A stretch of 64,000 nt of DNA from Verrucomicrobiia bacterium (GTDB taxonomy: Bacteria > Verrucomicrobiota > Verrucomicrobiia > Limisphaerales > JADLHS01): positions 1 to 64,000 of the forward strand of contig WYBW01000124.1 in the NCBI GenBank assembly GCA_011525685.1, given 5' to 3'. Below are positions 1 through 64,000 of this stretch, piece after piece. Under the pieces are notes generated by a model, which saw nothing but the letters and a program-made list of their open reading frames with translations, did not search any database and was not told the origin of the DNA. Within the stretch, counting starts at the first letter, position 1, and each line of letters begins with the position of its first letter. The position numbers and the translations under genes were made by a program.

Positions 1-65
1 CCATGAACACCTCGCTGAGTTCATCGTGGCTCTCAACCAACCCCAAACAAAACTTGTCCCCATGG

Positions 66-359
66 TCAAAGCCGCGTAATGAATCTCTCCACCAACCGCT
101 TTTCAACTATCGCCGGGACATTCCCCCCGTAGGCGGGCGCTACCAATAGTGCAAACCCCGCGGCGTCTTGAACATTATTTGCCGCTGTAACAGCTGCGTT
201 GTACTGATTCAAACAAGCATACTGCGCAGAATTGTAGTCGTTTATGGATGTAAGCATTGAATTGTTATATGTAGTCGTGCATCCTGGGATGTAGTCATCG
301 CGCGCGTCACCTCGAGAACCGATCGGCGCGCCAATCAGAATCGACGCCAACATCGCCAC
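66..359 (-). CDS. Small exported protein of unknown function (uncertain)
   Basis: A 97-residue frame starting at GTG 359 or ATG 353. It begins with a hydrophobic stretch (AMLASILIGAPIG) that could be a signal peptide core. The rest is rich in Asn, Tyr and Ala, with two cysteines and repeated NQYNAA/NDYNSAQY-like segments, which suits a small secreted or surface protein. Upstream codons in the same frame read KTKKQICRTAKTS, which would make a good basic n-region, but no ATG, GTG or TTG exists before the preceding stop, so the start is unclear. It lies 44 bp downstream of another small minus-strand ORF, possibly in one transcript. I do not recognise the family. Confidence 0.35.
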   Translation of the reverse strand: MAMLASILIGAPIGSRGDARDDYIPGCTTTYNNSMLTSINDYNSAQYACLNQYNAAVTAANNVQDAAGFALLVAPAYGGNVPAIVEKRLVERFITRL

Positions 360-403
360 AGATGTCTTAGCTGTTCGGCATATCTGCTTCTTGGTTTTGC
401 TTT

Positions 404-649
404 CTATGTGTTGTTTTGTGTTCTCCTGGTTCGTTCACCGCAGGTCTTGGATTGGCCTCGTACTGCAATCGCAATCACAAGAGCCAAAAGCCCAAATAAG
501 AGTGCGAAGAAAACGATCCTGACTACATTGGCACGAGGATGCACGACAGGAGAAGTATCTGCTAAACCGGCAGGAAGCGGCGGAATTACTTTGCCTGTTT
601 TGGGATCTTTCACAAGATTGGTTGAAATCAGGTGTGGCGCCCATGACAT
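404..649 (-). CDS. Small single-pass membrane protein, unknown
   Basis: An 81-residue protein with a proline-rich soluble N-terminus (about residues 1-40), one strong transmembrane helix (about residues 44-64, IVFFALLFGLLALVIAIAV) and a short basic tail. An AGGA box lies just upstream of the ATG, which supports the start. A C-in topology is suggested by the Arg/Lys-rich tail. No family is recognised. It precedes the small exported ORF on the same strand, so the two may be co-transcribed. The overlapping frames on the other strands have no comparable features. Confidence 0.45.
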   Translation of the reverse strand: MSWAPHLISTNLVKDPKTGKVIPPLPAGLADTSPVVHPRANVVRIVFFALLFGLLALVIAIAVRGQSKTCGERTRRTQNNT

Positions 650-800
650 TTTCCTGTGAAGTCGGCGAAGGACTTGAACCGCGGGCGCGCGTGACTTTGT
701 TCAAGCACGGCGAGGAGCTTTGATCGCGTTGAGGGCTTCGTGGATTTGTTGCCCTCTCTCACGATTTTCCTCGCGCGTGCCGCGCGATGGCGTTGCACGC

Positions 801-3800
801 TTACTTCCTGAAATGCGCCGCGCCCGGTTTTCCCACCGCCTCCATGTAGGCTATCAGGTCCAGAATCTCCTCCTGCGTCAGGTTGTCGAGCAGACCGTTG
901 GGCATGGGAGAAACCGTCGAAGGCTCGCGCCGTGCGATGTCGGCGAGCACGACTTCCACGGTGGTTTCCGGCGCCAGCATGTTTGGCAACACAACGATGC
1001 GTTCGGCGTTCTCGTCAATGATGCGGCCGCTCACGTCGTCGCCGTCCTTCTTGAAGATGTTGAAGTTCTGGTATTGATCCGAAACCACCTTCGAGGGTTC
1101 GAGCAATGACTCCAGAATGTCGCGGCGCGAATACTTGCTGAACACTCCCGTCAATTCCGGGCCGACCGAGCCGCCCTCGTTGCCAAAGCGGTGGCACAGG
1201 ACGCATTGCGCGTCGTTGAACGCATTCTTGCCACTGAGGAAGTCCCGACCGTGCCCCACGCGGTCCAGCAGCGGTGATAGTTCATCCACGGTCCATTGCT
1301 TGACGAATTTCCGCTCCTTCGTCGGTTTCCACGGCGGGGTGTCGAGGTATTCCTCGATGATCGGCTGGAGTGCCGTCCGTTCCGCGCTGGTCAGTGTTGC
1401 CAGCGCGTCCTTGCGAATGTTGACCAGGAACTTGGGGTAACTGGCGCCGTCCGAATACTCGCGTTCGACTTCCTTGAACCACTGCACCAATTCGGGCGAG
1501 TGCCGGGCGGCTTTGCCGGAGATCTTTGCCCTGGTAAACCAGTCAAAGTACTTTTCGCGCTGCGCCAGCGTCCAGCCGGACTTCACGTTGCGCAGGTGGA
1601 AAATGTAGTGCGCCTGCTCCTCGATCGTCGGTGCTCGGTCGAACAGGGCCAGTGTTTTTGAAATCACATCCGGCGCGCCGAGGTAGATCAGCAGTTGCGA
1701 CAGTTCGCGATTCATCGCCTCGGTCGGCGCGGGATAAGCGGCGTTCAACTTTTCGCTGGCGACCGCGGCCATTTCCGGCGAGGGCCGGCCCTGACGAATG
1801 AAGCTCAATCCGATGACGCGGAGCTTGGCCAGCCTTTGCTCCTCGATCAGCGAGTTGAGCGGGAAACGTTTCATTGCGCCCAGCAGTTCGTTCTGTGTTT
1901 CCCTGCCGCTGCATCGTGCCAGTGCCAGCAAGGCGGTCAGGGCGGCATCCGGATGCGTCTCTGCCAGCGCGCGAGCCTTCCAGAGATTCAACTCCTGATG
2001 CTCGATGGCGATGCGCGCCGCGTAACGAATGAAACGGTCCGGGCTGCTGAGGTGCGGCCAGGCGAATTCAATGGCCGTGGGATCATTCTTGCCGTGGAAG
2101 GACTCAAGTTTGCGGCGCAACGCGCGGGCCTCGACGGCAGATGTTTCCTGTGCGCGGTCTTGAGGACTTTGAGACAGGCGCGACGCCTGTCCTACGTGGC
2201 TCACGCGATAAAGACCCGATTGCGTTCCGCGCCCGCCGGTGACGAAGTACATCGCGCCGTCCGCGCCGAATTCGAGATCGCTCACGTTCAGCGGCTTGCC
2301 CTTGACGAATGATTCGTAGCTGCCCGTGTAACTGGCGCCGTCCGGTTGCAGGTGAACCGCGAGGATGCGGCCATACGACCAGTCCATGGCGAAAAGCGCC
2401 TTGCGGTATTTTTCCGGGTACTGGCTCTTCGTTCCAAACTTCACTCCGGTCGGCGAGCCAATGCCGATATTCACCGTCGCGGGCAGGCTGTCCGGGTAAT
2501 ACTCCGGCCACTTGCCCGTGCCGGAGCGCCAGCCGAATTCCGCGGCGCTGACGCAGTGGTTGATGCGCGTGGGGCGATACCACGGCATGCCCCAGTCCCA
2601 CTCCATGTCGCTGTCGAACGTGAAGATTTCGCCGTCGGCGTTGAAATCGAAGTCGTAGGAATTGCGGAAGCCGGCGAGCAAGAATTCCCACTTCCTGCCA
2701 TCCGGGTCGGTGCGGACGATGTAACCGCCCGGAGCGAGAATCCCGACCGCGTGGCCGCCGGCATCCCACTGGCGCGGCAGCAACAAATCCTCCTGATAAT
2801 TTCGATGCGGTGACGCCGGCGAAATTCCTTCCGGCACTTTCGTGTGATTGCCGTTCATCACATAGATCATGCCGTCCGGTCCTTCGACCACGGCGTGATA
2901 GCCGTGCTCACCTTCGCCCTCGAAGCGTTTCAAGAACCGCACCTCCTCAGTGTCGAACTGGTCGTTTCGATTCCTGTCAATCAGACGATAAAGCCCCGTG
3001 CCGCTCGGGCCGTGGCCGTTGACGTAGAGGCTGTCGTGCGCGTAGCACAACCCCATCGCCTGTCGAACGGGGGCGGGAACCGGCTCGATCTTCTGAATCT
3101 GCCCACTCTGGGTCAGCGTGACGCGCAAAAGCGGCTGGTCATCGCGCTGGGGCGAAATGATGAGCCGGCCCTTGTGATCCACCGTCATGCAAATCCATGA
3201 ACCCTCGTTCGGCTGCGCGGAGTGGAGCAGTTCAATCTTGAACCCCGGCAACACGGTGATGCTTTCGGCCGGCGTAGCCTGAACGGGTTTGAGCGGATCA
3301 CCCCAGGGCGGTGACCCGGCCTGGCCAAAGCTCTTGGCGGCAACCCAGGTTGCCGGAGTCTTGACGGTGGGGGATCGCCAGCCGTCGTCCTCGATCGCCG
3401 AGGCCAGCCAGGTCGTGTCGCTGACCACGAGTTGCTTTCGTTGCGTGGCCGTGATGATCTCCAAGCGCACCAAGAGTCCGGCCGGGCCATCCTGGTTTGC
3501 CGCACGAATGGCGAGGACATTTTCACCGGGTTTGAGCCGGCGGGTCACATCCGAGGAAGCCGCGCGTTCGTGACTGTCAGAACTGCCGGCCGCTTCGCCG
3601 TTGAGCCACACGGTGGCCTGATTGTCCGCCGCCACCGCCAACGTCGCCTTGCTGATCTCGCCGCGCACGGTGAAGGATTTGCGGAAGAACCGGACTTCGC
3701 CGCGCCCCGGCGGCTGGCCATCGTTCGGATGCCAGATCCATTCGGGCGTTTGGGCGTGCAGCACAGTGGCCAGCAGGCTCGCCAACAGGGAAATCAAACC

Positions 3801-3836
3801 GACGCGATTACGCTCGGGACGATACATCGTTGTCAT
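801..3836 (-). CDS. PVC-type CxxCH heme-binding beta-propeller/HEAT protein
   Basis: A 1011-residue exported protein of the Planctomycetes-Verrucomicrobia membrane-bound dehydrogenase type. A signal peptide (about 1-28, ending VLHAQ) is followed by a galactose-binding-like domain starting WIWHPNDG (about 30-150), and a sugar-dehydrogenase-like beta-propeller (about 190-545) with blade motifs such as DGMIYVMNGNH and FEGEGEHGYHAVVEGPDG. HEAT-like helices follow (about 575-800). The C-terminal heme domain holds CVLCH at about 878-882, then GPELTGV and a helix ending in the YMEAVGK region. The cytochrome c motif suggests electron transfer in a periplasmic oxidation; the substrate is unknown. The linker at about 548-556 reads GQASRLS and is encoded by a dispersed palindrome. 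Transcribed divergently from the CbiX-like gene. Confidence 0.85.
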   Translation of the reverse strand: MTTMYRPERNRVGLISLLASLLATVLHAQTPEWIWHPNDGQPPGRGEVRFFRKSFTVRGEISKATLAVAADNQATVWLNGEAAGSSDSHERAASSDVTRRLKPGENVLAIRAANQDGPAGLLVRLEIITATQRKQLVVSDTTWLASAIEDDGWRSPTVKTPATWVAAKSFGQAGSPPWGDPLKPVQATPAESITVLPGFKIELLHSAQPNEGSWICMTVDHKGRLIISPQRDDQPLLRVTLTQSGQIQKIEPVPAPVRQAMGLCYAHDSLYVNGHGPSGTGLYRLIDRNRNDQFDTEEVRFLKRFEGEGEHGYHAVVEGPDGMIYVMNGNHTKVPEGISPASPHRNYQEDLLLPRQWDAGGHAVGILAPGGYIVRTDPDGRKWEFLLAGFRNSYDFDFNADGEIFTFDSDMEWDWGMPWYRPTRINHCVSAAEFGWRSGTGKWPEYYPDSLPATVNIGIGSPTGVKFGTKSQYPEKYRKALFAMDWSYGRILAVHLQPDGASYTGSYESFVKGKPLNVSDLEFGADGAMYFVTGGRGTQSGLYRVSHVGQASRLSQSPQDRAQETSAVEARALRRKLESFHGKNDPTAIEFAWPHLSSPDRFIRYAARIAIEHQELNLWKARALAETHPDAALTALLALARCSGRETQNELLGAMKRFPLNSLIEEQRLAKLRVIGLSFIRQGRPSPEMAAVASEKLNAAYPAPTEAMNRELSQLLIYLGAPDVISKTLALFDRAPTIEEQAHYIFHLRNVKSGWTLAQREKYFDWFTRAKISGKAARHSPELVQWFKEVEREYSDGASYPKFLVNIRKDALATLTSAERTALQPIIEEYLDTPPWKPTKERKFVKQWTVDELSPLLDRVGHGRDFLSGKNAFNDAQCVLCHRFGNEGGSVGPELTGVFSKYSRRDILESLLEPSKVVSDQYQNFNIFKKDGDDVSGRIIDENAERIVVLPNMLAPETTVEVVLADIARREPSTVSPMPNGLLDNLTQEEILDLIAYMEAVGKPGAAHFRK
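2171..2195. repeat. GACAGGCG/CGCCTGTC palindromic repeat inside the heme-protein gene
   Basis: A near-perfect hairpin, GACAGGCG-CGA-CGCCTGTC followed by CTAC. It is read in frame as GQASRLS between the propeller and the HEAT region. Identical copies occur at 31829-31853 (inverted) and 31936-31960, and a relative at 28354-28378. Confidence 0.8.
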
Positions 3837-3967
3837 GGGTGTTGTGCAGACGTGTCAAATGGGTCCGCCATTCACGTTAGAGAGCCGAAGGATTGAAGCA
3901 AGGCTTTTTGGCTTGGGGCGCGCACGATGCGGTTGCGGCCCGAATCCGCTTGGGCTAACCATCCGGT

Positions 3968-4822
3968 GTGGATGTCCCGGATTACTCGGATGCCGCTCTC
4001 GTGTTGCTCGGCCATGGCTCGACTCAGAACGCGGATTCCTGCGCGCCGGTTTATCAGCACGCGGCGGAGTTGCGTCGCCGGAAGATCTTCGGCGACGTGC
4101 GCGAGGCGTTCTGGAAACAGGAGCCGCAGGTGAAATCCGTGCGGGCCTCGATCTCCGCCTCGCGCGTATTCATCGTGCCGCTGTTCATCAGCGAAGGCTA
4201 TTTCAGTGAAGAAGTCATCCCGCGCGAACTTGGCTTCGTGTTGTCGGAGAGCCCAAGATCACGCATCACGCTCCACGGAAAGCAAGTCACGCATTACTGC
4301 AAACCCATCGGCACGCACGACAGCATGACGGACGTGCTGCTGGCTCGTGCGCGGGAGGTCGTGGAAACCTTTCCGTTTCCTCGTGCGCCAAAGCCAAAAG
4401 ACCTCACGCTCTTCATTGCGGGCCATGGCACCGGTCGCAGCGACAACTCTCGCAAGGCCATCGAGCGGCAGGTGGAATTGATCCGCGCCAGAAACCTTTA
4501 CGCCGCCGTCCACGCCATCTTCATGGAGGAAGAGCCGCAGATAGACGCTTGTTACCTGCTGGCGCGGACCCGTAACCTGGTCGTGGTCCCGTTCTTCATC
4601 AGCGACGGGCTGCATTGTCGGGAAGACATCCCGGTGTTGCTGGGCGAACCTGAACGAATTGTCAAAGAGCGATTGGCCGCCGGTCAGCCTACCTGGCGCA
4701 ACCCGACGGAGAGGCGGGGTAAACTGGTCTGGTATGCCCCGGCCATCGGCACCGAGCCGGGTCTGGCGGAGGTGATCCTGGCGCGGGTGAAAGAAGCGTC
4801 CGCGGCCGAAGCCCGTGATTGA
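3968..4822 (+). CDS. CbiX-domain (sirohydrochlorin chelatase-like) protein
   Basis: A 284-residue protein with two CbiX-type domains. The first opens with LVLLGHGSTQNADS (about 11-24) and contains VFIVPLFISEGYFSEEVIP. The second opens with LFIAGHGTGRSDNS (about 140-153) and contains LVVVPFFISDGLHCREDIP. The paired GHG loops with matching His are those of class II chelatases that insert Co, Fe or Ni into sirohydrochlorin-type tetrapyrroles. The start is a GTG, as no in-frame ATG fits the conserved N-terminus. No other cobalamin or siroheme genes are in the window, so the metal and substrate cannot be named. The protein has no signal peptide and should be cytosolic. The downstream gene follows almost directly. 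Confidence 0.75.
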   Translation: MDVPDYSDAALVLLGHGSTQNADSCAPVYQHAAELRRRKIFGDVREAFWKQEPQVKSVRASISASRVFIVPLFISEGYFSEEVIPRELGFVLSESPRSRITLHGKQVTHYCKPIGTHDSMTDVLLARAREVVETFPFPRAPKPKDLTLFIAGHGTGRSDNSRKAIERQVELIRARNLYAAVHAIFMEEEPQIDACYLLARTRNLVVVPFFISDGLHCREDIPVLLGEPERIVKERLAAGQPTWRNPTERRGKLVWYAPAIGTEPGLAEVILARVKEASAAEARD

Positions 4823-4856
4823 CGCGGCCAAGCGAGTTGCTGTTAGAGTTCACCGC

Positions 4857-6779
4857 ATGACGGCGTCACTCACTTCCGCCCTGGGATTCTGGATGTTGGT
4901 CATGCTTGCGGCAGGGGCGGCAACTACTGCGGCGCAAACCGCCAGCAGATCCTTCAGCGATTCTCTGACGTTGGCGTTTGAATCGCCGCACTGGCTGACC
5001 ATCCGTGGTTCACCCCTGCCGGGTGGAGAAATCCGCGTCAACTATCTCGAAGCCTATTGCCGAGCCGGATCAACCGACGCCGATTGGGTGCGGCACACTG
5101 TCATCCCGCATCGGGCCGGGTTGATCGCGCTCAGTGAGGATCGCCGCAGTCTTCAACTCCGAGATACGCTGGCCGACGGCGTCATCGTCGAGCACACCAT
5201 CACGGCCAAAGCCGATGAAGTGGGATTCCAACTTCGCGCGCACAATCCCGGCCCGGCGCGCTCCGAGGCGCATTGGGCGCAGCCCTGTGTCCGGCTGGCC
5301 GCGTTCACCGGCTTCGATCCACAAGGTTCCGATCTGGATGATTACCTGCCCAAATGTTTCATCTTCCTGGATGGCCGGCTCACCCGGCTTTCGGAGGTGC
5401 GACCATGGGCCAAGGAGGCTCGTTACATTCCGGGCCAGGTGTGGGCCGCGCCCGGCGTGCCGCGCAGCGATGTGAATCCGCGCCCGCTGAGTGCGCTCCA
5501 ACCCGACCACGGTTTGATCGGCGCGTTCAGCGGGGATGAAACCCTGATCTTCGCGACGGCGTGGGAGCCTTATCAAGAGTTGTTCCAAGGCGTGGCCCGG
5601 TGTCTCCATTCCGATCTCCGACTCGGCGGCTTGCAACCGGGTGAAACGAAAACGATTCGTGGCAAGATTTATCTCATGACCAACGACGTGCCGGCGCTGC
5701 TGGCGCGCTATGCCAGGGACTTTCCCGAACACCAGTCGGGTGGAACTCGCGTGCCGACGGAACCAACACCTTCGACCCGGGCGGTGGCGTTTTATTATCC
5801 TTGGTATGGCAATCCCGAAACCGATGGCCGGTTCGCCAACTGGAATCACGCGGTCGCCGTGCGCAATGAACCGCCGCGCGCGTTTCCGGGCGGCGACGAC
5901 ATCGGCGCGAACTTCTATCCCGCGCTCGGCAGCTACAGCGTCAATGATCCCAAGGTCCTTCGCGAACACGCGCGGCAGTTGCGGCAGGCGGGCGTGGGCG
6001 TGTTGTGCGCCAGTTGGTGGGGCAAAGACACCTTCACGGACCGCGCGTTGCCCGGCTTGTTCAAGGTCGCCGAGGAAACCGGCCTGAAAATCAATTTTCA
6101 CCTCGAGCCGTTCCCGGGCCGCAACGCGCAGACCACCCGCGACGCCATCGGTTACCTGATCGGCATGTTCGGTGGCTCGCCTGCTCTCCATCGCCTGCCG
6201 GAACGCGGCAATCGTCCAGTGTTCTTCGTATATGATTCCTACCTCACGCCCGCCACGAACTGGGCGACGGTTCTCCAAAAGGATGGCAGACAGACGTTGC
6301 GCGGCACGGACTGGGATGCGGTTGTGATCGGACTTTGGGTCAAAGAGAAGGAACAGGACTTCATGTTGCGGGGAGGGTTCGACGGTTTCTACACCTACTT
6401 TGCGACGGATGGGTTCACCTACGGCTCGACTTTCAAGAACTGGCCGAGGTTGGCGCAATGGGCGCGCGAACAGCAGATGCTCTTCGTGCCCTGCGTCGCG
6501 CCCGGCTACATTGACACCCGCATCCGCCCGTGGAATGGCATCAACACACGCGACCGCGAAGGGGGCGACTATTACGACCGGATGTGGTCCGCGGCGCTCG
6601 GCCTATCACCGGAACTCGTGGGGATAACCTCGTTCAACGAATGGCATGAAGGGACACAAATCGAACCCGCCGTGCCGAAACAAATTCCCGGCTTCACCTA
6701 CCTCGATTATCGGCCGTTGCCATCGGATTACTATTTGGATCGGACTGCGTATTGGATCGGAAGAATGAAACACCAGTGA
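4857..6779 (+). CDS. Secreted glycoside hydrolase, GH99/GH71-like
   Basis: A 640-residue protein with a signal peptide (MTASLTSALGFWMLVMLAAG, cleavage near TAAQ). ATG 4857 is preferred over an upstream GTG at 4815 that overlaps the CbiX gene, because it places the signal peptide at the N-terminus. Residues about 30-295 form a beta-rich N-terminal region. Residues about 310-640 resemble the GH99-like barrel of endo-alpha-mannosidase relatives: FYYPWYGNPETDG, HLEPFPGRNAQTTRD, then SFNEWHEGTQIEPA near the C-terminus. These signatures usually mean hydrolysis of mannose-containing or related glycans. The substrate is not deducible. The downstream neighbour is convergent. Confidence 0.75.
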   Translation: MTASLTSALGFWMLVMLAAGAATTAAQTASRSFSDSLTLAFESPHWLTIRGSPLPGGEIRVNYLEAYCRAGSTDADWVRHTVIPHRAGLIALSEDRRSLQLRDTLADGVIVEHTITAKADEVGFQLRAHNPGPARSEAHWAQPCVRLAAFTGFDPQGSDLDDYLPKCFIFLDGRLTRLSEVRPWAKEARYIPGQVWAAPGVPRSDVNPRPLSALQPDHGLIGAFSGDETLIFATAWEPYQELFQGVARCLHSDLRLGGLQPGETKTIRGKIYLMTNDVPALLARYARDFPEHQSGGTRVPTEPTPSTRAVAFYYPWYGNPETDGRFANWNHAVAVRNEPPRAFPGGDDIGANFYPALGSYSVNDPKVLREHARQLRQAGVGVLCASWWGKDTFTDRALPGLFKVAEETGLKINFHLEPFPGRNAQTTRDAIGYLIGMFGGSPALHRLPERGNRPVFFVYDSYLTPATNWATVLQKDGRQTLRGTDWDAVVIGLWVKEKEQDFMLRGGFDGFYTYFATDGFTYGSTFKNWPRLAQWAREQQMLFVPCVAPGYIDTRIRPWNGINTRDREGGDYYDRMWSAALGLSPELVGITSFNEWHEGTQIEPAVPKQIPGFTYLDYRPLPSDYYLDRTAYWIGRMKHQ

Positions 6780-6848
6780 CTGGCGGCCAGTAGTGGGGGA
6801 GACTTCGAGCCAGCCTCCCACTGGCAAGCGAGGGGACTGCCCCGTTGC

Positions 6849-8315
6849 TCACCTCACCCAGTCAGCCTGCTGCAACGCTCGGGTCTTTTGTTCCAACTGA
6901 AACAACTGGCGGGCGTTGCCGTGCAAGATGGGCGGCACCAACTCGATGGCTTCGTCCAATGACAGCCAGCCTTCGTCCACCAATTCCCATAACGCCTGCG
7001 CCATGCCGCGCCGGGCCATGAGCGCGTGGCCGACCACCGGTTCGACGGGGATGTAATCGCCCCCAAACGGAAACAGTTTGTTGGCGGGCGCGGTCAACAA
7101 ATGCTTCTTGAAATAATCCTTGGCCGCCGATGGATTGATGATCCATGCCCAGCAAAGGTCAACGTAGGCGTTGCCAAAGTGCTTCGCCACGGCGAGCAGT
7201 TCCTCGTAATAGGGATAGCAGATGTGCATGAACACGAACCGCGCGTCCGGCCCGAGGCGACACAGCTCCGCCGCCGAACCGGCGTTGTTTCGCAGGCGCG
7301 CCAGCGGCATGTAATTCTGACCGGCGTAATAACCCGTGTGCAATTTCACCGGCAAGCGGTGTGCCGTGGCCTGATCCACGGCGTACCAGAACAGGTGATC
7401 CTCAAGCCGCTTGCGCTCCTCTGCGGTGACCGTGTCCTTCTGCAGCACCTTGCTGAAAACGGGTTCCGCCTGCTCCGCCGGCACGCGCGCGTAGTCAATG
7501 TCGCGGCGGTAAGCGTTCTGTGACTTCACCGCCACGGCGAAGCGCGCGTAACGATCGAACCACCAGCCGATGACCCGATGCCAGTCCGCCAGGGACTTCA
7601 CCTGGATTCCCGCGGGCTTTGCATAGGTGTTGATCTCCGGCCCGGCGAACATGCCCACGATGCTCAGGTCCTGCATCAACAGCGTGGGTTGTGCTGACTC
7701 CTTGAACGGCTCTCCCGTCAGACAATTCACCTGGCAGGACTCGATCCGCCCCACCTCCTGCAGTACCCGAGCATAATAACCCTTGCGCCGCGTTTGCTCA
7801 TAGCCGGTCTGCACGGCGCGGACCGTGGCCGACGAAAGCTCCGTCACGCCGTAGAGTTCGCGAATGGCCAGCCGCACGGCTTGGGCGTAACCGGTCTGCT
7901 TCACCGCCGGCCAGTGAGGCGCCAGCAGTTTCCACTTGTCCACCGGCTCCACCTGTGGGGACAGAAAGCGGTCGTGGTCCGCCTTCGACATGCCTGCCAC
8001 GAGCAAATCCGAGTTGAGATAGTGACTGAACAACATCGCCCAATCATCACAGGGCACCCGCGGATGCGCCGGGCTTTGGAGACGCTCGTGTTCCTCAATC
8101 AAATGTTCGTGCGTATCCACCAGCGGCGTCGTGAACACCGCTTGCTCCAATCGCTCGCGGCCGTCGGCCGGGCGGGGTGGTGTTTGGGAGCGGGAAACTT
8201 CCGCCGCGGTTGCGGGCGACTCCGCAGCGCCGAGGGCGAGGACGGACGCGCCCACGCTTCCAATCCCTTGCAGCGCGGCGCGCCGGCTGATCTTGCGCTT
8301 GGACTTGGCAGGCAT
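6849..8315 (-). CDS. Tat-exported amidohydrolase (Amidohydro_2-like TIM barrel)
   Basis: A 488-residue protein starting MPAKSKRKISRRAALQG, a twin-arginine signal, followed by a hydrophobic stretch and AxA-like cleavage near SPATAAE. This start is preferred to one 32 codons upstream because it exposes the Tat signal. The catalytic barrel carries metal-binding motifs VDTHEHL (about 66-72), KLHTGYYAGQNY, FMHICYPYYEE and GGDYIPVEP, the His/Asp pattern of metal-dependent amidohydrolases related to uronate isomerase and decarboxylases. The reaction is unknown. It is convergent with the GH99-like gene. Confidence 0.7.
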   Translation of the reverse strand: MPAKSKRKISRRAALQGIGSVGASVLALGAAESPATAAEVSRSQTPPRPADGRERLEQAVFTTPLVDTHEHLIEEHERLQSPAHPRVPCDDWAMLFSHYLNSDLLVAGMSKADHDRFLSPQVEPVDKWKLLAPHWPAVKQTGYAQAVRLAIRELYGVTELSSATVRAVQTGYEQTRRKGYYARVLQEVGRIESCQVNCLTGEPFKESAQPTLLMQDLSIVGMFAGPEINTYAKPAGIQVKSLADWHRVIGWWFDRYARFAVAVKSQNAYRRDIDYARVPAEQAEPVFSKVLQKDTVTAEERKRLEDHLFWYAVDQATAHRLPVKLHTGYYAGQNYMPLARLRNNAGSAAELCRLGPDARFVFMHICYPYYEELLAVAKHFGNAYVDLCWAWIINPSAAKDYFKKHLLTAPANKLFPFGGDYIPVEPVVGHALMARRGMAQALWELVDEGWLSLDEAIELVPPILHGNARQLFQLEQKTRALQQADWVR

Positions 8316-8423
8316 GAGCGGATCATTGGTCAAAGCGCTCTGGTTTGCAAACCAAACCCATAAGCCGGCAACGGGAGTTGGGTTTTCGCTACTTGTCCCT
8401 CGCGATTTCAACGCCGAGCTTGG

Positions 8424-8513
8424 TCACAGGCGCGGCTGCCGTGCTCCAGACCACGCGTCGGCTTCGGCCATGTCCTGCTCGACCTCTGGCCGAAACTCGA
8501 TCCGCCAGTTCAT
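8424..8513 (-). pseudogene. Truncated ParE/RelE-type toxin remnant
   Basis: The ATG overlaps the antitoxin stop codon (ATGA), the usual toxin-antitoxin coupling. The frame encodes 29 residues starting MNWRIEFRPEVEQDMAEA, which resembles the first strand and helix of ParE-like toxins. It then hits TGA at 8424-8426, whereas intact toxins run to about 95 residues. Downstream frames give no convincing continuation. Read as a broken toxin next to a retained antitoxin. Confidence 0.6.
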
Positions 8514-8725
8514 CGGCCGAAACGCGCGCGCAAACGCGCCTTCATTTCATCGAGCGGCACGGCTGAACCCGGATTCCGCCGATGATAGGCCAACCGGCTT
8601 TCTACCAAGGCTTCATCCTCCGTCGAAAGGGCCGGTTCATCCAACTCCAGGGCGCGACGAACCAGCAGTTGTCGTTCAGCCACGGTCAACGCCTGCAATT
8701 CGCGCAAGACTTCAGTGAAGCTCAT
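8510..8725 (-). CDS. Addiction-module antitoxin (TIGR02574-like)
   Basis: A 71-residue acidic helical protein, MSFTEVLRELQALTVAERQLL, then ALSTEDEALVESRLAYHRRNPGS and PLDEMKARLRARFG. The pattern (an N-terminal helix on cell-survival genes, then E-x-R-x-x-x-H and a C-terminal E-M-K/R-x-R-L segment) matches the putative addiction module component family that pairs with ParE/RelE toxins. Its partner toxin downstream is truncated, so this antitoxin is probably an orphan. It lies 271 bp from the res gene on the same strand. Confidence 0.7.
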   Translation of the reverse strand: MSFTEVLRELQALTVAERQLLVRRALELDEPALSTEDEALVESRLAYHRRNPGSAVPLDEMKARLRARFGR

Positions 8726-8996
8726 GGCGGAAAAATGGCCCAGCTATGCGATAGCGTCAGCCTGAGATTTGAGAAACTTTCACTGCTCCTCGCTGCCGTC
8801 GCGGCCCAGGCGGTATCTGGCCTGCCGCGGCGTGCGTGGGTACGGCGGGTGGACACGGATTCCTGCCACGAAACACCACGGATGGCGCAGGGGCTTTTTC
8901 CTCTACGCGCCGGGCAAAGGGACGGGCTGAGTTCACTCCAACCGGTGATGAACGCTGATACTCGTAGCGGCAACCTGCGATAATGCGAGTCGCACT

Positions 8997-11525
8997 TCAA
9001 CTCTCCAAAAAGCTCTGCAAGTCCCCGCGCCAATCTTCGTCCGTGTATTCGCCTTCATCCAAAACCTGAAAGCGAAACGTCTCGTCCTGAAAACCCGCTC
9101 CCAACTCCTGCCAGGTAACCTGTCGTCCGACTTCCTGAAAGACTTTGCCCAGATCGCGTTTGTAGTTCGTGTCTTCGTTGCCTTGGAGATGCTTCCCTTT
9201 GCTCTCGACCACGAGCACTTTCGCCACGGGTTGATTTTTCCCCGGTTCTCCCTTCTGAACCACGAAGTCAGGGTAGATCGGATTCCGCCGGTGGCCTTGG
9301 ATGGCAAAGCTGCCTTCGCCGACCAGATTGCGATACCACCAAAGCACCTGCGGATGCCGGTCCATGAACAGCGCCACGTTCTTCTCGTACTCGTTCAGGT
9401 CATCGGGCACATAATCAAACAAACTGCGCTGCACGTCTTCATCGTTGTCCGCATGACGAAGCCGCCTGAGGCTCGTCCGGCGGAGTTCGATTTCGGAAGG
9501 GATTTCAAAACGGCCTTCGACGCACTCCAGATAGAACGACAGCCGTTTCTTCGCGTGCAGTTCTTCAAACGCTGCCTTCGTCAACGCATCGGCGTGCCGC
9601 TGAATAAAGCCATCAATGCGTTCGCGCAGTGGAAACTTGACCAGTGCAAGTTGTCCCCTCACGGAGTCGAGTCGGGCGCAGATCCGGTCCACGATGACGC
9701 GTAGTTGTTTTGCGCTGAACCAGTATAGATCGAGAGTCGAAACCAGCCACGCTTTCACTGCGTCATCAGTTTGCGCCGTTTGAACTTCGGCGCTGTCCGC
9801 TTTTTCCAAGTCTGTCCCCAAGCTCACCCGCCAGAAATGCTCCTTCGCTTTGGCCAGATCAGCGCTGAAGTCCCAATCAATCGTGCGACAAGGAAACTTG
9901 GTCACGTCCACCTTCGCCAGCAGATGCCGGTAGTAATCCAGCGCCTCGTAAGTGTCGCCGACCTTCACGCAAAAGCGCGGCAGAAAGATTTTGCCCGCGA
10001 ACGGCTTCTTGTAGTGGATCAGATACTCGCTGCGGATGCGCGCCTTGCGCGGCGGCGGCCTCTGTCCGCTGCTTGTGTCCACCGTGCTGGCCGCGTCGCC
10101 TTCGTAGCCTTCCTCCTCCAGCGCCCGCTTGACCTCGCGCGCGATGTCCTGAGCCGATTGCTTCTGGCAATAGATGTAGCTCTCGTTCAACTCGGGAAAC
10201 GCCGTACGCTTCTGATACGGCTGGCGCAAGACGCGCCCAATCAACTGCGTCATGCTGCGGGCGCTACCGGATTCCGACAGAGCCACCAAGATGTAGGCAA
10301 ACGGGCAATCCCAACCCTCCTGCAACGCCGCTTTGGTGATGATCCACTCCACCGGGCAATCCTCGTTCAACAAGTCGCCGCGCCCCTCCAAATCATCCTT
10401 CTCAGATGTCTTGATGGCGATGGCGTCCTCCTTCACACCCAGGCTTTGCATGAGGTAATCCTTCACGTCCTCGCTGTGAATCAACCCGGCTTCGCGTTGT
10501 TCCTTGCCCGTGCGCTCCACCTGTACCAGCACCATCGGCCGAATCACCTTCTCCGTCTGCTCGTAGTGCTTCTCGGCCAATTTCGCCAGCGACTCACGCT
10601 TGTCCCGCGCAGCCGTCACCACGTCTTTCCAATGCCGCTGATTCGAGTTGGCGATGTTCATCGGCAGCTTGATCATTTCCTCGTCTAGCAATTCCTGGCC
10701 GGTCACGCGCACGAGGACGTTCGCCTGTTCTCTTGGTGGCGTGGCGGAAAGCTCCACTACAATGCGCGGATTGAAACTCTCCACCGTGTCACGCGCCAGT
10801 TGGCTCGTCCATTTGTGGCCCTCGTCCAGAATCACCGCCGGCTCGCACAGGCGCACCAGATTGCCGACCGATGTCTTCACCAGAAAACGACCTTTCGCCT
10901 CGTCAGATTCAACCATGTCGCGCGGAGGAATCTTCAACTTGTCCATCAGCGCGCGATGCTTCTCCGGCTCGTCCTCTGGTGGAAAGTGCTGAACAATGTT
11001 CCCGCCGCTGTCGCGGAAGAACTTGAGCGACTCCCGATCCTGCCGGTTTGTGCCCTGCAATTTGATGACGAGAATGTTCAGGTTTGAGGCGAGTTGGCCG
11101 GGTGTCAGCCGCGCAATCTCGTGTTTCTCCCAAAGCTCAATCCGGCGCGACGACGCGGCTTCGAGCGAGATGCGGTAAAAGTCGTTCCGGTCGCGCAACC
11201 GCCGCAGCGTGTCCTTGTAAATCTGATCGCTCGGCACGACCCACAAGACCAGACCCGCACCGTTGCGCTCCTTCAAAATGGTTTTGTGGATCAGACCGAG
11301 AATTTGTGTGGCGAGCAGTGTCTTGCCGCCGCCGGTGGGGACTTTGATGCAGAACGTGGGCAGGTCCTTGCCTAGGCCGTTGCGACGCGGCTTGTATCCG
11401 CCCAGCGCCCCGACTTCATCCCACGCCGACTGCGCCGGATAGCGCTCGTCCTTGAACTTCGCCAACGCCTGCAAGTAGGCGCCCACTTCCTTCACGACCC
11501 GCTCTTGATAACGCTTCAGGTCCAT
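8997..11525 (-). CDS. Type III restriction enzyme, res-like helicase/endonuclease subunit
   Basis: An 842-residue superfamily 2 helicase. The Walker A-like motif is VPTGGGKT (about 62-69), motif II DEGH (about 234-237) and motif III SATPPR (about 260-265); motif VI is IGRVLRQPYQKR. The C-terminus (about 750-776) carries PDFVV...VVESKGK, a PD-(D/E)xK nuclease signature. This is the ATP-dependent translocation and cleavage subunit of a type III restriction-modification system. The cognate mod gene is upstream in transcription (12638-14473), but 1.1 kb of RAYT and REP sequence separates them. The gene appears intact. Confidence 0.85.
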   Translation of the reverse strand: MDLKRYQERVVKEVGAYLQALAKFKDERYPAQSAWDEVGALGGYKPRRNGLGKDLPTFCIKVPTGGGKTLLATQILGLIHKTILKERNGAGLVLWVVPSDQIYKDTLRRLRDRNDFYRISLEAASSRRIELWEKHEIARLTPGQLASNLNILVIKLQGTNRQDRESLKFFRDSGGNIVQHFPPEDEPEKHRALMDKLKIPPRDMVESDEAKGRFLVKTSVGNLVRLCEPAVILDEGHKWTSQLARDTVESFNPRIVVELSATPPREQANVLVRVTGQELLDEEMIKLPMNIANSNQRHWKDVVTAARDKRESLAKLAEKHYEQTEKVIRPMVLVQVERTGKEQREAGLIHSEDVKDYLMQSLGVKEDAIAIKTSEKDDLEGRGDLLNEDCPVEWIITKAALQEGWDCPFAYILVALSESGSARSMTQLIGRVLRQPYQKRTAFPELNESYIYCQKQSAQDIAREVKRALEEEGYEGDAASTVDTSSGQRPPPRKARIRSEYLIHYKKPFAGKIFLPRFCVKVGDTYEALDYYRHLLAKVDVTKFPCRTIDWDFSADLAKAKEHFWRVSLGTDLEKADSAEVQTAQTDDAVKAWLVSTLDLYWFSAKQLRVIVDRICARLDSVRGQLALVKFPLRERIDGFIQRHADALTKAAFEELHAKKRLSFYLECVEGRFEIPSEIELRRTSLRRLRHADNDEDVQRSLFDYVPDDLNEYEKNVALFMDRHPQVLWWYRNLVGEGSFAIQGHRRNPIYPDFVVQKGEPGKNQPVAKVLVVESKGKHLQGNEDTNYKRDLGKVFQEVGRQVTWQELGAGFQDETFRFQVLDEGEYTDEDWRGDLQSFLES

Positions 11526-11559
11526 CGGGAATCAATCACTTGAGTTGCGGTTTGTCCGA

Positions 11560-11658
11560 AAGCGCCAGAGGGCTGGCGCACTCCAAAAGCTGGCGCATAA
11601 CCCGGACGGCTTGGAAACACGCTTCGCGTCTTGGAGTGCGGCAGTCCTCTGCCGCTTT
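11560..11658 (+). repeat. REP unit 1 (RAYT-associated)
   Basis: A composite unit of about 99 bp. It starts AAGCGCCAGAGGGCTGGCGC (hairpin GCGCCAG/CTGGCGC), continues with ACTCCAAAAGCTGGCGCAT and ends GTGCGGCAGTCCTCTGCCGC (hairpin GCGGCAG/CTCTGCCGC). It lies in the same orientation as units 2-4. Confidence 0.85.
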
Positions 11659-11715
11659 CCAAGGTGCGGGCGACCGAAGCAGACCAATCCCCATTCCAGT
11701 GCGAGCGCCCTGCCC

Positions 11716-11816
11716 AAAGCGCCAGAGGACTGGCGCACTCCAAAAGCTGGCGCATCTTCGATGCGCTGCCAAACACGCGAGAGCGTCTCGGACTGCGGCA
11801 GTCCTCTGCCGCTTTT
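11716..11816 (+). repeat. REP unit 2 (RAYT-associated)
   Basis: A second full copy, nearly identical to unit 1 and to the unit at 12445-12544. It has the head GCGCCAGAGGACTGGCGC, a middle with GCGCATCTTCGATGCGC and the tail GCGGCAGTCCTCTGCCGC. It ends 45 bp before the transposase start. Confidence 0.85.
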
Positions 11817-11861
11817 GCATTGGGACTCGCCCCCAGCAAAACCACCCACTATCCTCCCCCC

Positions 11862-12431
11862 ATGCCCGAGCCGCGCCCACCCTGGCCGCACGCGCCCACG
11901 CACCAACTCAGCGTGGGCGGCACTTACTTCGTCACAGCGAGTACCCTCCAGAAAGAGCATCACTTCCGCGGCAAAGAACGCCTGCGGGTGCTGCACCGCG
12001 GATTGCTCACGGTGGCGCGTGATTTTGGCTGGCAACTGGAAGCGTGGGCCGTGTTCTCGAATCACTACCACTTCGTCGCGCATTCCCCTGCCGATGCCCC
12101 GGATGCCTCCAACCTCTCCGACATGCTCAGTGTGCTGCATGTGAAAACCGCTGAGTGGATCAACAAGCTCGACCACGCCCCGGGCCGGCAGGCATGGTTC
12201 AACTTCTGGGAAACGCGGCTGACCTACCAGAGAAGCTTTCTGGCGCGCTTGAACTATGTGCATCAAAACCCGGTGAAACACGGCCTCGTGCCGGTGGCGA
12301 ACCAGTATCCGTGGTGCTCGGCCGCGTGGTTCGAGCGCGAGGCTTCGGCGGCGATGGTCAAGTCCATTTACCGATTCAAGGTGGATCGTTTGCATGTAAG
12401 CGATGATTTTGAAGTTGCGCCGGAGTGGTGA
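11862..12431 (+). CDS. REP-associated tyrosine transposase (RAYT, Y1_Tnp)
   Basis: A 189-residue Y1 single-strand transposase of the TnpA-REP type. It holds the metal-binding HUH-like motif as NHYHFV (HYH about 68-70) and the catalytic tyrosine in NYVHQNPVKHGLV (Tyr about 132), a RAYT hallmark. The start at ATG 11862 (MPEPRPPWPHAP) directly precedes the conserved GTYFVTAS segment. Longer frames upstream are only read-through of REP sequence. Two REP units lie upstream and two downstream in the same orientation, which is the typical REPtron layout. The enzyme is expected to recognise and move REP hairpins. It is inserted between mod and res. Confidence 0.85.
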   Translation: MPEPRPPWPHAPTHQLSVGGTYFVTASTLQKEHHFRGKERLRVLHRGLLTVARDFGWQLEAWAVFSNHYHFVAHSPADAPDASNLSDMLSVLHVKTAEWINKLDHAPGRQAWFNFWETRLTYQRSFLARLNYVHQNPVKHGLVPVANQYPWCSAAWFEREASAAMVKSIYRFKVDRLHVSDDFEVAPEW

Positions 12432-12444
12432 CAGCGGGGATGGG

Positions 12445-12544
12445 AAAGCGCCAGAGGACTGGCGCACTCCAAAAGCTGGCGCATCCTCGATGCGCTGCCA
12501 AACACGCGAAGCGTTTTGGACTGCGGCAGCCCTCTGCCGCTTTT
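12445..12544 (+). repeat. REP unit 3 (RAYT-associated)
   Basis: A full copy 13 bp after the transposase stop, with three hairpins: GCGCCAGAGGACTGGCGC, GCGCATCCTCGATGCGC and GCGGCAGCCCTCTGCCGC. Its middle part differs from unit 2 by only a few bases. Confidence 0.85.
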
Positions 12545-12568
12545 GAATCGGGTGCGGGTGGACGTGCG

Positions 12569-12610
12569 AAAGCGCCAGAGGACTGGCGCACTCCAAGACC
12601 TGGCGGACAT
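12569..12610 (+). repeat. REP unit 4, head half only
   Basis: Carries AAAGCGCCAGAGGACTGGCG then CACTCCAAGACCTGGCGG. The rest of the unit is missing. The same half-unit occurs at 33105-33140. Confidence 0.75.
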
Positions 12611-12637
12611 ACGCGCGGTTCTGGTGAATTCGGGCGC

Positions 12638-14473
12638 TCATCGCAGGTTGAACGGCACGATCATCGTGCGCACGGTCTTGCCATTCGCGGCTTCCCACTC
12701 GCGCAGCGCGCTGCGGTGCAGCCAGATTTTCTCGGCATACACCACCAGCCGATGGTTCGCGTCCTTGGCTGCCGTGGTCTTCAAGAACCCGGCGTCCATT
12801 GCCCAATCCGCCTTCTGGTTCGGCGAGTAAAGCAGGTAGTAGCTCGTGCCGTTGTGCTCGCCGATGCGCCCGCTCTTTTTGTCCATGTCCGCGCGATTCC
12901 ACTGACGGCTCGTCTCGGTGTAGAACACGTATTTGGCCACCTCCTCGTAGGGCGGCGGAGTGTCGCCGAAGTCCCGATACTCGCCAAACAACGGCTTGGC
13001 GCTCAGGCGCGCGTAGCTGAACCAGCCACCCGTGCCGGCGACTTTCTCCCGCTTGCCGCTTTGCGTTTTGTAGGAATAACCCTTGATGACCCGCCGCACG
13101 CGCTCCGCCGTCACCTTCTGGCAGATGTTGAACTTCTCGGCCTCGTTCTCTTTCGTGTCGTAAGGCTGCTGGACGAGGATGAACTTGCGGTTGCCGCTGT
13201 CTCCCTTGTTCAACTCCAGCACCGCTTGGGCAGTCGTGCCGCTACCGGCAAACGAGTCGAGAATCAAGTCCCCGGGACGACTGCAATACCGAATGATTCG
13301 CGCGATGACTTCGTGATCCTTCGGGTTGGAGAAGATCTTCGAACCCATCAGATTGCGGAGATGCTTCACAGCAACCTGCGACTGCTTGTAGATGTAAGTT
13401 CCCATGACTTGCATCCCAACATCCGCCTCTTCATCAGATTCCAATTCATCCACGGCATACTTCTCCTCGTCCAATTCCTCCGCAACCGGGACGAGGTGAG
13501 CCTTACGAAAGGGTGGTTCGGTGTGGTCTTCCCGGAAGACCACGAGTCCGAGCTTGATTTGCTCGTCCATCTTCTCCTTTGTTGCAAACCCCCAACCACG
13601 CTCAGGAACACGGCACGGCTTCTTAGTCTTTGGGTGAATTACGTCGTAGCGCGGGCCGCCGCCCCCCGGCCATGAGATGTCGCGGTCACGCCACGGACCG
13701 TATTGGTCAACGTGCTTGTAACGTGCGAGAGCCTTGGACGGATGTTTCTCAGGCAAGGCACGATACCATTCTTTGAGTTCTTCCTCGATCTTGGCGTTGC
13801 TGTCGCCGTGCTTGACTCGAAGCTCGCAGTAGGTTTTCCAAATCTCCTTTGCCCCTGGCTTCGGTTCGCGCCACACAGTTTTCTGCTGTCGCAAAGTACC
13901 TTTGGAGCGTGCGTAAACGGCCATGTATTCGTGTCCGGCTGAGAACAGCTTCGCGTCGTTCTTCCGCCCCTTCTCCCACACGATTTGGGCAACGAAATTA
14001 TCCAATCCAAATATCTCATCCATCAGCATCCGCAAGTGCTGAACCTCATTATCGTCAATTGAGACGAAGATCACGCCGTCTTCCTGCAACAGTTCTCGTA
14101 ACAGTTGCAGTCGCGGATACATCATGCAGCACCACTTGTCGTGACGGCAGGCGTCTTCTTCCTCCTTGCCGACGACCTGCCCGATCCATTCCTTGAACTG
14201 CGGTTGCGTGAGATTGTCGTTGTAAATCCAGCCCTCGTTGCCGGTGTTGTAGGGCGGGTCAATGTAGATACACTTGATGCGCCCGGCGTGCGTAGGCAGC
14301 AGCGCCTTGAGCGCCAGCAGATTGTCACCCTCGATGATCAAGTTCCCGTCCAGCGACGGCTCTTTGCCTTTGGGTAGTTCCGAGAGCCGGGCGTCGAAAT
14401 CGAACGTGTGATGCGGCACGGTGTGGTGATACGTCTCCACCGCCGTCTTGCCTTTGAATTGCAGAGTGGGCAT
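12638..14473 (-). CDS. Type III DNA methyltransferase, mod-like subunit (N6-adenine)
   Basis: A 611-residue site-specific methyltransferase of the beta class. Catalytic motif IV DPPYNTGNEGW is at about 72-82, and the AdoMet motif I region DSFAGSGTTAQAV at about 406-418, in the order used by type III Mod proteins. The long region between them should hold target recognition (about 160-380). It modifies adenine in the recognition sequence and is required for restriction by the res partner. It is transcribed first, with res downstream on the same strand beyond the RAYT/REP block. The 20 or so residues around the start fit the family (LQFKGKTAVETYHHTVPHHT). Confidence 0.85.
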   Translation of the reverse strand: MPTLQFKGKTAVETYHHTVPHHTFDFDARLSELPKGKEPSLDGNLIIEGDNLLALKALLPTHAGRIKCIYIDPPYNTGNEGWIYNDNLTQPQFKEWIGQVVGKEEEDACRHDKWCCMMYPRLQLLRELLQEDGVIFVSIDDNEVQHLRMLMDEIFGLDNFVAQIVWEKGRKNDAKLFSAGHEYMAVYARSKGTLRQQKTVWREPKPGAKEIWKTYCELRVKHGDSNAKIEEELKEWYRALPEKHPSKALARYKHVDQYGPWRDRDISWPGGGGPRYDVIHPKTKKPCRVPERGWGFATKEKMDEQIKLGLVVFREDHTEPPFRKAHLVPVAEELDEEKYAVDELESDEEADVGMQVMGTYIYKQSQVAVKHLRNLMGSKIFSNPKDHEVIARIIRYCSRPGDLILDSFAGSGTTAQAVLELNKGDSGNRKFILVQQPYDTKENEAEKFNICQKVTAERVRRVIKGYSYKTQSGKREKVAGTGGWFSYARLSAKPLFGEYRDFGDTPPPYEEVAKYVFYTETSRQWNRADMDKKSGRIGEHNGTSYYLLYSPNQKADWAMDAGFLKTTAAKDANHRLVVYAEKIWLHRSALREWEAANGKTVRTMIVPFNLR

Positions 14474-15040
14474 GGCTGTTCGCTCGCGCGCGAATCAGCC
14501 GCTTGGAGGACTGCTCCTGGAAGGAATCCGTGCCTGAAACAAAAGGGGGCGACACTTACTTGCGCCCCACAACAGGCACGTGGATGCCTTCACAGGAACG
14601 CTTTCAGCGCGCCCCGAGGGGCGCGCGTCGAGCGCTGTCCTGTGATCGAAATTTCCACGTTTCGTTGTGAACAGCAGCCGAGACTGCGCGAAATGGTTTT
14701 GTAAAAAGTTTCTGGTCGTGTTGTTGTCTTGTCTGACGCGGGAAGATTACGTCGGGCGGTGGCGCGGGACAAGCGCGGGGATTTGCCCGAGCGCGGACAG
14801 ACTTGTCCATGAGTTGCAGCCGCCGAGTGAGAAACAGGCAGACCCGGCGGTCCGCGCTCCTCTCCTTGCGTCTCGGCCTCTTGGCGTTGTTCGCTTGTGG
14901 TGCGGGGGTGCTTTGCTTGGCGGCCAAAGCATCTGTCGGCTTTACTTCGCGATTCGTTCATTCAACCGTTTCTCGTGTCCGCATTAAGCGTGAAGCCCGA
15001 GGTCAGGAAGGCTGTGTGGATTTGAGTCCGTTAAGTGATT
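14474..15040. other. Intergenic region, 567 bp, with a GC-rich hairpin
   Basis: No convincing gene. A long hairpin GCGCGCCCCGAGGGGCGCGC at 14607-14626 is bracketed by ACAGGA/TCCTGT arms. The sequence around 14695-14760 is less GC-rich and could hold the promoter of the following gene. One frame starting near 14810 has a hydrophobic stretch but runs across the next gene's start and has no other support. Confidence 0.5.
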
Positions 15041-17296
15041 ATGACTGTGACATCTTTCATCACCAGATTGAGTGCCGCGTTTGCGGCGATGCTGCTGCCG
15101 ACCGTCGCGTTTGGCGGCACGGAGAGAGCGTGGTTCGAGAGCGCCCTCGTGGGGATCGAAACCGGCCCGACCGGCGCGCAGTTTGGTCACAGCGACACGA
15201 ATGACACGCGCTATTGCGCCCGCTTCGATGGGCGCGAGATCGTCCGCCAAGCGGTGGCCGCGCACAGCGAATATCTCGTGCTTTGGGTGCGCGACGGGGA
15301 TTACGCCTACTACGACTCGAAGCTGCTGCCCAAGGCGCCGGGACTCGGCAGTCGTGATCCGTTGCGCGAGGCGCTCGAGGAGGCGCGCCGCCACAAGCTG
15401 CCGCTGATCGCGTATTGCGTGGTGCAACAGGGCGGACATTTTCTCAAGGCGCATCCGGAATGGGAGATGCGCGGGATGGACGGCCAGCTCATCGGGCGGT
15501 TCTGCTACAATTCCGGCTATCTCGAAGCGATGAAACAAATCGTGGCCGAGCAACTGGCCTACGGCATTGACGGTTTCCACATTGACATGATGGATCAGGG
15601 CTTCGGCCCACCCTACGGCTGCTGGTGCGACACGTGCCGGGCGCTTTTCGAGAAGGAGTTTGGCCAGCCGATGCCCAAGGGCGTCACTTGGGATGTGGCC
15701 TGGGACCGAATGCTCGAATTCCGCTATCACAGCAGCGAGCGCTTCGAGCAGGCACTTTACCGCCACATCAAGTCCATCAACCCGCGCGCCACGGTGGATT
15801 ACAATTATCACGGCAACCCACCGTTCAGTTTCGAGGTCGGGCAGCGTCCGGTTCAGCACGCGGGCAACGGCGATTTCATCACCGGCGAAACCGGCGTGTG
15901 GGGGTTCAGCGCCCTGACGGTGGGTCTGAACGCCGAGTTCTACCGGGCCGCCGTGCCCCATCAGCGCGTGCAGGTGGCGATGCAACGCGGTGTGCGGATG
16001 TATCACGATCAAACCACGCGCCCGCTCCACGACCTTCGCTGGGAGTTGCTGACCCTGCTGTCGCACGGCGCGTTTGTCACGGTGGTGGACAAGACCGGGT
16101 TCGATGGCTGGCTCGATCCCGTGGCCTATGAGCGCATCGGCGCGGCTTTCGTGGACGCGCAAGCCCGGCGCGCTCACTTTGGTCATCAACCCGTGGCGGA
16201 GGTCGGACTCTACTTCAGCAGCCGCACGCGGGATTGGGTCGGGCGCGAGAAGCCGGCGCACTACTTCCAGAGTTTTCAAGGCGCGCACAAGGCGCTGGTT
16301 TATGAACACATTCCGTGGGGCGTGGTCTTGGACGAAAACCTGGCGCTGAAATGGCTGAACCGGTTTCCCATCGTGCTGCTGCCAAACACGGGGATTCTGT
16401 CGGAACGTGAACTGGCGCAGTTGCGGGCTTATGTCGAAGGTGGTGGCAAACTCATCATCACGGGTCAGAGCGGGCAGTTTGATCACTTGGGCCGGCCGCT
16501 CGCGGAATCGAATTTGAACGAGTTGATTGGCGCGAAGTTCAAGGGCCGCTTGGAGTCGCTGGATAATTGGGTGAAATTCCCGGGCAACGAAGTCCCGGCC
16601 AGCGGTACAGCTCCTTCCTTTGCCACCGTGCCAACCAAGCTGCCGGTTGGAAACAAGTCGAATTCGGCAGAGGCTTTGCACCGTGGCAGTCCCGCCGACT
16701 GGCCCTTCTTGGTCAAAGGACCGGCTTCGATTTACGAACCGACAACCGCGATTTCCGCTGGCCAACTCCTCAAACCCCACCGCACCACGCGCCAGCTTGA
16801 AGGCAAGGAGGGCACCGACTGGCCCATGAGCGCCGACAGCCCGGTCGGCCCGGCAATTCTGGTCAACCACGTCGGCAAAGGCACCATTTTGACTTTTGCC
16901 TGTTCGCCGGACTACGCCACCGCCAGCGAGCATCACATCGTCGAAGCCCGCAAGCTGATCGCCAACGCGGTGCGGTTTCTGAATCCCGCGCCGCGAATTC
17001 GCATCAGCGCGCCCACCACGGTGGAAGCAGTGGTCACCGACGATCCGGTGACGCGGACGTTGCGCGTGCATTTGCTCGGCTACAATTCGCCTCCCCAGAC
17101 CACGCCCGCAAAGGACCGGCCGTTCGTGCTGCCCGGCCTGATCGAGGACGCGCCCCGCTACCAGGCAACGCTCGAACTGGGGCGCGATCTCAAGAGCGCG
17201 AAAGCTTTCAACAAGTCCACCAAAGTCCAGCGTCGCGGCCGGACCGTGAACGTGGTGATTGAGGACATTCACGAGGTGGTGCTCTTGAAATACTGA
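15041..17296 (+). CDS. Secreted GHL6/GH42-trimerisation-like glycoside hydrolase
   Basis: A 751-residue protein starting at ATG 15041, with a GTG two codons upstream as an alternative. It begins with a signal peptide (SFITRLSAAFAAMLLPTVAFGG). Residues about 30-390 resemble the hypothetical glycosyl hydrolase 6 barrel: LPLIAYCVVQQGG, HPEWEMRGMDGQ, GIDGFHIDMMDQGFG and CWCDTCRALF. Residues about 390-660 resemble the beta-galactosidase trimerisation/GATase-like fold: PIVLLPNTGILSERELAQLRAYVEGGGKLI and VGKGTILTFACSPDY. A beta domain closes the protein. It likely acts on an exported glycan substrate, unknown. The opposite strand is also open across this gene but only as its shadow. It is followed 10 bp later by a second secreted protein gene. 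Confidence 0.65.
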   Translation: MTVTSFITRLSAAFAAMLLPTVAFGGTERAWFESALVGIETGPTGAQFGHSDTNDTRYCARFDGREIVRQAVAAHSEYLVLWVRDGDYAYYDSKLLPKAPGLGSRDPLREALEEARRHKLPLIAYCVVQQGGHFLKAHPEWEMRGMDGQLIGRFCYNSGYLEAMKQIVAEQLAYGIDGFHIDMMDQGFGPPYGCWCDTCRALFEKEFGQPMPKGVTWDVAWDRMLEFRYHSSERFEQALYRHIKSINPRATVDYNYHGNPPFSFEVGQRPVQHAGNGDFITGETGVWGFSALTVGLNAEFYRAAVPHQRVQVAMQRGVRMYHDQTTRPLHDLRWELLTLLSHGAFVTVVDKTGFDGWLDPVAYERIGAAFVDAQARRAHFGHQPVAEVGLYFSSRTRDWVGREKPAHYFQSFQGAHKALVYEHIPWGVVLDENLALKWLNRFPIVLLPNTGILSERELAQLRAYVEGGGKLIITGQSGQFDHLGRPLAESNLNELIGAKFKGRLESLDNWVKFPGNEVPASGTAPSFATVPTKLPVGNKSNSAEALHRGSPADWPFLVKGPASIYEPTTAISAGQLLKPHRTTRQLEGKEGTDWPMSADSPVGPAILVNHVGKGTILTFACSPDYATASEHHIVEARKLIANAVRFLNPAPRIRISAPTTVEAVVTDDPVTRTLRVHLLGYNSPPQTTPAKDRPFVLPGLIEDAPRYQATLELGRDLKSAKAFNKSTKVQRRGRTVNVVIEDIHEVVLLKY

Positions 17297-17306
17297 CAGC
17301 TCTCAA

Positions 17307-19319
17307 ATGCGCTCCCTGGTCCTCACACTCACATCGCTTTGCCTTTGGGTCACCGGCTTCGCCGAACCGGCAACGCTCGACCTGACCGGCCTCACAGTCA
17401 CGCCACACCTGCAATCCACCGAACTGCGCTACCGGCGCGAACCGGATTTCAGTCTCGGCGCAAAGGTGGAGCTGTTCTTGCGCAACAGCGGGCAAGAGGA
17501 GTGGCGTTTGTCGCCGGATGCCGCCCTCCGGGTGCGCGGCAAATCGCCGGACGAACTGCTGGCCGCCAACGAATGGACCTGGCACGACTTCCCAAGCGCG
17601 TGGACCAATCAACCGCTGGTGCTGCCGCCCGGTGCGCTCACGGTGTGGACGTTCAATGGCAAACGCGCGCCGTGGGGCGTCGGCACGAGCGCGACCCTGG
17701 CCATGCCCGGCGCGGAACTGAAGTTCGACCTCGCCGAGCCGCGAGCTTGGCTTTCCGCCATCACGTTCCTGGGCGACGCGACGAATCCGGTTCCCGATTC
17801 GCTGATCCTCCACGTTGTCAATCGCACAGCCGGACCGTTGCGCATGGAGGCGTGCCGTTTGTGGCTGCCGGAGAAGAACACCTCGTGGCGGGCTTTGCGG
17901 CCGCAACCGTGGTTCACGAACCTGAACACCTTCCCGGCCGACGCGGTGATTCCCGCCGGCGATCGCGGCGGCGCGCGCATCCAGACCGGGCCGTTGCCGT
18001 TGACCTACACGGCGGTCGAAGTGCGTTTGCGCGACTCTGCCAATGAACTGCTCACGCTGTGGGCGCATTTGCGCATCAAACGCGAGGTGTTCGACATCAG
18101 CGGCGGCTGGGTGAGCGGTGACGTGCGCGGACACAGCAGCCTGACGTTCGAGCCGTTTCTCAAGACGCTGCGCCGAATGCACGTGAATACGGCGCACATC
18201 GGGCCGGTGGGCGGTTACACCGACCACCCGGAACTCTACGCGAAATATCCGCTCAAGTATTTCAACCGCCTGACGCCCTTCGAGCACTTCGACCGCGACG
18301 AGGTGTTGCCCCGCATCCACGCCGTCGAGTTCCTTGGCGAACCGCAATATGGCGGCGGCCGGCCCGTGCCGCCGCAGGAAGTCTGGCAGGCGCTCGCGCC
18401 CTACGCGGCCACGCGGCTGCCCACCACCGTCACCCACAGCGAGGAACGCATCTGGCGCGATTACGCCGGCTTGAGTGACTATCCACATTACGATGCCTAC
18501 CGCGTCTCGGCACCGGCGGCGGATGTGTGGTCGCGCTATGATCGTTGGAACGGCCAGACCCTCCGCTGGGGCGCGCCGCTCGAAACCATTGGCGACCTGA
18601 CGATCAGCCTGCGCGAACTGAACCGTCCCCGGCCGATTGCCTACTGGTCGCAAGGCGCGCATCACGGCTGGGATCGTTACGGCGGCCGGGCGCGCACCTC
18701 GCCCACGCCCGAGGAACTGCGCGCCCAGGCCTATCACGCGCTGGCGCATCGCATCACGTCGCTCTACTGGTTCAACCTGAGCTTGAAGTCGTTGCTGAAG
18801 TTTCCCGATCTCATCGAGCCGATCACTCGCGTCGGGCGCGAGATGCGGATGTTGGAAGATTATTATCTGGAAGGCGACGCTTATCACTTCGAGCGGCACC
18901 GGCGCGATGACAAACCGGATTGGGATTTTGCTGTGATTGCCGGCCCGCGCGGTGGGGTGTGCTTCGCGCTGGACCTGGCTTACAGCCCGGACCCGCGGGA
19001 ACGGGTGTTCAAATTCGAGCCGCCGCGCGAGACAACGTTTGCGTTTCCGCTGCCGGCGTACCTGCGCAACGCGGTGGAAGTGGCGCGCGTGGAGGCCGAG
19101 GGCGTGCGCCCGGTCAACTTCACCAAGACGGCAACGGGCATCGAGATTTCGGGTCGCAGCGGCCCGGAGAATGTGTTTGTGGTGTCGCCGCGCGCGGGAG
19201 TTGCGGCAAAGCTGGAAGCCCGCCGTCGGGAACTGGTCGCTTATGAGAAATCCATAGGGTTCGATCCGGGAAACAACCCCGCAGACCTGGAAGAACTTCA
19301 ACGCATTTTGAAACCATGA
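17307..19319 (+). CDS. Secreted protein of unknown family, probably carbohydrate-active
   Basis: A 670-residue protein with a signal peptide (MRSLVLTLTSLCLWVTGFAEP). Residues about 20-260 look like beta-sandwich domains (VELFLRNSGQEEWRL, LPPGALTVWTFNG). The later part may be a barrel: WVSGDVRGHSSLTFEPFLKT, HVNTAHIGPVGGYTDHP, TVTHSEERIWRDYAGLSDYP and AYWSQGAHHGWDRYGG, ending in a beta domain (about 540-640). I recognise no catalytic signature with confidence. The Glu residues of HSEERIW are candidates only. The 10-bp gap from the GHL6-like gene suggests one operon and a shared substrate. Confidence 0.6.
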   Translation: MRSLVLTLTSLCLWVTGFAEPATLDLTGLTVTPHLQSTELRYRREPDFSLGAKVELFLRNSGQEEWRLSPDAALRVRGKSPDELLAANEWTWHDFPSAWTNQPLVLPPGALTVWTFNGKRAPWGVGTSATLAMPGAELKFDLAEPRAWLSAITFLGDATNPVPDSLILHVVNRTAGPLRMEACRLWLPEKNTSWRALRPQPWFTNLNTFPADAVIPAGDRGGARIQTGPLPLTYTAVEVRLRDSANELLTLWAHLRIKREVFDISGGWVSGDVRGHSSLTFEPFLKTLRRMHVNTAHIGPVGGYTDHPELYAKYPLKYFNRLTPFEHFDRDEVLPRIHAVEFLGEPQYGGGRPVPPQEVWQALAPYAATRLPTTVTHSEERIWRDYAGLSDYPHYDAYRVSAPAADVWSRYDRWNGQTLRWGAPLETIGDLTISLRELNRPRPIAYWSQGAHHGWDRYGGRARTSPTPEELRAQAYHALAHRITSLYWFNLSLKSLLKFPDLIEPITRVGREMRMLEDYYLEGDAYHFERHRRDDKPDWDFAVIAGPRGGVCFALDLAYSPDPRERVFKFEPPRETTFAFPLPAYLRNAVEVARVEAEGVRPVNFTKTATGIEISGRSGPENVFVVSPRAGVAAKLEARRRELVAYEKSIGFDPGNNPADLEELQRILKP

Positions 19320-19401
19320 ATTCAAAACGGAACCGGGGGAACGCTCTGGCCATTACAGCCCACAACGCCGATCTGCTGGCCGGTGTAAAATGGGCCGGAC
19401 T

Positions 19402-19457
19402 CCGGAGGAGCGACTTACCAGTCGCCTGGGTTTAAGGCGGCTGGTAAGCTGCCTCCC
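19402..19457. repeat. Imperfect hairpin repeat
   Basis: Arms GGAGCGACTTACCAG and CTGGTAAGCTGCCTCC flank a second stem GCCT/AGGC. It lies 83 bp after a stop codon and could also act as a 3'-end structure. There is no T-tract. Confidence 0.5.
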
Positions 19458-19595
19458 CCGGTAGGCTGGCAGTCTTGCGCAAATCTGGGATTCTCCTTGG
19501 GACAGGGTCTGTGGCAATGGCAGTTCGCAATGTCTGACCGCAGGCAAGAAAGCCTCTTGCCGGGAGACGGCCGTTCGTCCAGAAAAGTGCCCGGC

Positions 19596-20615
19596 ATGAT
19601 CGAAGGTCAGACGAACGTTCGCTCCTCACGCTTCGGTGCCGGCGCCTTGGACGGCATCGGCAGAGAGCTTGGCCGCTTCATCGTTACCACCATGGACCTG
19701 CCGTGGCGACTGGCCCAACCTCGGCTGGGCGCGCAGCCCCTTGCCGTGCTGCTGGTCGAAAACATGGAGATCGAAACCCTCGATCGCCAGGTTGCCGCCG
19801 CGCCGCCCTGCGACACCGTGCTGGCCCTCGGCGGTGGTCAGGCGATTGATCTTGGCAAGTACCTCGCGTGGAAACGCGGGCTGCGCCTGGTCACGGCGCC
19901 GACCATCCTAAGCGTGGACGCTTTCGTGACGCCCGCCGCCGGGATTCGTCGGGGACATCGCGTGGAGTATGTTGGCCAGACCAACCCTGACCCGCTCATT
20001 ATTGATTACGACCTGATTCGCACCGCGCCGCCGGCGTTGAACATCGCCGGCGTGGGCGACTTGCTTTCGATTCACACCGCGTGCTTCGATTGGGAACTCG
20101 CGGCGCGCGCGGGAAAGAGCGAGTTTCCCTTCCGCGCCGAAGATGTGGCCAAAGCCCGTGCCATCCTGACGGACACAATGGCCAAAGCGGACTCCATACG
20201 GGCCTGTTCCGATGACGGCTTGCGCGCCATCGTGGAAGGCTACATGCGGGTAAACACGATCTGCCTGCCGGCGGGACACTATCGCGTCGAGGAAGGCAGT
20301 GAGCATTATCTGTTTTACGAGCTGGAGGAACGACTGCAGCGCCCCTTCATCCACGGCTGGATCGTGGGCTTGGGCGTGGGTTTGCTCAGCCGCTTGCAGG
20401 AAAACCAACACGCCGAGGCGGTAAACTTTATGGATGCGGTCGGCCTGTGCCACCAGCCCGCGGACCTGGACCTCCGGCGTGAGGACTTGGTGGCCTCGTT
20501 GCTGAACCTCCGACGCTATGTTGAAGCGCGGCGCGACCTTTGGTACACGGTCATCAACGAACGCGTCGTTACACCGTCTTGGGTGGAAACGGCGCTTGCG
20601 ACCTTGAGATTTTGA
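19596..20615 (+). CDS. sn-glycerol-1-phosphate dehydrogenase-like (EgsA/AraM family)
   Basis: A 339-residue member of the iron-containing alcohol dehydrogenase superfamily. It has the NAD-binding loop VLALGGGQAIDLGKYLAW, the phosphate loop TAPTILSVDAFVTP, and metal ligands in GVGDLLSIHTA (Asp), EEGSEHYLFYELE (His) and FIHGWIVGLG (His), the G1PDH pattern. The enzyme would reduce dihydroxyacetone phosphate to sn-glycerol 1-phosphate. ATG 19596 (MIEGQTNVRSSRFGAGAL) fits the family N-terminus, with ATG 19530 and TTG 19497 as longer alternatives. The gene sits among polysaccharide genes, as AraM does in arabinose operons. The next gene starts 18 bp downstream. Confidence 0.7.
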   Translation: MIEGQTNVRSSRFGAGALDGIGRELGRFIVTTMDLPWRLAQPRLGAQPLAVLLVENMEIETLDRQVAAAPPCDTVLALGGGQAIDLGKYLAWKRGLRLVTAPTILSVDAFVTPAAGIRRGHRVEYVGQTNPDPLIIDYDLIRTAPPALNIAGVGDLLSIHTACFDWELAARAGKSEFPFRAEDVAKARAILTDTMAKADSIRACSDDGLRAIVEGYMRVNTICLPAGHYRVEEGSEHYLFYELEERLQRPFIHGWIVGLGVGLLSRLQENQHAEAVNFMDAVGLCHQPADLDLRREDLVASLLNLRRYVEARRDLWYTVINERVVTPSWVETALATLRF

Positions 20616-20632
20616 AGCACGATGACTCCCGC

Positions 20633-23600
20633 ATGAAGATTACTCCAGAGTTCCTGGTTGACCCCATCAACACTCGCACTGCGGCCGTTGCCTTGGCTGC
20701 GCTCATGCTCGGGGTTGCCTCGACCTCACCCACGGTTGCGGCCGAGCCCATTCGCTGGTGGGTCAGCACGGCGGACCTGAAGCAGCGACTCAGCGAGCAA
20801 CCGCCGCTCGCGTGGCAGGCCGCCGGGCGGGCGCGCGGCAGTCGCATCCAGGTCAATCCCGCCGAGACGTATCAGACGATGCTCGGGTTGGGTTCGTCGC
20901 TCGAGCCGTCCACCTGCTGGAATCTGTCGCTGATGTCCGTCGAGGATCGCGAGCGAACGATGGAACGATTGGTGGACCGCGAGCGCGGCATCGGCATGAA
21001 CCTGATGCGGATTTGCATGGGTACGCCGGACTTCACCGGCGACCCGTGGTATTCCTACAACGACCTCGGACCGGGCGAAACCGATCCGGAGTTGAAACGG
21101 TTCTCTATCGAGAAAGACCGCGCCTATATCCTGCCCATCCTCAAACTGGCCAAGGCAAAGAATCCCGACCTGTTGTTCTTCGCCTCGCCATGGAGTCCGC
21201 CCGGTTGGATGAAAAGCACGGGAACGATGATCGGCGGACATCTGCTGCCGCGCTGGTATCCGGTCTATGCGGAGTACTTCGTGAAGTTCATCCAGGCCTA
21301 CGAGGCGGAGGGCATCCCGATCTACGCGGTCACGATCCAGAATGAACCGGGCGTGGACCGCGCCAAAGAGAAGGACCCGAACTGGTTTTATCCCTCGTGC
21401 CACTGGACGGCGGGGCAGGAGCGGGATTTCATCCGCGATCATCTCGGCCCGGCGTTCCGACGCCACGGGCTCAAGACGCGCATCTGGTGTTACGACCACA
21501 ATTACAACGTCCGCGCCAGCGGCGACGATCCGGGGATTGCGTATCCGCGCACGATCCTGAGCGACCCGCAAGCGGCGCGGTTCGTGGACGGCGTGGCGTT
21601 TCACGGTTACGCGGGCGGGCCGTCCGGCATGAGCACGTTTCATCGCGAGTTTCCGAATGTGCCGCTCTACTTTACCGAAGGCTCGGTGTTTGGAATCAAC
21701 GGCGGCGTCGAACTCATCAAACGGCTGCGCCACCACGCCTCCGCTTACAATGCCTGGGTGACCATTCTGGACGACAACCGCAAACCCAACAACGGCCCGT
21801 TCGAGGCGAGCCGCACCATCATCACGCTCAACCCCGCCACGCGGAAACCGACCGAACACTTCGACTTTTTCCTCTACGGTCAGTTTATGAAGTTCATTCA
21901 ACGTGGCGCCGTGCGGGTGGGCAGCATCGCGGCTGGCAATTCGCTGGCCAATGTGGCGTTTCGCAATCCGGATGGCGAATTCGTGCTCGTCCTGATCAAT
22001 CCAAGTGAACGCGAAACGGCGTTTTCCCTTGTGACTGGCGACCGCATGGCAAACGCCCGCCTGCCGGCCAGGTCGGCGGCGACGTTCGTCTGGGGAGAAC
22101 TAAAGACCTCAGCCGACACCAGCCCTCAAGCGTTCCAAGCGGCTTCGATTCGGCGCACGATTCCGGTGCCGTTGCCGGAGCATCCCGGCAACATTTTCCT
22201 CCAAGGCGAAAGCGTGGCGATCCCGCCGCCTGCTGAAGTGGGCACAGAGGCAACTCCGTGGCGTCTGCTCGACGATCGGCACCAGGTTGTCCGAAATGGC
22301 GAATTGTCCGCCGCAGTGGCCGGTCGCCGGGAATCGCTGTCGTTCGGCCAACTGGGCGTTGGCTGGTATCGGCTGGAATTCGGCCCGGCCGGAGACACCA
22401 ACGCACCGTGGACCACGCTGGGCGTATTGCGCCGACTGGAAGCGCCCGCGCCGCTGGACTCGCCGATTTCGGTGGATTCCGCGGCGGCGTGGTTTGCGCT
22501 GAACGACGTGGAACACCAACGAAAGCTGGCGAATCTTGCCGCGCTGGCCGGCGTGAACAGGGTTCGCGACCGGTTGCGCTGGCGCGACATCCAACCCACG
22601 CCAGGGGATTTGAGGCCGGAGGCGACCACGTACGACACCTCGGCGAGCGTGCAGCGCGAGACGGGTCTGCAAGTGCTTCAGGTTTTTCACGACACTCCGC
22701 CTTGGGCGCAGGAGGAGCCGAATACCGGTGGCCGGTTCGCGCCGGACCTGCGTCATGTTTATGACCTGGCACGCCGACTGGCGGTGCGGTTCAAAGGACG
22801 GGTGACGGCTTGGGAGCCATGGAACGAAGCCAACGTGGCCACGTTCGGCGCCCATACGGTGGATCAGATGTGTTCGTGGCAAAAAGCGGCCTGGCTCGGA
22901 TTCAAGGCCGGCGATCCGGACGTGATCGTGGGTTGGAACGTGACCACCACCGTTCCGACGCCAGCCCACACGGAGGGTCTGCTGGCCAACGAGACATGGC
23001 CGTATTACGACACCTACAACATCCACACCTACGACTGGTCTCATGCTTACGCGGAGTTGTGGAAGCCCGCGCGCGAAGCCGCCGCCGGCCGACCGATCTG
23101 GGTCACCGAGGCCGATCGGGGCACGCCTCATTTGAAGAACGCCCCGTGGTTTGATCAAGAGCCGCGCCTGGAGCGGCTCAAGGCTGAGTGGATCGCGCAA
23201 GCCTACGCCAGCAGCCTGTTCGCCGGCGCCCGACAACATTTCCATTTCATCTTGGGAAATTATCAGGAGGGAAATCACATTCAGTTTGGCCTGTTGCGCC
23301 ACGATCTGACACCACGACCGGCCTACGTGGCGCTAGCCGCGGTGGGCCGATGTCTTGCGGGGGCGCGGGTGTTGGGCCGCTGGCGACCGGGCGACAATGT
23401 TCAGGTGGTTGCTTTCCGGGCCGAACCGGATGGGAAGTCGCGCGACGTGCTGGTGGTGTGGGCGGAAAAGGAAGTGGATTGGGACGGGCGCGGCCAGACG
23501 ACCGCTCGATGGAGTCTGCCGTCCGGGTTGATGGTTCATGAGGTGGTGGATTATCTCGGGCGCTCCATGAACACAAATTTGCCCGCGCCGTTGACCTCCG

Positions 23601-24058
23601 CGCCCGTCTTTGTGTTCCTGCCGCCGGGTCAGGCGCAGAAGCTGCCGTTGGAGAATCCGCCGCCGCGCAACTCATGGCGTGCCGGCACTCCGTCGTCGGT
23701 GGTCCTGCAATTGTCCCTGCCGCGTTCGGTAATCCGGAAGGTGGAAGATTTGCCATGGTCGGAGGGTTATGTGTATCAAGCCGAGCCGGGCAGGGAATTG
23801 GAGTTGAAGTTCCACGTTTACAACTTTGCGTCGGAGGCCATCGCCGGTCAGCTTCAAGTCGCGCGCCGGCCGGACAACTGGGATGTCACCTTGCAATCAC
23901 CCGCGTTTCAACTCCCGAGCCGGGAGCGCCAGGAAGTCTTGGGACGCCTGCGAATCTCGGAATCCGCCGCGAGCCGAGATGGTTGGGTGGTCTTGCGCGC
24001 CGACTGCGGTCCGCAAGGTCAACCGGTGCTGGCCTTTCGCGTGATGGCGAAAGGTTGA
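20633..24058 (+). CDS. Secreted GH30 hydrolase fused to a second clan-A-like domain
   Basis: A 1141-residue protein. ATG 20633 (MKITPEFL) gives a signal peptide ending near TVAAEP. Longer in-frame starts overlap the previous gene. Residues about 70-490 are GH30-like: YQTMLGLGSSLEPSTCWNL, FFASPWSPPGWMKSTG, acid/base Glu in TIQNEPG (about 238) and nucleophile Glu in LYFTEGS (about 349), then the C-terminal beta module. Residues about 605-900 form a second clan GH-A-like barrel (GH39/GH5-like): VFHDTPPWAQ, acid/base Glu in AWEPWNEAN (about 732), and nucleophile Glu in IWVTEADRG (about 826). A beta-rich tail follows (about 915-1141). Both catalytic pairs appear intact, implying a bifunctional enzyme on a beta-linked glycan. 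Confidence 0.75.
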   Translation: MKITPEFLVDPINTRTAAVALAALMLGVASTSPTVAAEPIRWWVSTADLKQRLSEQPPLAWQAAGRARGSRIQVNPAETYQTMLGLGSSLEPSTCWNLSLMSVEDRERTMERLVDRERGIGMNLMRICMGTPDFTGDPWYSYNDLGPGETDPELKRFSIEKDRAYILPILKLAKAKNPDLLFFASPWSPPGWMKSTGTMIGGHLLPRWYPVYAEYFVKFIQAYEAEGIPIYAVTIQNEPGVDRAKEKDPNWFYPSCHWTAGQERDFIRDHLGPAFRRHGLKTRIWCYDHNYNVRASGDDPGIAYPRTILSDPQAARFVDGVAFHGYAGGPSGMSTFHREFPNVPLYFTEGSVFGINGGVELIKRLRHHASAYNAWVTILDDNRKPNNGPFEASRTIITLNPATRKPTEHFDFFLYGQFMKFIQRGAVRVGSIAAGNSLANVAFRNPDGEFVLVLINPSERETAFSLVTGDRMANARLPARSAATFVWGELKTSADTSPQAFQAASIRRTIPVPLPEHPGNIFLQGESVAIPPPAEVGTEATPWRLLDDRHQVVRNGELSAAVAGRRESLSFGQLGVGWYRLEFGPAGDTNAPWTTLGVLRRLEAPAPLDSPISVDSAAAWFALNDVEHQRKLANLAALAGVNRVRDRLRWRDIQPTPGDLRPEATTYDTSASVQRETGLQVLQVFHDTPPWAQEEPNTGGRFAPDLRHVYDLARRLAVRFKGRVTAWEPWNEANVATFGAHTVDQMCSWQKAAWLGFKAGDPDVIVGWNVTTTVPTPAHTEGLLANETWPYYDTYNIHTYDWSHAYAELWKPAREAAAGRPIWVTEADRGTPHLKNAPWFDQEPRLERLKAEWIAQAYASSLFAGARQHFHFILGNYQEGNHIQFGLLRHDLTPRPAYVALAAVGRCLAGARVLGRWRPGDNVQVVAFRAEPDGKSRDVLVVWAEKEVDWDGRGQTTARWSLPSGLMVHEVVDYLGRSMNTNLPAPLTSAPVFVFLPPGQAQKLPLENPPPRNSWRAGTPSSVVLQLSLPRSVIRKVEDLPWSEGYVYQAEPGRELELKFHVYNFASEAIAGQLQVARRPDNWDVTLQSPAFQLPSRERQEVLGRLRISESAASRDGWVVLRADCGPQGQPVLAFRVMAKG

Positions 24059-24072
24059 GGCAATTCAACCGG

Positions 24073-25245
24073 TCACTTCCGCTTGTTCTCAAACCAAACC
24101 GGTCCGCCCCACTTCCCGGTGACGACGACGTCTATGTCGCCATCCTGGTCCAGGTCCACCGCGCAGAGGTTCACGCCCGAACCAATGCCTTCGTCGAAGG
24201 AAATGGCGTGCCGGGTCCACTTGGGGTTCGCGCCGCGCTGGAGCTCATACCAATAGACGCCCAGCTTGCCGTATTCGTCCGGATCGGAGCCGTTGTGGGC
24301 CATGAAACGTTTGCCCGTGATGAGGTCCGGCGTGCCATCGCCGTTGATGTCCGCCAGCGCCAGGCTGTGGGCCTGGCTCCAGGAATCGTCAATCAAATGT
24401 TGCTTCCAACTGCGCTTGCCGTCCACAAGCGATTGTTCGTACCAAAAGATGCCGTGCTTGTGCGCGTTGCTGGTGATCACATCCGGCAGGCCGTCGCCGT
24501 TCACGTCGAAGACGATGATCTGCGGCGTGTGATCGGCTTTGCCGTCTTTCGCGCCCAGCGACCAGGGATGCTCGATCCATTTGCCCTGGCGCGGATCGGT
24601 GGGCGCTTCAAACCAGGCGTCCGGCCGCAGCACGTCCGGACGTCCGTCGCCGTTCACGTCGCCGACCCCGCCGCCGTAGTTCATCGGCTTGTCGGAGATC
24701 ACGTGCTTGACCAGGCCGCGTTTGCCGGAGGGAAGTTTCGCGGCTTCAAACCAGACCGTCGGAGCGCAATCCGCCAGAATCTCCTCGCTCCGGCCATCAC
24801 CGTCAATGTCCACCAGTTCCCCGGCCTCGTAGTTTGCGCTGGTGTCCACCACTGTCTCCTCCCAGTCGCCCGCGGCGCCTTGGGGCTGGCGATACCACCG
24901 GACGCACTTGCAGAACCAGCCGCACGAAACCACGTCCAGCTTTCCATCGCCATCCACGTCCAGCGGCAGGTTCATGAAGTCGTCAAAGTAACCCTTGCCC
25001 TGGTCGTCCACCTCCCCGGCCAGGGTGCGAATCTTCGTGGCCTTCCAATCCGGCGCGAGATAGAGATTCGGCCCGGCCACGATGTCGAGTTTGCCGTCGC
25101 CGTTGAAGTCCGCCACCGCGAGGGCTTCGCTGCGCACCTGGCCGAGGCGATGCGTGACAAATTTAACCGGAGATTCGGCCGCCTGAGCGGGTGCGAAGGT
25201 CAACGCAATCAGGGGAGCGACAAGTCGAAATCGTTTTGAGTTCAT
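24073..25245 (-). CDS. Secreted FG-GAP/VCBS repeat beta-propeller protein
   Basis: A 390-residue protein with a signal peptide (about 1-23, APAQAAE). It carries seven calcium-binding FG-GAP type repeats, visible as DFNGDGKLDIVAG, DVDGDGKLDVVS, DIDGDGRSEEI, DVNGDGRPDVLR, DVNGDGLPDVIT, DINGDGTPDLITG and DLDQDGDIDVVV. These form an integrin-like seven-blade propeller. Such proteins are abundant in Verrucomicrobia and Planctomycetes and are thought to bind ligands or polysaccharides outside the cell. No catalytic motif is seen. The gene is convergent with the GH30 gene, and the stops are 15 bp apart. Confidence 0.8.
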   Translation of the reverse strand: MNSKRFRLVAPLIALTFAPAQAAESPVKFVTHRLGQVRSEALAVADFNGDGKLDIVAGPNLYLAPDWKATKIRTLAGEVDDQGKGYFDDFMNLPLDVDGDGKLDVVSCGWFCKCVRWYRQPQGAAGDWEETVVDTSANYEAGELVDIDGDGRSEEILADCAPTVWFEAAKLPSGKRGLVKHVISDKPMNYGGGVGDVNGDGRPDVLRPDAWFEAPTDPRQGKWIEHPWSLGAKDGKADHTPQIIVFDVNGDGLPDVITSNAHKHGIFWYEQSLVDGKRSWKQHLIDDSWSQAHSLALADINGDGTPDLITGKRFMAHNGSDPDEYGKLGVYWYELQRGANPKWTRHAISFDEGIGSGVNLCAVDLDQDGDIDVVVTGKWGGPVWFENKRK

Positions 25246-25343
25246 GTTACATCCAACCTCACGCGGCGAGCCTGCGCCGGGCGGAGTGAATCGTCAAGCG
25301 TGGAGGACCTCGCAGGCAAAGCAAAGCGTACGCTGAGTTCCGG

Positions 25344-25352
25344 GTGCGATTG
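25344..25352. repeat. Target-site duplication, left copy (GTGCGATTG)
   Basis: A 9-bp direct repeat identical to 25566-25574. It sits immediately before the first terminal inverted repeat of the MITE-like element. Confidence 0.75.
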
Positions 25353-25565
25353 GGGCGCATCTCAGATTATTGCAGGCAGGCATTCCTGGCGTAGCGCAGG
25401 TTTCCCAACCTGCGGTATCGCCGACTTCCAGTCGGCTGGCCCAGGCACGGCGTGGCAGGCGAGGAATACGCAGCGTTTGCGGATTGGAAATCCGCGCCCC
25501 GGCAGACTGGAAGTCTGCGCTACGGCATCGCCTCGGCGCCCCCTGCAAGAAACTGAGATGCGCCC
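25353..25565. mobile_element. MITE-like element, 213 bp, copy 1
   Basis: Bounded by perfect 13-bp terminal inverted repeats, GGGCGCATCTCAG and CTGAGATGCGCCC, and by 9-bp direct repeats GTGCGATTG. It has no coding capacity. Inside are four short hairpins, each with a loop of three or four bases: GCAGGTTTCCCAACCTGC, CGACTTCCAGTCG, CGGATTGGAAATCCG and GCAGACTGGAAGTCTGC. A second, inverted and diverged copy is at 30732-30944. The layout is that of a non-autonomous element moved in trans by a DDE transposase not present in this window. Confidence 0.75.
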
Positions 25566-25567
25566 GT

Positions 25568-25690
25568 GCGATTGAAAGTGGCGATCCGTGGGGTGGAAAG
25601 GCTCGCGCTGCGAGCCGTAGCGCCGCGTGCGGCGGAGTGCTCGCAGCGCGAGCACAGCCGACTCCCGAATTGCCCGCCACTTTCAATCGC
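25568..25690. repeat. Second inverted-repeat element, 123 bp, next to the MITE
   Basis: Perfect 15-bp inverted arms GCGATTGAAAGTGGC and GCCACTTTCAATCGC enclose two further hairpins (GCTCGCGCTGCGAGC and GTGCTCGCAGCGCGAGCAC). The left arm overlaps the right target duplication of the MITE, so the MITE probably inserted into the edge of this older element. Confidence 0.65.
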
Positions 25691-25785
25691 GCCCCCGGGT
25701 TGTTGGCGACCGCCAAGCCATTCGCGATTGAGGCATGCGACAACCAGGTCGGGTTGCCGCCAGCGTGGGCAACCCGCATTTCCAA

Positions 25786-28197
25786 TCAAGGCTGCGGCCT
25801 CCGGTCGTCCTTGGCGCGCCAAGGATGTTCGTAGGGGCCGATTTCCTCCAAGGGAATCGGCTCGAACAGCCGGCTGCGAAAGCGGGTTTCCGCGCAGAGC
25901 ACTTCGGCGCGAGCCACCGTCTCCGGCACGATGCCGTCCGTCAGGACGCCGTTGAGCGCGGCGCGCTGGATGCCGCCGTCCCGCAGGAAGGTTCGGCCAC
26001 TCCGGACAAACAAGTTTCGGCTGAGGTCATTCACATCCGCGCCGGTCTTGAGCGTGGCCAGTTCCGGATAGCGTGTGGCGTAGGGTGGGGCAGCGGCTTG
26101 ATCGAGGAACTTTGCAGTTCCCTCCAGCCAGCGCTTTTCGCCCCAGCGGGAGAAACTGACTCCGGCAAAGCAATCGAGGAACAGGTTGTTGTCCACCAGA
26201 TTGTCCTTGCCGCCATGAATCTGCACCCCGCCAAAGATCACCGCGCCGCAGCGCTCGAACACGTTGCCGTGAATGACCACCCCGGAAATCATGTCGTCCA
26301 ACCGCACGCCCGCCGCGCCGTTGTGCGTGCCGCCGCGGATGTCGCTCCAACGATTCCAGCGGATCACCACGCCGCGATAGAGCGGATTGCCCCACATGTC
26401 CACTCCGCCCTGGTCGTCCGACTCCTTGACCACGTCGCGGATCAGGTTCAGTTCGATCAAGTGGTCATTGCCTTCGATGCGCATGGCCGAGGAGGGCATG
26501 TTCTCAAAGAGGTTGTGCGCGATCCGGTTGCCGCAACCGTCCAGGTGAACGGCCGGAGTGTAGGTGCGCTTCAGCCGGGAGATGTCGCGGACGACACAAT
26601 TCTCGACGAAATGCCGTCCCGCTTCGAGCGAGTTCCGGTCGCCGCCGGCCACGCGCGCACCGCCGCAGCCCAGGGTTTCAAACCGGCAGCCAAACACCCC
26701 GTGATGCCGGCCGCCCTGCACCACCACCGCGTCGCCCCCCATCTGGCGCACGATGCAGCCGACCACCAGACAATCCGCGCCTCCGGAGATGTGGATGCCG
26801 TCGCCCCGGCCGTGCTCCAGGGTCAAACCTTGCAGAATCACATGCCGGGCCTCTTTGATTTCGATGAACGGCCCGTCGAACATGCTCAACACGATTTCAG
26901 CCTGGGCCACGGAGACGTTCGGGGGCGGCAGCCAGTAAAGGCGGGCCGCGCGGCGGTCCAGATACCATTCACCCGGTTGATCGAGTTCGCGGAAAACGTT
27001 CAAGGCGTAATAACGCTGATCCTTGCGGTAGCCGTAGGCGGACCACGGTTGCGCGAGGGTGAACGCCTTCCCTTCCGCATCAATGGCCTTCACCTTCTGG
27101 TATTCCTCAAACCAATCCCAGAACCAATAGCCGTAAAGCCGCACATCGGGCTCGTCGAGCCAGGCGCGCGGACGATCTTCCACGAAGCGGAAGTGGCCGT
27201 CCTTGCAGCCCGCAATCGAGTTCCAGACCTGGAACGTGTTTGTACCCAGGATGTCGCCGGTCTTCACAAAGCCCTCGTTCGGCCAGCGAGCCAGTACTTG
27301 AGGCACACCGTTGACAAACAACTCCGGGCGCTTCCGCAACGCCGTGGCATCGCCCCAGTCGCGCTTTCCGAGCGATTGCAGGTCTGCCTCCAAAACCGCG
27401 TCAGCAACTGCCGGCGAAAGACGCTCCTTCATGGCCGAGTCGGAGACGGGTCGCCAGTGGGTAAGTCCCTCACCCCCACGAAGGCGAACGACGGCGCCGG
27501 AGCGCGCCTGATAAACCACCGGCGATTCCGGCGTGCCGGAGTCCTCCGCTGTCAGCCGGAAGGTTTGGCGCACCGGATAATCGCCAGCCTCGATGATGAC
27601 GCGCACGCCGCCGCGCGGAAGTTGACCGCCGTCCTGCTTTCGCAAAGCGCGAATCGCATCACGCGCCCGGTCCAGCGTGGCAAAGGGACGCGATTCCGAA
27701 CCCTCGGCCGAATCCGAACCGCGAGCCGCTACATGGAACGTGGCACCCGGCGATGGAAGATTGGGCAGCGTTTCGCGAAATTCCCCCGGTGTGCGGGCTG
27801 GCTGACTCTTCCGCGTCCGTTCGGCTTCGAGCAGCTTGCGCCCGGCCAGTTCGCGATGAAAACGACTCAGCGCCGCATCCGCCGCCTGCCGCTTCCAGAT
27901 CGTGACCGCTCCCGCGTGATCCTCCGCCGCCAGCGCGGTTTCCGACAGCCCCGTGTAAGCGAGCGCCCGGACGAACGCCGGCGCGGAGGCGTCGTTCAAC
28001 ACCGCATCAAATCCGGCGCGGGCCTCGGTCAGACTTCGCCGTGCGAGCGACTGGGCGGCTTGCTCGAGGATTGGCGCGCAGGATTTGGGCGCCTCGCCGG
28101 CTGGTTGATCCGCGCCTTGTGCTGCCCCGGGGAATCCGGCAAGCGCGAGGATCAATGCCCAGAGGACGGGGCACCGCCTTACGAAGAACCACGCCAT
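25786..28197 (-). CDS. Secreted right-handed parallel beta-helix protein
   Basis: An 803-residue protein. ATG 28197 is chosen because it gives a clear signal peptide (MAWFFVRRCPVLWALILALAG, cleavage near AAQGAD). Upstream in-frame codons are repeat-derived. A helical N-terminal part (about 25-130) is followed by PFATLDRARDAIRAL and then a beta-helix: coils such as HVILQGLTLEHGRGDGIHIS, CLVVGCIVRQMGGDAVVV, NRIAHNLFENMPSSAMRIEG and NLVDNNLFLDCFAGVSF. The order (PFATLDRA, then a sugar-facing helix) resembles GH141-like and other pectin/xylan-active beta-helix enzymes, but no catalytic residue can be assigned. It resembles the protein at 43587-45968. The opposite strand is open as a shadow. Confidence 0.7.
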   Translation of the reverse strand: MAWFFVRRCPVLWALILALAGFPGAAQGADQPAGEAPKSCAPILEQAAQSLARRSLTEARAGFDAVLNDASAPAFVRALAYTGLSETALAAEDHAGAVTIWKRQAADAALSRFHRELAGRKLLEAERTRKSQPARTPGEFRETLPNLPSPGATFHVAARGSDSAEGSESRPFATLDRARDAIRALRKQDGGQLPRGGVRVIIEAGDYPVRQTFRLTAEDSGTPESPVVYQARSGAVVRLRGGEGLTHWRPVSDSAMKERLSPAVADAVLEADLQSLGKRDWGDATALRKRPELFVNGVPQVLARWPNEGFVKTGDILGTNTFQVWNSIAGCKDGHFRFVEDRPRAWLDEPDVRLYGYWFWDWFEEYQKVKAIDAEGKAFTLAQPWSAYGYRKDQRYYALNVFRELDQPGEWYLDRRAARLYWLPPPNVSVAQAEIVLSMFDGPFIEIKEARHVILQGLTLEHGRGDGIHISGGADCLVVGCIVRQMGGDAVVVQGGRHHGVFGCRFETLGCGGARVAGGDRNSLEAGRHFVENCVVRDISRLKRTYTPAVHLDGCGNRIAHNLFENMPSSAMRIEGNDHLIELNLIRDVVKESDDQGGVDMWGNPLYRGVVIRWNRWSDIRGGTHNGAAGVRLDDMISGVVIHGNVFERCGAVIFGGVQIHGGKDNLVDNNLFLDCFAGVSFSRWGEKRWLEGTAKFLDQAAAPPYATRYPELATLKTGADVNDLSRNLFVRSGRTFLRDGGIQRAALNGVLTDGIVPETVARAEVLCAETRFRSRLFEPIPLEEIGPYEHPWRAKDDRRPQP

Positions 28198-28782
28198 GAA
28201 AGCCGTGCCGGCTTTGGGCGACTTGCGGGTTTTGGAGAGCAGCCTGTCCCTTGCGCTGCGGTTCGGCAGAGTCCTCTCTCGTCGCGAGAGTTTCTTCGGC
28301 GATGCAGAGCATGTTGTCTCCGTGTTCCCCTTTGTCCTTTGCTGCTTCTCGCCCGGACAGGCGGGACGCGCTGTCCCACATTGTTTGCGGCTTCCTCGCT
28401 TCAGTGACCTGGTCTCAAGCCGTGAACGGCAAGGTCGTAACGCCGGTTTTCCAACCGGCACACGTGCTGACCGGAAAGCAGGCGCTACCCATCGGCGGTT
28501 CACGGGACGCTGCCCAGGGTGGGCATCACCGTTCAAGAATCGAGGCGGGGCTGTCCGTGCTAATGCGCATTCGTCGGCCCTGAAATGAAGTATGAAATGG
28601 CAACCACGTGGCGGGCCGAAGTCGAGGGTCTCCCTAAATGTGTTTTTTGCCCCATGGATTGGTCGGAAGGCAAAAGGTCGAAACCGCTTCCTTCCCAGCA
28701 CACCCTTGATCCCACTCACTGTCATGCGGCCAACTTTGCGAGTGCAAGTCCCATTGGCAAGGCGAAAGCCGGTCGCGTCCGA
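28198..28782. other. Intergenic region, 585 bp, with scattered hairpins
   Basis: No supported gene. It contains the hairpins CTCTCGTCGCGAGAG (28276-28290), a GGACAGGCGGGACGCGCTGTCC relative of the GACAGGCG family (28354-28378) and GCCGGTTTTCCAACCGGC (28442-28459), the last of the same TTCCA-loop type as the MITE hairpins. It presumably also holds the promoter for the beta-helix gene. Confidence 0.5.
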
Positions 28783-30216
28783 TTAGCCGGCGACTAGAAG
28801 CTGTCGGCACGCCCTGCGCAGTTTCCGGAGGTTCGCCTCGGACTTCGCTTCGATGTAGCAGCGGAACAACGGCTCGGTGCCGCTGGCGCGAAACGCCACC
28901 CACTCATGGTCCGGCAGGAGGAATTTGAAGCCGTCGGTGGTGATGAATTGCTGGACCTTGAATGAGCCGATGCTTTCCAGACCGGCGCCCAGCTTCGCCA
29001 GGATGGCGTCCTTGCTTGCCGGCTGAATCGGAATGTTGATGCGTTCGGTGTGGAATTCTCCAGTTTGCTTCGTGAGCGCCTTCAGAATCTGGCCGAGCGA
29101 TTTTCGTTCGGTGGCCACCAGTTCCGCCATGAGCAGGCAGGCAAGGATGCCATCCTTCTCCGGCACGTGACCTTTCACGCTCAGGCCGCCGGATTCCTCG
29201 CCGCCGACGATGACGGGTTCGCTCTCCATCAACGCGCCGATGTATTTGAAGCCCACCGGCGTTTCGTGAAGTTTCACGCCCAGCAACTCCGCCACGGCAT
29301 CCACTTGATGGCTCGTGGGCACGGTGCGCACGACCGCGCCCGTCCAACCGCGGTTCTTCTTCAAGTGATAGAGAGTCAACGCCAGAATTTGATTCGGCGT
29401 GAGCCACGTTCCGTCCTTGTCCACCACACCGAACCGGTCCGCGTCGCCGTCCACGCCCAAGCCGAGTTGGGCCTTGCCGCTGCGCACCAGCTTGATCACT
29501 TCCGCCATGCCGTGCGCGTCGGCCTCGGGGTGGTGGCCGCCAAACAACGGATTCACTTCGTTATCGAACACCGTGACCTTTGCGCCGGCCTTCTCCAGCA
29601 AGGTGTCAAGGTAGCCACGACCCGTGCCGTAACGCACCGTGACCGCCAGCTTGAGCTTCGCCCTCCTGAGGGTCGCGAAGTCCACGAGTTTGTTGATCTG
29701 TTTGAAGTAAAGCGGCTGCGGGTCGAAGGTCTTGCATTTGAAAGTCCCGATGACCGCGCCCTGGAAGGTCCAACCTTGCGCCAGCAGCCGGGCACAGTTT
29801 TGCTCGATCTGTCGGGTGACTTCGGGATGGGCCGGCGCGCCGTTGCTGGTCGAGAATTTCAATCCCTGATATTCGGCCGGGTTGTGACTGGCGGTCATGT
29901 TGATGCCGCCGATGGCTTTCCGGGCGCGGATGTTGTGCGCGATGACGGGTGTGGGCGTGTCGCGATTGCATAGCAGCGGGTCGAGGCCGTTGTGGGCGAG
30001 GACTTCCGCGGCCGCGAGCGAGAACTCACGCCCGAGAAACCGGGTGTCGTAGCCCAGAATGACCAGCGGCTTGCGCCTGAAAAGCTCGGACTTGGGATTT
30101 TGGATCTCGGCTTTCAAATAGTCGGCGATGCCCTGCGCCGCCACACGCACGTTGTCGAAGGTGAAATCGCGGGCAATGATGCCGCGCCAGCCGGAGGTGC
30201 CGAATTTGATGCTCAT
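28783..30216 (-). CDS. Phosphoglucomutase/phosphomannomutase family enzyme
   Basis: A 477-residue alpha-D-phosphohexomutase. Domains in order: the N-terminal KFGTSGWRG loop (about 4-12), active-site phosphoserine loop INMTASHNPAEYQG (about 103-116), Mg-binding loop GVDGDADRFGV (about 247-257), sugar-binding loop GGEESGG (about 335-341), and phosphate-binding loop FRASGTEPLFR (about 452-462). It interconverts hexose 1- and 6-phosphates. Whether glucose, mannose or glucosamine is preferred is not decidable. Residues about 36-48 (AEIQNPKSELFRR) look like a micro-repeat insertion not expected in the family at this loop, between the helix ending ADYLK and the strand PLVILGYDTR. Confidence 0.85.
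   Translation of the reverse strand: MSIKFGTSGWRGIIARDFTFDNVRVAAQGIADYLKAEIQNPKSELFRRKPLVILGYDTRFLGREFSLAAAEVLAHNGLDPLLCNRDTPTPVIAHNIRARKAIGGINMTASHNPAEYQGLKFSTSNGAPAHPEVTRQIEQNCARLLAQGWTFQGAVIGTFKCKTFDPQPLYFKQINKLVDFATLRRAKLKLAVTVRYGTGRGYLDTLLEKAGAKVTVFDNEVNPLFGGHHPEADAHGMAEVIKLVRSGKAQLGLGVDGDADRFGVVDKDGTWLTPNQILALTLYHLKKNRGWTGAVVRTVPTSHQVDAVAELLGVKLHETPVGFKYIGALMESEPVIVGGEESGGLSVKGHVPEKDGILACLLMAELVATERKSLGQILKALTKQTGEFHTERINIPIQPASKDAILAKLGAGLESIGSFKVQQFITTDGFKFLLPDHEWVAFRASGTEPLFRCYIEAKSEANLRKLRRACRQLLVAG
30081..30111. repeat. A-rich micro-repeat inside the phosphohexomutase gene
   Basis: The minus strand reads GAGATCCAAAATCCCAAGTC and is translated as EIQNPKSEL. The same kind of sequence starts gspG (52281-52320) and gspJ (53816-53860). 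Confidence 0.55.
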
Positions 30217-30277
30217 GTTGTCAAGGTAACAAGGGACGCTTGATGCTGAATGTCGGGCCGCGGTGCAGGGTTCTGAA

Positions 30278-30667
30278 TCAAGACTTCCAATCGAATGCCC
30301 GTTTCTTTACCGCATAGAGGTAGCCGACGAACAGTATTCCGAGGAACGACAGCATGGCCAGCAGGATGAGGTTGCGGGTGGCCGCTTCCGCCAGCATGTC
30401 CCGGTAAACCACCGCCCACGGGTAAAGGAACACAACCTCGATGTCGAACAGGATGAACAGCATCGCCACGAGATAAAACTTCACCGAGAGCCGGGGGCTG
30501 CCCTGGCCGACCGGATTCATGCCACATTCCCAGGGAGTGTGCTTGGCGCGATTGGTGGCGCCGCGTTTGCCCAGCAGCACCGACAAGCCGATCATCCCGC
30601 CCGTGGCGGCGACCGCCAGGACAAAAAGCAGCAGCACGGCGAGGTATTGGTGGAACTGCGATTCCAT
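30278..30667 (-). CDS. nuoA: NADH-quinone oxidoreductase subunit A (NuoA)
   Basis: A 129-residue membrane protein with three transmembrane helices (about 8-28, 62-82 and 92-112). It has the family motifs HTPWECGMNP and KFYLVAMLFILFDIEVVFLYPWAV. It is the small proton-channel subunit A of respiratory complex I. ATG 30667 (MESQFHQYL) is preferred to a start 12 codons upstream. No other nuo gene lies nearby: downstream is the phosphohexomutase and upstream a MITE copy, so nuoA is detached from any nuoBCD operon here, although the rest may be elsewhere in the genome. Confidence 0.9.
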   Translation of the reverse strand: MESQFHQYLAVLLLFVLAVAATGGMIGLSVLLGKRGATNRAKHTPWECGMNPVGQGSPRLSVKFYLVAMLFILFDIEVVFLYPWAVVYRDMLAEAATRNLILLAMLSFLGILFVGYLYAVKKRAFDWKS

Positions 30668-30731
30668 GGCCGGCAAGTTAGGAAGAGGCCACCGGGCTGG
30701 CAAGTTGAAAGGGGAGCTCGAAGTGGTTGGA

Positions 30732-30944
30732 GGCGCATCTCATTTTCTTGCGGGGGTGCGCCGAGGCGATGCTGTAGCGCAGACTTCCAGTCTGCCGGAT
30801 CGCGGATTTCCAATCAGCAAACGCTGCGTACTCCTGACCTGCCACCCCCTGCCTTGGCCAGCCGGCTGGAAGTCGGCGATACCGCAGGTTGGGCAACCTG
30901 CGCTACGCCAGGAATGCCTGCCTGCAAATAAATGGAGATGCGTC
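30732..30944. mobile_element. MITE-like element, copy 2 (inverted, diverged)
   Basis: The same 213-bp layout as 25353-25565 read in reverse, with the terminal repeats decayed (GGCGCATCTCA and TGGAGATGCGTCC). Its four hairpins are GCAGACTTCCAGTCTGC, an imperfect GGATTTCCAATC, CCGGCTGGAAGTCGG and GCAGGTTGGGCAACCTGC. No clear target duplication is visible. It lies between nuoA and the DUF1638 gene stop. Confidence 0.7.
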
Positions 30945-30956
30945 CACCGGCTGACC

Positions 30957-31745
30957 TTATCCAGGCGTCTCCTTCAGCCGGATAATCCCTTCATTGAACG
31001 ACGCCTCCACCGTGCGTCCCGGCGGCACCAGGAGAAAATCCCTTTCGCCCCACTCACCGTCCATCCAACGCTGAAACAACCGCAGGTCGCCTTCCACCCG
31101 TTCATACTCCCAGTTGCGTTCGGCGCAAATCTGTTTCACCTGGTCCTCGAGCTGGAGCGGCTGGGTGAAATCAAAGTCAATCAAAACGCCGTGCGAATAG
31201 TGGCTCGTCCACTCGCCCATGACTTCCATGAGATACTTCGCCTTCTCCTCACCGTATTTCTTCAGCCAGGACTCGTAGGTGGCGTTGAGGCCGGCGCTGG
31301 CTTGCGGCGGCAGCAACATCCCGCCGGGGTCGCCCGGTTTCAGTCCGCGCCGCGTGCGGCACTCCAGCCAGCCGGAGGTGTAATAATACGTGCCAGGATG
31401 TTCGGTGAAGAATTGCTGGTAACGCTCTTTCGAGCCGAGGAAGAACGTGATGCAATCATGCGCGCGCGGAATGACCAGCGGAGTGTGCTCCGTGGTGAGA
31501 CCCACGAGGATGTTGCTGCACAAACCGTAGCCCAGCAGGATGGCCTCGTATTTCCCGGGGGGAACGGCGTTGATGCGCTTTTGAATCTCCTCGCGTCCGT
31601 GGCAGGGAAGGTCGTGGTAACCTTGCGTCAGAAATTCGAGGTCATGAAGATTCGGGGAGCGCGCCGCCGCGTGGCAGATTTCGCGAAAGCTGATTTCGCA
31701 GGCGATGACTTTCAGGAACTGCGGCTTCTTGGGGGGCGAATCCAT
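30957..31745 (-). CDS. DUF1638 domain protein
   Basis: A 262-residue cytosolic protein with the DUF1638 signatures ILLGYGLCSNILVGL (about 89-103), PRAHDCITFFLGSKERYQQFF (about 113-133) and GTYYYTSGWLECR (about 138-150). The conserved Cys, His and Asp suggest a metal or corrinoid-related site. In methanogens the family occurs near corrinoid methyltransferases, but its function is not established. A strong ribosome site (GAGGTG, 4 nt before ATG) supports the start. No methyltransferase partner is visible here. Confidence 0.75.
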   Translation of the reverse strand: MDSPPKKPQFLKVIACEISFREICHAAARSPNLHDLEFLTQGYHDLPCHGREEIQKRINAVPPGKYEAILLGYGLCSNILVGLTTEHTPLVIPRAHDCITFFLGSKERYQQFFTEHPGTYYYTSGWLECRTRRGLKPGDPGGMLLPPQASAGLNATYESWLKKYGEEKAKYLMEVMGEWTSHYSHGVLIDFDFTQPLQLEDQVKQICAERNWEYERVEGDLRLFQRWMDGEWGERDFLLVPPGRTVEASFNEGIIRLKETPG

Positions 31746-31828
31746 TTACACCTCATGCGGCTCCAAGTCTTCCAAGTGACCGAGCATCAATTTGGAGTGT
31801 GCAACTCAATACCAAAACAGGCCTCGAC

Positions 31829-31853
31829 GTAGGACAGGCGTCGCGCCTGTCTC
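31829..31853. repeat. GACAGGCG palindromic repeat, inverted copy
   Basis: Reads GTAGGACAGGCGTCGCGCCTGTCTC, the reverse complement of the copies at 2171-2195 and 31936-31960, with a three-base loop. With the copy at 31936 it brackets 82 bp as a 132-bp inverted pair. Confidence 0.8.
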
Positions 31854-31935
31854 CATCTTCAGTCTGTCCCTTCACTGCCTGGCCTTTGTTTTACGATTGG
31901 GAGTTTCTCCGTCTTGAAAGATTTCATTGAAGTCA

Positions 31936-31960
31936 GAGACAGGCGCGACGCCTGTCCTAC
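31936..31960. repeat. GACAGGCG palindromic repeat, direct copy
   Basis: Identical in core to 2171-2195. It ends two bases before the stop codon of the DUF1080 gene, so it may serve as a 3'-end hairpin for that gene. Confidence 0.8.
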
Positions 31961-31962
31961 AC

Positions 31963-32982
31963 TTAATTGACCCGCGGGCGAAGCATCAGATTCCGATACT
32001 CGACGCTGGTGTGATCGCCTTGCAGATAAATCGGACCTGGGCGCGAGACGTCCGACCACAGCGCGCCGCCGGTGCAGCCGGCCAGCGGCTGATTGTCCAC
32101 GATCTTTATGCCGTTGAGAATCACCGTGACGTGGCGGTCCACCAGCGTGATGTCGTAAGTCTGCCATTCGCCGGCGGGCTTCTCGGCCGCGGCGGTAGGT
32201 TTGATGCGGCTGTAGATGCCGCCCATGTTGTGCGAATCCAGCGGCTTGCCGTAACTGTCCGACACCTGCACCTCGTAAATGCCGCGCAGATAAATCCCGC
32301 TGTTGCCGTTCTTCGGCACGCGCACTTCCAGTTTCAGATTGAAGTCCTCGAACTCCTGATCCGTCCGCAGGTTGCCGTAGTTCTTCCGCGGTTTGCCTTC
32401 CTCCTGAACCGCTTCGTTGACCAGCAGTCCGTCCCGGGCGCGCCAGCCATTGGGCGCGCGCGACTCCAGCAGTCGCCAGCCGGAAAGGTCCTTGCCGTTG
32501 AAAAGTGAAATCGGTTCGCCGAACCTGATCTTCGCGAGGTCCGGAGCCGGCGGCAATGGCGGTTGCCGTTTGCCGCTGAACTCGGCCTTGTCTTCGCCGG
32601 GACTGTTCGCGCGCGGCTTCACCGAAGTCAGCTTCAAATCGTCTCCCGCCGCGCTGGCTGTGATCGTCTCGGTGATCCGGGTTTTCACGGTCTTGCCCGC
32701 GGGATCCTTGGTTTGAATGTTGTGGATGCGCGTTACGACCAGCCTGCCGTCCTCGACGGTTGCGGATTCGAGCGGAAACACGCTGCCGCCGCCCCAAAGC
32801 ATGGCGGCCTGAAGCTTCCCGTCGCGTTCCTCCACGCCCAGCCATCCGGCGCCGCCTCCCGGAATGGTCAGCGCCCACGCGCCGAGATAAGGATTGGCGG
32901 CAGCAGTGGCCGTGGCAGCGGCAAGAACAATTGCCAGTGCAGGAATTCGGCGGCAGAACGAGGTGAATAGCTTAAGGTTCAT
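31963..32982 (-). CDS. Secreted DUF1080 (3-keto-disaccharide hydrolase-like) protein
   Basis: A 339-residue protein with a signal peptide (about 1-29, ending ATAAANP), a short beta domain (about 30-140) and a C-terminal DUF1080 lectin-like fold (about 165-337): LFNGKDLSGWR, GNLRTDQEFEDFNLKLEVRVPKNGNSGIYLRG, YEVQVSDSYG, PAGEWQTYDI and GPIYLQGDHTSVEYRNLMLRP. DUF1080 proteins are concanavalin-like and some hydrolyse 3-keto-glycosides made by Gfo/Idh/MocA-type oxidases. A Gfo/Idh/MocA gene is close by (34592-36037). A GGAG ribosome site precedes the ATG. Confidence 0.8.
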   Translation of the reverse strand: MNLKLFTSFCRRIPALAIVLAAATATAAANPYLGAWALTIPGGGAGWLGVEERDGKLQAAMLWGGGSVFPLESATVEDGRLVVTRIHNIQTKDPAGKTVKTRITETITASAAGDDLKLTSVKPRANSPGEDKAEFSGKRQPPLPPAPDLAKIRFGEPISLFNGKDLSGWRLLESRAPNGWRARDGLLVNEAVQEEGKPRKNYGNLRTDQEFEDFNLKLEVRVPKNGNSGIYLRGIYEVQVSDSYGKPLDSHNMGGIYSRIKPTAAAEKPAGEWQTYDITLVDRHVTVILNGIKIVDNQPLAGCTGGALWSDVSRPGPIYLQGDHTSVEYRNLMLRPRVN

Positions 32983-33324
32983 GGTGAATCTCCATGGCTT
33001 CAGGATGGTGTTGAGCCGTTCTGAACCGATGGGCGTTTGCTCCGACGCGCCGGCGTTTTGGAGTGCAGCAGTCTTCCGCCGCTCGGGGAACGAGGCGCGT
33101 GAGTGAAAGCGCCAGAGGACTGGCGCACTCCAAGACCTCGCGGAATCTCCAACGGTTCATGGCGAGCGTGTTATGGAGTTTGCGGACAAACGGCACAAGC
33201 GAAAAAGAGGCATGAGCTTTCGGAGGCGAATTTCCATCGTCTCGGTTTGGCGAGGATGAATTCCCCTCGACAGGCGCGCTGACCTGTTTCTAAATCGAGG
33301 CGGGTGCGGTCAAATGGAACGACG
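32983..33324. other. Intergenic region, 342 bp, with split REP unit
   Basis: No gene is seen. It holds a REP tail-like segment (33053-33083) and a REP head segment (33105-33140), in reversed order relative to the units around the RAYT. The remainder separates the divergent DUF1080 and PmoA-like genes and should hold their promoters. Confidence 0.5.
33053..33140 (+). repeat. REP fragments far from the RAYT
   Basis: A degenerate tail hairpin GCAGCAGTCTTCCGCCGC followed 22 bp later by the head GCGCCAGAGGACTGGCGC and CACTCCAAGACC. It shows that the REP family of 11560-12610 is dispersed about 20 kb away. Confidence 0.7.
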
Positions 33325-34578
33325 ATGAACACGGGAATCATCACGGGCGTGGGGTTGGTTCTGCTTTGCGCCAGTGCGGCGGCGCCGGCGGTCATTCTCG
33401 TGGACGACACGGATGGTGCTCTGGGCGCAACGCGGGCACCAGTAATTTCTCCCGTCAAACTCAGTCGCAGCCACTGGCGCGCCGCGGTTGAGGGGAGATT
33501 GCAGCTTCGCGAACTCCCGCCAACAGATTCATTCGCTGGCCTGGCCGTGCCCGCACAACTGTTTCTGCAGCGTCAGGCCGATGCACCGGCAAAGCTCTGT
33601 TGGCTGATGCCGCCCGGTGTGAGGGGGCAACGCCGGTTTGAGTTGCGGACGGTTCGTCGGGTTACGGGCGTGAAGGTGGTTTGCGCGACGAATGCCAGCG
33701 GGCAGTTTGAGATTTCAGAAGCGGGCCGACCCGTGCTTCGCTACAACTACGCGACGATTGAGCCGGGCGACATGCTGGAAAAGGTCACTCCGGCCAATCG
33801 CATTTACACCCGCGCCCGCAGTGATTACCTTCATCCCCTGTTCGGTCTGGATGGGGAACAACTCACACTCGATTGGCCGCTGGATCATCCGCATCATCGC
33901 GGCATCTATTGGGCATGGCCGGAGGTGGATTGGCGTGGGCAGCGCGGCGACCTTCACGCGCTGCAATTCGTCTTCGCCCGGCCCACGGGCAGGTGCATCC
34001 TCACGAGCGGCCCGGTCTTCGCGCAGATCGAAGCGGAGAATGTGTGGCAGTGGGAGGGGGGCGAATCGCTCGTGCAAGAGCGCGCAGTCGTCCGCGCGTA
34101 TCGCGCGACCAGCGTCGGGCGGTTGATTGACCTGGAGTTTCAATTCACCGCGTTGAAAGAGCCAGTCCTGCTCGCCCGTCGCGACACGGACAAATACGGC
34201 GGCCTCAATCTCCGTTTCGCCAAGGTCTTGGAGCAGGCAATCACTTTTCACACTGACGACAGCAACGCCATTCCGCGCATGGCCTGGGCGGAACTCTCTG
34301 GCAGGTTTGGTGATGCGGTACCGTGCGGCATTGTGGTGCTGCAACATGCCGCGAATCCCGACTACCCGGGCGACTGGGTGAAGTTCCCGGAGATCAACTG
34401 GTTTCAACCGACGTTTCCCGCCAGCGGCACGCGCTACGAGTTGAGGAAGGGCGAGCCGCTGGTGTTGCGTTTTCGGCTCTGGCTGCATCGCGGCGCGAAG
34501 GCCGAGGAGCCGGATTATGCCGGCCAATGGCGGGCTTACAACGTGACCTCCGCGCCAGCTTCAATCGGCAATCGGTGA
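33325..34578 (+). CDS. Secreted PmoA-like (DUF6807) family protein
   Basis: A 417-residue protein. ATG 33325 (MNTGIITGVGLVLLCASAAAPAV) gives a signal peptide. The C-terminal part (about 145-410) shows the PF14100/DUF6807 pattern: RYNYATIEP, YTRARSDYLHPLFGLDGEQLTLDWPLDHPHHRGIYWAWPEV, then ARRDTDKYGGLNLRF and NPDYPGDWVKF. The family is named after methane oxygenase PmoA but the relation is formal: these are soluble beta proteins often found next to Gfo/Idh/MocA oxidoreductases, as here. The His pair in HPHHRG suggests a metal or sugar site. Function unknown. The next gene is 13 bp downstream. Confidence 0.75.
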   Translation: MNTGIITGVGLVLLCASAAAPAVILVDDTDGALGATRAPVISPVKLSRSHWRAAVEGRLQLRELPPTDSFAGLAVPAQLFLQRQADAPAKLCWLMPPGVRGQRRFELRTVRRVTGVKVVCATNASGQFEISEAGRPVLRYNYATIEPGDMLEKVTPANRIYTRARSDYLHPLFGLDGEQLTLDWPLDHPHHRGIYWAWPEVDWRGQRGDLHALQFVFARPTGRCILTSGPVFAQIEAENVWQWEGGESLVQERAVVRAYRATSVGRLIDLEFQFTALKEPVLLARRDTDKYGGLNLRFAKVLEQAITFHTDDSNAIPRMAWAELSGRFGDAVPCGIVVLQHAANPDYPGDWVKFPEINWFQPTFPASGTRYELRKGEPLVLRFRLWLHRGAKAEEPDYAGQWRAYNVTSAPASIGNR

Positions 34579-34591
34579 CAAGGGACGAATT

Positions 34592-36037
34592 ATGAAACAC
34601 AAAGAACCTGCCTCCTCCCCGAGCGCGGACGGCTTGGGTCGCGACTCGCACACCAACGTGCCGGGATCACGCGGGCAAAGCGTTCCGCGCGCGGCAACGT
34701 TTTCGTCTCGTCGCGAGTTCATTCAAAAGGCCGCGACGATCACCGCCATCGGCTTTGCCGCGCCGTATCTGGCGTTTGGCGCCAGCCGGAGGCCGGCGCG
34801 AAAGCCCTGGCCCAATAGTCGTATTCACGTTGGCCTCATCGGCTGCGGCGGCATGGGCCGTGCGAATCTCGGCGCTTGTGCCCGCGAGACGGACGTCGTT
34901 GTCGCTGCCGCGTGTGATGTGCAGGAAGCGCGCTTGGAGGCCACGGTCGAAACCTACAAGCCCACCTGCAAGGGCTACACCGATTACCGCGAAATGCTTC
35001 AGCAACCGGACTTGGATGCCGTCATCATCGCCACGCCGCCACACTGGCATTGTTTGCAGGCGATAGCCGCGTGCGAGGCGGGCAAGGACATTTACCTGCA
35101 AAAGCCCATGACCTTGCACCTGGGCGAAAGCCTCGCGGTGCGTAACGCGGTCAAGCGGCATGACATCATTTCGCAGGTCGGGACGCAGATTCACGCCTCG
35201 GAGAATTATCGGCGCGTGGTGGAATACATCCGCGGCGGCAACCTCGGCGAGATCGGCACGGTGCGCACCTTCAACGTGATGAACCAGACTCCGGCGGGGG
35301 TGGGGTTCTCGAAGGACAATGCCTTGCCCCCGGGTTTCAACTGGGATCTATGGTGTGGACCGGCACCGTTGATTCCTTACAACCGGACCCTGGCGCGGGA
35401 CTCATACCATCATGGTTCGTGGATGGCCTACAGCGGTGGTTGGACGCCGGGCATGGCGCCGCACATCATTGACCTGCCGGTCTGGGCGCTGGAACTCGGT
35501 TACCCGCTGGTGACCAGCGCCTCGGGCGGGCGCTTCATTGTCAAGGACGACGGCGACGCTTACGATCACCACGAAGTGCTGTGGCAATATCCTCAATGCA
35601 CCATGACCTGGATGTCATCGCTCACGAACAGCTACGGCTTCGATCTGCACGGCGAACCCAAGCCGCGCCGACGACTCGGCATTTACTTCCACGGAGTCAA
35701 CGGCACGCTGTTCGCGAATTATGAAACGTTCCAGATCGTGCCGGAGGGCGACGCCCTGAAGGACCGGCAACCGGCGCCGCCCTCCATCCCGCCGTCCCCC
35801 GGCCACGAGCGCGAGTGGCTCGATGGCATCAAGTCGCGCCAGCAACCGAGTTGCAGCGTGGGCTACCACGTGCGGGTGGATGTGCCGATTGTGTTGAGCC
35901 TGCTCTCGCTCAAACTGGGCCGCTCAATCCGGTTTGATCCCGTAAAGGAGAAAATCGTGGGCGATCCGGAAGCGGCCAGACTCGCCGTGCCCAGCTATCG
36001 CAAGCCGTGGAGGTTTCCGAAACAATACCTGTCGTGA
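34592..36037 (+). CDS. Tat-exported Gfo/Idh/MocA family oxidoreductase
   Basis: A 481-residue NAD(P)-dependent oxidoreductase. The twin-arginine signal SRREFIQKAATITAIGF (about 39-55) lies behind an unusually long polar n-region, so the true start may be later. The Rossmann fold begins with HVGLIGCGGMGRANL (about 79-93). The cofactor-side motif appears as IYLQKPMTLHLGE, and the catalytic region includes THIHASENYRR-like GTQIHASENYRRVVEYI. It likely oxidises or epimerises a sugar or cyclitol in the periplasm. Together with the PmoA-like and DUF1080 proteins it forms a plausible 3-keto-sugar pathway (inference from neighbours). Confidence 0.8.
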   Translation: MKHKEPASSPSADGLGRDSHTNVPGSRGQSVPRAATFSSRREFIQKAATITAIGFAAPYLAFGASRRPARKPWPNSRIHVGLIGCGGMGRANLGACARETDVVVAAACDVQEARLEATVETYKPTCKGYTDYREMLQQPDLDAVIIATPPHWHCLQAIAACEAGKDIYLQKPMTLHLGESLAVRNAVKRHDIISQVGTQIHASENYRRVVEYIRGGNLGEIGTVRTFNVMNQTPAGVGFSKDNALPPGFNWDLWCGPAPLIPYNRTLARDSYHHGSWMAYSGGWTPGMAPHIIDLPVWALELGYPLVTSASGGRFIVKDDGDAYDHHEVLWQYPQCTMTWMSSLTNSYGFDLHGEPKPRRRLGIYFHGVNGTLFANYETFQIVPEGDALKDRQPAPPSIPPSPGHEREWLDGIKSRQQPSCSVGYHVRVDVPIVLSLLSLKLGRSIRFDPVKEKIVGDPEAARLAVPSYRKPWRFPKQYLS

Positions 36038-36068
36038 AGGGAGTCAAGATCAAGGGGTCAAGATCATG

Positions 36069-36101
36069 GGTCAGAATTATTTTCACCCCATCATTCTGAC
36101 C
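36069..36101. terminator. Hairpin downstream of the Gfo/Idh/MocA gene
   Basis: Arms GGTCAGAAT and ATTCTGACC, 9 bp each, with a 15-nt T- and A-rich loop, 32 bp after the stop. Without a clear T-tract it may be a transcript-end structure or another dispersed repeat. Confidence 0.4.
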
Positions 36102-36306
36102 GGATTCCCGGCTTGAGAAACCAGGACCAAGATCGCTGTCTGCTCCACCCGGCTTCTTCTGATTCCAACGCGACTGCCTCGTGCCCTCAACTGAGGCGTC
36201 GCGTAAAACCCGGACGCGACTGGCATCCGTGTGTTAAACCGGACTGAGCCCCGCACTACCTTCCGCACCGGCGGGTAGGGTGCGGTATGGAGTTCACGCC
36301 GTCGTA

Positions 36307-36636
36307 TTACGCAAAGAGTTGGCGAATCTTAGCCTTCACTTCTTGCAGTTTCGCATCGTTGATTCTTCCGGCAGCATAGAGCACCACGGATTGCTCGACG
36401 GTGAACAGGCGGTTGGAGGGGATGAAGCTGTCCACGGCCAGACGCCCGCGTTCAAAGTCACTCAGGACAAGCGGAACGGAATGACCGACGGCGCGTGGAT
36501 TTCTCGTAATCTGGCAGAGGATCAAGTCATCACCGGCCAAATTGGCCACGACGAGCGCGGGACGGCGTTTGCCGGATTGAAGGTTGGTTTGCGGAAACGG
36601 AAGAACGACCACCTCGCCGGTCACAGGCTTGCCCAT
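36307..36636 (-). CDS. MazF/PemK-like toxin
   Basis: A 109-residue protein with the MazF fold signatures GKPVTGEVVVLPFPQTNLQSGKRRPALVVANLAGDDLILCQITRN near the N-terminus, then PSNRLFTVEQSVV and a C-terminal helix KLQEVKAKIRQLF. MazF-like toxins are sequence-specific endoribonucleases. ATG 36636 overlaps the antitoxin end by 16 bp and fits the family start. The antitoxin immediately precedes it in the same transcript. Confidence 0.8.
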   Translation of the reverse strand: MGKPVTGEVVVLPFPQTNLQSGKRRPALVVANLAGDDLILCQITRNPRAVGHSVPLVLSDFERGRLAVDSFIPSNRLFTVEQSVVLYAAGRINDAKLQEVKAKIRQLFA

Positions 36637-36815
36637 GCGGCGTCCTCCTCCGGCGTATTCCAATCTTTGGCGAGGGCGGATTCGCTCAGGAGCAAACCGT
36701 TGAAAGCCTCATCCGCGTTCTTGTGCCGCAAGAAACGCGCAAAGTCATAAACCTCGCGCTGCAACGGTTCAGGCATGGCCGAGACTTCTTTTTCGATCAA
36801 TTCGCTCATGCTCAT
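36621..36815 (-). CDS. DUF2281-like antitoxin
   Basis: A 64-residue protein (MSMSELIEKEVSAMPEPLQREVYDFARFLRHKNADEAFNGL, then LSESALAKDW.TPEEDAAW). The L-x-x-E-V-Y-D-F-A-x-F-L helix is the DUF2281 motif found in antitoxins that pair with MazF or VapC toxins. The start may be the first ATG (36815) or the third codon. It overlaps the MazF-like gene, giving a classic antitoxin-toxin operon. Confidence 0.75.
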   Translation of the reverse strand: MSMSELIEKEVSAMPEPLQREVYDFARFLRHKNADEAFNGLLLSESALAKDWNTPEEDAAWASL

Positions 36816-37144
36816 GGCGGAAATTATCCATGGATTGGTGTGTGTTGCAAGCGGCTGTTTGCCAACGGCCGCGCGAGCCGTGGAGACGCCAGAAGAGCCA
36901 CACCGAATTTCACCGCGGCGAGACGACTGCTTTGGGGCGCGGCTGAGGGAGGATCGCCAGGCGCAGCAAGCCCGAAACATTCTCGGTGGATGTGAGCATT
37001 CTTGCACCCGTTGCGGCTGGTCTTGAGACACCGCCGCGCTCCTTTGCCAGTTCGTTCCGCCCGCTTGACTCGCTTGTGGCTGTTCCCGTTTAATGTGTCC
37101 GTTCGGTTCAAGCAATCTTTGGGGAAACACATTGGGGCAATTCG
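36816..37144. other. Intergenic region, 329 bp
   Basis: No gene is seen. It separates the divergent toxin-antitoxin operon and the GH127 cluster and should hold both promoters. I found no clear repeat or operator in it. Confidence 0.4.
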
Positions 37145-39631
37145 ATGAGAGCACTTCAAGTTCGGCATTTCGCGGTCCTTGGCGCATTTCTTGTCGCCGC
37201 TACATTGGCCGGTTTCGCTGTTGAGCACGTCGCCGTTGTCCAAACCCCACCACTCGCGATGACCAACCCACTCTACGTCGCCAACCGCGCCCCACTCGCG
37301 CCCAGCCCGTTTGTAAAATTGCCCATCGGCAGCATCACCCCGCGCGGCTGGTTGCGGCATCAACTGGAACTGGAACGCGACGGCATGATTGGCCGGCTGA
37401 GGGAGATTTCGCCGTGGTTGAACTTCGAGAAAAGCGCCTGGGCCAACAAGGAAGGCAAAGGCGAGCGCGGCTGGGAGGAGATGCCTTACTGGCTCAAGGG
37501 CTATGGCGATCTCGGCTATGTCCTGCGTGACGATGCGATCATCGCCGAGGCGAAACGCTGGATCGAAGCCGTGATGGCGTCGCAGCGCGAGGATGGTTGG
37601 TTTGGTCCACGGGAATTGCTCACCTCGCTGAACGGCAAGCCGGATCTCTGGCCGCACATGGTCATGCTCAACATTCTCCAGAGCTACCACGAGTTCTCTG
37701 GCGATCCACGCGTGATCGAAGTCCTGACGCGATACATGAAATGGGAAAATCAACTCCCGGCCAGCGCGTTTGGCGAAGGTTATTGGCCGAAGATTCGCGC
37801 GGGCGACAATATCGAGAGCGCCTTCTGGCTCTACAATCGCACCGGCGAATCGTGGCTGCTCGACCTCGCCCGGAAAATCCACGAAGGCATGGCGCGATGG
37901 GACACGGACGTCATCAACTGGCACAACGTCAACATCGCCCAAGGCTTTCGCGCCGGCACGGTTTTCTGGATGTTGTCGCGCGACTCAATCCACTTGAAAT
38001 CCGCCGACCGGAATTATCGCCAGGTGATGGAGCTTTACGGCCAATTCGCCGGTGGAGGATTCGTGGGCGATGAGAACAGCCGGCCGGGGTACATTGACCC
38101 GCGCGGCGGCATCGAGACATGCGGCATCGTCGAGTTCATGCACAGTTTCCAGATGCTCACGAAGATCACGGGAGACCCGCTATGGGCGGATCGTTGCGAG
38201 GAAATTGCGTTCAACTCCTTCCCGGCGAGCATGACACCGGATCAGAAGGGACTGCGCTACATCACCTGCGCCAACCAGGTCCAGGCCGATCGCCACAACA
38301 AGTCCCCCGGCATTCAAAACAGCGGCACGATGTTTTCCTACAGCCCGTTCGAGGTGTATCGCTGCTGCCAGCACAACGTCTCGCACGGCTGGCCGTATTA
38401 CACCGAGGAACTCTGGCTCGCCACACCCGACAACGGCCTGTGTGCCTCGCTCTACGCGGCGAGCGATGTCAGCGCCAAGGTCGCCGACGGTACGACGGTG
38501 AAGATCACGGAGGATACTGATTATCCGTTCCGCGAAACCATCACGCTCAGACTGGCATTGCCGAAGCCAACGTCATTTCCGCTCTATCTTCGCGTGCCGC
38601 GCTGGTGTGAGAAACCCGAATTGGAGATCAACGGCAAGCCGGCCCGCGTGAAGGCAAAACCCTTGTCCTATATCGCGGTGAATCGTGAGTGGAAGGACGG
38701 CGACACCGTCACGCTCCGATTGCCCATGCGGATCGTTGTGCGAACGTGGGCGAAGAACCAGGACTCGGTGTCCGTGGATTTCGGCCCGCTGAGTTTTGCG
38801 CTGGCCATCAAGGAACGTTGGACCAAGTACGGCGGGCGAAATCAAAACTGGCCGGAGTGGGAGGTGTTTCCGGATTCGCCATGGAACTACGGCCTGGTGC
38901 TGGGGCGTAATCCCGCAAAGTCATTTCGCATCGAGCGCAAGACCGGCCCGCTCGCGCCACAGCCGTTCACGCCGGAAACCACGCCGATTTCGTTGAAGGC
39001 CAAAGCGCGGAAAATTCCTGCCTGGCAATTGGACCGGCTGAACATGGTGGGGCCGCTCCAACCCAGCCCGGCGAAATCAAGCGAGCCGGTGGAGGAAATC
39101 ACTCTCATCCCCATGGGCGCGGCGCGGTTGCGCATCGCGTCATTCCCCACCATCGGGCGCGGCGGGAACGCGCGGGAATGGGTCGAGCTGCCGAGGGCCA
39201 AACCCGCCACGCACCAGGCCAGCGCGTCGCATTGTTACGAAAACGACTCCTTGGACGCCTTGAGCGACGGGCTTGAACCGGCCAGCTCGAACGATCACAG
39301 TATCCCGCGCTTCACCTGGTGGCCTCGCCGAGGCAGCGCCGAGTGGGTGCAATACGACTTCACCCAGCCGCGCAAAGTGTCGCGTGTGGCGGTTTACTGG
39401 TTCGACGACAGCGGGGTCGGCAGTTGCCGCGTGCCGCAGTCGTGGCGGTTGCTCTATAAAACGGGAAACGTCTGGAAGCCGGTCGAGGGTGCGGAAGGAT
39501 TTGGGGTGAACAAAGATGCCTGGAACCGCGTCAGGTTCCCCGCAATCGAAACCAGCGCCTTGAAGCTCGAAGTCCAACTCCAACCCGGATTCTCCGGCGG
39601 AATCCTGGAGTGGCGTGTGCCGGAGGAATAA
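37145..39631 (+). CDS. Secreted GH127-like beta-L-arabinofuranosidase with C-terminal beta domain
   Basis: An 828-residue protein starting with a signal peptide (MRALQVRHFAVLGAFLVAATLAG). The (alpha/alpha)6 barrel (about 55-430) matches DUF1680/GH127: GSITPRGWLRHQLELERDGM and WEEMPYWLKGYGDLGYV. The catalytic Zn site is visible as Glu324 and Cys326 in GGIETCGIVEF, and Cys407-Cys408 in EVYRCCQHN. In characterised GH127 enzymes these Glu and Cys residues bind Zn, with one Cys as nucleophile. A beta-sandwich (about 440-590) and a discoidin-like domain (about 700-828, VQYDFTQPRKVSRVAVYW) follow. The probable reaction is release of beta-L-arabinofuranose from plant glycans. First gene of a four-gene same-strand cluster. 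Confidence 0.8.
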   Translation: MRALQVRHFAVLGAFLVAATLAGFAVEHVAVVQTPPLAMTNPLYVANRAPLAPSPFVKLPIGSITPRGWLRHQLELERDGMIGRLREISPWLNFEKSAWANKEGKGERGWEEMPYWLKGYGDLGYVLRDDAIIAEAKRWIEAVMASQREDGWFGPRELLTSLNGKPDLWPHMVMLNILQSYHEFSGDPRVIEVLTRYMKWENQLPASAFGEGYWPKIRAGDNIESAFWLYNRTGESWLLDLARKIHEGMARWDTDVINWHNVNIAQGFRAGTVFWMLSRDSIHLKSADRNYRQVMELYGQFAGGGFVGDENSRPGYIDPRGGIETCGIVEFMHSFQMLTKITGDPLWADRCEEIAFNSFPASMTPDQKGLRYITCANQVQADRHNKSPGIQNSGTMFSYSPFEVYRCCQHNVSHGWPYYTEELWLATPDNGLCASLYAASDVSAKVADGTTVKITEDTDYPFRETITLRLALPKPTSFPLYLRVPRWCEKPELEINGKPARVKAKPLSYIAVNREWKDGDTVTLRLPMRIVVRTWAKNQDSVSVDFGPLSFALAIKERWTKYGGRNQNWPEWEVFPDSPWNYGLVLGRNPAKSFRIERKTGPLAPQPFTPETTPISLKAKARKIPAWQLDRLNMVGPLQPSPAKSSEPVEEITLIPMGAARLRIASFPTIGRGGNAREWVELPRAKPATHQASASHCYENDSLDALSDGLEPASSNDHSIPRFTWWPRRGSAEWVQYDFTQPRKVSRVAVYWFDDSGVGSCRVPQSWRLLYKTGNVWKPVEGAEGFGVNKDAWNRVRFPAIETSALKLEVQLQPGFSGGILEWRVPEE

Positions 39632-39710
39632 TCTGGAGCGCGGCGGTGTCCGCAAGACCAGCCGCAGCCGGTTCGGTGGTAAAATGTCTGTTTGAACGAC
39701 AATTGAACCC

Positions 39711-42011
39711 ATGCAACGAAAAACTCTCCTGAAAGTTTGTCTGCCGATCGTGGTCGGCATTGTCTCCACCTCAACATTGTGCGCCGCCGAGAAATGGCAA
39801 CCCGCCAGAGGGCCGCTCATGACGCGCTGGGCCAAGGATGTCTCGCCCAAGAACGCCCATCCCGAATACCCGCGCCCGCAGATGGTCCGCAAGGACTGGC
39901 AGAACCTCAACGGGCTGTGGAATTACGCCGTGACCGCGAAGGAGGCGGCGCAGCCGACGCGATGGGACGGCCAGATTCTCGTGCCGTTCCCCATTGAATC
40001 GGCGCTCTCCGGCGTGATGAAGCGCGTCTATGAAACGAACCGGCTCTGGTATCAGCGCACATTCACGATTCCGCGCGGGTGGAAGGGGAGAGATGTTCTG
40101 CTCCACTTCGGTGCGGTGGACTGGGAGACGACGGTGTGGGTCAACGGCCGGCAAATCGGCACGCATCGAGGCGGTTATGATGCGTTCACTTTCGACATTA
40201 CCAGCGCGCTCAAGCCATCCGGGCAACAAGAGATCGTCGTGGCGGTTTGGGATCCGGCCGATGCCGGCCCGCAACCGCGCGGCAAGCAGGTCCGCAACCC
40301 GCACGGCATCTGGTACACCCCGACCAGCGGCATCTGGCAGACGGTGTGGTTGGAGCCGGTGGCCAAGGCGCACATCGGCCGGGTGAAGATTATTCCTGAC
40401 GTTGACAACCACGCAGTGACAATTGACGGCGATGTCGTTGGCGCGGATGCCAACCACCGGTTCGAGGTCACGATTCGCGACGGTAAGAAACATGTTTATA
40501 CCGGATGGGTCAGCGCCGGTGGGCGACTCACCTTGCCGGTCAAAGCAGCGAAGCTGTGGTCGCCGGATTCACCTCATCTGTACGACTTGGAGATCACGCT
40601 CAATCAAGGAAAGAAGGTGATTGACCGTGTCCAAAGCTACTTCGGCATGAGAAAAATTTCGCTCGGTCGCGACGAGCACGGCAATCTCCGCCTTCACTTG
40701 AACAACCAACCGCTGTTCCAATACGGTCCGCTGGATCAAGGCTTCTGGCCGGATGGCCTTTACACCGCACCAACCGACGAAGCGTTACGGTATGACATCG
40801 AGATGACCAAGCAGCTCGGATTCAACATGGCGCGCAAGCACGTGAAGATCGAGCCGGCGCGCTGGTATTACTGGTGCGACAAACTTGGCCTGCTCGTCTG
40901 GCAGGACATGCCCAGCGGCGACAAGAGCGCCAAATGGCGCGGCCCCAGCGGTTACGACGGCGTGGAGATGGAGCGCACTCCGGAGTCGGCGGAAATCTAC
41001 GAGCGCGAGTTGCGCGCGAGGATTGCCGGACTTCACAACCATCCCTCCATCGTCGTTTGGGTGCCGTTCAACGAAGGCTGGGGACAGTTCGACACCGTCC
41101 GCATTCTCAACCTGACCAAACAGCTTGATCCCACGCGCCTGGTGAATGGCGCCAGCGGCGGCAATCATTTTCCCGCGGGCGACATGCTTGATCATCACCA
41201 GTATCCCGGGCCGGGAATGCCGGCGCGCGTGACCGACCGCGCGATGGTGCTGGGCGAGTTCGGCGGACTGGGTCTGCCGGTGAAGGGCCACACCTGGCAG
41301 GACGAAAAGAACTGGGGCTATCGCAGCTTCACCAATGCGCAGGACCTCACCGACGCCTACGTCGGGCTCATCAACAAGCTTCACCCGCTGACTGGCCGCG
41401 ACGGACTGGCGGCTGCCATTTACACCCAGACCACGGATGTGGAGATCGAAATCAACGGGCTGATGACCTACGACCGCGCGCTGGTGAAGATGGATCAGGC
41501 GGTCATCACCGCCGCGAACCAGAAGCTCTACGCACCCTACGTGGCGCCCAGGATCAACACCATCGTGCCCGCGGCCGACCAACAGCCGGCAACCTGGCGC
41601 TACACCAACACGAAGCCGGATGACGGTTGGACGAGGCCCGGCTTCAACGCGGCTTCCTGGAAGGAAGGGCAGAGCGGATTCGGCACGACTGGCACGCCGG
41701 GCACGATTATTGGCACAACCTGGGACATGCCGGAAATCTGGTTGCGGCGCGAAGTCGAGATTCCTGCCGGCCCATTGCCGAACCTCGAACTCTGGATTCA
41801 TCACGACGAGGACGCGGAGATTTACGTCAACGGCGTGCTGGCCGCGCAGCCGAAGGGTTACACGACCGAGTATGTCCGGCTGGCACTCAACGCCGCCGGC
41901 AAAGCGGCCCTCAAGCCCGGCAAAAACCTGATCGCCGTTCACTGCCGCCAAACTGGCGGCGGGCAGTACATTGATGTGGGATTGGTGGAAGTTATGCCGG
42001 CGACGAAGTGA
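39711..42011 (+). CDS. Secreted GH2 glycoside hydrolase
   Basis: A 766-residue protein with a signal peptide (MQRKTLLKVCLPIVVGIVSTSTLCAAE). Domains in order: sugar-binding jelly roll (about 60-215, LWYQRTFTIPRGW, WVNGRQIGTHRGGYDAFTFDIT), immunoglobulin-like (about 220-310), TIM barrel (about 315-590), and a C-terminal beta domain (about 630-766). The acid/base is Glu455 in WVPFNEGWGQFD, and the probable nucleophile is Glu516 in VLGEFGGLG. These features are those of GH2 beta-galactosidase, beta-mannosidase or arabinopyranosidase relatives; specificity is open. It follows GH127 by 79 bp and likely acts on the same glycan. Confidence 0.8.
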   Translation: MQRKTLLKVCLPIVVGIVSTSTLCAAEKWQPARGPLMTRWAKDVSPKNAHPEYPRPQMVRKDWQNLNGLWNYAVTAKEAAQPTRWDGQILVPFPIESALSGVMKRVYETNRLWYQRTFTIPRGWKGRDVLLHFGAVDWETTVWVNGRQIGTHRGGYDAFTFDITSALKPSGQQEIVVAVWDPADAGPQPRGKQVRNPHGIWYTPTSGIWQTVWLEPVAKAHIGRVKIIPDVDNHAVTIDGDVVGADANHRFEVTIRDGKKHVYTGWVSAGGRLTLPVKAAKLWSPDSPHLYDLEITLNQGKKVIDRVQSYFGMRKISLGRDEHGNLRLHLNNQPLFQYGPLDQGFWPDGLYTAPTDEALRYDIEMTKQLGFNMARKHVKIEPARWYYWCDKLGLLVWQDMPSGDKSAKWRGPSGYDGVEMERTPESAEIYERELRARIAGLHNHPSIVVWVPFNEGWGQFDTVRILNLTKQLDPTRLVNGASGGNHFPAGDMLDHHQYPGPGMPARVTDRAMVLGEFGGLGLPVKGHTWQDEKNWGYRSFTNAQDLTDAYVGLINKLHPLTGRDGLAAAIYTQTTDVEIEINGLMTYDRALVKMDQAVITAANQKLYAPYVAPRINTIVPAADQQPATWRYTNTKPDDGWTRPGFNAASWKEGQSGFGTTGTPGTIIGTTWDMPEIWLRREVEIPAGPLPNLELWIHHDEDAEIYVNGVLAAQPKGYTTEYVRLALNAAGKAALKPGKNLIAVHCRQTGGGQYIDVGLVEVMPATK

Positions 42012-42042
42012 ACTTCGTCTGAACCTGAATCTTAGGAATGTG

Positions 42043-43590
42043 ATGCTCGCTTTCCCCTCACCTCGGCCCTCTCCCGCTGGGAGAGAGAGAATTGTTCGCC
42101 GGATTTGGGAGCGTCGGACGTCGGAGACAGTTCATACGACGCACAAGCGAATCAAGAGGGACGAAGGCCATTCCCTCTCCCTCAGGGAGAGGGCAAGGGT
42201 GAGGGTGAATGCAACAATCTCCCCTCCGAGTTTGGCAACGAGTTCTCCCTCACCCCGGCCCTCTCCCGCTGGGAGAGGGAGTCTGCTTCGCCGCCTCGCG
42301 AAATGCTGGGAGACAAGCCTGCTCACCTTGCTATTCGCGGCCAGCGTTCATGCCAACAACCCCGACTTCTATTCCGTCCGCGATCAGGGCGCGAAAGGCG
42401 ATGGCAAGACGGATGATACCGCCGCGTTTCAGAAGGCTCTCGACATCGCTGGAAAGGCGGGGGGAGGAATCGTCTATGCACCGCGCGGGAATTATTTCTT
42501 CGCCAGCCATCTCAACGTGCCGCCCGCCGTCACGTTGAAGGGCGTTTGGGAATCTGTTCCCGCGCACAACGGTATTCGCGACCGTGGCCTGCCGAAGCCG
42601 ACCGACGACGGGACGACGTTCCTCGTGACGGGCAGCGCGGGCAAGGAGGATGGCCCGCCGTTCATCACGCTCAACCACAACAGCACGCTCAAGGGCGTGG
42701 TCATTTATTATCCCGACCAAAACCCCGAGGAAGAGCCGAAGCCGTATCCTTACGCGATTGCGATGCGTGGGAAAAACCCCGCCGTGCTCGCGGTCGAATT
42801 GCTGAATCCCTACAACGGCATTGACGCGTCCCAAAACGAGCGCCACCTCATCCGCGACGTCCACGGCCAGCCGTTGCGGCGCGGGATTTTTGTGGATCAC
42901 ATTTACGACATCGGGCGCATCGAGAACGTCCATTTCAACCCGTGGTGGAGCATGAAACCCAAGCTGTTTCAATGGCAGCAGGCCAACGGCGAAGCGTTCA
43001 TCTTCGGCAAGAGCGACTGGCAATACGTCTATAACACCTTTTGCTTCGGCTACAATGTCGGTTACAAGTTCATCAAGACGAAGTCCGGCGACTGCAACGG
43101 CAACTTCCTGGGCATTGGTGCGGACGACTGCTTCACGGCGCTTGAAGTGGAGGAAAGTTCGCGCATCGGCTTGCTGATCACGAATGGTGAGTTCGTCTCG
43201 TTTCACGGTCCGGATCCGACGATGGTTCGCGTGGGCACGAACAACACGGGCAGCGTCCGGTTCGTGAACTCCGCCTTCTGGGGGCCGTGCAATCAGATCG
43301 CGAAGATCGCCGGCAGCGGGACGGTTGGGTTCAGCGATTGCACCTTCGTCCAATGGGATCGCAAGCGCGAAGGCCGCCACGCGCTGCAAATCGAGAGCGG
43401 CAACGTGATCGTGCGCGGGTGCGAATTTCAGGAAAACAAACCGCAGATGTCCTTGGGCGAAAACGTTCGGCGAGCGGTGATCACAGACAATCTCATCAAA
43501 GGCCGGCTCGCCATTGCCAATCAAAGCAAGGGCAGTGTGGTGCTAAACGACAACGCGAGTGATGGGGCAACCTCGGAGGAAGGAAAATGA
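42043..43590 (+). CDS. Secreted pectate-lyase-3 superfamily beta-helix protein, leader invaded by repeats
   Basis: A 515-residue protein. ATG 42043 has a good ribosome site (AGGA, 5 nt away) and lies 31 bp after the GH2 stop. The first about 78 residues are encoded by three palindromic repeats and read SPRPSPAGRERI, HSLSLRERARV and SPRPSPAGRGS. Only then comes a signal-peptide-like core (LLRRLAKCWETSLLTLLFAASVHA). The mature part begins DFYSVRDQGAKGDGKTDDTAAFQKALD, the Pectate_lyase_3 start, followed by APRGNYFF and beta-helix coils to the C-terminus. It is probably a pectin- or glycan-active lyase or hydrolase. No internal ATG, GTG or TTG gives a cleaner leader. It overlaps the next gene by 4 bp. 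Confidence 0.7.
   Translation: MLAFPSPRPSPAGRERIVRRIWERRTSETVHTTHKRIKRDEGHSLSLRERARVRVNATISPPSLATSSPSPRPSPAGRGSLLRRLAKCWETSLLTLLFAASVHANNPDFYSVRDQGAKGDGKTDDTAAFQKALDIAGKAGGGIVYAPRGNYFFASHLNVPPAVTLKGVWESVPAHNGIRDRGLPKPTDDGTTFLVTGSAGKEDGPPFITLNHNSTLKGVVIYYPDQNPEEEPKPYPYAIAMRGKNPAVLAVELLNPYNGIDASQNERHLIRDVHGQPLRRGIFVDHIYDIGRIENVHFNPWWSMKPKLFQWQQANGEAFIFGKSDWQYVYNTFCFGYNVGYKFIKTKSGDCNGNFLGIGADDCFTALEVEESSRIGLLITNGEFVSFHGPDPTMVRVGTNNTGSVRFVNSAFWGPCNQIAKIAGSGTVGFSDCTFVQWDRKREGRHALQIESGNVIVRGCEFQENKPQMSLGENVRRAVITDNLIKGRLAIANQSKGSVVLNDNASDGATSEEGK
42054..42090 (+). repeat. CCTCACCCC-GGGAGAGGG palindromic repeat, copy a
   Basis: Reads CCTCACCTCGGCCCTCTCCC then GCTGGGAGAGAGAGA. The stem is CTCTCCC/GGGAGAG with a short loop. 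It is read in frame as SPRPSPAGRER. Confidence 0.8.
42171..42205 (-). repeat. CCTCACCCC-GGGAGAGGG palindromic repeat, copy b (inverted)
   Basis: Reads TTCCCTCTCCCTCAGGGAGA then GGGCAAGGGTGAGGG. It is the reverse orientation of copies a and c, translated as HSLSLRERARVRV. Confidence 0.8.
42246..42281 (+). repeat. CCTCACCCC-GGGAGAGGG palindromic repeat, copy c
   Basis: Reads CCCTCACCCCGGCCCTCTCC then CGCTGGGAGAGGGAG, in the same orientation as copy a. It sits directly before the signal-peptide core. Confidence 0.8.
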
Positions 43591-45968
43591 AGATGAATGC
43601 ACTTTGTCAGCATGAAGATTGTAACTGGCGGTATGATCACTCGCCCGCCCTCACCCCGGCCCTCTCCCCCAGGAGAGGGAGAATCTTCCGCCGCACCTTG
43701 AAACTTCGAGTGCTGAATCTCGCTCGTTCGGTTTCGGGCGCGAGTGAGAACTGTGCAGGGAAGTGCAAATCAATTCTTGGATCAACCAAGCACGCCCGCT
43801 TGCTGTTCCCTCTCCCTGTGGGAGAGGGTCAGGGTGAGGGGAAGCCCTTTCGTGTTCTGCTCGCTTTGGCTGTTTTCACCACCCTGTTCTGCGGTTGCGC
43901 CGGCTCGGCGCAAACAACTCAATCAAACACGGCTTCACCCAAACCCGGCCTGGGAGTTTTCTTCGTTGCGACGAATGGCAATGACGCCTGGTCCGGTCGC
44001 CTCGCGGCGGCGAATCACGGCGGAACGGACGGCCCCTTCGCCACATTGCCCCGCGCCTTGGCGGCGACGCGCGAATACCAGGCAGGGCAGGGGAGCGGTC
44101 AGCCCAATGTCGTGTTGCGCGGCGGAACACACTTTCTCAAAGACCCGCTGGTTCTCACGCCCGCGGATTCGCAGTTGAACCTTGTGGCATACGCGGGCGA
44201 ACAGCCGGTCCTCAGCGGTGGACGCCGCATCACGGGCTGGCGGCAGACGACGGCCAACGGCCGAACCGTCTGGGCCGCGGACATTCCGGAAGCGCGCGAT
44301 GGCAAATGGTCGTTTCGCGAGCTGTGGGTCAACGGCCGCCGCGCGGTGCGGGCGCGACTTCCGAATCGCGGCTATCTCGAGGTGGCCGAGTTGCCCGACA
44401 AAACGCCAAACTGGTCGGACGGCCATTCACGTTTCCGCTATCGCGAAGGCGACCTGAAAGCCTGGCCTAGCCTCACCAACGCGGACGTCATGGTCATGAC
44501 GCGTTGGGTCGAGTCGCGCCTGCCGGTCGTGTCGGTGGACGAAAAGGAACGGCTCGTGATGTTCGCCAAGCGATCCGTGTTTCAACTCGGCGCGGGCGAC
44601 CTTTACTACGTGGAAGGCGCGCTGGAACTGCTCGACGCGCCGGGCGAATGGTATCTCGATCCGACGAGCGGGACGCTTTACTACGCGCCGTTGCCGGGCG
44701 AAACGCCCGAGCGCGCTGAAGTCATCGCGCCGGTGCTGCGGTTCATTGTGCGACTGGAAGGCCAGCCGCAGGCGGAGAAATTTATCGAGCGGGTGATTTT
44801 CCGTGGACTCACCTTCGCCCATGCGGAGTGGGATTTCCCGCGCGACCCGGAGGTGGCCAAGCGTTCCGCAATGGTCTGGCCGGCGCCGTCCACCGAGATT
44901 GGTGGATTTGCGCAAGCGGCCATTGGTGTCACGGGAGCGGTCTGGGGCGAAGGGGTGCGGAACAGCACGTTCGAGCAATGCAAGTTCCTCCATCTCGGCG
45001 CGTACGGCCTCGAGTTGGGGCGCGGTTGCCAGGGCAACCTGATTTCTCGCTGTGAATTCGCGGACCTCGGCGCGGGCGGAATCAAGATCGGCGAAACCCG
45101 CATCCGTGACAACCCCGCCGAACTGGCCCGCGACAATGAAGTCTCCGACTGTTATCTGCATCACGGTGGGCGCACGTTTCACAGCGCCATCGGCATCTGG
45201 ATCGGCCAGTCCGCCAACAACCGGATTCTGCACAACGAGATTCACGACTTTTACTACACCGGCATTTCCATCGGCTGGACGTGGGGTTATGACCCGCGCG
45301 CACAGGCCACGAACAATCTGGTCGCGTTCAATCACGTGCATCATATCGGTGTGATGTCCGACGGCGATGGGCCGATACTGAGCGACATGGGCGGCATCTA
45401 CACGCTCTCCATGCAGCCGGGCACGCGCATCGTCAACAACCTCTGGCACGACGTTGCGGGGTTCCGTTACGGCGGCTGGGGCATTTACACCGACGAAGGC
45501 AGCAGCAGCATTCTGATCGAGAGCAACGTGGTTTATCGCACCACGCATGGAGGCTTTCACCAGCATTATGGCGCGACGAACATCGTTCGGAACAACGTGT
45601 TTGCCTTCGCGCGCGACCATCAGCTCCAGCGCTCGCGTGAAGAAGCGCACATCAGCTTCAGCTTCAGCAACAACATCGTGCTGTTCGACCAGGGCGTGTT
45701 GCTCGGCTCGACCTGGAAGAACGACAATTTCATCCTTGATCGGAACGTGTATTGGGACACGCGGCTGGCGGACAAGCCCGCCGAGATGAAGTTTGCCGGC
45801 GTCGCGCTGGAGCAATGGCGCGCGCGCGGCCATGACAAGAATTCACTCATCGCTGATCCGCAGTTTGTCGCCCGGGAAAAAGATGACTTCCGCCTCAAGC
45901 CGGACGCTCCGGCGCTGAAGCTCGGCTTCCGCCCCATTGACGTGAGCCGGGTTGGCCCGAGAAAGTGA
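43587..45968 (+). CDS. Beta-helix lipoprotein/secreted protein, GH141-like, leader invaded by repeats
   Basis: A 793-residue protein. The ATG overlaps the preceding stop (ATGA) and has a GGAAGG ribosome site. Residues 1-90 contain two palindromic repeats (SPALTPALSPRRGR and LFPLPVGEGQGEG) ahead of a lipoprotein-like signal core (VLLALAVFTTLFCGCAG; Cys candidates about 105-107). The mature part starts FFVATNGNDAWSGRLA and PFATLPRALAATRE, then PVLSGGRRITGWR. A long parallel beta-helix follows with coils such as NLISRCEFADLGAGGIKIG, NRILHNEIHDFYYTGISIGW and SSILIESNVVYRTTHGGFHQHYG. This architecture is shared with 25786-28197 and is like GH141-type fucosidases/xylanases. Catalytic residues are not assigned. 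Last gene of the cluster. Confidence 0.7.
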   Translation: MKMNALCQHEDCNWRYDHSPALTPALSPRRGRIFRRTLKLRVLNLARSVSGASENCAGKCKSILGSTKHARLLFPLPVGEGQGEGKPFRVLLALAVFTTLFCGCAGSAQTTQSNTASPKPGLGVFFVATNGNDAWSGRLAAANHGGTDGPFATLPRALAATREYQAGQGSGQPNVVLRGGTHFLKDPLVLTPADSQLNLVAYAGEQPVLSGGRRITGWRQTTANGRTVWAADIPEARDGKWSFRELWVNGRRAVRARLPNRGYLEVAELPDKTPNWSDGHSRFRYREGDLKAWPSLTNADVMVMTRWVESRLPVVSVDEKERLVMFAKRSVFQLGAGDLYYVEGALELLDAPGEWYLDPTSGTLYYAPLPGETPERAEVIAPVLRFIVRLEGQPQAEKFIERVIFRGLTFAHAEWDFPRDPEVAKRSAMVWPAPSTEIGGFAQAAIGVTGAVWGEGVRNSTFEQCKFLHLGAYGLELGRGCQGNLISRCEFADLGAGGIKIGETRIRDNPAELARDNEVSDCYLHHGGRTFHSAIGIWIGQSANNRILHNEIHDFYYTGISIGWTWGYDPRAQATNNLVAFNHVHHIGVMSDGDGPILSDMGGIYTLSMQPGTRIVNNLWHDVAGFRYGGWGIYTDEGSSSILIESNVVYRTTHGGFHQHYGATNIVRNNVFAFARDHQLQRSREEAHISFSFSNNIVLFDQGVLLGSTWKNDNFILDRNVYWDTRLADKPAEMKFAGVALEQWRARGHDKNSLIADPQFVAREKDDFRLKPDAPALKLGFRPIDVSRVGPRK
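43648..43683 (+). repeat. CCTCACCCC-GGGAGAGGG palindromic repeat, copy d
   Basis: Reads CCCTCACCCCGGCCCTCTCC then CCCAGGAGAGGGAG. It lies within the N-terminal leader of the beta-helix protein gene. Confidence 0.8.
43806..43840 (-). repeat. CCTCACCCC-GGGAGAGGG palindromic repeat, copy e (inverted)
   Basis: Reads TTCCCTCTCCCTGTGGGAGA then GGGTCAGGGTGAGGG, opposite to copy d. It ends 11 codons before the hydrophobic signal core. Confidence 0.8.
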
Positions 45969-46050
45969 TTCGGTTGGTCAGCGTGGCTTGCAAGAAGAGT
46001 TGCGCCCGGCGCGCAAAGGTTCTGGGTTGGAGACTCCAGACGGAACCGTT

Positions 46051-46665
46051 TCAAGTTGTGGCCGCCAGCGCGCGATCCAGCAGGGCTCGCTCCCGCGGGC
46101 CGTATGGAAGTTTCAGGGCTTCGCTTTGTGCGGCGGGCGTCATTTTTTGCCACGACTTGCGCAGGGCATTGATCACCTTTTCGTCGCTGGTCTTGCCGGC
46201 CAGTTCGGCCAGTTGGTGTTCGAGGAACACGAGGCACAGCGCGTCTTCCAGGACCCGCGTCTCGGCGTCCTGGGGAAAGCGTTTCTTGAGATTCAACTCC
46301 TGCACGCGGCGAATCATTTCATCGGCGTAGCCCACTTCACTGAGGATTTCGCCCGCCTTTTGAGCGTGGAAACTCTTGAGCGCCTCGCGCCATTGCAGAT
46401 AACCGGCGCGGGTCTTCGGGTAGGCATCCCGGGGAATCACCCATCGGCAAAGATGCTGGCAGCGGGCCGCGAGTCGCAGCGCTTCCGAGGCCCGGGGTTC
46501 GAGCTTGAGCACCCACTCGGAAAGCCAGCGGGCATGCATGCACTCGCGCGGCTGGGGCGCGGCTTCGACAACGACCAGGTTCGGGTCGCGGCGATTCTCC
46601 TCATCGAATCGCCGCAGGGCGGCCGCAAACCGGGCGGGATCGGCGGGTTGAAATTTGTCGGACAC
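46051..46665 (-). CDS. DUF4202 domain protein
   Basis: A 204-residue helical cytosolic protein with the DUF4202 pattern: RRFDEENRRDPN near the N-terminus, RARWLSEWVLKLEP-like ECMHARWLSEWVLKLEPRASEALRLAARCQHLCRW (about 41-75), then RAGYLQWREALKSFHAQKAGEIL and a DALCLVFLEHQL helix. The conserved His and Asp residues recall HD-domain-like phosphohydrolases, but the role is unknown. It is divergent from the ClpX-like gene, starting 85 bp away. Confidence 0.75.
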   Translation of the reverse strand: MSDKFQPADPARFAAALRRFDEENRRDPNLVVVEAAPQPRECMHARWLSEWVLKLEPRASEALRLAARCQHLCRWVIPRDAYPKTRAGYLQWREALKSFHAQKAGEILSEVGYADEMIRRVQELNLKKRFPQDAETRVLEDALCLVFLEHQLAELAGKTSDEKVINALRKSWQKMTPAAQSEALKLPYGPRERALLDRALAATT

Positions 46666-46750
46666 GCGCTGGCTTTATTCCAGAGCCGCGATACAGTGAC
46701 AAGCGAGATTCAGCGCGAACGAATCGCGCTGGCCAGTGTCCAAACCGAGT

Positions 46751-48322
46751 ATGAACAAACCCGTTTTCAACGGACCGCCGACGCCGGAGGAATTCCAGCG
46801 CCAGCTTTCCGATTTCTTGCGTCAACATTTTCAAAACAATCGCGGCACCGCCGGTCTGCAAGCCGAGCCGGCGGTTGAGGCAGGCGCGGAGGAAGCGCCG
46901 GCCAGAGCCGAGGACTTCGAGTTCAAATACAAACCTCGCGATGTGAAGGCCTATCTGGACCGTTTCGTCATCAAGCAGGACGAGGCCAAAAAGGTCCTCA
47001 GCGTCGCGTTGTGCGACCATTACCATCACGTGCGGCTGGCGTTGGAGGGAAGGGAATCGCCGAACTACGCCAAGCAGAACATCATTCTCATCGGTCCGAC
47101 GGGCGTCGGCAAAACTTATCTCATTCGCAGCGCGGCGGATTTGATCGGGGTGCCCTTCGTGAAGGCGGACGCCACCAAGTTTTCCGAAACCGGTTACGTG
47201 GGCGGCGACGTCGAGGACATGGTCCGCGACCTCGTGCGCATTGCCGACGGGGACGTGAAGCGGGCGCAATACGGCATCATTTACATTGACGAGATTGACA
47301 AGATCGCCGCCGCCAACAACGTCACCGGCCGGGACGTGAGCGGCCGGGGTGTGCAGACCAATCTGTTGAAGCTCATGGAGGAAACGGAAGTCCCGGCACG
47401 TTCGCCCAACGACATCGCCGGGCAGATTCAGGCGATGATGGAATTCACCCAGCGCGGACGCAAAGCGCCGAGCACCATCAACACCCGGCACATCCTGTTC
47501 ATCGTCAGCGGCGCGTTTGACGGCCTGCAGAAGATCGTGGAGAAGCGGTTGCGCGAGGCGGTGATCGGCTTTGCCGCGAAGGATCGTCCCGCGGAAACGC
47601 CGGAGGAGATTTTGTCCGCGGCGCAGACACGCGAGTTCATTGAATTCGGTTTCGAGCCGGAGTTCATCGGGCGGTTGCCGGTGCGGGTCGTCTGCCACTC
47701 ATTGACCGAGGAGGACCTGTTCCTGGTCCTGAAGAATTCCGAGGGCAGCATCATCCGGCAGTACGAGCAGGACTTTGCCGCCTACGGCATCGAGGTGCTG
47801 TTCTCCGACGACGGGTTGCGACGGATTGCCGAGCGGGCGGCGGAAGAGCAGACCGGGGCGCGGGGATTGATGACGGTCTGTGAGCGCGTGTTCCGCGAAA
47901 TCAAATTCGAACTGCCCTCGACCGGAGTGAAGCGTTTCGTGGTGACGCGCGCGCTCGTGGACGATCCGCTGGCGGAGCTTCAGCGCATCATGGGCGATCC
48001 CCAGCGGGAGGAGCGCATCGTCGCGGGGCAACTGGTGCAGGAGTTTGCGCGCCGGTTTCAAGAGGCACACGGCCTGCAATTGCGATTCACCGAGGCGGCC
48101 ACGTCCTTGCTGGTTGCCGAGGCCTTGGAACAAAAGCAATCCGTGCGCGACCTGTGCGCGGCGCGCTTCAAAGATTATCAATTCGGACTGAAACTCATCG
48201 CGCAAAACTCGGGTCAGACGGAATTCGTGATGGACGAGGACGCGGTGCGGAGCGCCGAGAAGACCTTGAGCGACTGGGTGGTGGCCAGCTACCGCAAGGG
48301 CGAGCCGGAAGGCGGGAGTTAG
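46751..48322 (+). CDS. ClpX-like AAA+ ATPase without zinc domain, with extended C-terminus
   Basis: A 523-residue AAA+ unfoldase. It lacks the N-terminal four-cysteine zinc domain of ClpX. The core holds [16 protein letters not shown] (about 72-87), Walker A GPTGVGKT (115-122), pore loop GYVG (148-151), Walker B IIYIDEID (176-183) and sensor 2 GARG (369-372). An IGF tripeptide (272-274) sits where ClpX has the ClpP-docking IGF loop. After the usual small domain (about 345-405) come about 115 extra residues, and 441-500 looks like a degenerate second small domain. ATG 46751 is preferred over a GTG five codons upstream. It may partner ClpP encoded elsewhere. Confidence 0.8.
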
Positions 48323-48367
48323 TCGGTCGGATACATAAGCTGCACCTTGCCATGACCAGCGCAGCGG

Positions 48368-48400
48368 GAGAGGCAGTGCGCAAAGTCTGCGCAGCCTCTC
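48368..48400. terminator. Strong hairpin after the ClpX-like gene
   Basis: A stem GAGAGGC/GCCTCTC with a second stem TGCGCA/TGCGCA and a 5-nt loop, 46 bp after the stop. It lacks a T-tract, so termination may be inefficient or factor-assisted. It could also be a regulatory structure. Confidence 0.5.
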
Positions 48401-48468
48401 TGGAGTGATTGCGCAATTCCTGCACGAGTTTGTTTCCAAGATGCTGGCTTTTAGGCCCTTTTGCACGT

Positions 48469-48485
48469 TTGGCACACCGGTTGCG
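48469..48485 (+). promoter_or_regulatory. Sigma-54 (RpoN) -24/-12 promoter
   Basis: TTGGCACACCGGTTGCG matches the sigma-54 consensus TTGGCAC-N5-TTGC with exact spacing (GG at -24, GC at -12). It lies 87 bp before the ATG of the small exported protein gene that leads into the type II secretion genes. An NtrC-family regulator, the activator class that sigma-54 promoters require, is encoded at the end of the same locus. No upstream activator site could be identified by eye. Confidence 0.75.
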
Positions 48486-48572
48486 TTGGTTTGACACGTA
48501 ACACACGGAGCCGCTGACGCGCGCCTCTGTGCTTGAGAGAACGCAACCGCAACCACAGTAGAAAAGACCGTT

Positions 48573-49145
48573 ATGACAAAACTGAATCGTTGGTTGGCGA
48601 TGGCTGGCATCGCCGTAGCAACCTGTTTGAGTGCCAGCACACTTGTAGCGCAGGACAACCAGCCGGGCGACCGGCAAGGCCGGGGAGGCCGGGGCGGGCC
48701 TGGCGGCGGGGGGGGATTCGGCGATCCCGCCGAGTTCCAAGCCCGCATGATGGAAAACATCCGTGGCCAGTTGAAGGTCAAGGACGATACCGAATGGAAG
48801 CTCATCGAAGGACGCGTCCAGAAGGTCATGGATGCCCGCCGCGAAGTCGGCATGGGTGCCCAGGGCATGGGCCGGATGTTTCGTCGTCCCGGAGGGGAGG
48901 GCGATGATCAAGCCCGTCGCCGCGGACCGGGTGGTGGCTTTGGCGAACCCAGCGCGGAATACCAGGCTTTGGAGCGCGCCATTGATTCCAACGCCTCGAA
49001 GGAGGAACTGAAGTCCGCAATGGCGAAGGTGCGCGCGGCCCGCAAGGACAGGGAAGCCAAGCTGGCGGCGGCTCAAGAAGACCTGAAAAAGGTTCTCAGC
49101 GTCGAGCAGGAAGCCGTGGCGCTTTCGATGGGCCTCGTGAATTGA
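48573..49145 (+). CDS. Small exported glycine-rich helical protein, unknown
   Basis: A 190-residue protein with a signal peptide (about 1-27, ASTLVAQDN), a Gly/Arg-rich segment (RQGRGGRGGPGGGGGFG, about 34-50), then helical parts (FQARMMENIRGQLKVKDDTEWKLI and AEYQALERAIDSNASKEELKSAMAKVRAARKDREAKLAAAQEDLKKVLSVEQEAV). The helices and the LSVEQEA end faintly recall CpxP/Spy-like (LTxxQ) periplasmic chaperones. It follows the sigma-54 promoter directly and precedes gspE by 33 bp, so it is likely the first gene of the secretion operon. Confidence 0.6.
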   Translation: MTKLNRWLAMAGIAVATCLSASTLVAQDNQPGDRQGRGGRGGPGGGGGFGDPAEFQARMMENIRGQLKVKDDTEWKLIEGRVQKVMDARREVGMGAQGMGRMFRRPGGEGDDQARRRGPGGGFGEPSAEYQALERAIDSNASKEELKSAMAKVRAARKDREAKLAAAQEDLKKVLSVEQEAVALSMGLVN

Positions 49146-49178
49146 GTGCTGGTCCACTCAGCCGAACCGCGCGTTGCC

Positions 49179-50930
49179 ATGAATGTCGTTGAATCGAATA
49201 CCGCGCTCGTGGACGAGCTTCTGGCGAAGATGGTTGCCGCCCGGCAACTTTCCGCCAGCGACGCCCGTTCCTTGAGGCAGGCGGGCAACGCGTTGGTTCG
49301 GTCAGAGGAAGACGTGCTGCGCTGGCTGGCCAACGAATACGGCCTGCCCTACACGACGCTGGAGGACGTGGAACTCGACCGGCAGCTCCTGTCGCTGTTC
49401 CCCGCCCGGATTCTGCTCAAAGAGGAACTGCTGCCCTTGCGGCGTACCAACGGCTCGGTGGAGGTCGCCACCAGCCGCCTGTTTGCCACGCAGGGCATGG
49501 ACTCGTTGAAGACGCTCACCGGCCTGCGGCTCAAACCCGTGCTGGCGCCGAGCGAGGCCATCCAGCGCGAAATGAAGAAGCGCCTTGGAGTGGGCGCGGA
49601 CACCATCGGGACCTTGGAGGAGGAAAAGCCCTTCGAGGTCGTGGACGAAGACAAGCTGGAGGACACCGACCTCGACAGCGCGGCGGAAGACGCTTCGATC
49701 ATCAAATTTTGCAACCAGGTTCTGCGCGATGCCATCGAGCTGCGAGCCTCGGACATTCACCTCGAACCGTTCGAGGACGAATTCCGCATCCGCTACCGCA
49801 TTGATGGCGTGCTGCAGGACGTGCCGGTGCCCGCGCAACTGAAACGGTTTCAACCCGCCATCGTCTCCCGCGTCAAAATCCTCAGCCACCTCAACATCGC
49901 TGAGAAACGATTGCCACAGGATGGCCGCATCAAGATTCGCGTGGATGACGCCGAAGTGGACATCCGCGTGTCGGTGATTCCGATGTTGCACGGGGAAGCC
50001 GTGGTGATGCGCCTGTTGCGCCAGAACGCCACCCTGCGGGGCATGGCGGAGCTGGGCATGGACACGCGCGAATACAAGTGCTTTCAACACGTGCTGGAAC
50101 TGCCGCACGGGATCATTCTCGTGACCGGCCCGACCGGCAGCGGCAAAACCTCCACGCTTTACACCGCACTCAACGAGATCAACGACTCGGTCCGCAAGAT
50201 CATCACCATCGAGGACCCGGTGGAATATCAGTTGAAGGGCGTGAACCAGATTCAGGTGTCCGAAAAAGCGGGCCTGACATTTGCCCGCGGCCTGCGCTCC
50301 ATCCTGCGCCACGACCCGGACGTCATTCTCGTCGGCGAAATCCGCGACAAGGAAACCGCGCAAATCGCCGTGCAGGCTTCCCTCACCGGCCATCTCGTTT
50401 TCTCCACGCTGCACACCAATGACGCCCCGGGCGCCGTGACGCGACTCGTGGACATGGGCGTGGAGCCGTACCTGGTCGCCTCGTCCCTGGAGGCGGTGCT
50501 CGCGCAACGGCTCGTCCGCGTGCTCTGCAAACAGTGCAAAGAGGTGGACAATTCGCCCACCACCCAGGCGCTCAAGGCGCAACTGGGCATTCCCGCGGAA
50601 ACCACGCTTTACAAGTCCGTCGGCTGTCGCGCCTGCCGCAACACGGGCTTCCATGGCCGCCGGGCGATTTTTGAGTGGATGGATTCGGACAACGAAATCC
50701 GGCAACTCGTCCTGCGCAACGCCTCCAGCGACCAGATCCGCGATGCCGCGCGCCGGGCGGGCATGAAGACGCTGGCCGAGGACGGCTGGCGGCTGGTGCG
50801 CTTGGGCGTGACGACAGTGGACGAGGTCCTCAGCGTGACGACGGCGAAGGAGGTGTCGTTGACGATGGACAAGGCCGAGGACGAAGTGGGCGAAGACGCG
50901 CCTCACAGCATTGCCTTGAAGCGACCATGA
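49179..50930 (+). CDS. gspE: Type II secretion ATPase GspE
   Basis: A 583-residue cytosolic ATPase. The N-terminal MshEN-like domain covers about 1-145. The core has Walker A GPTGSGKT (317-324), the Asp box region IITIEDPVEYQL (341-352), Walker B ILVGEIRD (383-390) and the His box SLTGHLVFSTLHTND. A zinc-binding four-cysteine set is at about 450, 453, 483 and 486 (LCKQC and CRACRNTGF). It powers pseudopilus assembly. ATG 49179 (MNVVESNTALVDELL) is preferred to an upstream GTG. It heads the gsp genes, followed 41 bp later by gspF. Confidence 0.9.
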   Translation: MNVVESNTALVDELLAKMVAARQLSASDARSLRQAGNALVRSEEDVLRWLANEYGLPYTTLEDVELDRQLLSLFPARILLKEELLPLRRTNGSVEVATSRLFATQGMDSLKTLTGLRLKPVLAPSEAIQREMKKRLGVGADTIGTLEEEKPFEVVDEDKLEDTDLDSAAEDASIIKFCNQVLRDAIELRASDIHLEPFEDEFRIRYRIDGVLQDVPVPAQLKRFQPAIVSRVKILSHLNIAEKRLPQDGRIKIRVDDAEVDIRVSVIPMLHGEAVVMRLLRQNATLRGMAELGMDTREYKCFQHVLELPHGIILVTGPTGSGKTSTLYTALNEINDSVRKIITIEDPVEYQLKGVNQIQVSEKAGLTFARGLRSILRHDPDVILVGEIRDKETAQIAVQASLTGHLVFSTLHTNDAPGAVTRLVDMGVEPYLVASSLEAVLAQRLVRVLCKQCKEVDNSPTTQALKAQLGIPAETTLYKSVGCRACRNTGFHGRRAIFEWMDSDNEIRQLVLRNASSDQIRDAARRAGMKTLAEDGWRLVRLGVTTVDEVLSVTTAKEVSLTMDKAEDEVGEDAPHSIALKRP

Positions 50931-50971
50931 TTGAGTTGCCACAGAACCGCCTCGCGGCGGCTTGATCCGAT

Positions 50972-52255
50972 ATGCCCACCTTTCATTACCGAGCGCTGGG
51001 AGCGGACGGCAAGATCGCCGAAGGGCAGATCGAAGCCGGCGGCCGCGCGGAGGCGTTTCGCGTGATCGAAAAGCAGCGGCTGCGCCCCATCAGCTTGAAG
51101 GAAGGACTCAATGGACGGAACCGATCGCCGGCCCCCAAGGCCGCCGTGACCGCGGTCGCAACTCCCGCGGAGACCGCAGCGGAGGAGCCAACGGTGAAGC
51201 TCTCTTTCGGCTCGAACCGGATCACCGCCCGGGTCCTGGAAAACTTCACGCGCCTGCTCTCCAGCCTGCTTGCGGCCGGCGTGCCGTTGAGCCGCGCGCT
51301 GGTGATTCTCCAGAAGGAAGCCGCCAATCCGGCCGCCAAAGCCAAGTGGAAGGAAGTTCACGATCTGGTGGTGGACGGCATGTCCCTGGCCGACGCGATG
51401 AGCAAATCGCCGGAAACCTTCCCGAGAGTTTACACCGCGATGGTGGAGGCGGGGGAGACCGGCGGATTCCTCGACGTGGTGCTCAGTCAGATCGCGGATT
51501 TCCAGGCTCGCGAGAAGGAGATGCGGGGCAAGGTGATGACCGCGTTGCTCTACCCGGCCATCTTGTTGGTGCTGGCGGTGGGCGTGCTGATTTTTCTGCT
51601 CGTGTATTTTATTCCCCGTTTCCAGACGCTCTTCAGCGGGTTCAACGCCGCGCTGCCGCTCCTGACCCAAATCATCGTGGGCGTGAGTGACGTGGTGCGC
51701 TCGTACGGCCTGCTCGTCGCGGTGGTGTTGGTCATCGCCGTTCTGCTGGCGCGCACCTGGATCATTTCGCCCGTGGGCCGGCGTGCTTGGGAAGGATCGG
51801 TTCTGCGCCTGCCGGTCATCGGTCATCTGGTTGCCCAATTCGCGATGTCCCGGTTTTGCCGGATGCTGGGCACGTTGCTGGGGGCGGGCGTGCCGTTGAT
51901 CAACGGCCTGAATGTCGCCCGCCGCTCCATCGGCAACCAAATCCTCGTGGACGCGGTTTCCAACTCGATAGACCGCGTGAAGGAGGGCAAGGCGCTCGGA
52001 TTGAGCCTGGCGGAGTGTCGCGCCTTGTTCCCGGGATCGGTGCTCGAGATGATTTCGGTGGCCGAGGAGAGCGGCAAGCTGGATGCCGAGTTGGTGCGCA
52101 TCGCCAATGTGACCGAGGGCGATTTGGACCGGCAGCTCAAGACCGCCGTCGCGATGGCCGAGCCGCTGATGCTGTTCTTCATCGCCGCTTTCATCGGGAC
52201 CATCTTCATTGGCATGGTCATTCCCATTTTCACCTTGCAGGATCATATCCGATAA
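50972..52255 (+). CDS. gspF: Type II secretion inner membrane protein GspF
   Basis: A 427-residue platform protein. It starts MPTFHYRALGADGKIAEGQIEAGGRAEAFRVIE, the GspF N-terminus, followed by a linker and two T2SSF domains (about 90-200 and 295-410) with LTRLLSSLLAAGVPLSRAL-like segments (FTRLLSSLLAAGVPL, FCRMLGTLLGAGVPLINGL). Three transmembrane helices lie at about 191-213, 245-265 and 397-417. It forms the membrane platform with GspE, L and M. It retains the usual length and is followed 23 bp later by gspG. Confidence 0.9.
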   Translation: MPTFHYRALGADGKIAEGQIEAGGRAEAFRVIEKQRLRPISLKEGLNGRNRSPAPKAAVTAVATPAETAAEEPTVKLSFGSNRITARVLENFTRLLSSLLAAGVPLSRALVILQKEAANPAAKAKWKEVHDLVVDGMSLADAMSKSPETFPRVYTAMVEAGETGGFLDVVLSQIADFQAREKEMRGKVMTALLYPAILLVLAVGVLIFLLVYFIPRFQTLFSGFNAALPLLTQIIVGVSDVVRSYGLLVAVVLVIAVLLARTWIISPVGRRAWEGSVLRLPVIGHLVAQFAMSRFCRMLGTLLGAGVPLINGLNVARRSIGNQILVDAVSNSIDRVKEGKALGLSLAECRALFPGSVLEMISVAEESGKLDAELVRIANVTEGDLDRQLKTAVAMAEPLMLFFIAAFIGTIFIGMVIPIFTLQDHIR

Positions 52256-52278
52256 CACGCTGAACCCTTGCTCCAAAC

Positions 52279-52740
52279 ATGAAAATCGAAATTCAAAATT
52301 CAAAATCCGGAATCAGAAACCTTCGTGCCGCCGGCTTCACGCTGGTCGAGTTGCTGCTCGTGCTGGTGATTCTCGGCATTCTGGCGGCCCTCGTCATCCC
52401 GAAGTTCGCCGGGCGCGGCGAACAGGCGCGTCAGACCGCGGCGCGGACGCAGATCGCCGCGTTCTCCACCGCGCTGAGCGCGTTCGAGGTGGACAACGGT
52501 TACTATCCGCGAGGCAAGGACGGTTTGCAGGCGCTGATCGTCCAACCCAGCGACGCCACCAACTGGCGCGGACCGTATCTCGAAGAAAAGGGCGGCATCC
52601 CCAACGATCCGTGGGGCCGGCCTTATCTTTACGAGTGTCCGGGCAAGCGAAACCCCAATTCCTACGACCTCTCCTCCATGGGTTTTGATGGCAAGGAAGG
52701 CACCGAGGACGACATTACCAACTGGCAGTTGGGCAAGTAA
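52279..52740 (+). CDS. gspG: Major pseudopilin GspG
   Basis: A 153-residue type IV-like prepilin. After a 19-residue leader (MKIEIQNSKSGIRNLRAAG) comes FTLVELLLVLVILGILAALVIPKFAG, with the conserved Glu5, then NGYYPRGKDGLQALI, WRGPYLE, and IPNDPWGRPYLYECPGKRNP, the calcium-site and fold signatures of GspG. The leader's EIQNSKSGIRN is encoded by an A-rich micro-repeat. It is cleaved by a prepilin peptidase not encoded here and forms the pseudopilus shaft. Confidence 0.9.
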   Translation: MKIEIQNSKSGIRNLRAAGFTLVELLLVLVILGILAALVIPKFAGRGEQARQTAARTQIAAFSTALSAFEVDNGYYPRGKDGLQALIVQPSDATNWRGPYLEEKGGIPNDPWGRPYLYECPGKRNPNSYDLSSMGFDGKEGTEDDITNWQLGK

Positions 52741-52742
52741 CC

Positions 52743-53450
52743 GTGACTATTGGCGCGACAACTTTTGGAGTGCGGCGATTCGTCGCCGCTTTCCGTGCTT
52801 TGCTGGCCGGCCAGCCAGGCCGGACCGCGTCTGAGCGATTCGGGTTTGTTCCAGCGCATGCTTTCGCTCGACGGCGACAAGTCGCCATCCAAGAACGGCG
52901 ACAAGTCCCCTCACTCCAGAGCGGTTTCACCCTGATCGAGTTGATTCTCGTTCTGGCGTTGTTGGCGCTCGTGCTCGCGGTTTCCGCCCCTTCGCTCTCG
53001 AAGTTTTTCAAGGGTCGCAGCTTGGAATCGGAGGCGCGGCGGTTCATGGCGCTCACGCGGCACGCGCAGAGCCGCGCGGTGTCGGAGGGCGTGCCGATGG
53101 TCCTGTGGTTTGACAGCAAGCAACGGCTTTATGGTTTGAACGCCGACCGGTCTTTCGTCCAGGACGACCCATTGGCCGAAGAGTTCCAAGTTGATGAAGC
53201 AGTGCAGATCGAAGTGGAGCTTTCCTCCGAGGCGGTGGCGGCGAGCCAGGCGAGCCTTTTCAAAAGCGACAAACTGGACACCAGCGGGCTTTATTTCTTG
53301 CGCTTCAACCCTGACGGCTTTGTCAGCCCGAGCAGTCCCGAGTCGGTGGTCTTCCGGCAGGGCGACCAGGGCGAACTTCGGGTGGCGCAGAGCCGCAACC
53401 GTTTGAATTATGAACTGCAACCCGGCAAACCGAGCCTCGCGCGTCGCTAA
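52743..53450 (+). CDS. gspH: Minor pseudopilin GspH-like, with a 60-residue leader
   Basis: A 235-residue prepilin-like protein. The cleavage motif SGFTLIELILVLALLALVLAVSAPSLSKFF starts at Gly61, which is very late. Residues 1-60 come from repeat-like DNA, including a REP tail (52763-52792). The only start codons before the motif are GTG 52743, GTG 52770 and TTG 52800, so a long leader is unavoidable unless a rare start is used. The globular part (about 95-235) has beta strands as in GspH/FimT (ARRFMALTRHAQSRAVSEGVPMVLWFD). It belongs to the tip complex with GspI, J and K, and overlaps gspI by 41 bp. Confidence 0.75.
   Translation: MTIGATTFGVRRFVAAFRALLAGQPGRTASERFGFVPAHAFARRRQVAIQERRQVPSLQSGFTLIELILVLALLALVLAVSAPSLSKFFKGRSLESEARRFMALTRHAQSRAVSEGVPMVLWFDSKQRLYGLNADRSFVQDDPLAEEFQVDEAVQIEVELSSEAVAASQASLFKSDKLDTSGLYFLRFNPDGFVSPSSPESVVFRQGDQGELRVAQSRNRLNYELQPGKPSLARR
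52763..52792 (+). repeat. REP-like fragment inside the gspH leader
   Basis: TTTTGGAGTGCGGCGATTCG then TCGCCGCTTT. This is a relative of the REP tail at 11633-11658, with stem GCGGCGA/TCGCCGC. It is read in frame as the start of the GspH leader. Confidence 0.6.
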
Positions 53451-53817
53451 AAGCGCCCGGGCCGGCTTTACGCTGGCCGAGGTGCTCGCGGCGCTGCTGT
53501 TCATGGCCATCGTGATCCCGGTGGCCATGCAGGGACTGCGCATTGCCAGCCTCGCCGGATCGGTCAGCGAGCGAAAAGCCCTCGGCGCGCGGCTGGCGGA
53601 AAACAAACTGAACGAACTGATCGTGACCGGACAATGGCAGTCGGCGGCGCAGCGCGGCACGATGGAGGAAGGCCGCCAGAGTTATCCGTGGCGGTTGCAA
53701 ACCGAGCCGTGGCGCGAGGACGGCGCCATGCGGTTGGTCACGGTGATCGTGACCGTGCCGGTGCAGGGCCGGGATTATGAGGTGCAAATCAGCACCCTGG
53801 CGGACGCAACTCAGTGA
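53410..53817 (+). CDS. gspI: Minor pseudopilin GspI-like
   Basis: A 135-residue prepilin with a 19-residue leader (MNCNPANRASRVAKSARAG) then FTLAEVLAALLFMAIVIPVAMQGLRIAS, and GspI-like ARLAENKLNELIVTGQW, where the LAEN/KLNEL pattern is typical. It is part of the pseudopilus tip with GspJ and GspK. It overlaps gspH upstream and gspJ downstream (ATGATGA region), so translation is coupled. Confidence 0.85.
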   Translation: MNCNPANRASRVAKSARAGFTLAEVLAALLFMAIVIPVAMQGLRIASLAGSVSERKALGARLAENKLNELIVTGQWQSAAQRGTMEEGRQSYPWRLQTEPWREDGAMRLVTVIVTVPVQGRDYEVQISTLADATQ

Positions 53818-54659
53818 TGAAATCCGAGGTCCGAAATCTGAAATCTGAAGGCAATCCGAAGGTCGAGAACCGGTTCGGAGACGCCTGGACTTTGTCTCCG
53901 GCTTTCGGGCTCCAGGCTTCATTCGGTCTTCGGACTTCGGTCCACGGGCCTTCCCGAAAGGGTTTCACGCTGTTGGAATTGCTGCTGGCCGTGCTGGTGT
54001 TTTCCATCGTGCTGGGCGCCATTCACGTGGTCTTCTTCAGCGCGTTCCGGTTGAGAAATCGAACGGCCGAAGCCATTGAACGGTCGTTGCCGCTGCAGCA
54101 GACGCTGGCCATCGTCAAGCGCGACCTGGCCAATCTGGTGCCGCCGGGCGGACCTTTGTCCGGGGCGTTGCAAAGCACGCCGACCATTTCCACGAGTGGC
54201 AGTCTGGCCAGTTCGATGCGCGGCCAGAGCGGACCGCAATTCTACACCGCCACCGGCATCGTGGATGACACCGCGCCCTGGAGCGAGATTCGGCGGGTTT
54301 CCTATTATCTTGCCGCTCCCACCAACGACGCGCCGGGACTGGACCTTTACCGGTCCGTCGCACGCAACCTCCTGCCCGTGGCTCAGGACGAGGTCGAGGA
54401 CCAATTCCTGATGAGTGGCGTGGAGACGCTGGCGTTTCAATACTTCGACGGCAGCTCCTGGCGTGACGTGTGGGATTCGACGCAGGTGGACGCGGCGACC
54501 GGTTTGACCAACAACCTCCCGCGCGCCATCCGGTTGGAATTGCAACTCCATGAGCAGAACCCCACCGCAGGCATCCCGGCCCCGGTGCAACTGGTCGTGC
54601 CCGTGGTGGTGCTGGCCCGCACCAACCTCGGCACCATCGCCAGCGGAGGTGGACAATGA
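53814..54659 (+). CDS. gspJ: Minor pseudopilin GspJ-like, with a 50-residue leader
   Basis: A 281-residue protein. The prepilin motif KGFTLLELLLAVLVFSIVLGAIHVVFF starts at Gly50. The long leader begins KSEVRNLKSEGNPKVENRFG, encoded by a micro-repeat like those in gspG and the phosphohexomutase gene. The body has GspJ features: LQQTLAIVKRDLANLVPPGG, RRVSYYLAAP and DQFLMSGVETLAFQYFDGSSW. It is a tip component of the pseudopilus, and overlaps gspI and gspK by 4 bp each. Confidence 0.8.
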   Translation: MMKSEVRNLKSEGNPKVENRFGDAWTLSPAFGLQASFGLRTSVHGPSRKGFTLLELLLAVLVFSIVLGAIHVVFFSAFRLRNRTAEAIERSLPLQQTLAIVKRDLANLVPPGGPLSGALQSTPTISTSGSLASSMRGQSGPQFYTATGIVDDTAPWSEIRRVSYYLAAPTNDAPGLDLYRSVARNLLPVAQDEVEDQFLMSGVETLAFQYFDGSSWRDVWDSTQVDAATGLTNNLPRAIRLELQLHEQNPTAGIPAPVQLVVPVVVLARTNLGTIASGGGQ

Positions 54660-56158
54660 AACTCCTGGTGGATCAACCCCCGAAACCAGTCGAGGCGGAA
54701 ACGCCGCGGGTCCTGGCTTTGCGGCGGCTGACGCAGATCGCGGAGTTGTCCCGCCAGCAAACCGAACTGCGCGCGGACCTTTTCAACCGCGCCCGCGAAC
54801 GGTCCAAGCCGCGCCTCGGCGACCGCCGCAATGAAGGCTCGGTGTTGATCATCGTGCTCTGGATTTCCTTCGGGCTCGTGGCGCTGACACTTTACTTCGC
54901 GCACTCGATGAGTCTCGAGCTGCGCGCCGCGGACAACCGGGTGGCCGCCGTCGAAGCCGAGCAGGCCATCAACGGCGCGGCACGTTACTTGAGCAACATC
55001 CTGGCCACCGTTGCGTATCCCGGTGTCATGCCCGCGCCGATGGAGATCCTTTGCGAGGCCGTGCCGGTGGGTGAGGCGACCTTCTGGCTGATCGGCCGCG
55101 ACACCAACGACTGGGCCATCAACCTCACCCGCCCCGCGTTTGGGCTGGTGGATGAAGCCGCGAAGCTGAATCTCAACGCCCCGTGGCTCACCGCGGAAAT
55201 GATCCAATATCTGCCGGGCATGACCCCGCAGATTGCCGCGGCGATCATGGACTGGCGGGATGAGGACAGCACGGTTTCCACCGACGGGGCGGAGGACGAA
55301 ACCTACAGCCGTTTCACGCCGCCCTACAAGGCGAAGAACGCACCGTTTGAATCCGTGGAGGAACTCCGCCTGGTCGCGGGCATGACGGCGGAAATCCTTT
55401 ACGGCGAAGACGCCAACTTGAACGGGGTGCTGGACCCGAATGAGAACGACGCGGACGCAACCGCGCCCTACGACAACCGCGACGGTCGGCTTGATCCCGG
55501 CTTGATGGAGTATTTCACCGTCCACAGCTACGAGCCGACGGGGGGGACGAACATCAACAGCCAGGCCGATGTGCGGGCGTTGCTGGAAACCGTGCTGGGC
55601 CAGAGCCGCGCGGGCGAAATCATCACCCAGCTTCGCCGCACCGGTGGTCCGGGCGGCCAGCCGCCCTCGCCGACCAATTATCCGCCGGTTGGCAGCGTGC
55701 TCGAGTTCTACCTTCGCGGCGGCTTCACGCTGGATGAGTTTGCGGAGATTGCCGATTACCTGGCGCCGACCACGAACATCCTGGTCAATGTTAACACCGC
55801 CAGCCAACCGGTGTTGGAATGTGTGCCGGGCATCGGCTTCGATTACGCGGCGCAACTGGTGGCGTATCGGGAGTCGAATCCCGGCCTGTTGCGGAGCGTG
55901 GCCTGGGTGGCCGAGGCGATGGGCAGCGACACCAACGCGATTTTGGCCGGTCCTTTTCTCACGACCCGCAGTTATCAATACACGGCGGACATTGCCGCGG
56001 TGGGCCGGCATCAACGGGGCTACCAGCGCGTGCAGTTTGTTTTCGACACGAGTGAGGGCACGCCCATCATCGTCCGGCGACAGGACCTCACTCACTTGGG
56101 ATGGGCGCTAGGCTCGGATACGCGTGCCGAGTTGCTGGCCTGGAAGGAGCAGAGATGA
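54656..56158 (+). CDS. gspK: Minor pseudopilin GspK-like
   Basis: A 500-residue protein, longer than most GspK. A leader of about 60 residues precedes NEGSVLIIVLWISFGLVALTLYFAHSMSLEL, the hydrophobic helix, which lacks the usual Glu5 as in other GspK. Later come LIGRDTNDWAINLTRPAFGLVDEAAKLNLNAP and repeated helix-hairpin-helix-like segments: LTAEMIQYLPGMTPQIAAAIMDWRD, FESVEELRLVAGMT and VNVNTASQPVLECVPGIGFDYAAQLVAYR. It caps the pseudopilus tip. It overlaps gspJ and gspL. Confidence 0.8.
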   Translation: MKLLVDQPPKPVEAETPRVLALRRLTQIAELSRQQTELRADLFNRARERSKPRLGDRRNEGSVLIIVLWISFGLVALTLYFAHSMSLELRAADNRVAAVEAEQAINGAARYLSNILATVAYPGVMPAPMEILCEAVPVGEATFWLIGRDTNDWAINLTRPAFGLVDEAAKLNLNAPWLTAEMIQYLPGMTPQIAAAIMDWRDEDSTVSTDGAEDETYSRFTPPYKAKNAPFESVEELRLVAGMTAEILYGEDANLNGVLDPNENDADATAPYDNRDGRLDPGLMEYFTVHSYEPTGGTNINSQADVRALLETVLGQSRAGEIITQLRRTGGPGGQPPSPTNYPPVGSVLEFYLRGGFTLDEFAEIADYLAPTTNILVNVNTASQPVLECVPGIGFDYAAQLVAYRESNPGLLRSVAWVAEAMGSDTNAILAGPFLTTRSYQYTADIAAVGRHQRGYQRVQFVFDTSEGTPIIVRRQDLTHLGWALGSDTRAELLAWKEQR

Positions 56159-57606
56159 TGGACCTGAACAATCTCAACCAATGGTTCAAGCGCAAGCCCG
56201 GCAGTTCGCTGCTCGGACTGGCGCTGGACGGCAGCCGTCTGGCGGGGGTGCTGGTGCGCCGCACCAATGGATCGGTGGAGATCAAGCAGTCCTTTGACGC
56301 GCCGCTGACGCTGGATCCCTTGACGGCCGAGGTCGAACTCGCCGGGCGCGAAATTCGGAACCAACTCGAGGCGGCGGAGGTTCGCGAGCGTTGGTGCGCG
56401 GTGAGCCTGCCGTTGAACTGGGCGCTCACGCTCACGGTGAAGTTGCCGGACATTCCCGAGGCGGATGTGGCGGACTTCCTGCAGATCGAGGCCGAACGCG
56501 GTTTTCCCTATGGCCCGGAGGAATTGATGCTGGCCCATTCCCGCTTTCGCACCTCGACCGGCGAGCAGTACGCCACGTTGGTGGCGATTCTCCGTGAACC
56601 GGTCGCGCGGCTCGAGGCGGTGTTGCACGCGGCCCAATTGCGGCCCGTCACTTTCACGCTCGGGTTGACCGCGCTGCAACCCGCCGATCCTGACTCCGCG
56701 GACGGCACCCTCGCGCTGCTGCCGGGCGAGTCCAGCGTGGGCATGCAAATCACCTGCGGCGGCGGCCTGGCCGTGCTGCGCACGCTGGACGGCGCCTACG
56801 AACAGGCTGGCGCGGGCCGGGAACTGCAGGTCGAGCAAGTGGCCCGCGAAATCCGGATCACGATGGGGCAGTTGCCCGCCGAGGTGCGGGAAGCGATACG
56901 GAAGGTGCGCGTGTTTGGTCGCGACGACGCCGCCCAGGAACTGGCCGAGGAGCTGGAATCGCGCGCGGCGTCGCTGGGGCTGCAAGTCGAGCTGGTTCGC
57001 GATCATGCCCCGGTGGAGCACGGTCTCAAGCTGCCGCGCGGCATGGCGGTTTCGCCGGCCTTGAGCGTGGCGGTGCGGCAGTTGGCGGGCGGGCCGGCGA
57101 TGGAGTTTCTGCCGCCGAAGATCAGCGCGTGGAAACAATTCAGGGAGCGGTATTCCTCGGGCAAGCTGGCCTACGCCGGCGCGGGTGCGGGCGCGGTGGC
57201 GCTGCTGGTGTTGGGCGCGTTTCTCGTGCAACAAATCCGGCTCTGGCATTGGGAATCCAAGTGGGCGCGCATCGCGCCGCAAGTGACCGAGTTGACCGCC
57301 ATCCGCGACCAAATCCGCCAGTACCGGCCCTGGTATGACGACTCGGTGCGGACGTTGAGCATTTTGAAACGGCTGACCGAGGCGTTCCCCGAGGACGGCG
57401 CGGTTTCCGCGAAATCCGTCGAGTTGCGGTCGCCGTCCACCGTGACCTGCACCGGCACGGCGCGCAATCGCGACGCGCTGCTCCGGGCGCTGGACCGCTT
57501 GCGCGCGGCGAACGAGGTCTCGGACGTGCATATCGAAATGACGCGCGGCAGCACGACGCTGGAGTTCACCTTCAACTTCCAATGGAGAGGCGGGAGCCCG
57601 TTATGA
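56155..57606 (+). CDS. gspL: GspL-like (PilM/PilN-like) assembly protein
   Basis: A 483-residue protein. ATG 56155 overlaps the gspK stop and has an AAGGAG ribosome site. Residues about 1-320 form an actin-like PilM/GspL cytoplasmic domain (LLGLALDGSRLAGVLVRR, VSLPLNWALTLTVKLPDIPEADVADFLQIEAERGFPY). One transmembrane helix (about 355-377, LAYAGAGAGAVALLVLGAFLV) is followed by a PilN-like periplasmic domain (about 380-483, SVRTLSILKRLTEAFPEDGAVSAKSVEL). It links GspE to the membrane platform. The opposite strand is open only as a shadow. Confidence 0.8.
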   Translation: MMDLNNLNQWFKRKPGSSLLGLALDGSRLAGVLVRRTNGSVEIKQSFDAPLTLDPLTAEVELAGREIRNQLEAAEVRERWCAVSLPLNWALTLTVKLPDIPEADVADFLQIEAERGFPYGPEELMLAHSRFRTSTGEQYATLVAILREPVARLEAVLHAAQLRPVTFTLGLTALQPADPDSADGTLALLPGESSVGMQITCGGGLAVLRTLDGAYEQAGAGRELQVEQVAREIRITMGQLPAEVREAIRKVRVFGRDDAAQELAEELESRAASLGLQVELVRDHAPVEHGLKLPRGMAVSPALSVAVRQLAGGPAMEFLPPKISAWKQFRERYSSGKLAYAGAGAGAVALLVLGAFLVQQIRLWHWESKWARIAPQVTELTAIRDQIRQYRPWYDDSVRTLSILKRLTEAFPEDGAVSAKSVELRSPSTVTCTGTARNRDALLRALDRLRAANEVSDVHIEMTRGSTTLEFTFNFQWRGGSPL

Positions 57607-58145
57607 ACCTGACCCGGCGCCAACAAATCCTCGCGATCGTCGCCATCGCCCTGGTGGGACTTTACGTGGCCGACCAGCTCGTGTTCACCCCGTTGACGCG
57701 GAGCTGGAAGGCGCGCGCGGAGCGTCTCGTGAAACTCCGGGAACAGGTTCACGACGGCACGGAAATGCTCAAACGCGAAGCCGCCCTGCGCGAACAGTGG
57801 GACCGGATGCGCACCAACACCCTCATGGGTGTCAAGTCGGCGGCGGAGGGCCAGATGCTCCAGGCTTTCGAGCGATGGGCCAAGGAGGGCGGTGTGTCCG
57901 TCAGTTCCATCCGTCCTCAATGGCGGGAAACCCACGAGGATTACAAGACCATCGAATGTCGGGCGGACATCGGCGGCAGCCTGGCGGCCATCACCCGTTT
58001 CCTTTATCTCGTGGAGCGGGATCCGCTGGGAGTGAAGGTGGATTCCCTCGAATTGACCACTCGCAATCTGGACGGAACACAACTGGCCCTGGTCGTTCAG
58101 GTGAGCGGGTTGCTGCTCAACCCCCCCAAGAATTCCGCAAGATGA
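57603..58145 (+). CDS. gspM: GspM-like (PilO-like) assembly protein
   Basis: A 180-residue protein with a short N-terminus, one transmembrane helix (about 8-26, ILAIVAIALVGLYVADQLV), a coiled-coil segment (SWKARAERLVKLREQVHDGTEML) and a ferredoxin-like periplasmic domain (MLQAFERWAKEGGVSVSSIRP, ECRADIGGSLAAITRFLYLVERDPLGVKVDSLELTT). The layout fits GspM/PilO. ATG 57603 overlaps the gspL stop (ATGA). It partners GspL in the inner-membrane platform. Confidence 0.75.
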   Translation: MNLTRRQQILAIVAIALVGLYVADQLVFTPLTRSWKARAERLVKLREQVHDGTEMLKREAALREQWDRMRTNTLMGVKSAAEGQMLQAFERWAKEGGVSVSSIRPQWRETHEDYKTIECRADIGGSLAAITRFLYLVERDPLGVKVDSLELTTRNLDGTQLALVVQVSGLLLNPPKNSAR

Positions 58146-58183
58146 GGATTCCAACGCCAGCCAGACTGTGCGAAATTAGGCAC

Positions 58184-58903
58184 ATGAACACCCCCGGTCA
58201 CCTTGGGTCGGCGAGGCTGGCGGCGCTGCTGGTTCTCGGCATGGCGCTGGCGGCAATGGCGCAACCGGCGGGCGATTCGGCTGCCGAGCGCACGCCGGCG
58301 ACGGTTCCCGAGCGGGCGACCTCGCGCCTCGATGAATCGGCTTTTCGCATCGTGGCGGAGCGGAACATTTTCAACGCCAACCGCATTGGCCCGGTTCGGG
58401 TCACTTCGCCGCGGCGGCCGTCGGTGGTGGAGTCTTTCACGCTGGTCGGTACGATGGACTATGAGAAAGGCGAGTTCGCGTTCTTTGAAGGATCGAGTTC
58501 GGAGTTGACGAAGGTCTTGAAACCCGGCGCGGTCATTGCCGGTCACAAGCTTCTGGTCATCTCACCGCAGGGTGTGAAGCTGGAAGCGGATGGCAAGGAG
58601 ATTGACCTGCCAGTCGGTTCCCAGATGCGCCGCGAGGATGAAGGTTTGTGGCAGTTGGCAGAGGCCCGCTTCAGCAGTCCTTCGCCGGCCTCCAGCACCG
58701 CCAGTGTGGCCAGCCGGTCCGGTCGCCCTGAACGGGGCAACGAAAGCTTTGACCGCTCGCGCCGCGGCGGCGACACCTCCGCGCGACGCGGTGACGGCTC
58801 TGAATCCGCAACCCGGCCCGCCGCCAGTGCGGCGGCCTCCAGCGAAAGTGAAGACGAAGTGCTCAAACGACTGATGGAACGTCGAGAAAGAGAATCCCAA
58901 TGA
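58184..58903 (+). CDS. GspC/PilP-like periplasmic protein
   Basis: A 239-residue protein with a signal peptide (MNTPGHLGSARLAALLVLGMALAAMAQ). ATG 58184 has an AGG box, with ATG 58142 overlapping gspM as an alternative. The domain at about 45-145 resembles the HR/PilP fold: FRIVAERNIFNANRIGPV, VVESFTLVGTMDYEKGEFAFFEGSSSELTKVLKPG, and KLLVISPQGVKLEADGKEIDLPVGSQMRR. GspC/PilP proteins connect the inner platform to the secretin's N domain. The C-terminal third is disordered (Ser/Arg/Ala-rich). It overlaps the first secretin gene by 4 bp. Confidence 0.65.
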   Translation: MNTPGHLGSARLAALLVLGMALAAMAQPAGDSAAERTPATVPERATSRLDESAFRIVAERNIFNANRIGPVRVTSPRRPSVVESFTLVGTMDYEKGEFAFFEGSSSELTKVLKPGAVIAGHKLLVISPQGVKLEADGKEIDLPVGSQMRREDEGLWQLAEARFSSPSPASSTASVASRSGRPERGNESFDRSRRGGDTSARRGDGSESATRPAASAAASSESEDEVLKRLMERRERESQ

Positions 58904-60651
58904 AAACATTCATGCTCAAATCCACAACGGGTCTCCTGGCGCTGGCGCTTGGCTTCGGCGCACTGGCACAGGATCAAGAACCGGAAGACGACACTCCCTC
59001 TCCGGCTGAACTCCTCCGGCGGTTGCTGCCGCAGAACGGGGAAACCAACGGTCTGACGGAGGAGACACTGGCGGAACTGCTGCGTTCCGCGCTCGAGGCG
59101 CGGCAGACCAACGGTGAAGAGCGCGTCGAAGGCCAGCGACCGGAGCCGGAACGCGGGCCGCGCCCGATTCGCGGTCAGGGCACGCGCGGCACCATGGGAT
59201 CGTCCACCAACGCCCTCCCGCTGACGGCCCTGCTCGACGGCCCGTCCGCCGCGCCGGGCGCCAACGCGAGCGGAAAAGGGCTGCGGCTCAACTTTCGCAA
59301 CGCCCCGCTTCATCTCGTGCTGGATTACTTGAGCGATGCCGCCGGGTTGGTGATCAGCGCCAATTCGAAGGTGGACTTGAAGGGCGCTGTCACGGTTTGG
59401 TCCAACCAGATGGTGGACCGCACCGAGGCCATCCGGCTGTTGAACGCCGCGCTGACCTCCAGCGGCTACGCGGCCACCGTCGAGGGCAACCTGCTCAACA
59501 TTTACGTCGTGGACGCCACGACCACGCCCATCGAAGTCGGCATCCCGGACAACGATTACGCGAACATTCCGCCCACCAAAGACCTGGTGACCCAGATCGT
59601 CTATGTCAGAAACGTGGAAGCCAATCAGTTGATCCAATCGTTGACGCCGCTCATGCCGACGGGCACGTCCATGAGCGCCAACCAGGGTGCGAACGCCATC
59701 CTGATCACGGATACGCGGGCCAACATCCGTCGGATGGCGCAACTGGTGAAGGCGCTGGACACGGCCAGCGTGAGCGCCACCGAAGTGCGGGTGTTTCCAT
59801 TGATCTACGCCGATGCCACCGCGCTGGCGCAGGCGGTGACGCAGTTGTTTCAAACCGACAGCACGGCCAACACCCGCAACCGGGGCGGGTTTCCTGGCAT
59901 GCCCGGCTTCGGTGGCTTCCCCGGTGGAGATCGCGGTCGCGGCGACGCTGGTAGCGGTGCCCAGGCGGGCCGGGTGGCGGCACCACGAGTCACGGCCGTC
60001 GCGGACGAGCGCAGCAACTCGCTGGTGGTGGCCGGCTCTGTCGAACAACTGGAGGCGGTCCGGCTGTTGGTGGACCAGATTGACGTGAACGTGGATGACA
60101 TCACGGAGCTGCGCGTGTTCCGGTTGCGCAACGCCGACCCGCAGGAAACGGCGGATCAGTTGGCCAGTTTGTTCCCGGATCCATCCACGCAGCAGGGTTC
60201 GCGCAACCAGCAGGGCGGTTTCCGCGGGTTCGGTCCGTTTGGCGGCGGTCAGGTCCGGACCGCCAGCACAACCGATCCCAATTCCCGCAATCTCAAGCAG
60301 ACCCGGGTGACGGCTGTGGCCGATCCCCGCACCGGCTCGGTCATCGTGAGCGCCTCGCGCGACCTGATGATCGAAATCGCCGGCATCATCGAGGAACTCG
60401 ACTCCGACCCCGCGCGCAAGAAGCGCGTCTATGTCATCCCGGTGGAGAACCGCGACCCGCAGGAGGTCGTGCAGGGCCTGCAAAGCGTGATTGCGACCGA
60501 CAGCAGCGCCAACTTGAACACGCGCAACACGGCAAACCAGTCGGGAAGCCAGTTGAACACCCGCCAGCAAAACAACCTCCAGAACCAGCGGAACACCGGT
60601 GGCCAGTTCAACAGCGGCTTCGGGGGAACCGGTACGCGAACCGGCCGTTAA
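58900..60651 (+). CDS. GspD secretin, N-domain half (split gene, part 1)
   Basis: A 583-residue exported protein (signal peptide about 1-23, LGFGALAQ) built of secretin N domains only. N0-like is at about 126-205 (RLNFRNAPLHLVLDYLSDAAGLVI). Further repeats are at about 228-288, 294-396 and 402-504, the latter two each with a Gly-rich loop and VTAVADERSNSLVVAGS / VTAVADPRTGSVIVSAS. A last half-domain at about 507-532 (KKRVYVIPVENRDPQEVVQGLQSVIA) is followed by an Asn/Gln/Gly-rich tail and a TAA stop. No secretin barrel is present. The missing half-domain and the barrel are in the next gene. Confidence 0.8.
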   Translation: MKTFMLKSTTGLLALALGFGALAQDQEPEDDTPSPAELLRRLLPQNGETNGLTEETLAELLRSALEARQTNGEERVEGQRPEPERGPRPIRGQGTRGTMGSSTNALPLTALLDGPSAAPGANASGKGLRLNFRNAPLHLVLDYLSDAAGLVISANSKVDLKGAVTVWSNQMVDRTEAIRLLNAALTSSGYAATVEGNLLNIYVVDATTTPIEVGIPDNDYANIPPTKDLVTQIVYVRNVEANQLIQSLTPLMPTGTSMSANQGANAILITDTRANIRRMAQLVKALDTASVSATEVRVFPLIYADATALAQAVTQLFQTDSTANTRNRGGFPGMPGFGGFPGGDRGRGDAGSGAQAGRVAAPRVTAVADERSNSLVVAGSVEQLEAVRLLVDQIDVNVDDITELRVFRLRNADPQETADQLASLFPDPSTQQGSRNQQGGFRGFGPFGGGQVRTASTTDPNSRNLKQTRVTAVADPRTGSVIVSASRDLMIEIAGIIEELDSDPARKKRVYVIPVENRDPQEVVQGLQSVIATDSSANLNTRNTANQSGSQLNTRQQNNLQNQRNTGGQFNSGFGGTGTRTGR

Positions 60652-60678
60652 ATCTTGGGATCATCGGGAAGGAATCCA

Positions 60679-61824
60679 ATGCGAAATCCAAATCAACTCG
60701 GCAAAGTTCTCGCTCACGGGCTGGCGGCGGCCTTGGTCTGCGTCTTCGCGACCATCACGCTGAACGCCCAGCCGGCCGGAGCCGCCACGACCCAACGTTC
60801 GACGGCCCGGATCGGCAGTTATCCGGGCAGCACCGACATCGGCCAGGCGCGCATCACCTACGACGCGGAAACGCGCAGTCTGATTGTGGTCGCCGACGAA
60901 GCCACAGCCATGCACATCACCAACGTGGTGCGCCAGTTGGACCGGCCCACGCCGCAGGTGTTGATCAACTGCGTCTTCATGGAGGCGACCTACACCAAGG
61001 GCCTGGACATCGGAGTGGATGGCGTTTATCAGCACAACATCTCCAGCAAGAACATTGATGCGTTCAACGGCACGGGCACGGCGGCCACGGTGTTCGATCT
61101 CGCAACCAGTGGCGGACTTTACACACTGGTCGGCCAGGACCTGCAGATCAATGTCGCCGCTCTCGCCCGCGCCGGCAAAACCGAGATCCTCTCCCGTCCC
61201 TCGGTCCTTGCCCGCAACAACCAGCAGGCCACCATCACCATCGGACAACAGGTGCCCCTCATCAGCGGCGTCACCTACGACAACTTCGGCAACCAGCGCA
61301 ACGCCATCACCTATCAGGACGTGGGCATCATCCTGCGGGTGACGCCGTTCATCACCTCCGACGGCATGGTCGAGATGATCGTCGCCCCGGAGGTCTCCTC
61401 CGTCTCCGACTCCACCGTCAGCTTTACCACGGGGACCAACGACTTCGGCTCGGCCACCGCGCCCATCATCAACGTGCGCTCGGCGGACACCGTGGTGGTC
61501 GTGCCCGACGGCGAAACGGTGGTCATTGGCGGGCTGATGCAGACGTTGAAAGCGAAGTCGGAAAAGAAAGTGCCCATTCTCGGTGACATCCCGCTCTTGG
61601 GGTTTCTGTTCAAACACAAGGTGACGGGCGATGAGAAGAAGGAGTTGCTCATCTTCCTCACGCCTCACATCGTGCAACGGCCCTCCGACCTGCTGGCGCA
61701 CACGGCCAACGAGCGGCGCAAAGCCAGGGCCATCAACAAGGCCTTCCCCGAGGAAGACATCAACCGCTACCTGAACAACGCCCCGCCCGCCGATGGAGTT
61801 TTCCGCGAGTTGCCGCCGCAGTAG
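60679..61824 (+). CDS. GspD secretin, barrel half (split gene, part 2)
   Basis: A 381-residue protein with its own signal peptide (MRNPNQLGKVLAHGLAAALVC..., cleavage about residue 35) and a GGAAGGA ribosome site. Residues about 57-90 (ARITYDAETRSLIVVADEATAMHITNVVRQLD) are the second half of an N domain, missing its first strand-helix. The secretin domain runs about 91-350: PQVLINCVFMEATYTKG, LQINVAALARAGKTEILSRPSVLARNNQQATITIGQQVP, GIILRVTPFI, and the C-terminal VVIGGLMQTLKAKSEKKVPILGDIPLLGFLFK motif. It forms the outer-membrane channel. Confidence 0.85.
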   Translation: MRNPNQLGKVLAHGLAAALVCVFATITLNAQPAGAATTQRSTARIGSYPGSTDIGQARITYDAETRSLIVVADEATAMHITNVVRQLDRPTPQVLINCVFMEATYTKGLDIGVDGVYQHNISSKNIDAFNGTGTAATVFDLATSGGLYTLVGQDLQINVAALARAGKTEILSRPSVLARNNQQATITIGQQVPLISGVTYDNFGNQRNAITYQDVGIILRVTPFITSDGMVEMIVAPEVSSVSDSTVSFTTGTNDFGSATAPIINVRSADTVVVVPDGETVVIGGLMQTLKAKSEKKVPILGDIPLLGFLFKHKVTGDEKKELLIFLTPHIVQRPSDLLAHTANERRKARAINKAFPEEDINRYLNNAPPADGVFRELPPQ

Positions 61825-61864
61825 CGGACGGGCGACGATCTGAGCGGGGCAATCGTCAAGCTCC

Positions 61865-63364
61865 ATGAACCTGCGTGGCAAATGGGTTTACCTGGTCCTG
61901 TTGGCGGTCTGGCTGATGGTCCTGGCCTGGCAGGCCGCCGAGCACGCCCGCGTCCGCCAGTCCGCCCGCGCGGCGCTCATCAACCGTGCCCGCGACATCT
62001 CCAGCACCCTCGGCATCGTCATCCGTTCCCAACGTCACTTCGGCGTCATCTCCAAGGAACGCTTGGAATCCGCTCTTACGGAACTGGTCAGCCAGGGAGA
62101 ATTGAGCGGCGTGGCCCTGCGCAACGCGGCGGGCGAAGTCGTCGCCTCCGCCGGCGTGCCCTTTGACGACCAGACCCGCGCCGCCGTCGGCCCGGCCGAA
62201 CTGTGGAAAGACCAGACCGTCATCCTCATGAACCTGGTGGACCTGGGCGCCAACGTCCCGCGCGACCTGGAGCGTACCAATCCCCCGCTCGTGCTGTCCC
62301 GTGACAACTTCATGCGACCCGGAGAAGCCAACCGCGGCGAACCATACCGCGAACGCCCGCCGCCACCGCCCCCTGATGAAATGCAAGCCAACGAAGACGG
62401 CGAACTGGCTGCCCGTGGGCGCGGTCGTCCCCGCGGCGGATCGGACGGGCGACCCCGATTTGCCCGGCCTTTCTGGATGGACGAAGACGAGTACAAGACC
62501 CTGATCCAAAAACAGGGCGTTCACAGTTTTGTTCTCGCCATGTCCACGCGACCGATGCACGAAGCCAGTCGCGCGGACTTCTGGATGCGGCTGCTCGTGG
62601 TCACCTTCGCCACCGCTTCCGTGATCGGCATCGGCCTCGCTTGGGGGCACGTTGGTAAATCCGCCGATCTGCAGATCCGGCTGGTGCGCGCCAGCGAACT
62701 GAACTCGCACTTGAAACGCATGAACGTGGCCGCCGCGGGATTGGCCCACGAAACCCGCAACCCCCTCAACATCATCCGCGGCCTCGCCCAGATGATCTCC
62801 AAGCAGCCGGACACCCCGGACGAAATCCGCCGCAAATCCCAGGACATCGTTGCCGAAACCGACCGCGTCACCGCCCAACTCAACGAATTCATCAACTACT
62901 CCCGCCCCCGCGAAGTCCGCCGCGCCCCGCTGCCCTTGAACGCCGCCATTGGCGAAGTCGCGCGCGCCCTCAGCTACGACCTGGAGGAAAAAAGTATTGA
63001 CCTGCAAATCCAGGGCGAAAACCTCGTCATTCAGGCCGACGAACAGATGTTTCGTCAGGCACTCTTCAACCTCCTGCTCAACGCCGTTCAGGCCGTCGGG
63101 CGGGGCGGGCAGGTTCAGGTCGTCGCCCAGAAGCGCAACGCCTCCGAAGCCGTGCTCGAGGTCCGCGACAACGGCCCGGGCGTGCCGCCGGACCGGCGGG
63201 CCGAGATCTTCAAACCCTACTTCACCCTCCAACAACAGGGCACCGGCCTGGGACTGGCCGTCGTCCAGCAAATCGTCCTTGCTCACGGGTGGGAGATCGA
63301 ATGTCTGGGCAATGAACCCCGCGGTGCCGTCTTCCGCATCACCCACTTGAAACTCGCCGCCTGA
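61865..63364 (+). CDS. Sensor histidine kinase (NtrB-like)
   Basis: A 499-residue membrane kinase. TM1 is about 7-24 and TM2 about 241-262, flanking a periplasmic sensor that contains a Pro-rich stretch (about 163-172). The H box is AAGLAHETRNPLNIIRGLAQM with His295. The N box is ALFNLLLNAVQAVG, then G boxes DNGPGVPPDRR and GTGLGLAVVQQI. It autophosphorylates and should pass the phosphate to the adjacent NtrC-type regulator, 19 bp downstream. It is in line with the secretion genes (40 bp after the secretin), so it may sense the state of secretion or of the envelope (inference). Confidence 0.85.
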   Translation: MNLRGKWVYLVLLAVWLMVLAWQAAEHARVRQSARAALINRARDISSTLGIVIRSQRHFGVISKERLESALTELVSQGELSGVALRNAAGEVVASAGVPFDDQTRAAVGPAELWKDQTVILMNLVDLGANVPRDLERTNPPLVLSRDNFMRPGEANRGEPYRERPPPPPPDEMQANEDGELAARGRGRPRGGSDGRPRFARPFWMDEDEYKTLIQKQGVHSFVLAMSTRPMHEASRADFWMRLLVVTFATASVIGIGLAWGHVGKSADLQIRLVRASELNSHLKRMNVAAAGLAHETRNPLNIIRGLAQMISKQPDTPDEIRRKSQDIVAETDRVTAQLNEFINYSRPREVRRAPLPLNAAIGEVARALSYDLEEKSIDLQIQGENLVIQADEQMFRQALFNLLLNAVQAVGRGGQVQVVAQKRNASEAVLEVRDNGPGVPPDRRAEIFKPYFTLQQQGTGLGLAVVQQIVLAHGWEIECLGNEPRGAVFRITHLKLAA

Positions 63365-63383
63365 ACGGGCTACCCTTGCGGAC

Positions 63384-64000
63384 GTGGCAGCCGCACATCG
63401 CAAAAACGGTGAGAAAGCGCCCCGCATCCTGATCGTGGACGACGATGCCGGCCAGCGCAGCCTCCTCGATTCCTTCCTCCGGAGCCAAGGCTTCGACACC
63501 ATCCCCGTCCCCTCCGGCGAAGCCGCTTTGGAGGTCCTGCGCCAGCAGGAGATTCAAATGATGATTTCCGATGTGCGCATGCCCGGCCTCTCCGGATTGG
63601 AAACCCTCCGCCGCGCCCGCAAAGAACACGCCCGCCTGCCCGTCCTCCTCGTCACCGGTTACGCCGATGTCCGCGAAGCCGTCGGCGCCATGCGCGACGG
63701 AGCCATCAATTACCTCAGCAAGCCCATTGACTTGGACGAACTCCTCGTCACCGTCCAACAGGTCACCGGCTTGAGCCGGGCCGTCCCGGTGCAGTTCGGC
63801 GAGCACCGCCCCCTGCCGCCGCACGTCGTTGCCGAGAGTCCCTTGATGAAGGCCGTCCTCCACGAAGCCTCCTTGATTGCCCCTTCGGAAAGCCGCGTCC
63901 TCATCACTGGCGAAAGCGGTGTCGGCAAAGAGGTCCTGGCCGACGTCATCCACGCCTGGAGCCCGCGCGCCTCCGGCCCGATGGTCAAGGTCAATTGCGC
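63384..64000 (+). CDS. NtrC-family sigma-54 response regulator (partial)
   Basis: The reading frame runs from GTG 63384 off the window end (205 codons visible). The receiver domain has acidic pocket DDD (about 18-20), phosphoacceptor Asp62 in ISDVRMPG, the Thr/Lys pair in LLVTGYADVREAV and Lys112 in YLSKPIDLDE. A linker leads to the sigma-54 activation domain, which starts VVAESPLMKAVLHEA and has the Walker A GESGVGKE (about 175-182). The GAFTGA loop and the DNA-binding domain lie outside. It is the likely activator of the sigma-54 promoter at 48469. Confidence 0.85.
   Translation, partial: MAAAHRKNGEKAPRILIVDDDAGQRSLLDSFLRSQGFDTIPVPSGEAALEVLRQQEIQMMISDVRMPGLSGLETLRRARKEHARLPVLLVTGYADVREAVGAMRDGAINYLSKPIDLDELLVTVQQVTGLSRAVPVQFGEHRPLPPHVVAESPLMKAVLHEASLIAPSESRVLITGESGVGKEVLADVIHAWSPRASGPMVKVNC

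Follow-up and report, generated by a model that had tools for sequence, protein, structure and literature searches.

A short repeat filled with hairpins, at 25344-25574 of the window (the whole stretch of 64,000 nucleotides that was analysed), raises two questions. What moved it, and where does its interior come from?

A 213-bp element and its copies in the host genome

The element itself (copy 1) spans 213 bp at window positions 25353-25565. The initial annotation had described perfect 13-bp inverted ends, a 9-bp duplication and an interior of four TTCCA/TGGAA-loop hairpins without a gene; all of these features were recovered at 25344-25574 (Table 1), the hairpin loops reading TCC(C) or GGA. 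With a length below 500 bp, terminal inverted repeats (TIRs) and only spurious ORFs inside, copy 1 has the size and structure of a miniature inverted-repeat transposable element (MITE). The peptides DWKSAI and QTSSLP, pointed out earlier as possible contaminants of protein annotations, indeed occur in spurious ORFs over the element, but no Pfam family made of them was found, and none of five ORFs over the repeats matched a Pfam model. Contamination by naive ORF calls is plausible, and where Verrucomicrobia gene models contain such peptides, these probably stem from translated repeats.

Table 1. Features of the two window copies, of the element surrounding copy 1 and of a second MITE type in the host genome
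Feature	Position	Strand	Basis or remark
Left 9-bp target-site duplication GTGCGATTG	25344..25352	.	same letters as 25566-25574
Left ISKra4-type end: 13-bp TIR GGGCGCATCTCAG and subterminal ATTATTGCAGG	25353..25377	+	like ends of the 1.47-1.50-kb ISKra4-family ISs L202, L176, L187, L317
GTAG-tagged REP array (REPIN-like cassette), GTAG...CTAC, four hairpins and spacer	25391..25523	.	133-bp unit also alone, without ISKra4 ends, in the host genome (G000) and relatives
Hairpin 1, CGCAGGTT-TCCC-AACCTGCG	25395..25414	.	sequence
Hairpin 2, GCCGACT-TCC-AGTCGGC	25420..25436	.	sequence
Hairpin 3, GCGGATT-GGA-AATCCGC	25479..25495	.	sequence
Hairpin 4, GCAGACT-GGA-AGTCTGC	25502..25518	.	sequence
Right ISKra4-type end: 13-bp TIR CTGAGATGCGCCC and subterminal CCCTGCAAGAAA	25541..25565	-	like right ends of ISKra4 insertion sequences
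Right 9-bp target-site duplication GTGCGATTG	25566..25574	.	sequence
Gene-less surrounding element, left 20-bp TIR hit by copy 1 (GGGTGCGATTGAAAGTGGCG ... CGCCACTTTCAATCGCGCCC)	25342..25694	.	restored sequence and related ends elsewhere
Copy 2, older, inverted MITE copy	30732..30945	-	90.7% identity, worn ends
Second MITE type	L007 470-629, L055 1331-1489, L082 1364-1522, L071 1573-1702		shared ends

The letters duplicated at copy 1 are part of the 20-bp TIR of the surrounding element. This element has hairpins of its own and related ends in three other loci (L038, L104, L255); in one of these, L104 of genome G017, such ends enclose a GTAG array. An Rfam search over the element neighbouring copy 1 returned sub-threshold microRNA matches only. 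The diverged inverted copy reported earlier, copy 2, is indeed present, aligning with copy 1 over 214 columns with the hairpin order unchanged. Its ends are still recognisable (GGCGCATCTCA...GGAGATGCGTCC), and no convincing 9-bp duplication flanks it.

We then considered the whole host genome, a draft of 6.73 Mb in 199 contigs whose assembly breaks at these repeats. The pattern GCATCTCA-N165..195-TGAGATGC matched 47 times and its reversed control 0 times, a difference far greater than chance would give. At least 40 near-full-length copies with at least 92% identity were found among the best 40 of 237 candidates scored. Single ends with up to two mismatches numbered 148 (control, 0), from which the number of elements can be put at roughly 70. 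Among 54 copies, the 9-bp duplication was perfect in 30 and matched at 8 or more of the 9 positions in 47, and the duplicated sequences were nearly all distinct, as expected of a MITE. The earlier MITE-like reading is thus supported, since other copies keep the ends and their duplications mostly differ. The youngest copies deviate by 1.4% from the consensus. Because the same-genus genome G001 contains only 6 such ends, the expansion is recent on the scale of the genus. Insertion points fell within ORFs of at least 200 aa in 52% of cases, as compared to 93% of random points; they avoid ORFs and are mainly intergenic.

Two tandem MITE pairs were seen in the host genome, one in C42 (L014/L076 1-327) with an 8-bp spacer identical to the target duplication, the other in C55 (L044 1501-1850) with a 9-bp spacer. 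Circular intermediates have been reported for the transposase group of ISKra4 (PMC3942029). The pairs possibly reflect circular or dimeric intermediates, recombination being equally possible. A second MITE type has the same ISKra4 ends and another hairpin interior (GGGGCGGCTTACCAGCCGCC); its L007 copy is flanked by the duplication CATGAAAAC, and a remnant-like match to it lies at window 19397-19469.

Empty sites were searched for by joining flanks. In L064, a type-A copy interrupts another MITE, of which L082 and L055 carry uninterrupted relatives. Neither window copy has a clean empty site in G001, where sequence or gene order has changed. The genes flanking the two copies match G001 at 81-90% with the junction replaced or rearranged: the gene beside copy 1 matches at 90%, the sequence beyond it differs and the element is absent, and the flanks of copy 2 are split across two contigs. 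In the sister species the junctions are rearranged at each of the two window insertions, so the empty-site comparison suggested in the initial annotation succeeded with repeat paralogues only.

Full-length partners and other interiors behind the same ends

A scan for GGGCGCATCTCANTTTCTTGCA over 84,980 species genomes returned at least 93 stretches; most of the matches listed were labelled as Verrucomicrobia groups. When the ends among these matches were paired, dozens of elements of 78-305 bp were obtained, many with 9-bp duplications, together with three end pairs of 1473-1474 bp (L202, L176 and L187). In each of the three, a single ORF of 472-473 aa matches the ISKra4 transposase model. A fourth full-length element, L317, of 1500 bp, was found in G004, a genome from the host's family; it shares the ends, has a 482-aa ORF and is flanked by the duplication AACCTGATC. 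Against the curated NCBIfam model NF033572, with its cut-off of 205 bits, L202 (233.5), L176 (209.7) and L317 (208.5) score above the cut-off and L187 (173.6) below it. The check proposed at the outset thus succeeded in relatives, where full-length elements combine these ends with a transposase. The 9-bp duplication is perfect in two of the four ISs, L317 and the 1474-bp L202 (TGCGGCACA); none was found at L187, and L176 begins at the border of the available DNA.

The inverted ends of these ISs measure at least 25 bp (GGGC...GCCC). They fit the family's length range of 18-39 bp and its final C, and p-MULT elements, including the ISKra4 group, have been described with inverted repeats of 18-39 bp and duplications of 8-9 bp (PMC3942029). 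Residues D218, D307 and E422 are invariant among the transposases of the four relatives and, judging from this alignment, would fit a DDE triad.

An ISKra4 match was present in 32 of the 57 genomes searched, the host being included in the search and without a match; protein and model searches of its assembly returned not even a fragment of an ISKra4 transposase. MITE activity in the host is therefore deduced from the relatives. The transposase may have been lost from the host genome, or not assembled. Many host contigs start or stop within a copy of this MITE (for example L084-L090, L046, L067 and L080). Such breaks limit the assembly, and an autonomous copy may accordingly be hidden. The host's DDE_Tnp_1 (PF01609) transposases were considered as partners and rejected: 0 of 7 have MITE ends, and the DDE_Tnp_1 gene adjoining one copy (C31) is part of another element that the MITE had hit.

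Clustering distinguished more than 20 unrelated interiors within the same ends, strong palindromes for the most part. When 27 representatives were folded, about 20 interiors were more stable than their shuffles (z at or below -2, and below -7 for several). The remaining ones, mostly short or of the 132-bp types, did not fold more strongly than shuffles. An independent burst was found in G048, a genome of another family, with 137 ends. Its elements (L326-L337, 155-278 bp) carry two other palindromic cargoes (GTGGGGCAGGCTTCCAGCCTGCC... and AATAGCCCAGCACTTCAGTGCTGGG...), and some of their motifs resemble free-standing GTAGGGCAGGCTTCCAGCCTGC repeats of other relatives. We tentatively propose, at somewhat less than an even chance, that ISKra4-type ends are a general carrier in Verrucomicrobia which has repeatedly engulfed families of palindromic repeats, so that one element comes under both a DDE and an HUH system and palindromic cargo is favoured. 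Such cargo could be of advantage, for instance, by helping end synapsis or by insulating transcription; it may be favoured or merely common.

The interior as a GTAG array found elsewhere

The whole element was searched against 56 relatives. Matches were obtained in 28 of them, nearly always limited to element positions 38-172 and without the ends. In copy 1, GTAG at 25391-25394 and CTAC at 25520-25523 bracket the four palindromes; a variable spacer separates the first two hairpins from the other two, which are inverted. By its sequence, this array is built like a REPIN or a pair of GTAG-tagged REPs (PMC3733652, PMC3116915). GTAG repeats have been reported as highly enriched in another member of the Verrucomicrobia, Opitutus terrae.

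Arrays standing alone gave 24 hits in the host loci and many in the relatives. These counts come from an alignment-based listing; a first automatic listing was too loose, consisted mostly of chance matches and was discarded. The free-standing arrays lack the 9-bp duplication, their flanks agreeing at best in 4-6 of 9 positions as compared to 8-9 for most MITE copies. At positions 1012-1749 of locus L300, which spans G000:C1:14800-16817, the host genome carries a gene for a REP-associated tyrosine transposase (RAYT) with 133-bp GTAG arrays on both sides. The encoded protein is a Y1 transposase of 245 aa (REP_Tyr_transpos, E 6.6e-21), whose 74.7 bits lie slightly below the cut-off of 80. The arrays on either side of this gene stand in tandem.

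A tree was built from 74 arrays, and in it the 33 element-borne arrays of the host all group together among the free-standing ones with a support of 96/75, 31 of the 33 doing so with 96/90. The alignment has 134 columns only and the tree is poorly resolved overall; one further row labelled as MITE, L102 (G005), owes its label to a loose end match. The single array clade means that the simplest reading is one capture followed by amplification through the ISKra4 ends. The initial annotation rightly saw hairpins inside the element and took them for MITE filling; they rather appear to be a separate mobile repeat of the GTAG REP/REPIN type that has been captured.

Alternatively, the hairpins could have been born inside an ISKra4 MITE, free arrays being escapees or decayed MITEs. 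In Coxiella, small REP-only copies of QMITE2 without TIRs exist and are read as truncated MITEs (PMC5896051), a precedent for such an origin. However, about half of the relatives contain free arrays, among them genomes without ends such as G008 (7 array hits, 0 ISKra4-end sites), and these arrays are far more diverse than the element-borne arrays of the host, which make up one clade among them. An internal origin is thus unlikely.

Less probable still is that the whole 213 bp is a long REPIN or BIME moved by the RAYT, with ends resembling ISKra4 by coincidence. The GTAG-tagged interior would agree with this, as would the presence of a RAYT gene between such arrays in this genome. Nevertheless, the 9-bp duplications are found at element copies and absent at free-standing arrays, and the ends are common to ISKra4 ISs and to more than 20 unrelated interiors. 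To our knowledge, HUH transposases of the RAYT group leave no target duplication. Finally, one could think of a fixed structural repeat (a terminator or an array that binds proteins) which recombination has spread without a transposase. The strong hairpins and the preference for intergenic sites would suit this reading, but it is hardly credible: the ends are precise, the 9-bp duplications mostly differ from site to site, there are insertions into other mobile elements, and the host has 148 end sites as compared to 6 in the genome of the same genus.

Proposed origin and comparison with known systems

We conclude that the window element is very probably an ISKra4-derived MITE with a REPIN cargo, moved in trans, whose array was captured once. 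The observations behind this conclusion are the ends, the duplications, the copy number, the autonomous ISs of relatives, the free arrays, the array-flanked RAYT gene and the single array clade. In the proposed mechanism, a transposase of the ISKra4 family (p-MULT 4, Mutator-like DDE) would act in trans on ends of about 25 bp, GGGCGCATCTCANTTT(C/A)TTGCAGG, and would cut the target with a 9-bp stagger, which would give rise to the 9-bp duplications. One GTAG array, of the kind associated with RAYT (tyrosine, HUH) transposases, would have been enclosed once by ISKra4 ends, a capture step that we infer from the array tree; an empty precursor, which would measure about 80 bp, did not turn up in the DNA examined. 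The ISKra4 transposase would then have multiplied the chimera, giving about 70 copies that are mainly intergenic. Transposition itself is likewise inferred.

This reading joins two classes of small repeats that are usually studied apart, DDE-mobilised MITEs and RAYT-associated REPs or REPINs, and offers a concrete way for REP arrays to spread that needs no transposase of their own. It explains the large load of dispersed repeats and the contig breaks in these genomes. It also supplies a defined, if putative, assay pair consisting of an ISKra4 transposase and its natural 213-bp substrate.

ISKra4 elements, REPINs and MITEs are already known, as is a GTAG-REP-containing MITE in Coxiella (PMC5896051). 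Outside subscription papers and ISfinder, no literature was found on ISKra4 MITEs or on Verrucomicrobia MITEs, and none matched an ISKra4-derived Verrucomicrobia MITE superfamily with exchangeable palindromic cargo, one such cargo being a REPIN-type array whose own RAYT lies in the same genome.

The ISKra4 or p-MULT 4 ISs (Guerillot et al. 2014, PMC3942029) have long, near-perfect inverted ends and 8-9-bp duplications like the window element, and the transposase of the matching full-length elements matches NF033572; unlike them, the window element is gene-less. The phylum list of that paper does not include Verrucomicrobia, nor does its text use the word MITE. In Porphyromonas gingivalis, a MITE also has another repeat type as its interior; according to the accessible part of the report (PMC4596501), the cargo there is a tandem minisatellite and not a mobile REP.

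QMITE2 of Coxiella burnetii (PMC5896051) is a MITE of 150-190 bp with 7-11-bp duplications and a GTAG REP inside. The window element fits this plan, a GTAG REP within a TIR element with duplications of about 9 bp; the likeness is structural and no common descent is claimed. The accessible part of its report describes no four-hairpin array, autonomous partner or interior exchange for QMITE2. REPINs and GTAG REPs with their RAYTs (PMC3116915, PMC3733652) share with the window array the GTAG tag, inverted palindrome pairs around a spacer and arrays flanking a RAYT gene. The window array differs from them in that it has two hairpins per half and rides in an unrelated, DDE-type MITE.

Follow-up and report, generated by a model that had tools for sequence, protein, structure and literature searches.

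The window analysed here, a stretch of 64,000 nucleotides from a Verrucomicrobiia bacterium, carries a complete type II secretion system (T2SS) operon (E to M, C, A, B), which ends in two adjacent open reading frames, denoted chain A (GspD1) and chain B (GspD2). The genes upstream of this pair in the same operon span 49146..58903 on the plus strand and were assigned with Pfam and NCBIfam, apart from the short GspC-like protein, which was named by position and length; downstream of B lie a sensor kinase and an NtrC-like regulator.

49146-50930, plus strand: GspE
50972-52255, plus strand: GspF
52279-52740, plus strand: GspG
52743-53450, plus strand: GspH
53410-53817, plus strand: GspI
53814-54659, plus strand: GspJ
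54656-56158, plus strand: GspK
56101-57606, plus strand: GspL/PilM-like, on a weak PilM match
57582-58145, plus strand: GspM
58178-58903, plus strand: GspC-like

Chain A is present as a single copy in the genome, and its start codon shares bases with the stop codon of the GspC-like gene (ATGA). The ATG at 60679 was taken as the start of chain B; an alternative in-frame TTG upstream, at 60655, is possible, and the ATG was preferred because the relatives start with ATG. The features of the pair are as follows.

58900..60651, plus strand: chain A (GspD1), 583 amino acids, TAA stop; signal peptide followed by N0, three full Secretin_N domains, the opening half of a fourth and a tail rich in Asn and Gly
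59287..59496, plus strand: N0 domain, A residues 130-199; Pfam PF21305 (type_II_gspD_N0), E 4.6e-07
60424..60513, plus strand: first half of the split N domain, A residues 509-538; strand 1 and helix 1 in the AlphaFold secondary structure
60514..60648, plus strand: Asn/Gly-rich C-terminal tail of A, predicted to be disordered (pLDDT 30-50), with a conserved L-x-x-R motif
60652..60678, plus strand: A-B intergenic gap, 27 nt
60679..61824, plus strand: chain B (GspD2), 381 amino acids; signal peptide, then the remaining half of the split N domain and the secretin barrel
60679..60768, plus strand: signal peptide of B, with probable cleavage after Ala30 (between ITLNA and QPAG), read from the sequence
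60847..60939, plus strand: second half of the split N domain, B residues 57-87; strands 2 and 3 and helix 2; Pfam PF03958
61159..61677, plus strand: secretin barrel domain, B residues 161-333, complete; Pfam PF00263, E 9.1e-51

The N0 of A is matched structurally by the N0 of a known GspD (4jtm; Z 11.1, 2.6 Å over 80 residues), and Pfam identifies three further Secretin_N stretches in this chain. In the split domain, the AlphaFold secondary structure places a strand at 509-514 and a helix at 520-538 of A, strands at 57-62 and 67-72 and a helix at 74-87 of B, and B matches only positions 31-69 of the 69 in the Secretin_N model (PF03958; B residues 55-93). The original prediction, of a first gene ending in half an N domain and an Asn/Gly-rich tail and a second supplying a signal peptide, the other half and the barrel, is borne out by the ORF calls and Pfam; so is its placing of the cut in the loop between helix 1 and strand 2, where the AlphaFold secondary structure puts it, this being the loop that holds Gly-rich insertions in the two preceding domains. 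With a profile of the second half-domain, chain A shows three copies (258-287, 366-395, 472-501) and chain B a single one (59-88). The total is N0 plus four Secretin_N domains, where canonical GspD has only three (N1-N3).

The NCBIfam model for the T2SS secretin GspD, TIGR02517, has a curated cut-off of 351.35 bits. Both A alone (192.3 bits) and B alone (235.6 bits) fall under it, and the two read through the single TAA pass it at 417.6 bits. The GspD domain set (PF21305, PF03958, PF00263) is complete but spread over two chains, and one polypeptide per subunit, which is usual for GspD while not being part of the model definition, is not what is found here, there being two ORFs with separate signal peptides. 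By homology, domains and locus the pair nevertheless still counts as GspD. As each chain is under the cut-off of the model, GspD may be missed in the annotation of these genomes. The gene order K-L-M-C-A-B recurs in 30 of 31 long relative loci, the exception (L045) ending upstream of C, and the same order occurs in a Sumerlaeota-type genome (L057).

The identity of the divided domain was addressed with an AlphaFold model of the read-through chain, beginning at base 59257, such that model residue 1 is A120 and model residue 475 is B1. The last N domain of this model consists of a strand (390-395) and a helix (401-419) from A followed by two strands (531-536, 541-546) and a helix (548-561) from B; pLDDT is about 90 in the half-domains and 30-40 in the linkers. 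A structural aligner places model residues 389-838 on residues 282-657 of EPEC GspD, which comprise N3 and the barrel, and within residues 388-563, 64 residues superpose at 2.0 Å on one continuous 65-residue N domain of HofQ. A second prediction, limited to the split domain and its linker and made from 44 alignment rows of both split and single-chain proteins, gave the A half a pLDDT of 92-96 and the B half one of 93-94. Every one of the 33 best structural matches to it is a secretin, aligned over 59-78 residues of both halves at 1.6-4.0 Å, nearly all of them at 1.6-3.0 Å. Among these N domains are N3 of ExeD (243-326; 59 residues, 1.6 Å), XcpQ (66 residues, 2.4 Å), N3 of Escherichia coli GspD (239-322; 64 residues, 2.3 Å) and N3 of Vibrio cholerae GspD (236-316). 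Foldseek returned no match below E 0.001 for this small model, with alignments mostly to one half only, whereas the structural aligner covered both. By sequence, too, the B half aligns with the second half of E. coli GspD N3, immediately before the barrel. By models and alignments, the split domain is thus the counterpart of canonical N3, adjoining the barrel. All secretins have an N3, which structurally belongs to the C domain (PMC5646246) and is required for pore assembly (PMC8134430). The canonical N3 has about 84 residues, of which 59-64 align with the split domain, and it therefore also has an insertion of about 20 residues.

The predictions were made on one read-through chain and not on two free chains or a ring, the contacts were not inspected directly, and pTM was only 0.42-0.44, owing to the disordered linkers. 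That both halves are predicted to pack into one N domain in read-through chains is accordingly compatibility rather than proof.

Loci of relatives were collected by a scan of the whole collection together with order- and phylum-wide searches, and were classified with A and B profiles on six-frame ORFs; most of these relatives are metagenome-assembled genomes. In the family of the source organism B is a separate ORF in all 12 of 12 genomes. Systems scoring more than 370 bits to B comprise 172 distinct split ones and 2 cut off by contig ends, and a further two split systems scoring 342 and 356 bits bring the distinct split systems to 174; among these 174 and the two at contig ends no single-chain (fused) member of the split clade was found. 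They span Verrucomicrobiota and a Sumerlaeota-type phylum, and are cut at the same site. Over three frames the relation of A to B is distributed 61/57/51 in 169 relatives, and the gap between the genes has a median of 42 nt, extends to over 100 nt and is never an overlap. In the 169-170 relatives with a recognisable barrel start, B begins with ATG in 168 and has a hydrophobic signal segment in 169 of 170, with a signal-peptidase-like site in 158 of the 170 and an xAQ/xGQ site in 149. Both half-domains are conserved over class-to-phylum distances, the first across 62 aligned A tails. The two-chain arrangement has thus been kept by evolution across at least two phyla.

L007/L018 and L052 were set aside, since their A frame is broken, near residues 426 and 341, and these may be metagenome errors. 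Two apparent fused relatives (L042 and L055) were rejected when frame checks revealed overlapping out-of-frame ORFs, and Omnitrophota was not counted as a split-bearing phylum, the locus labelled an omnitroph by NCBI (L036) sharing a contig with G172, a member of the window's own order.

Single-chain relatives are found in the neighbouring Planctomycetota (the phylum of L062), where all 24 matching genomes, of 246 searched, have GspD on one chain. These proteins (e.g. L131, L132, L134, L135 and L062/L127), together with L164, are the closest relatives by sequence and tree. Like A and B combined, they have extra N domains, and their last N domain carries a long disordered loop at the corresponding position; unlike A and B, they are one chain without an internal signal peptide. 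The loop in the planctomycete chains, of about 40-100 residues and rich in Gly, Ser, Asn and Arg, lies where A ends and B begins. Of the 15 matching genomes in the phylum to which a genome labelled candidate division BRC1 belongs (Sumerlaeota according to NCBI), 13 have the split, one is truncated and one (L164) has a single chain of the planctomycete type. A maximum-likelihood tree was built from the barrel alone, without the columns that carry the trait itself, and in it 43 split proteins form one clade (99/99), adjoining the single-chain planctomycete proteins, with one change in total. A single event, in which a stop and a new signal peptide arose in the disordered loop, is therefore the simplest placement. 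The original prediction had also remarked on an unusual extra N domain; the domain is there, as one Secretin_N above the canonical number, and it has no link to the split: at least four Secretin_N domains also occur in planctomycete single chains, and the extra one is thus older than the split. For this branch of GspD, neither the extra N domain nor the loop is out of the ordinary.

Whether the two halves have evolved together was examined by mean-field direct-coupling analysis of 161 gene pairs, or 165 with the whole of B; the effective number is small (95-132) and overlapping windows are not independent. The A half couples with the B half at a mean of 0.143, its highest value by a wide margin, against -0.056, -0.084 and -0.036 with the second halves of the three complete domains of A (N1, N2 and N3). 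Within those three complete domains, whose halves are covalently joined, the values are 0.087, -0.034 and 0.029, all under that for the split pair. In the analysis of 165 pairs, not one of 256 barrel windows couples with the A half as strongly as the half-domain window does, and no preference for the B half was seen for the A tail, though this is nearer to B on the gene, or for the preceding domain of A. Seven of the top 50 A-B couplings fall in the half-by-half block, where 1.0 would be expected. Correlation of the coupling matrices position by position between split and covalent domains is weak (0.125, with about 0.2% of shifted matrices as high), as it also is among the covalent control domains themselves, and block means rather than contact patterns were used for that reason.

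While there is a possibility that the half-domains are relics, with A making its own rings, B forming a minimal pore and other contacts joining the two, we regard this as unlikely. The long, disordered linkers would allow for it, and RhcC1 and RhcC2, for which no shared domain is described, function as two proteins (PMC3459982); against this, a half-domain on its own would stay unfolded and leave its sheet edges exposed, yet the two are preserved over distances from class to phylum, and they couple with each other above all controls. Joining of the chains during translation, by read-through or frameshift, to give one GspD is very improbable: about one third of the members are in frame, as chance predicts, but two thirds are not, gaps reach over 100 nt, and a signal peptide in mid-chain would be senseless when the starts and cleavage sites of B are conserved. 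Little more can be said for A as an adaptor shared between two or more secretin barrels of the cell, as the genome does contain four other secretins, one of them GspD-like at 305 bits, but all four are single chains with their own N regions, and A is single-copy and always adjoins B. In the window A and B are in the same reading frame, as an in-frame stop would give; since the frames of the relatives are spread over all three, this arrangement is a coincidence. An assembly error or recent nonsense mutation in one broken gspD, for which the shared frame and the single TAA and 27 nt between the ORFs might speak, can be practically discounted against 174 distinct split relatives in two phyla, cut at the same site in three frames and with new signal peptides, none of them fused and both halves conserved; assembly error, pseudogene and read-through were all rejected on the 170-174 relatives.

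The original prediction had named a frameshift or sequencing error, or half-domains that failed to pair in prediction, as what would refute it, and had called for a search of related genomes for single-chain and split versions. Error is excluded by the 174 split relatives, none fused, with their varied frames and gaps and the signal peptide that almost every B has; the search found the clade to be entirely split and Planctomycetota single-chain; and in the model of the read-through chain the half-domains do pair, with pLDDT of about 90 or more, and superpose on single N domains of solved secretins. Its central proposal, that two exported chains complement each other in one domain, is supported by this prediction and by the residue coupling.

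We therefore favour, with considerable confidence, a working T2SS GspD made from two polypeptides, in which the N3 counterpart is completed by both halves and which was split once, with secretion function and a ring in the cell being inferred. Both chains would be exported by Sec, each on its own signal peptide, and would meet in the periplasm, where A would provide N0, the presumed docking site of GspC, and three stacked N rings, and B the outer-membrane barrel. The N3 counterpart would take strand 1 and helix 1 from A and strands 2 and 3 and helix 2 from B, the halves being joined non-covalently in the periplasm by fragment complementation, presumably once per subunit round the ring. On this reading, it originated from a stop and a new signal peptide inside the long disordered loop of an ancestral single-chain GspD, of the kind still present in Planctomycetota, after which the split was kept in Verrucomicrobiota and the Sumerlaeota-type phylum. 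The half-domains very probably join to build the gate; there are no expression, localisation or secretion data and the biochemistry is untested. That a mixed ring forms in the cell, that its stoichiometry is 1:1 and that it confers any advantage are inferences only. The likeliest advantage, as speculation, is an assembly checkpoint, B being unable to complete N3 until A docks. The wider idea that the whole bacterial branch has an obligate two-chain T2SS ring, with about 15 copies of the barrel-adjacent domain in each pore completed in trans as a checkpoint against premature multimerisation of the barrel chain, is tentative, and we lean somewhat against it.

Canonical GspD proteins (E. coli GspD 5wq7, XcpQ 5wln, ExeD 6i1x and PulD 6hcg) share N0, Secretin_N, barrel and T2SS operon with the A and B pair, and differ in being one chain with one Secretin_N fewer. 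Split secretins as such are already known. The rhizobial type III secretion system (T3SS) secretin (RhcC1/RhcC2; also HrcIIC1/C2) is encoded by two genes, for an N-domain protein and a barrel protein (PMC3459982, PMC3574062), and RhcC2 was derived from a Tad secretin by partial replacement, such that the pieces have different origins (PMC3459982; PMC3574062). The pair described here is in a T2SS, whereas RhcC1 and RhcC2 belong to a T3SS, their genes are non-adjacent and no shared half-domain is described for them; nor are its pieces of different origin, as each of A and B matches GspD and the two can be aligned with one and the same planctomycete single chain. In the mitochondrial T2SS of some protists (jakobids, heteroloboseans and others), GspD is likewise divided over several genes (GspD, GspDN1, GspDN2, GspDN3), two of which, GspDN2 and GspDN3, each represent half of an N domain (PMC8134430); mitochondrial GspD and GspDN1 interact in yeast two-hybrid. 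That set, unlike A and B, is eukaryotic, highly divergent and in more pieces, with no assignable correspondence to N1-N3, whereas A and B are two pieces in a bacterial operon with Sec signal peptides. No common origin of the two splits has been shown, and only the principle of the half N domain is held in common (PMC8134430). A literature search, limited to open-licence papers, found no report of a bacterial T2SS secretin that is split or cut inside a domain, and what is new here is such a secretin with its cut inside a domain and with the split fixed in more than one phylum.

The domain in question ties the N rings to the barrel, and its division in two with the system retained is a natural experiment. 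With two parts that can be purified separately, it becomes possible to follow their docking and to test how the secretin assembles and in which order N rings and barrel form, and the single-chain forms that survive in a neighbouring phylum illustrate a route by which a membrane machine can be split within a domain, through a loop and a signal peptide. The system also provides a bacterial counterpart to the fragmented mitochondrial T2SS.

One feature of chain A, the L-x-x-R motif of its tail, has no coupling to the half-domain of B, and its conservation in an otherwise disordered tail is not accounted for by the explanation preferred here. The leucine is present in 98% and the arginine in 100% of 62 aligned tails, and [LFM]xxR occurs in 145 of 166 A tails compared to 46% of shuffled tails.

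Directly after the gene for chain B, which carries the secretin barrel of the split GspD, lie two regulatory genes:

61865-64000, membrane sensor histidine kinase and NtrC-like regulator

As a similar kinase is also found 3' of chain B in many relatives, this arrangement suggests that the T2SS operon is controlled by the adjacent sensor histidine kinase and NtrC-like regulator. The Asn/Gly-rich tail of chain A, the partner bearing the N domains, is predicted to be disordered apart from a short motif, which is also conserved in the tails of relatives and reads QLNTRQQ here and NSALTTRxxQ in many of them:

60550-60575 (chain A residues about 551-558), conserved L-x-x-R motif

The genome of the window encodes a second GspD-like secretin, besides three more single-chain secretins, L003 and L004 of the Amuc_1098 pilus type, and L005:

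G000:C15:10223-11212, L002, single chain, 736 aa (TIGR02517, 305 bits)

The split secretin L096 comes from another part of the phylum and, in the barrel tree, is nested next to L054, a member of the main group; in the same tree, L103, which is from Verrucomicrobiota, forms a pair with L163 from the Sumerlaeota-type phylum. Given these placements, it is possible that the entire split system has been transferred between lineages in both cases. The MAG containing locus L036 is labelled Candidatus Omnitrophota, an NCBI name that is probably wrong, since its contig is identical to C393 of G172, a genome from the same order as the window. In metagenome contigs, the chain A frame is interrupted in L007/L018 (near residue 426) and L052 (near residue 341), reflecting either sequencing errors or decaying genes.
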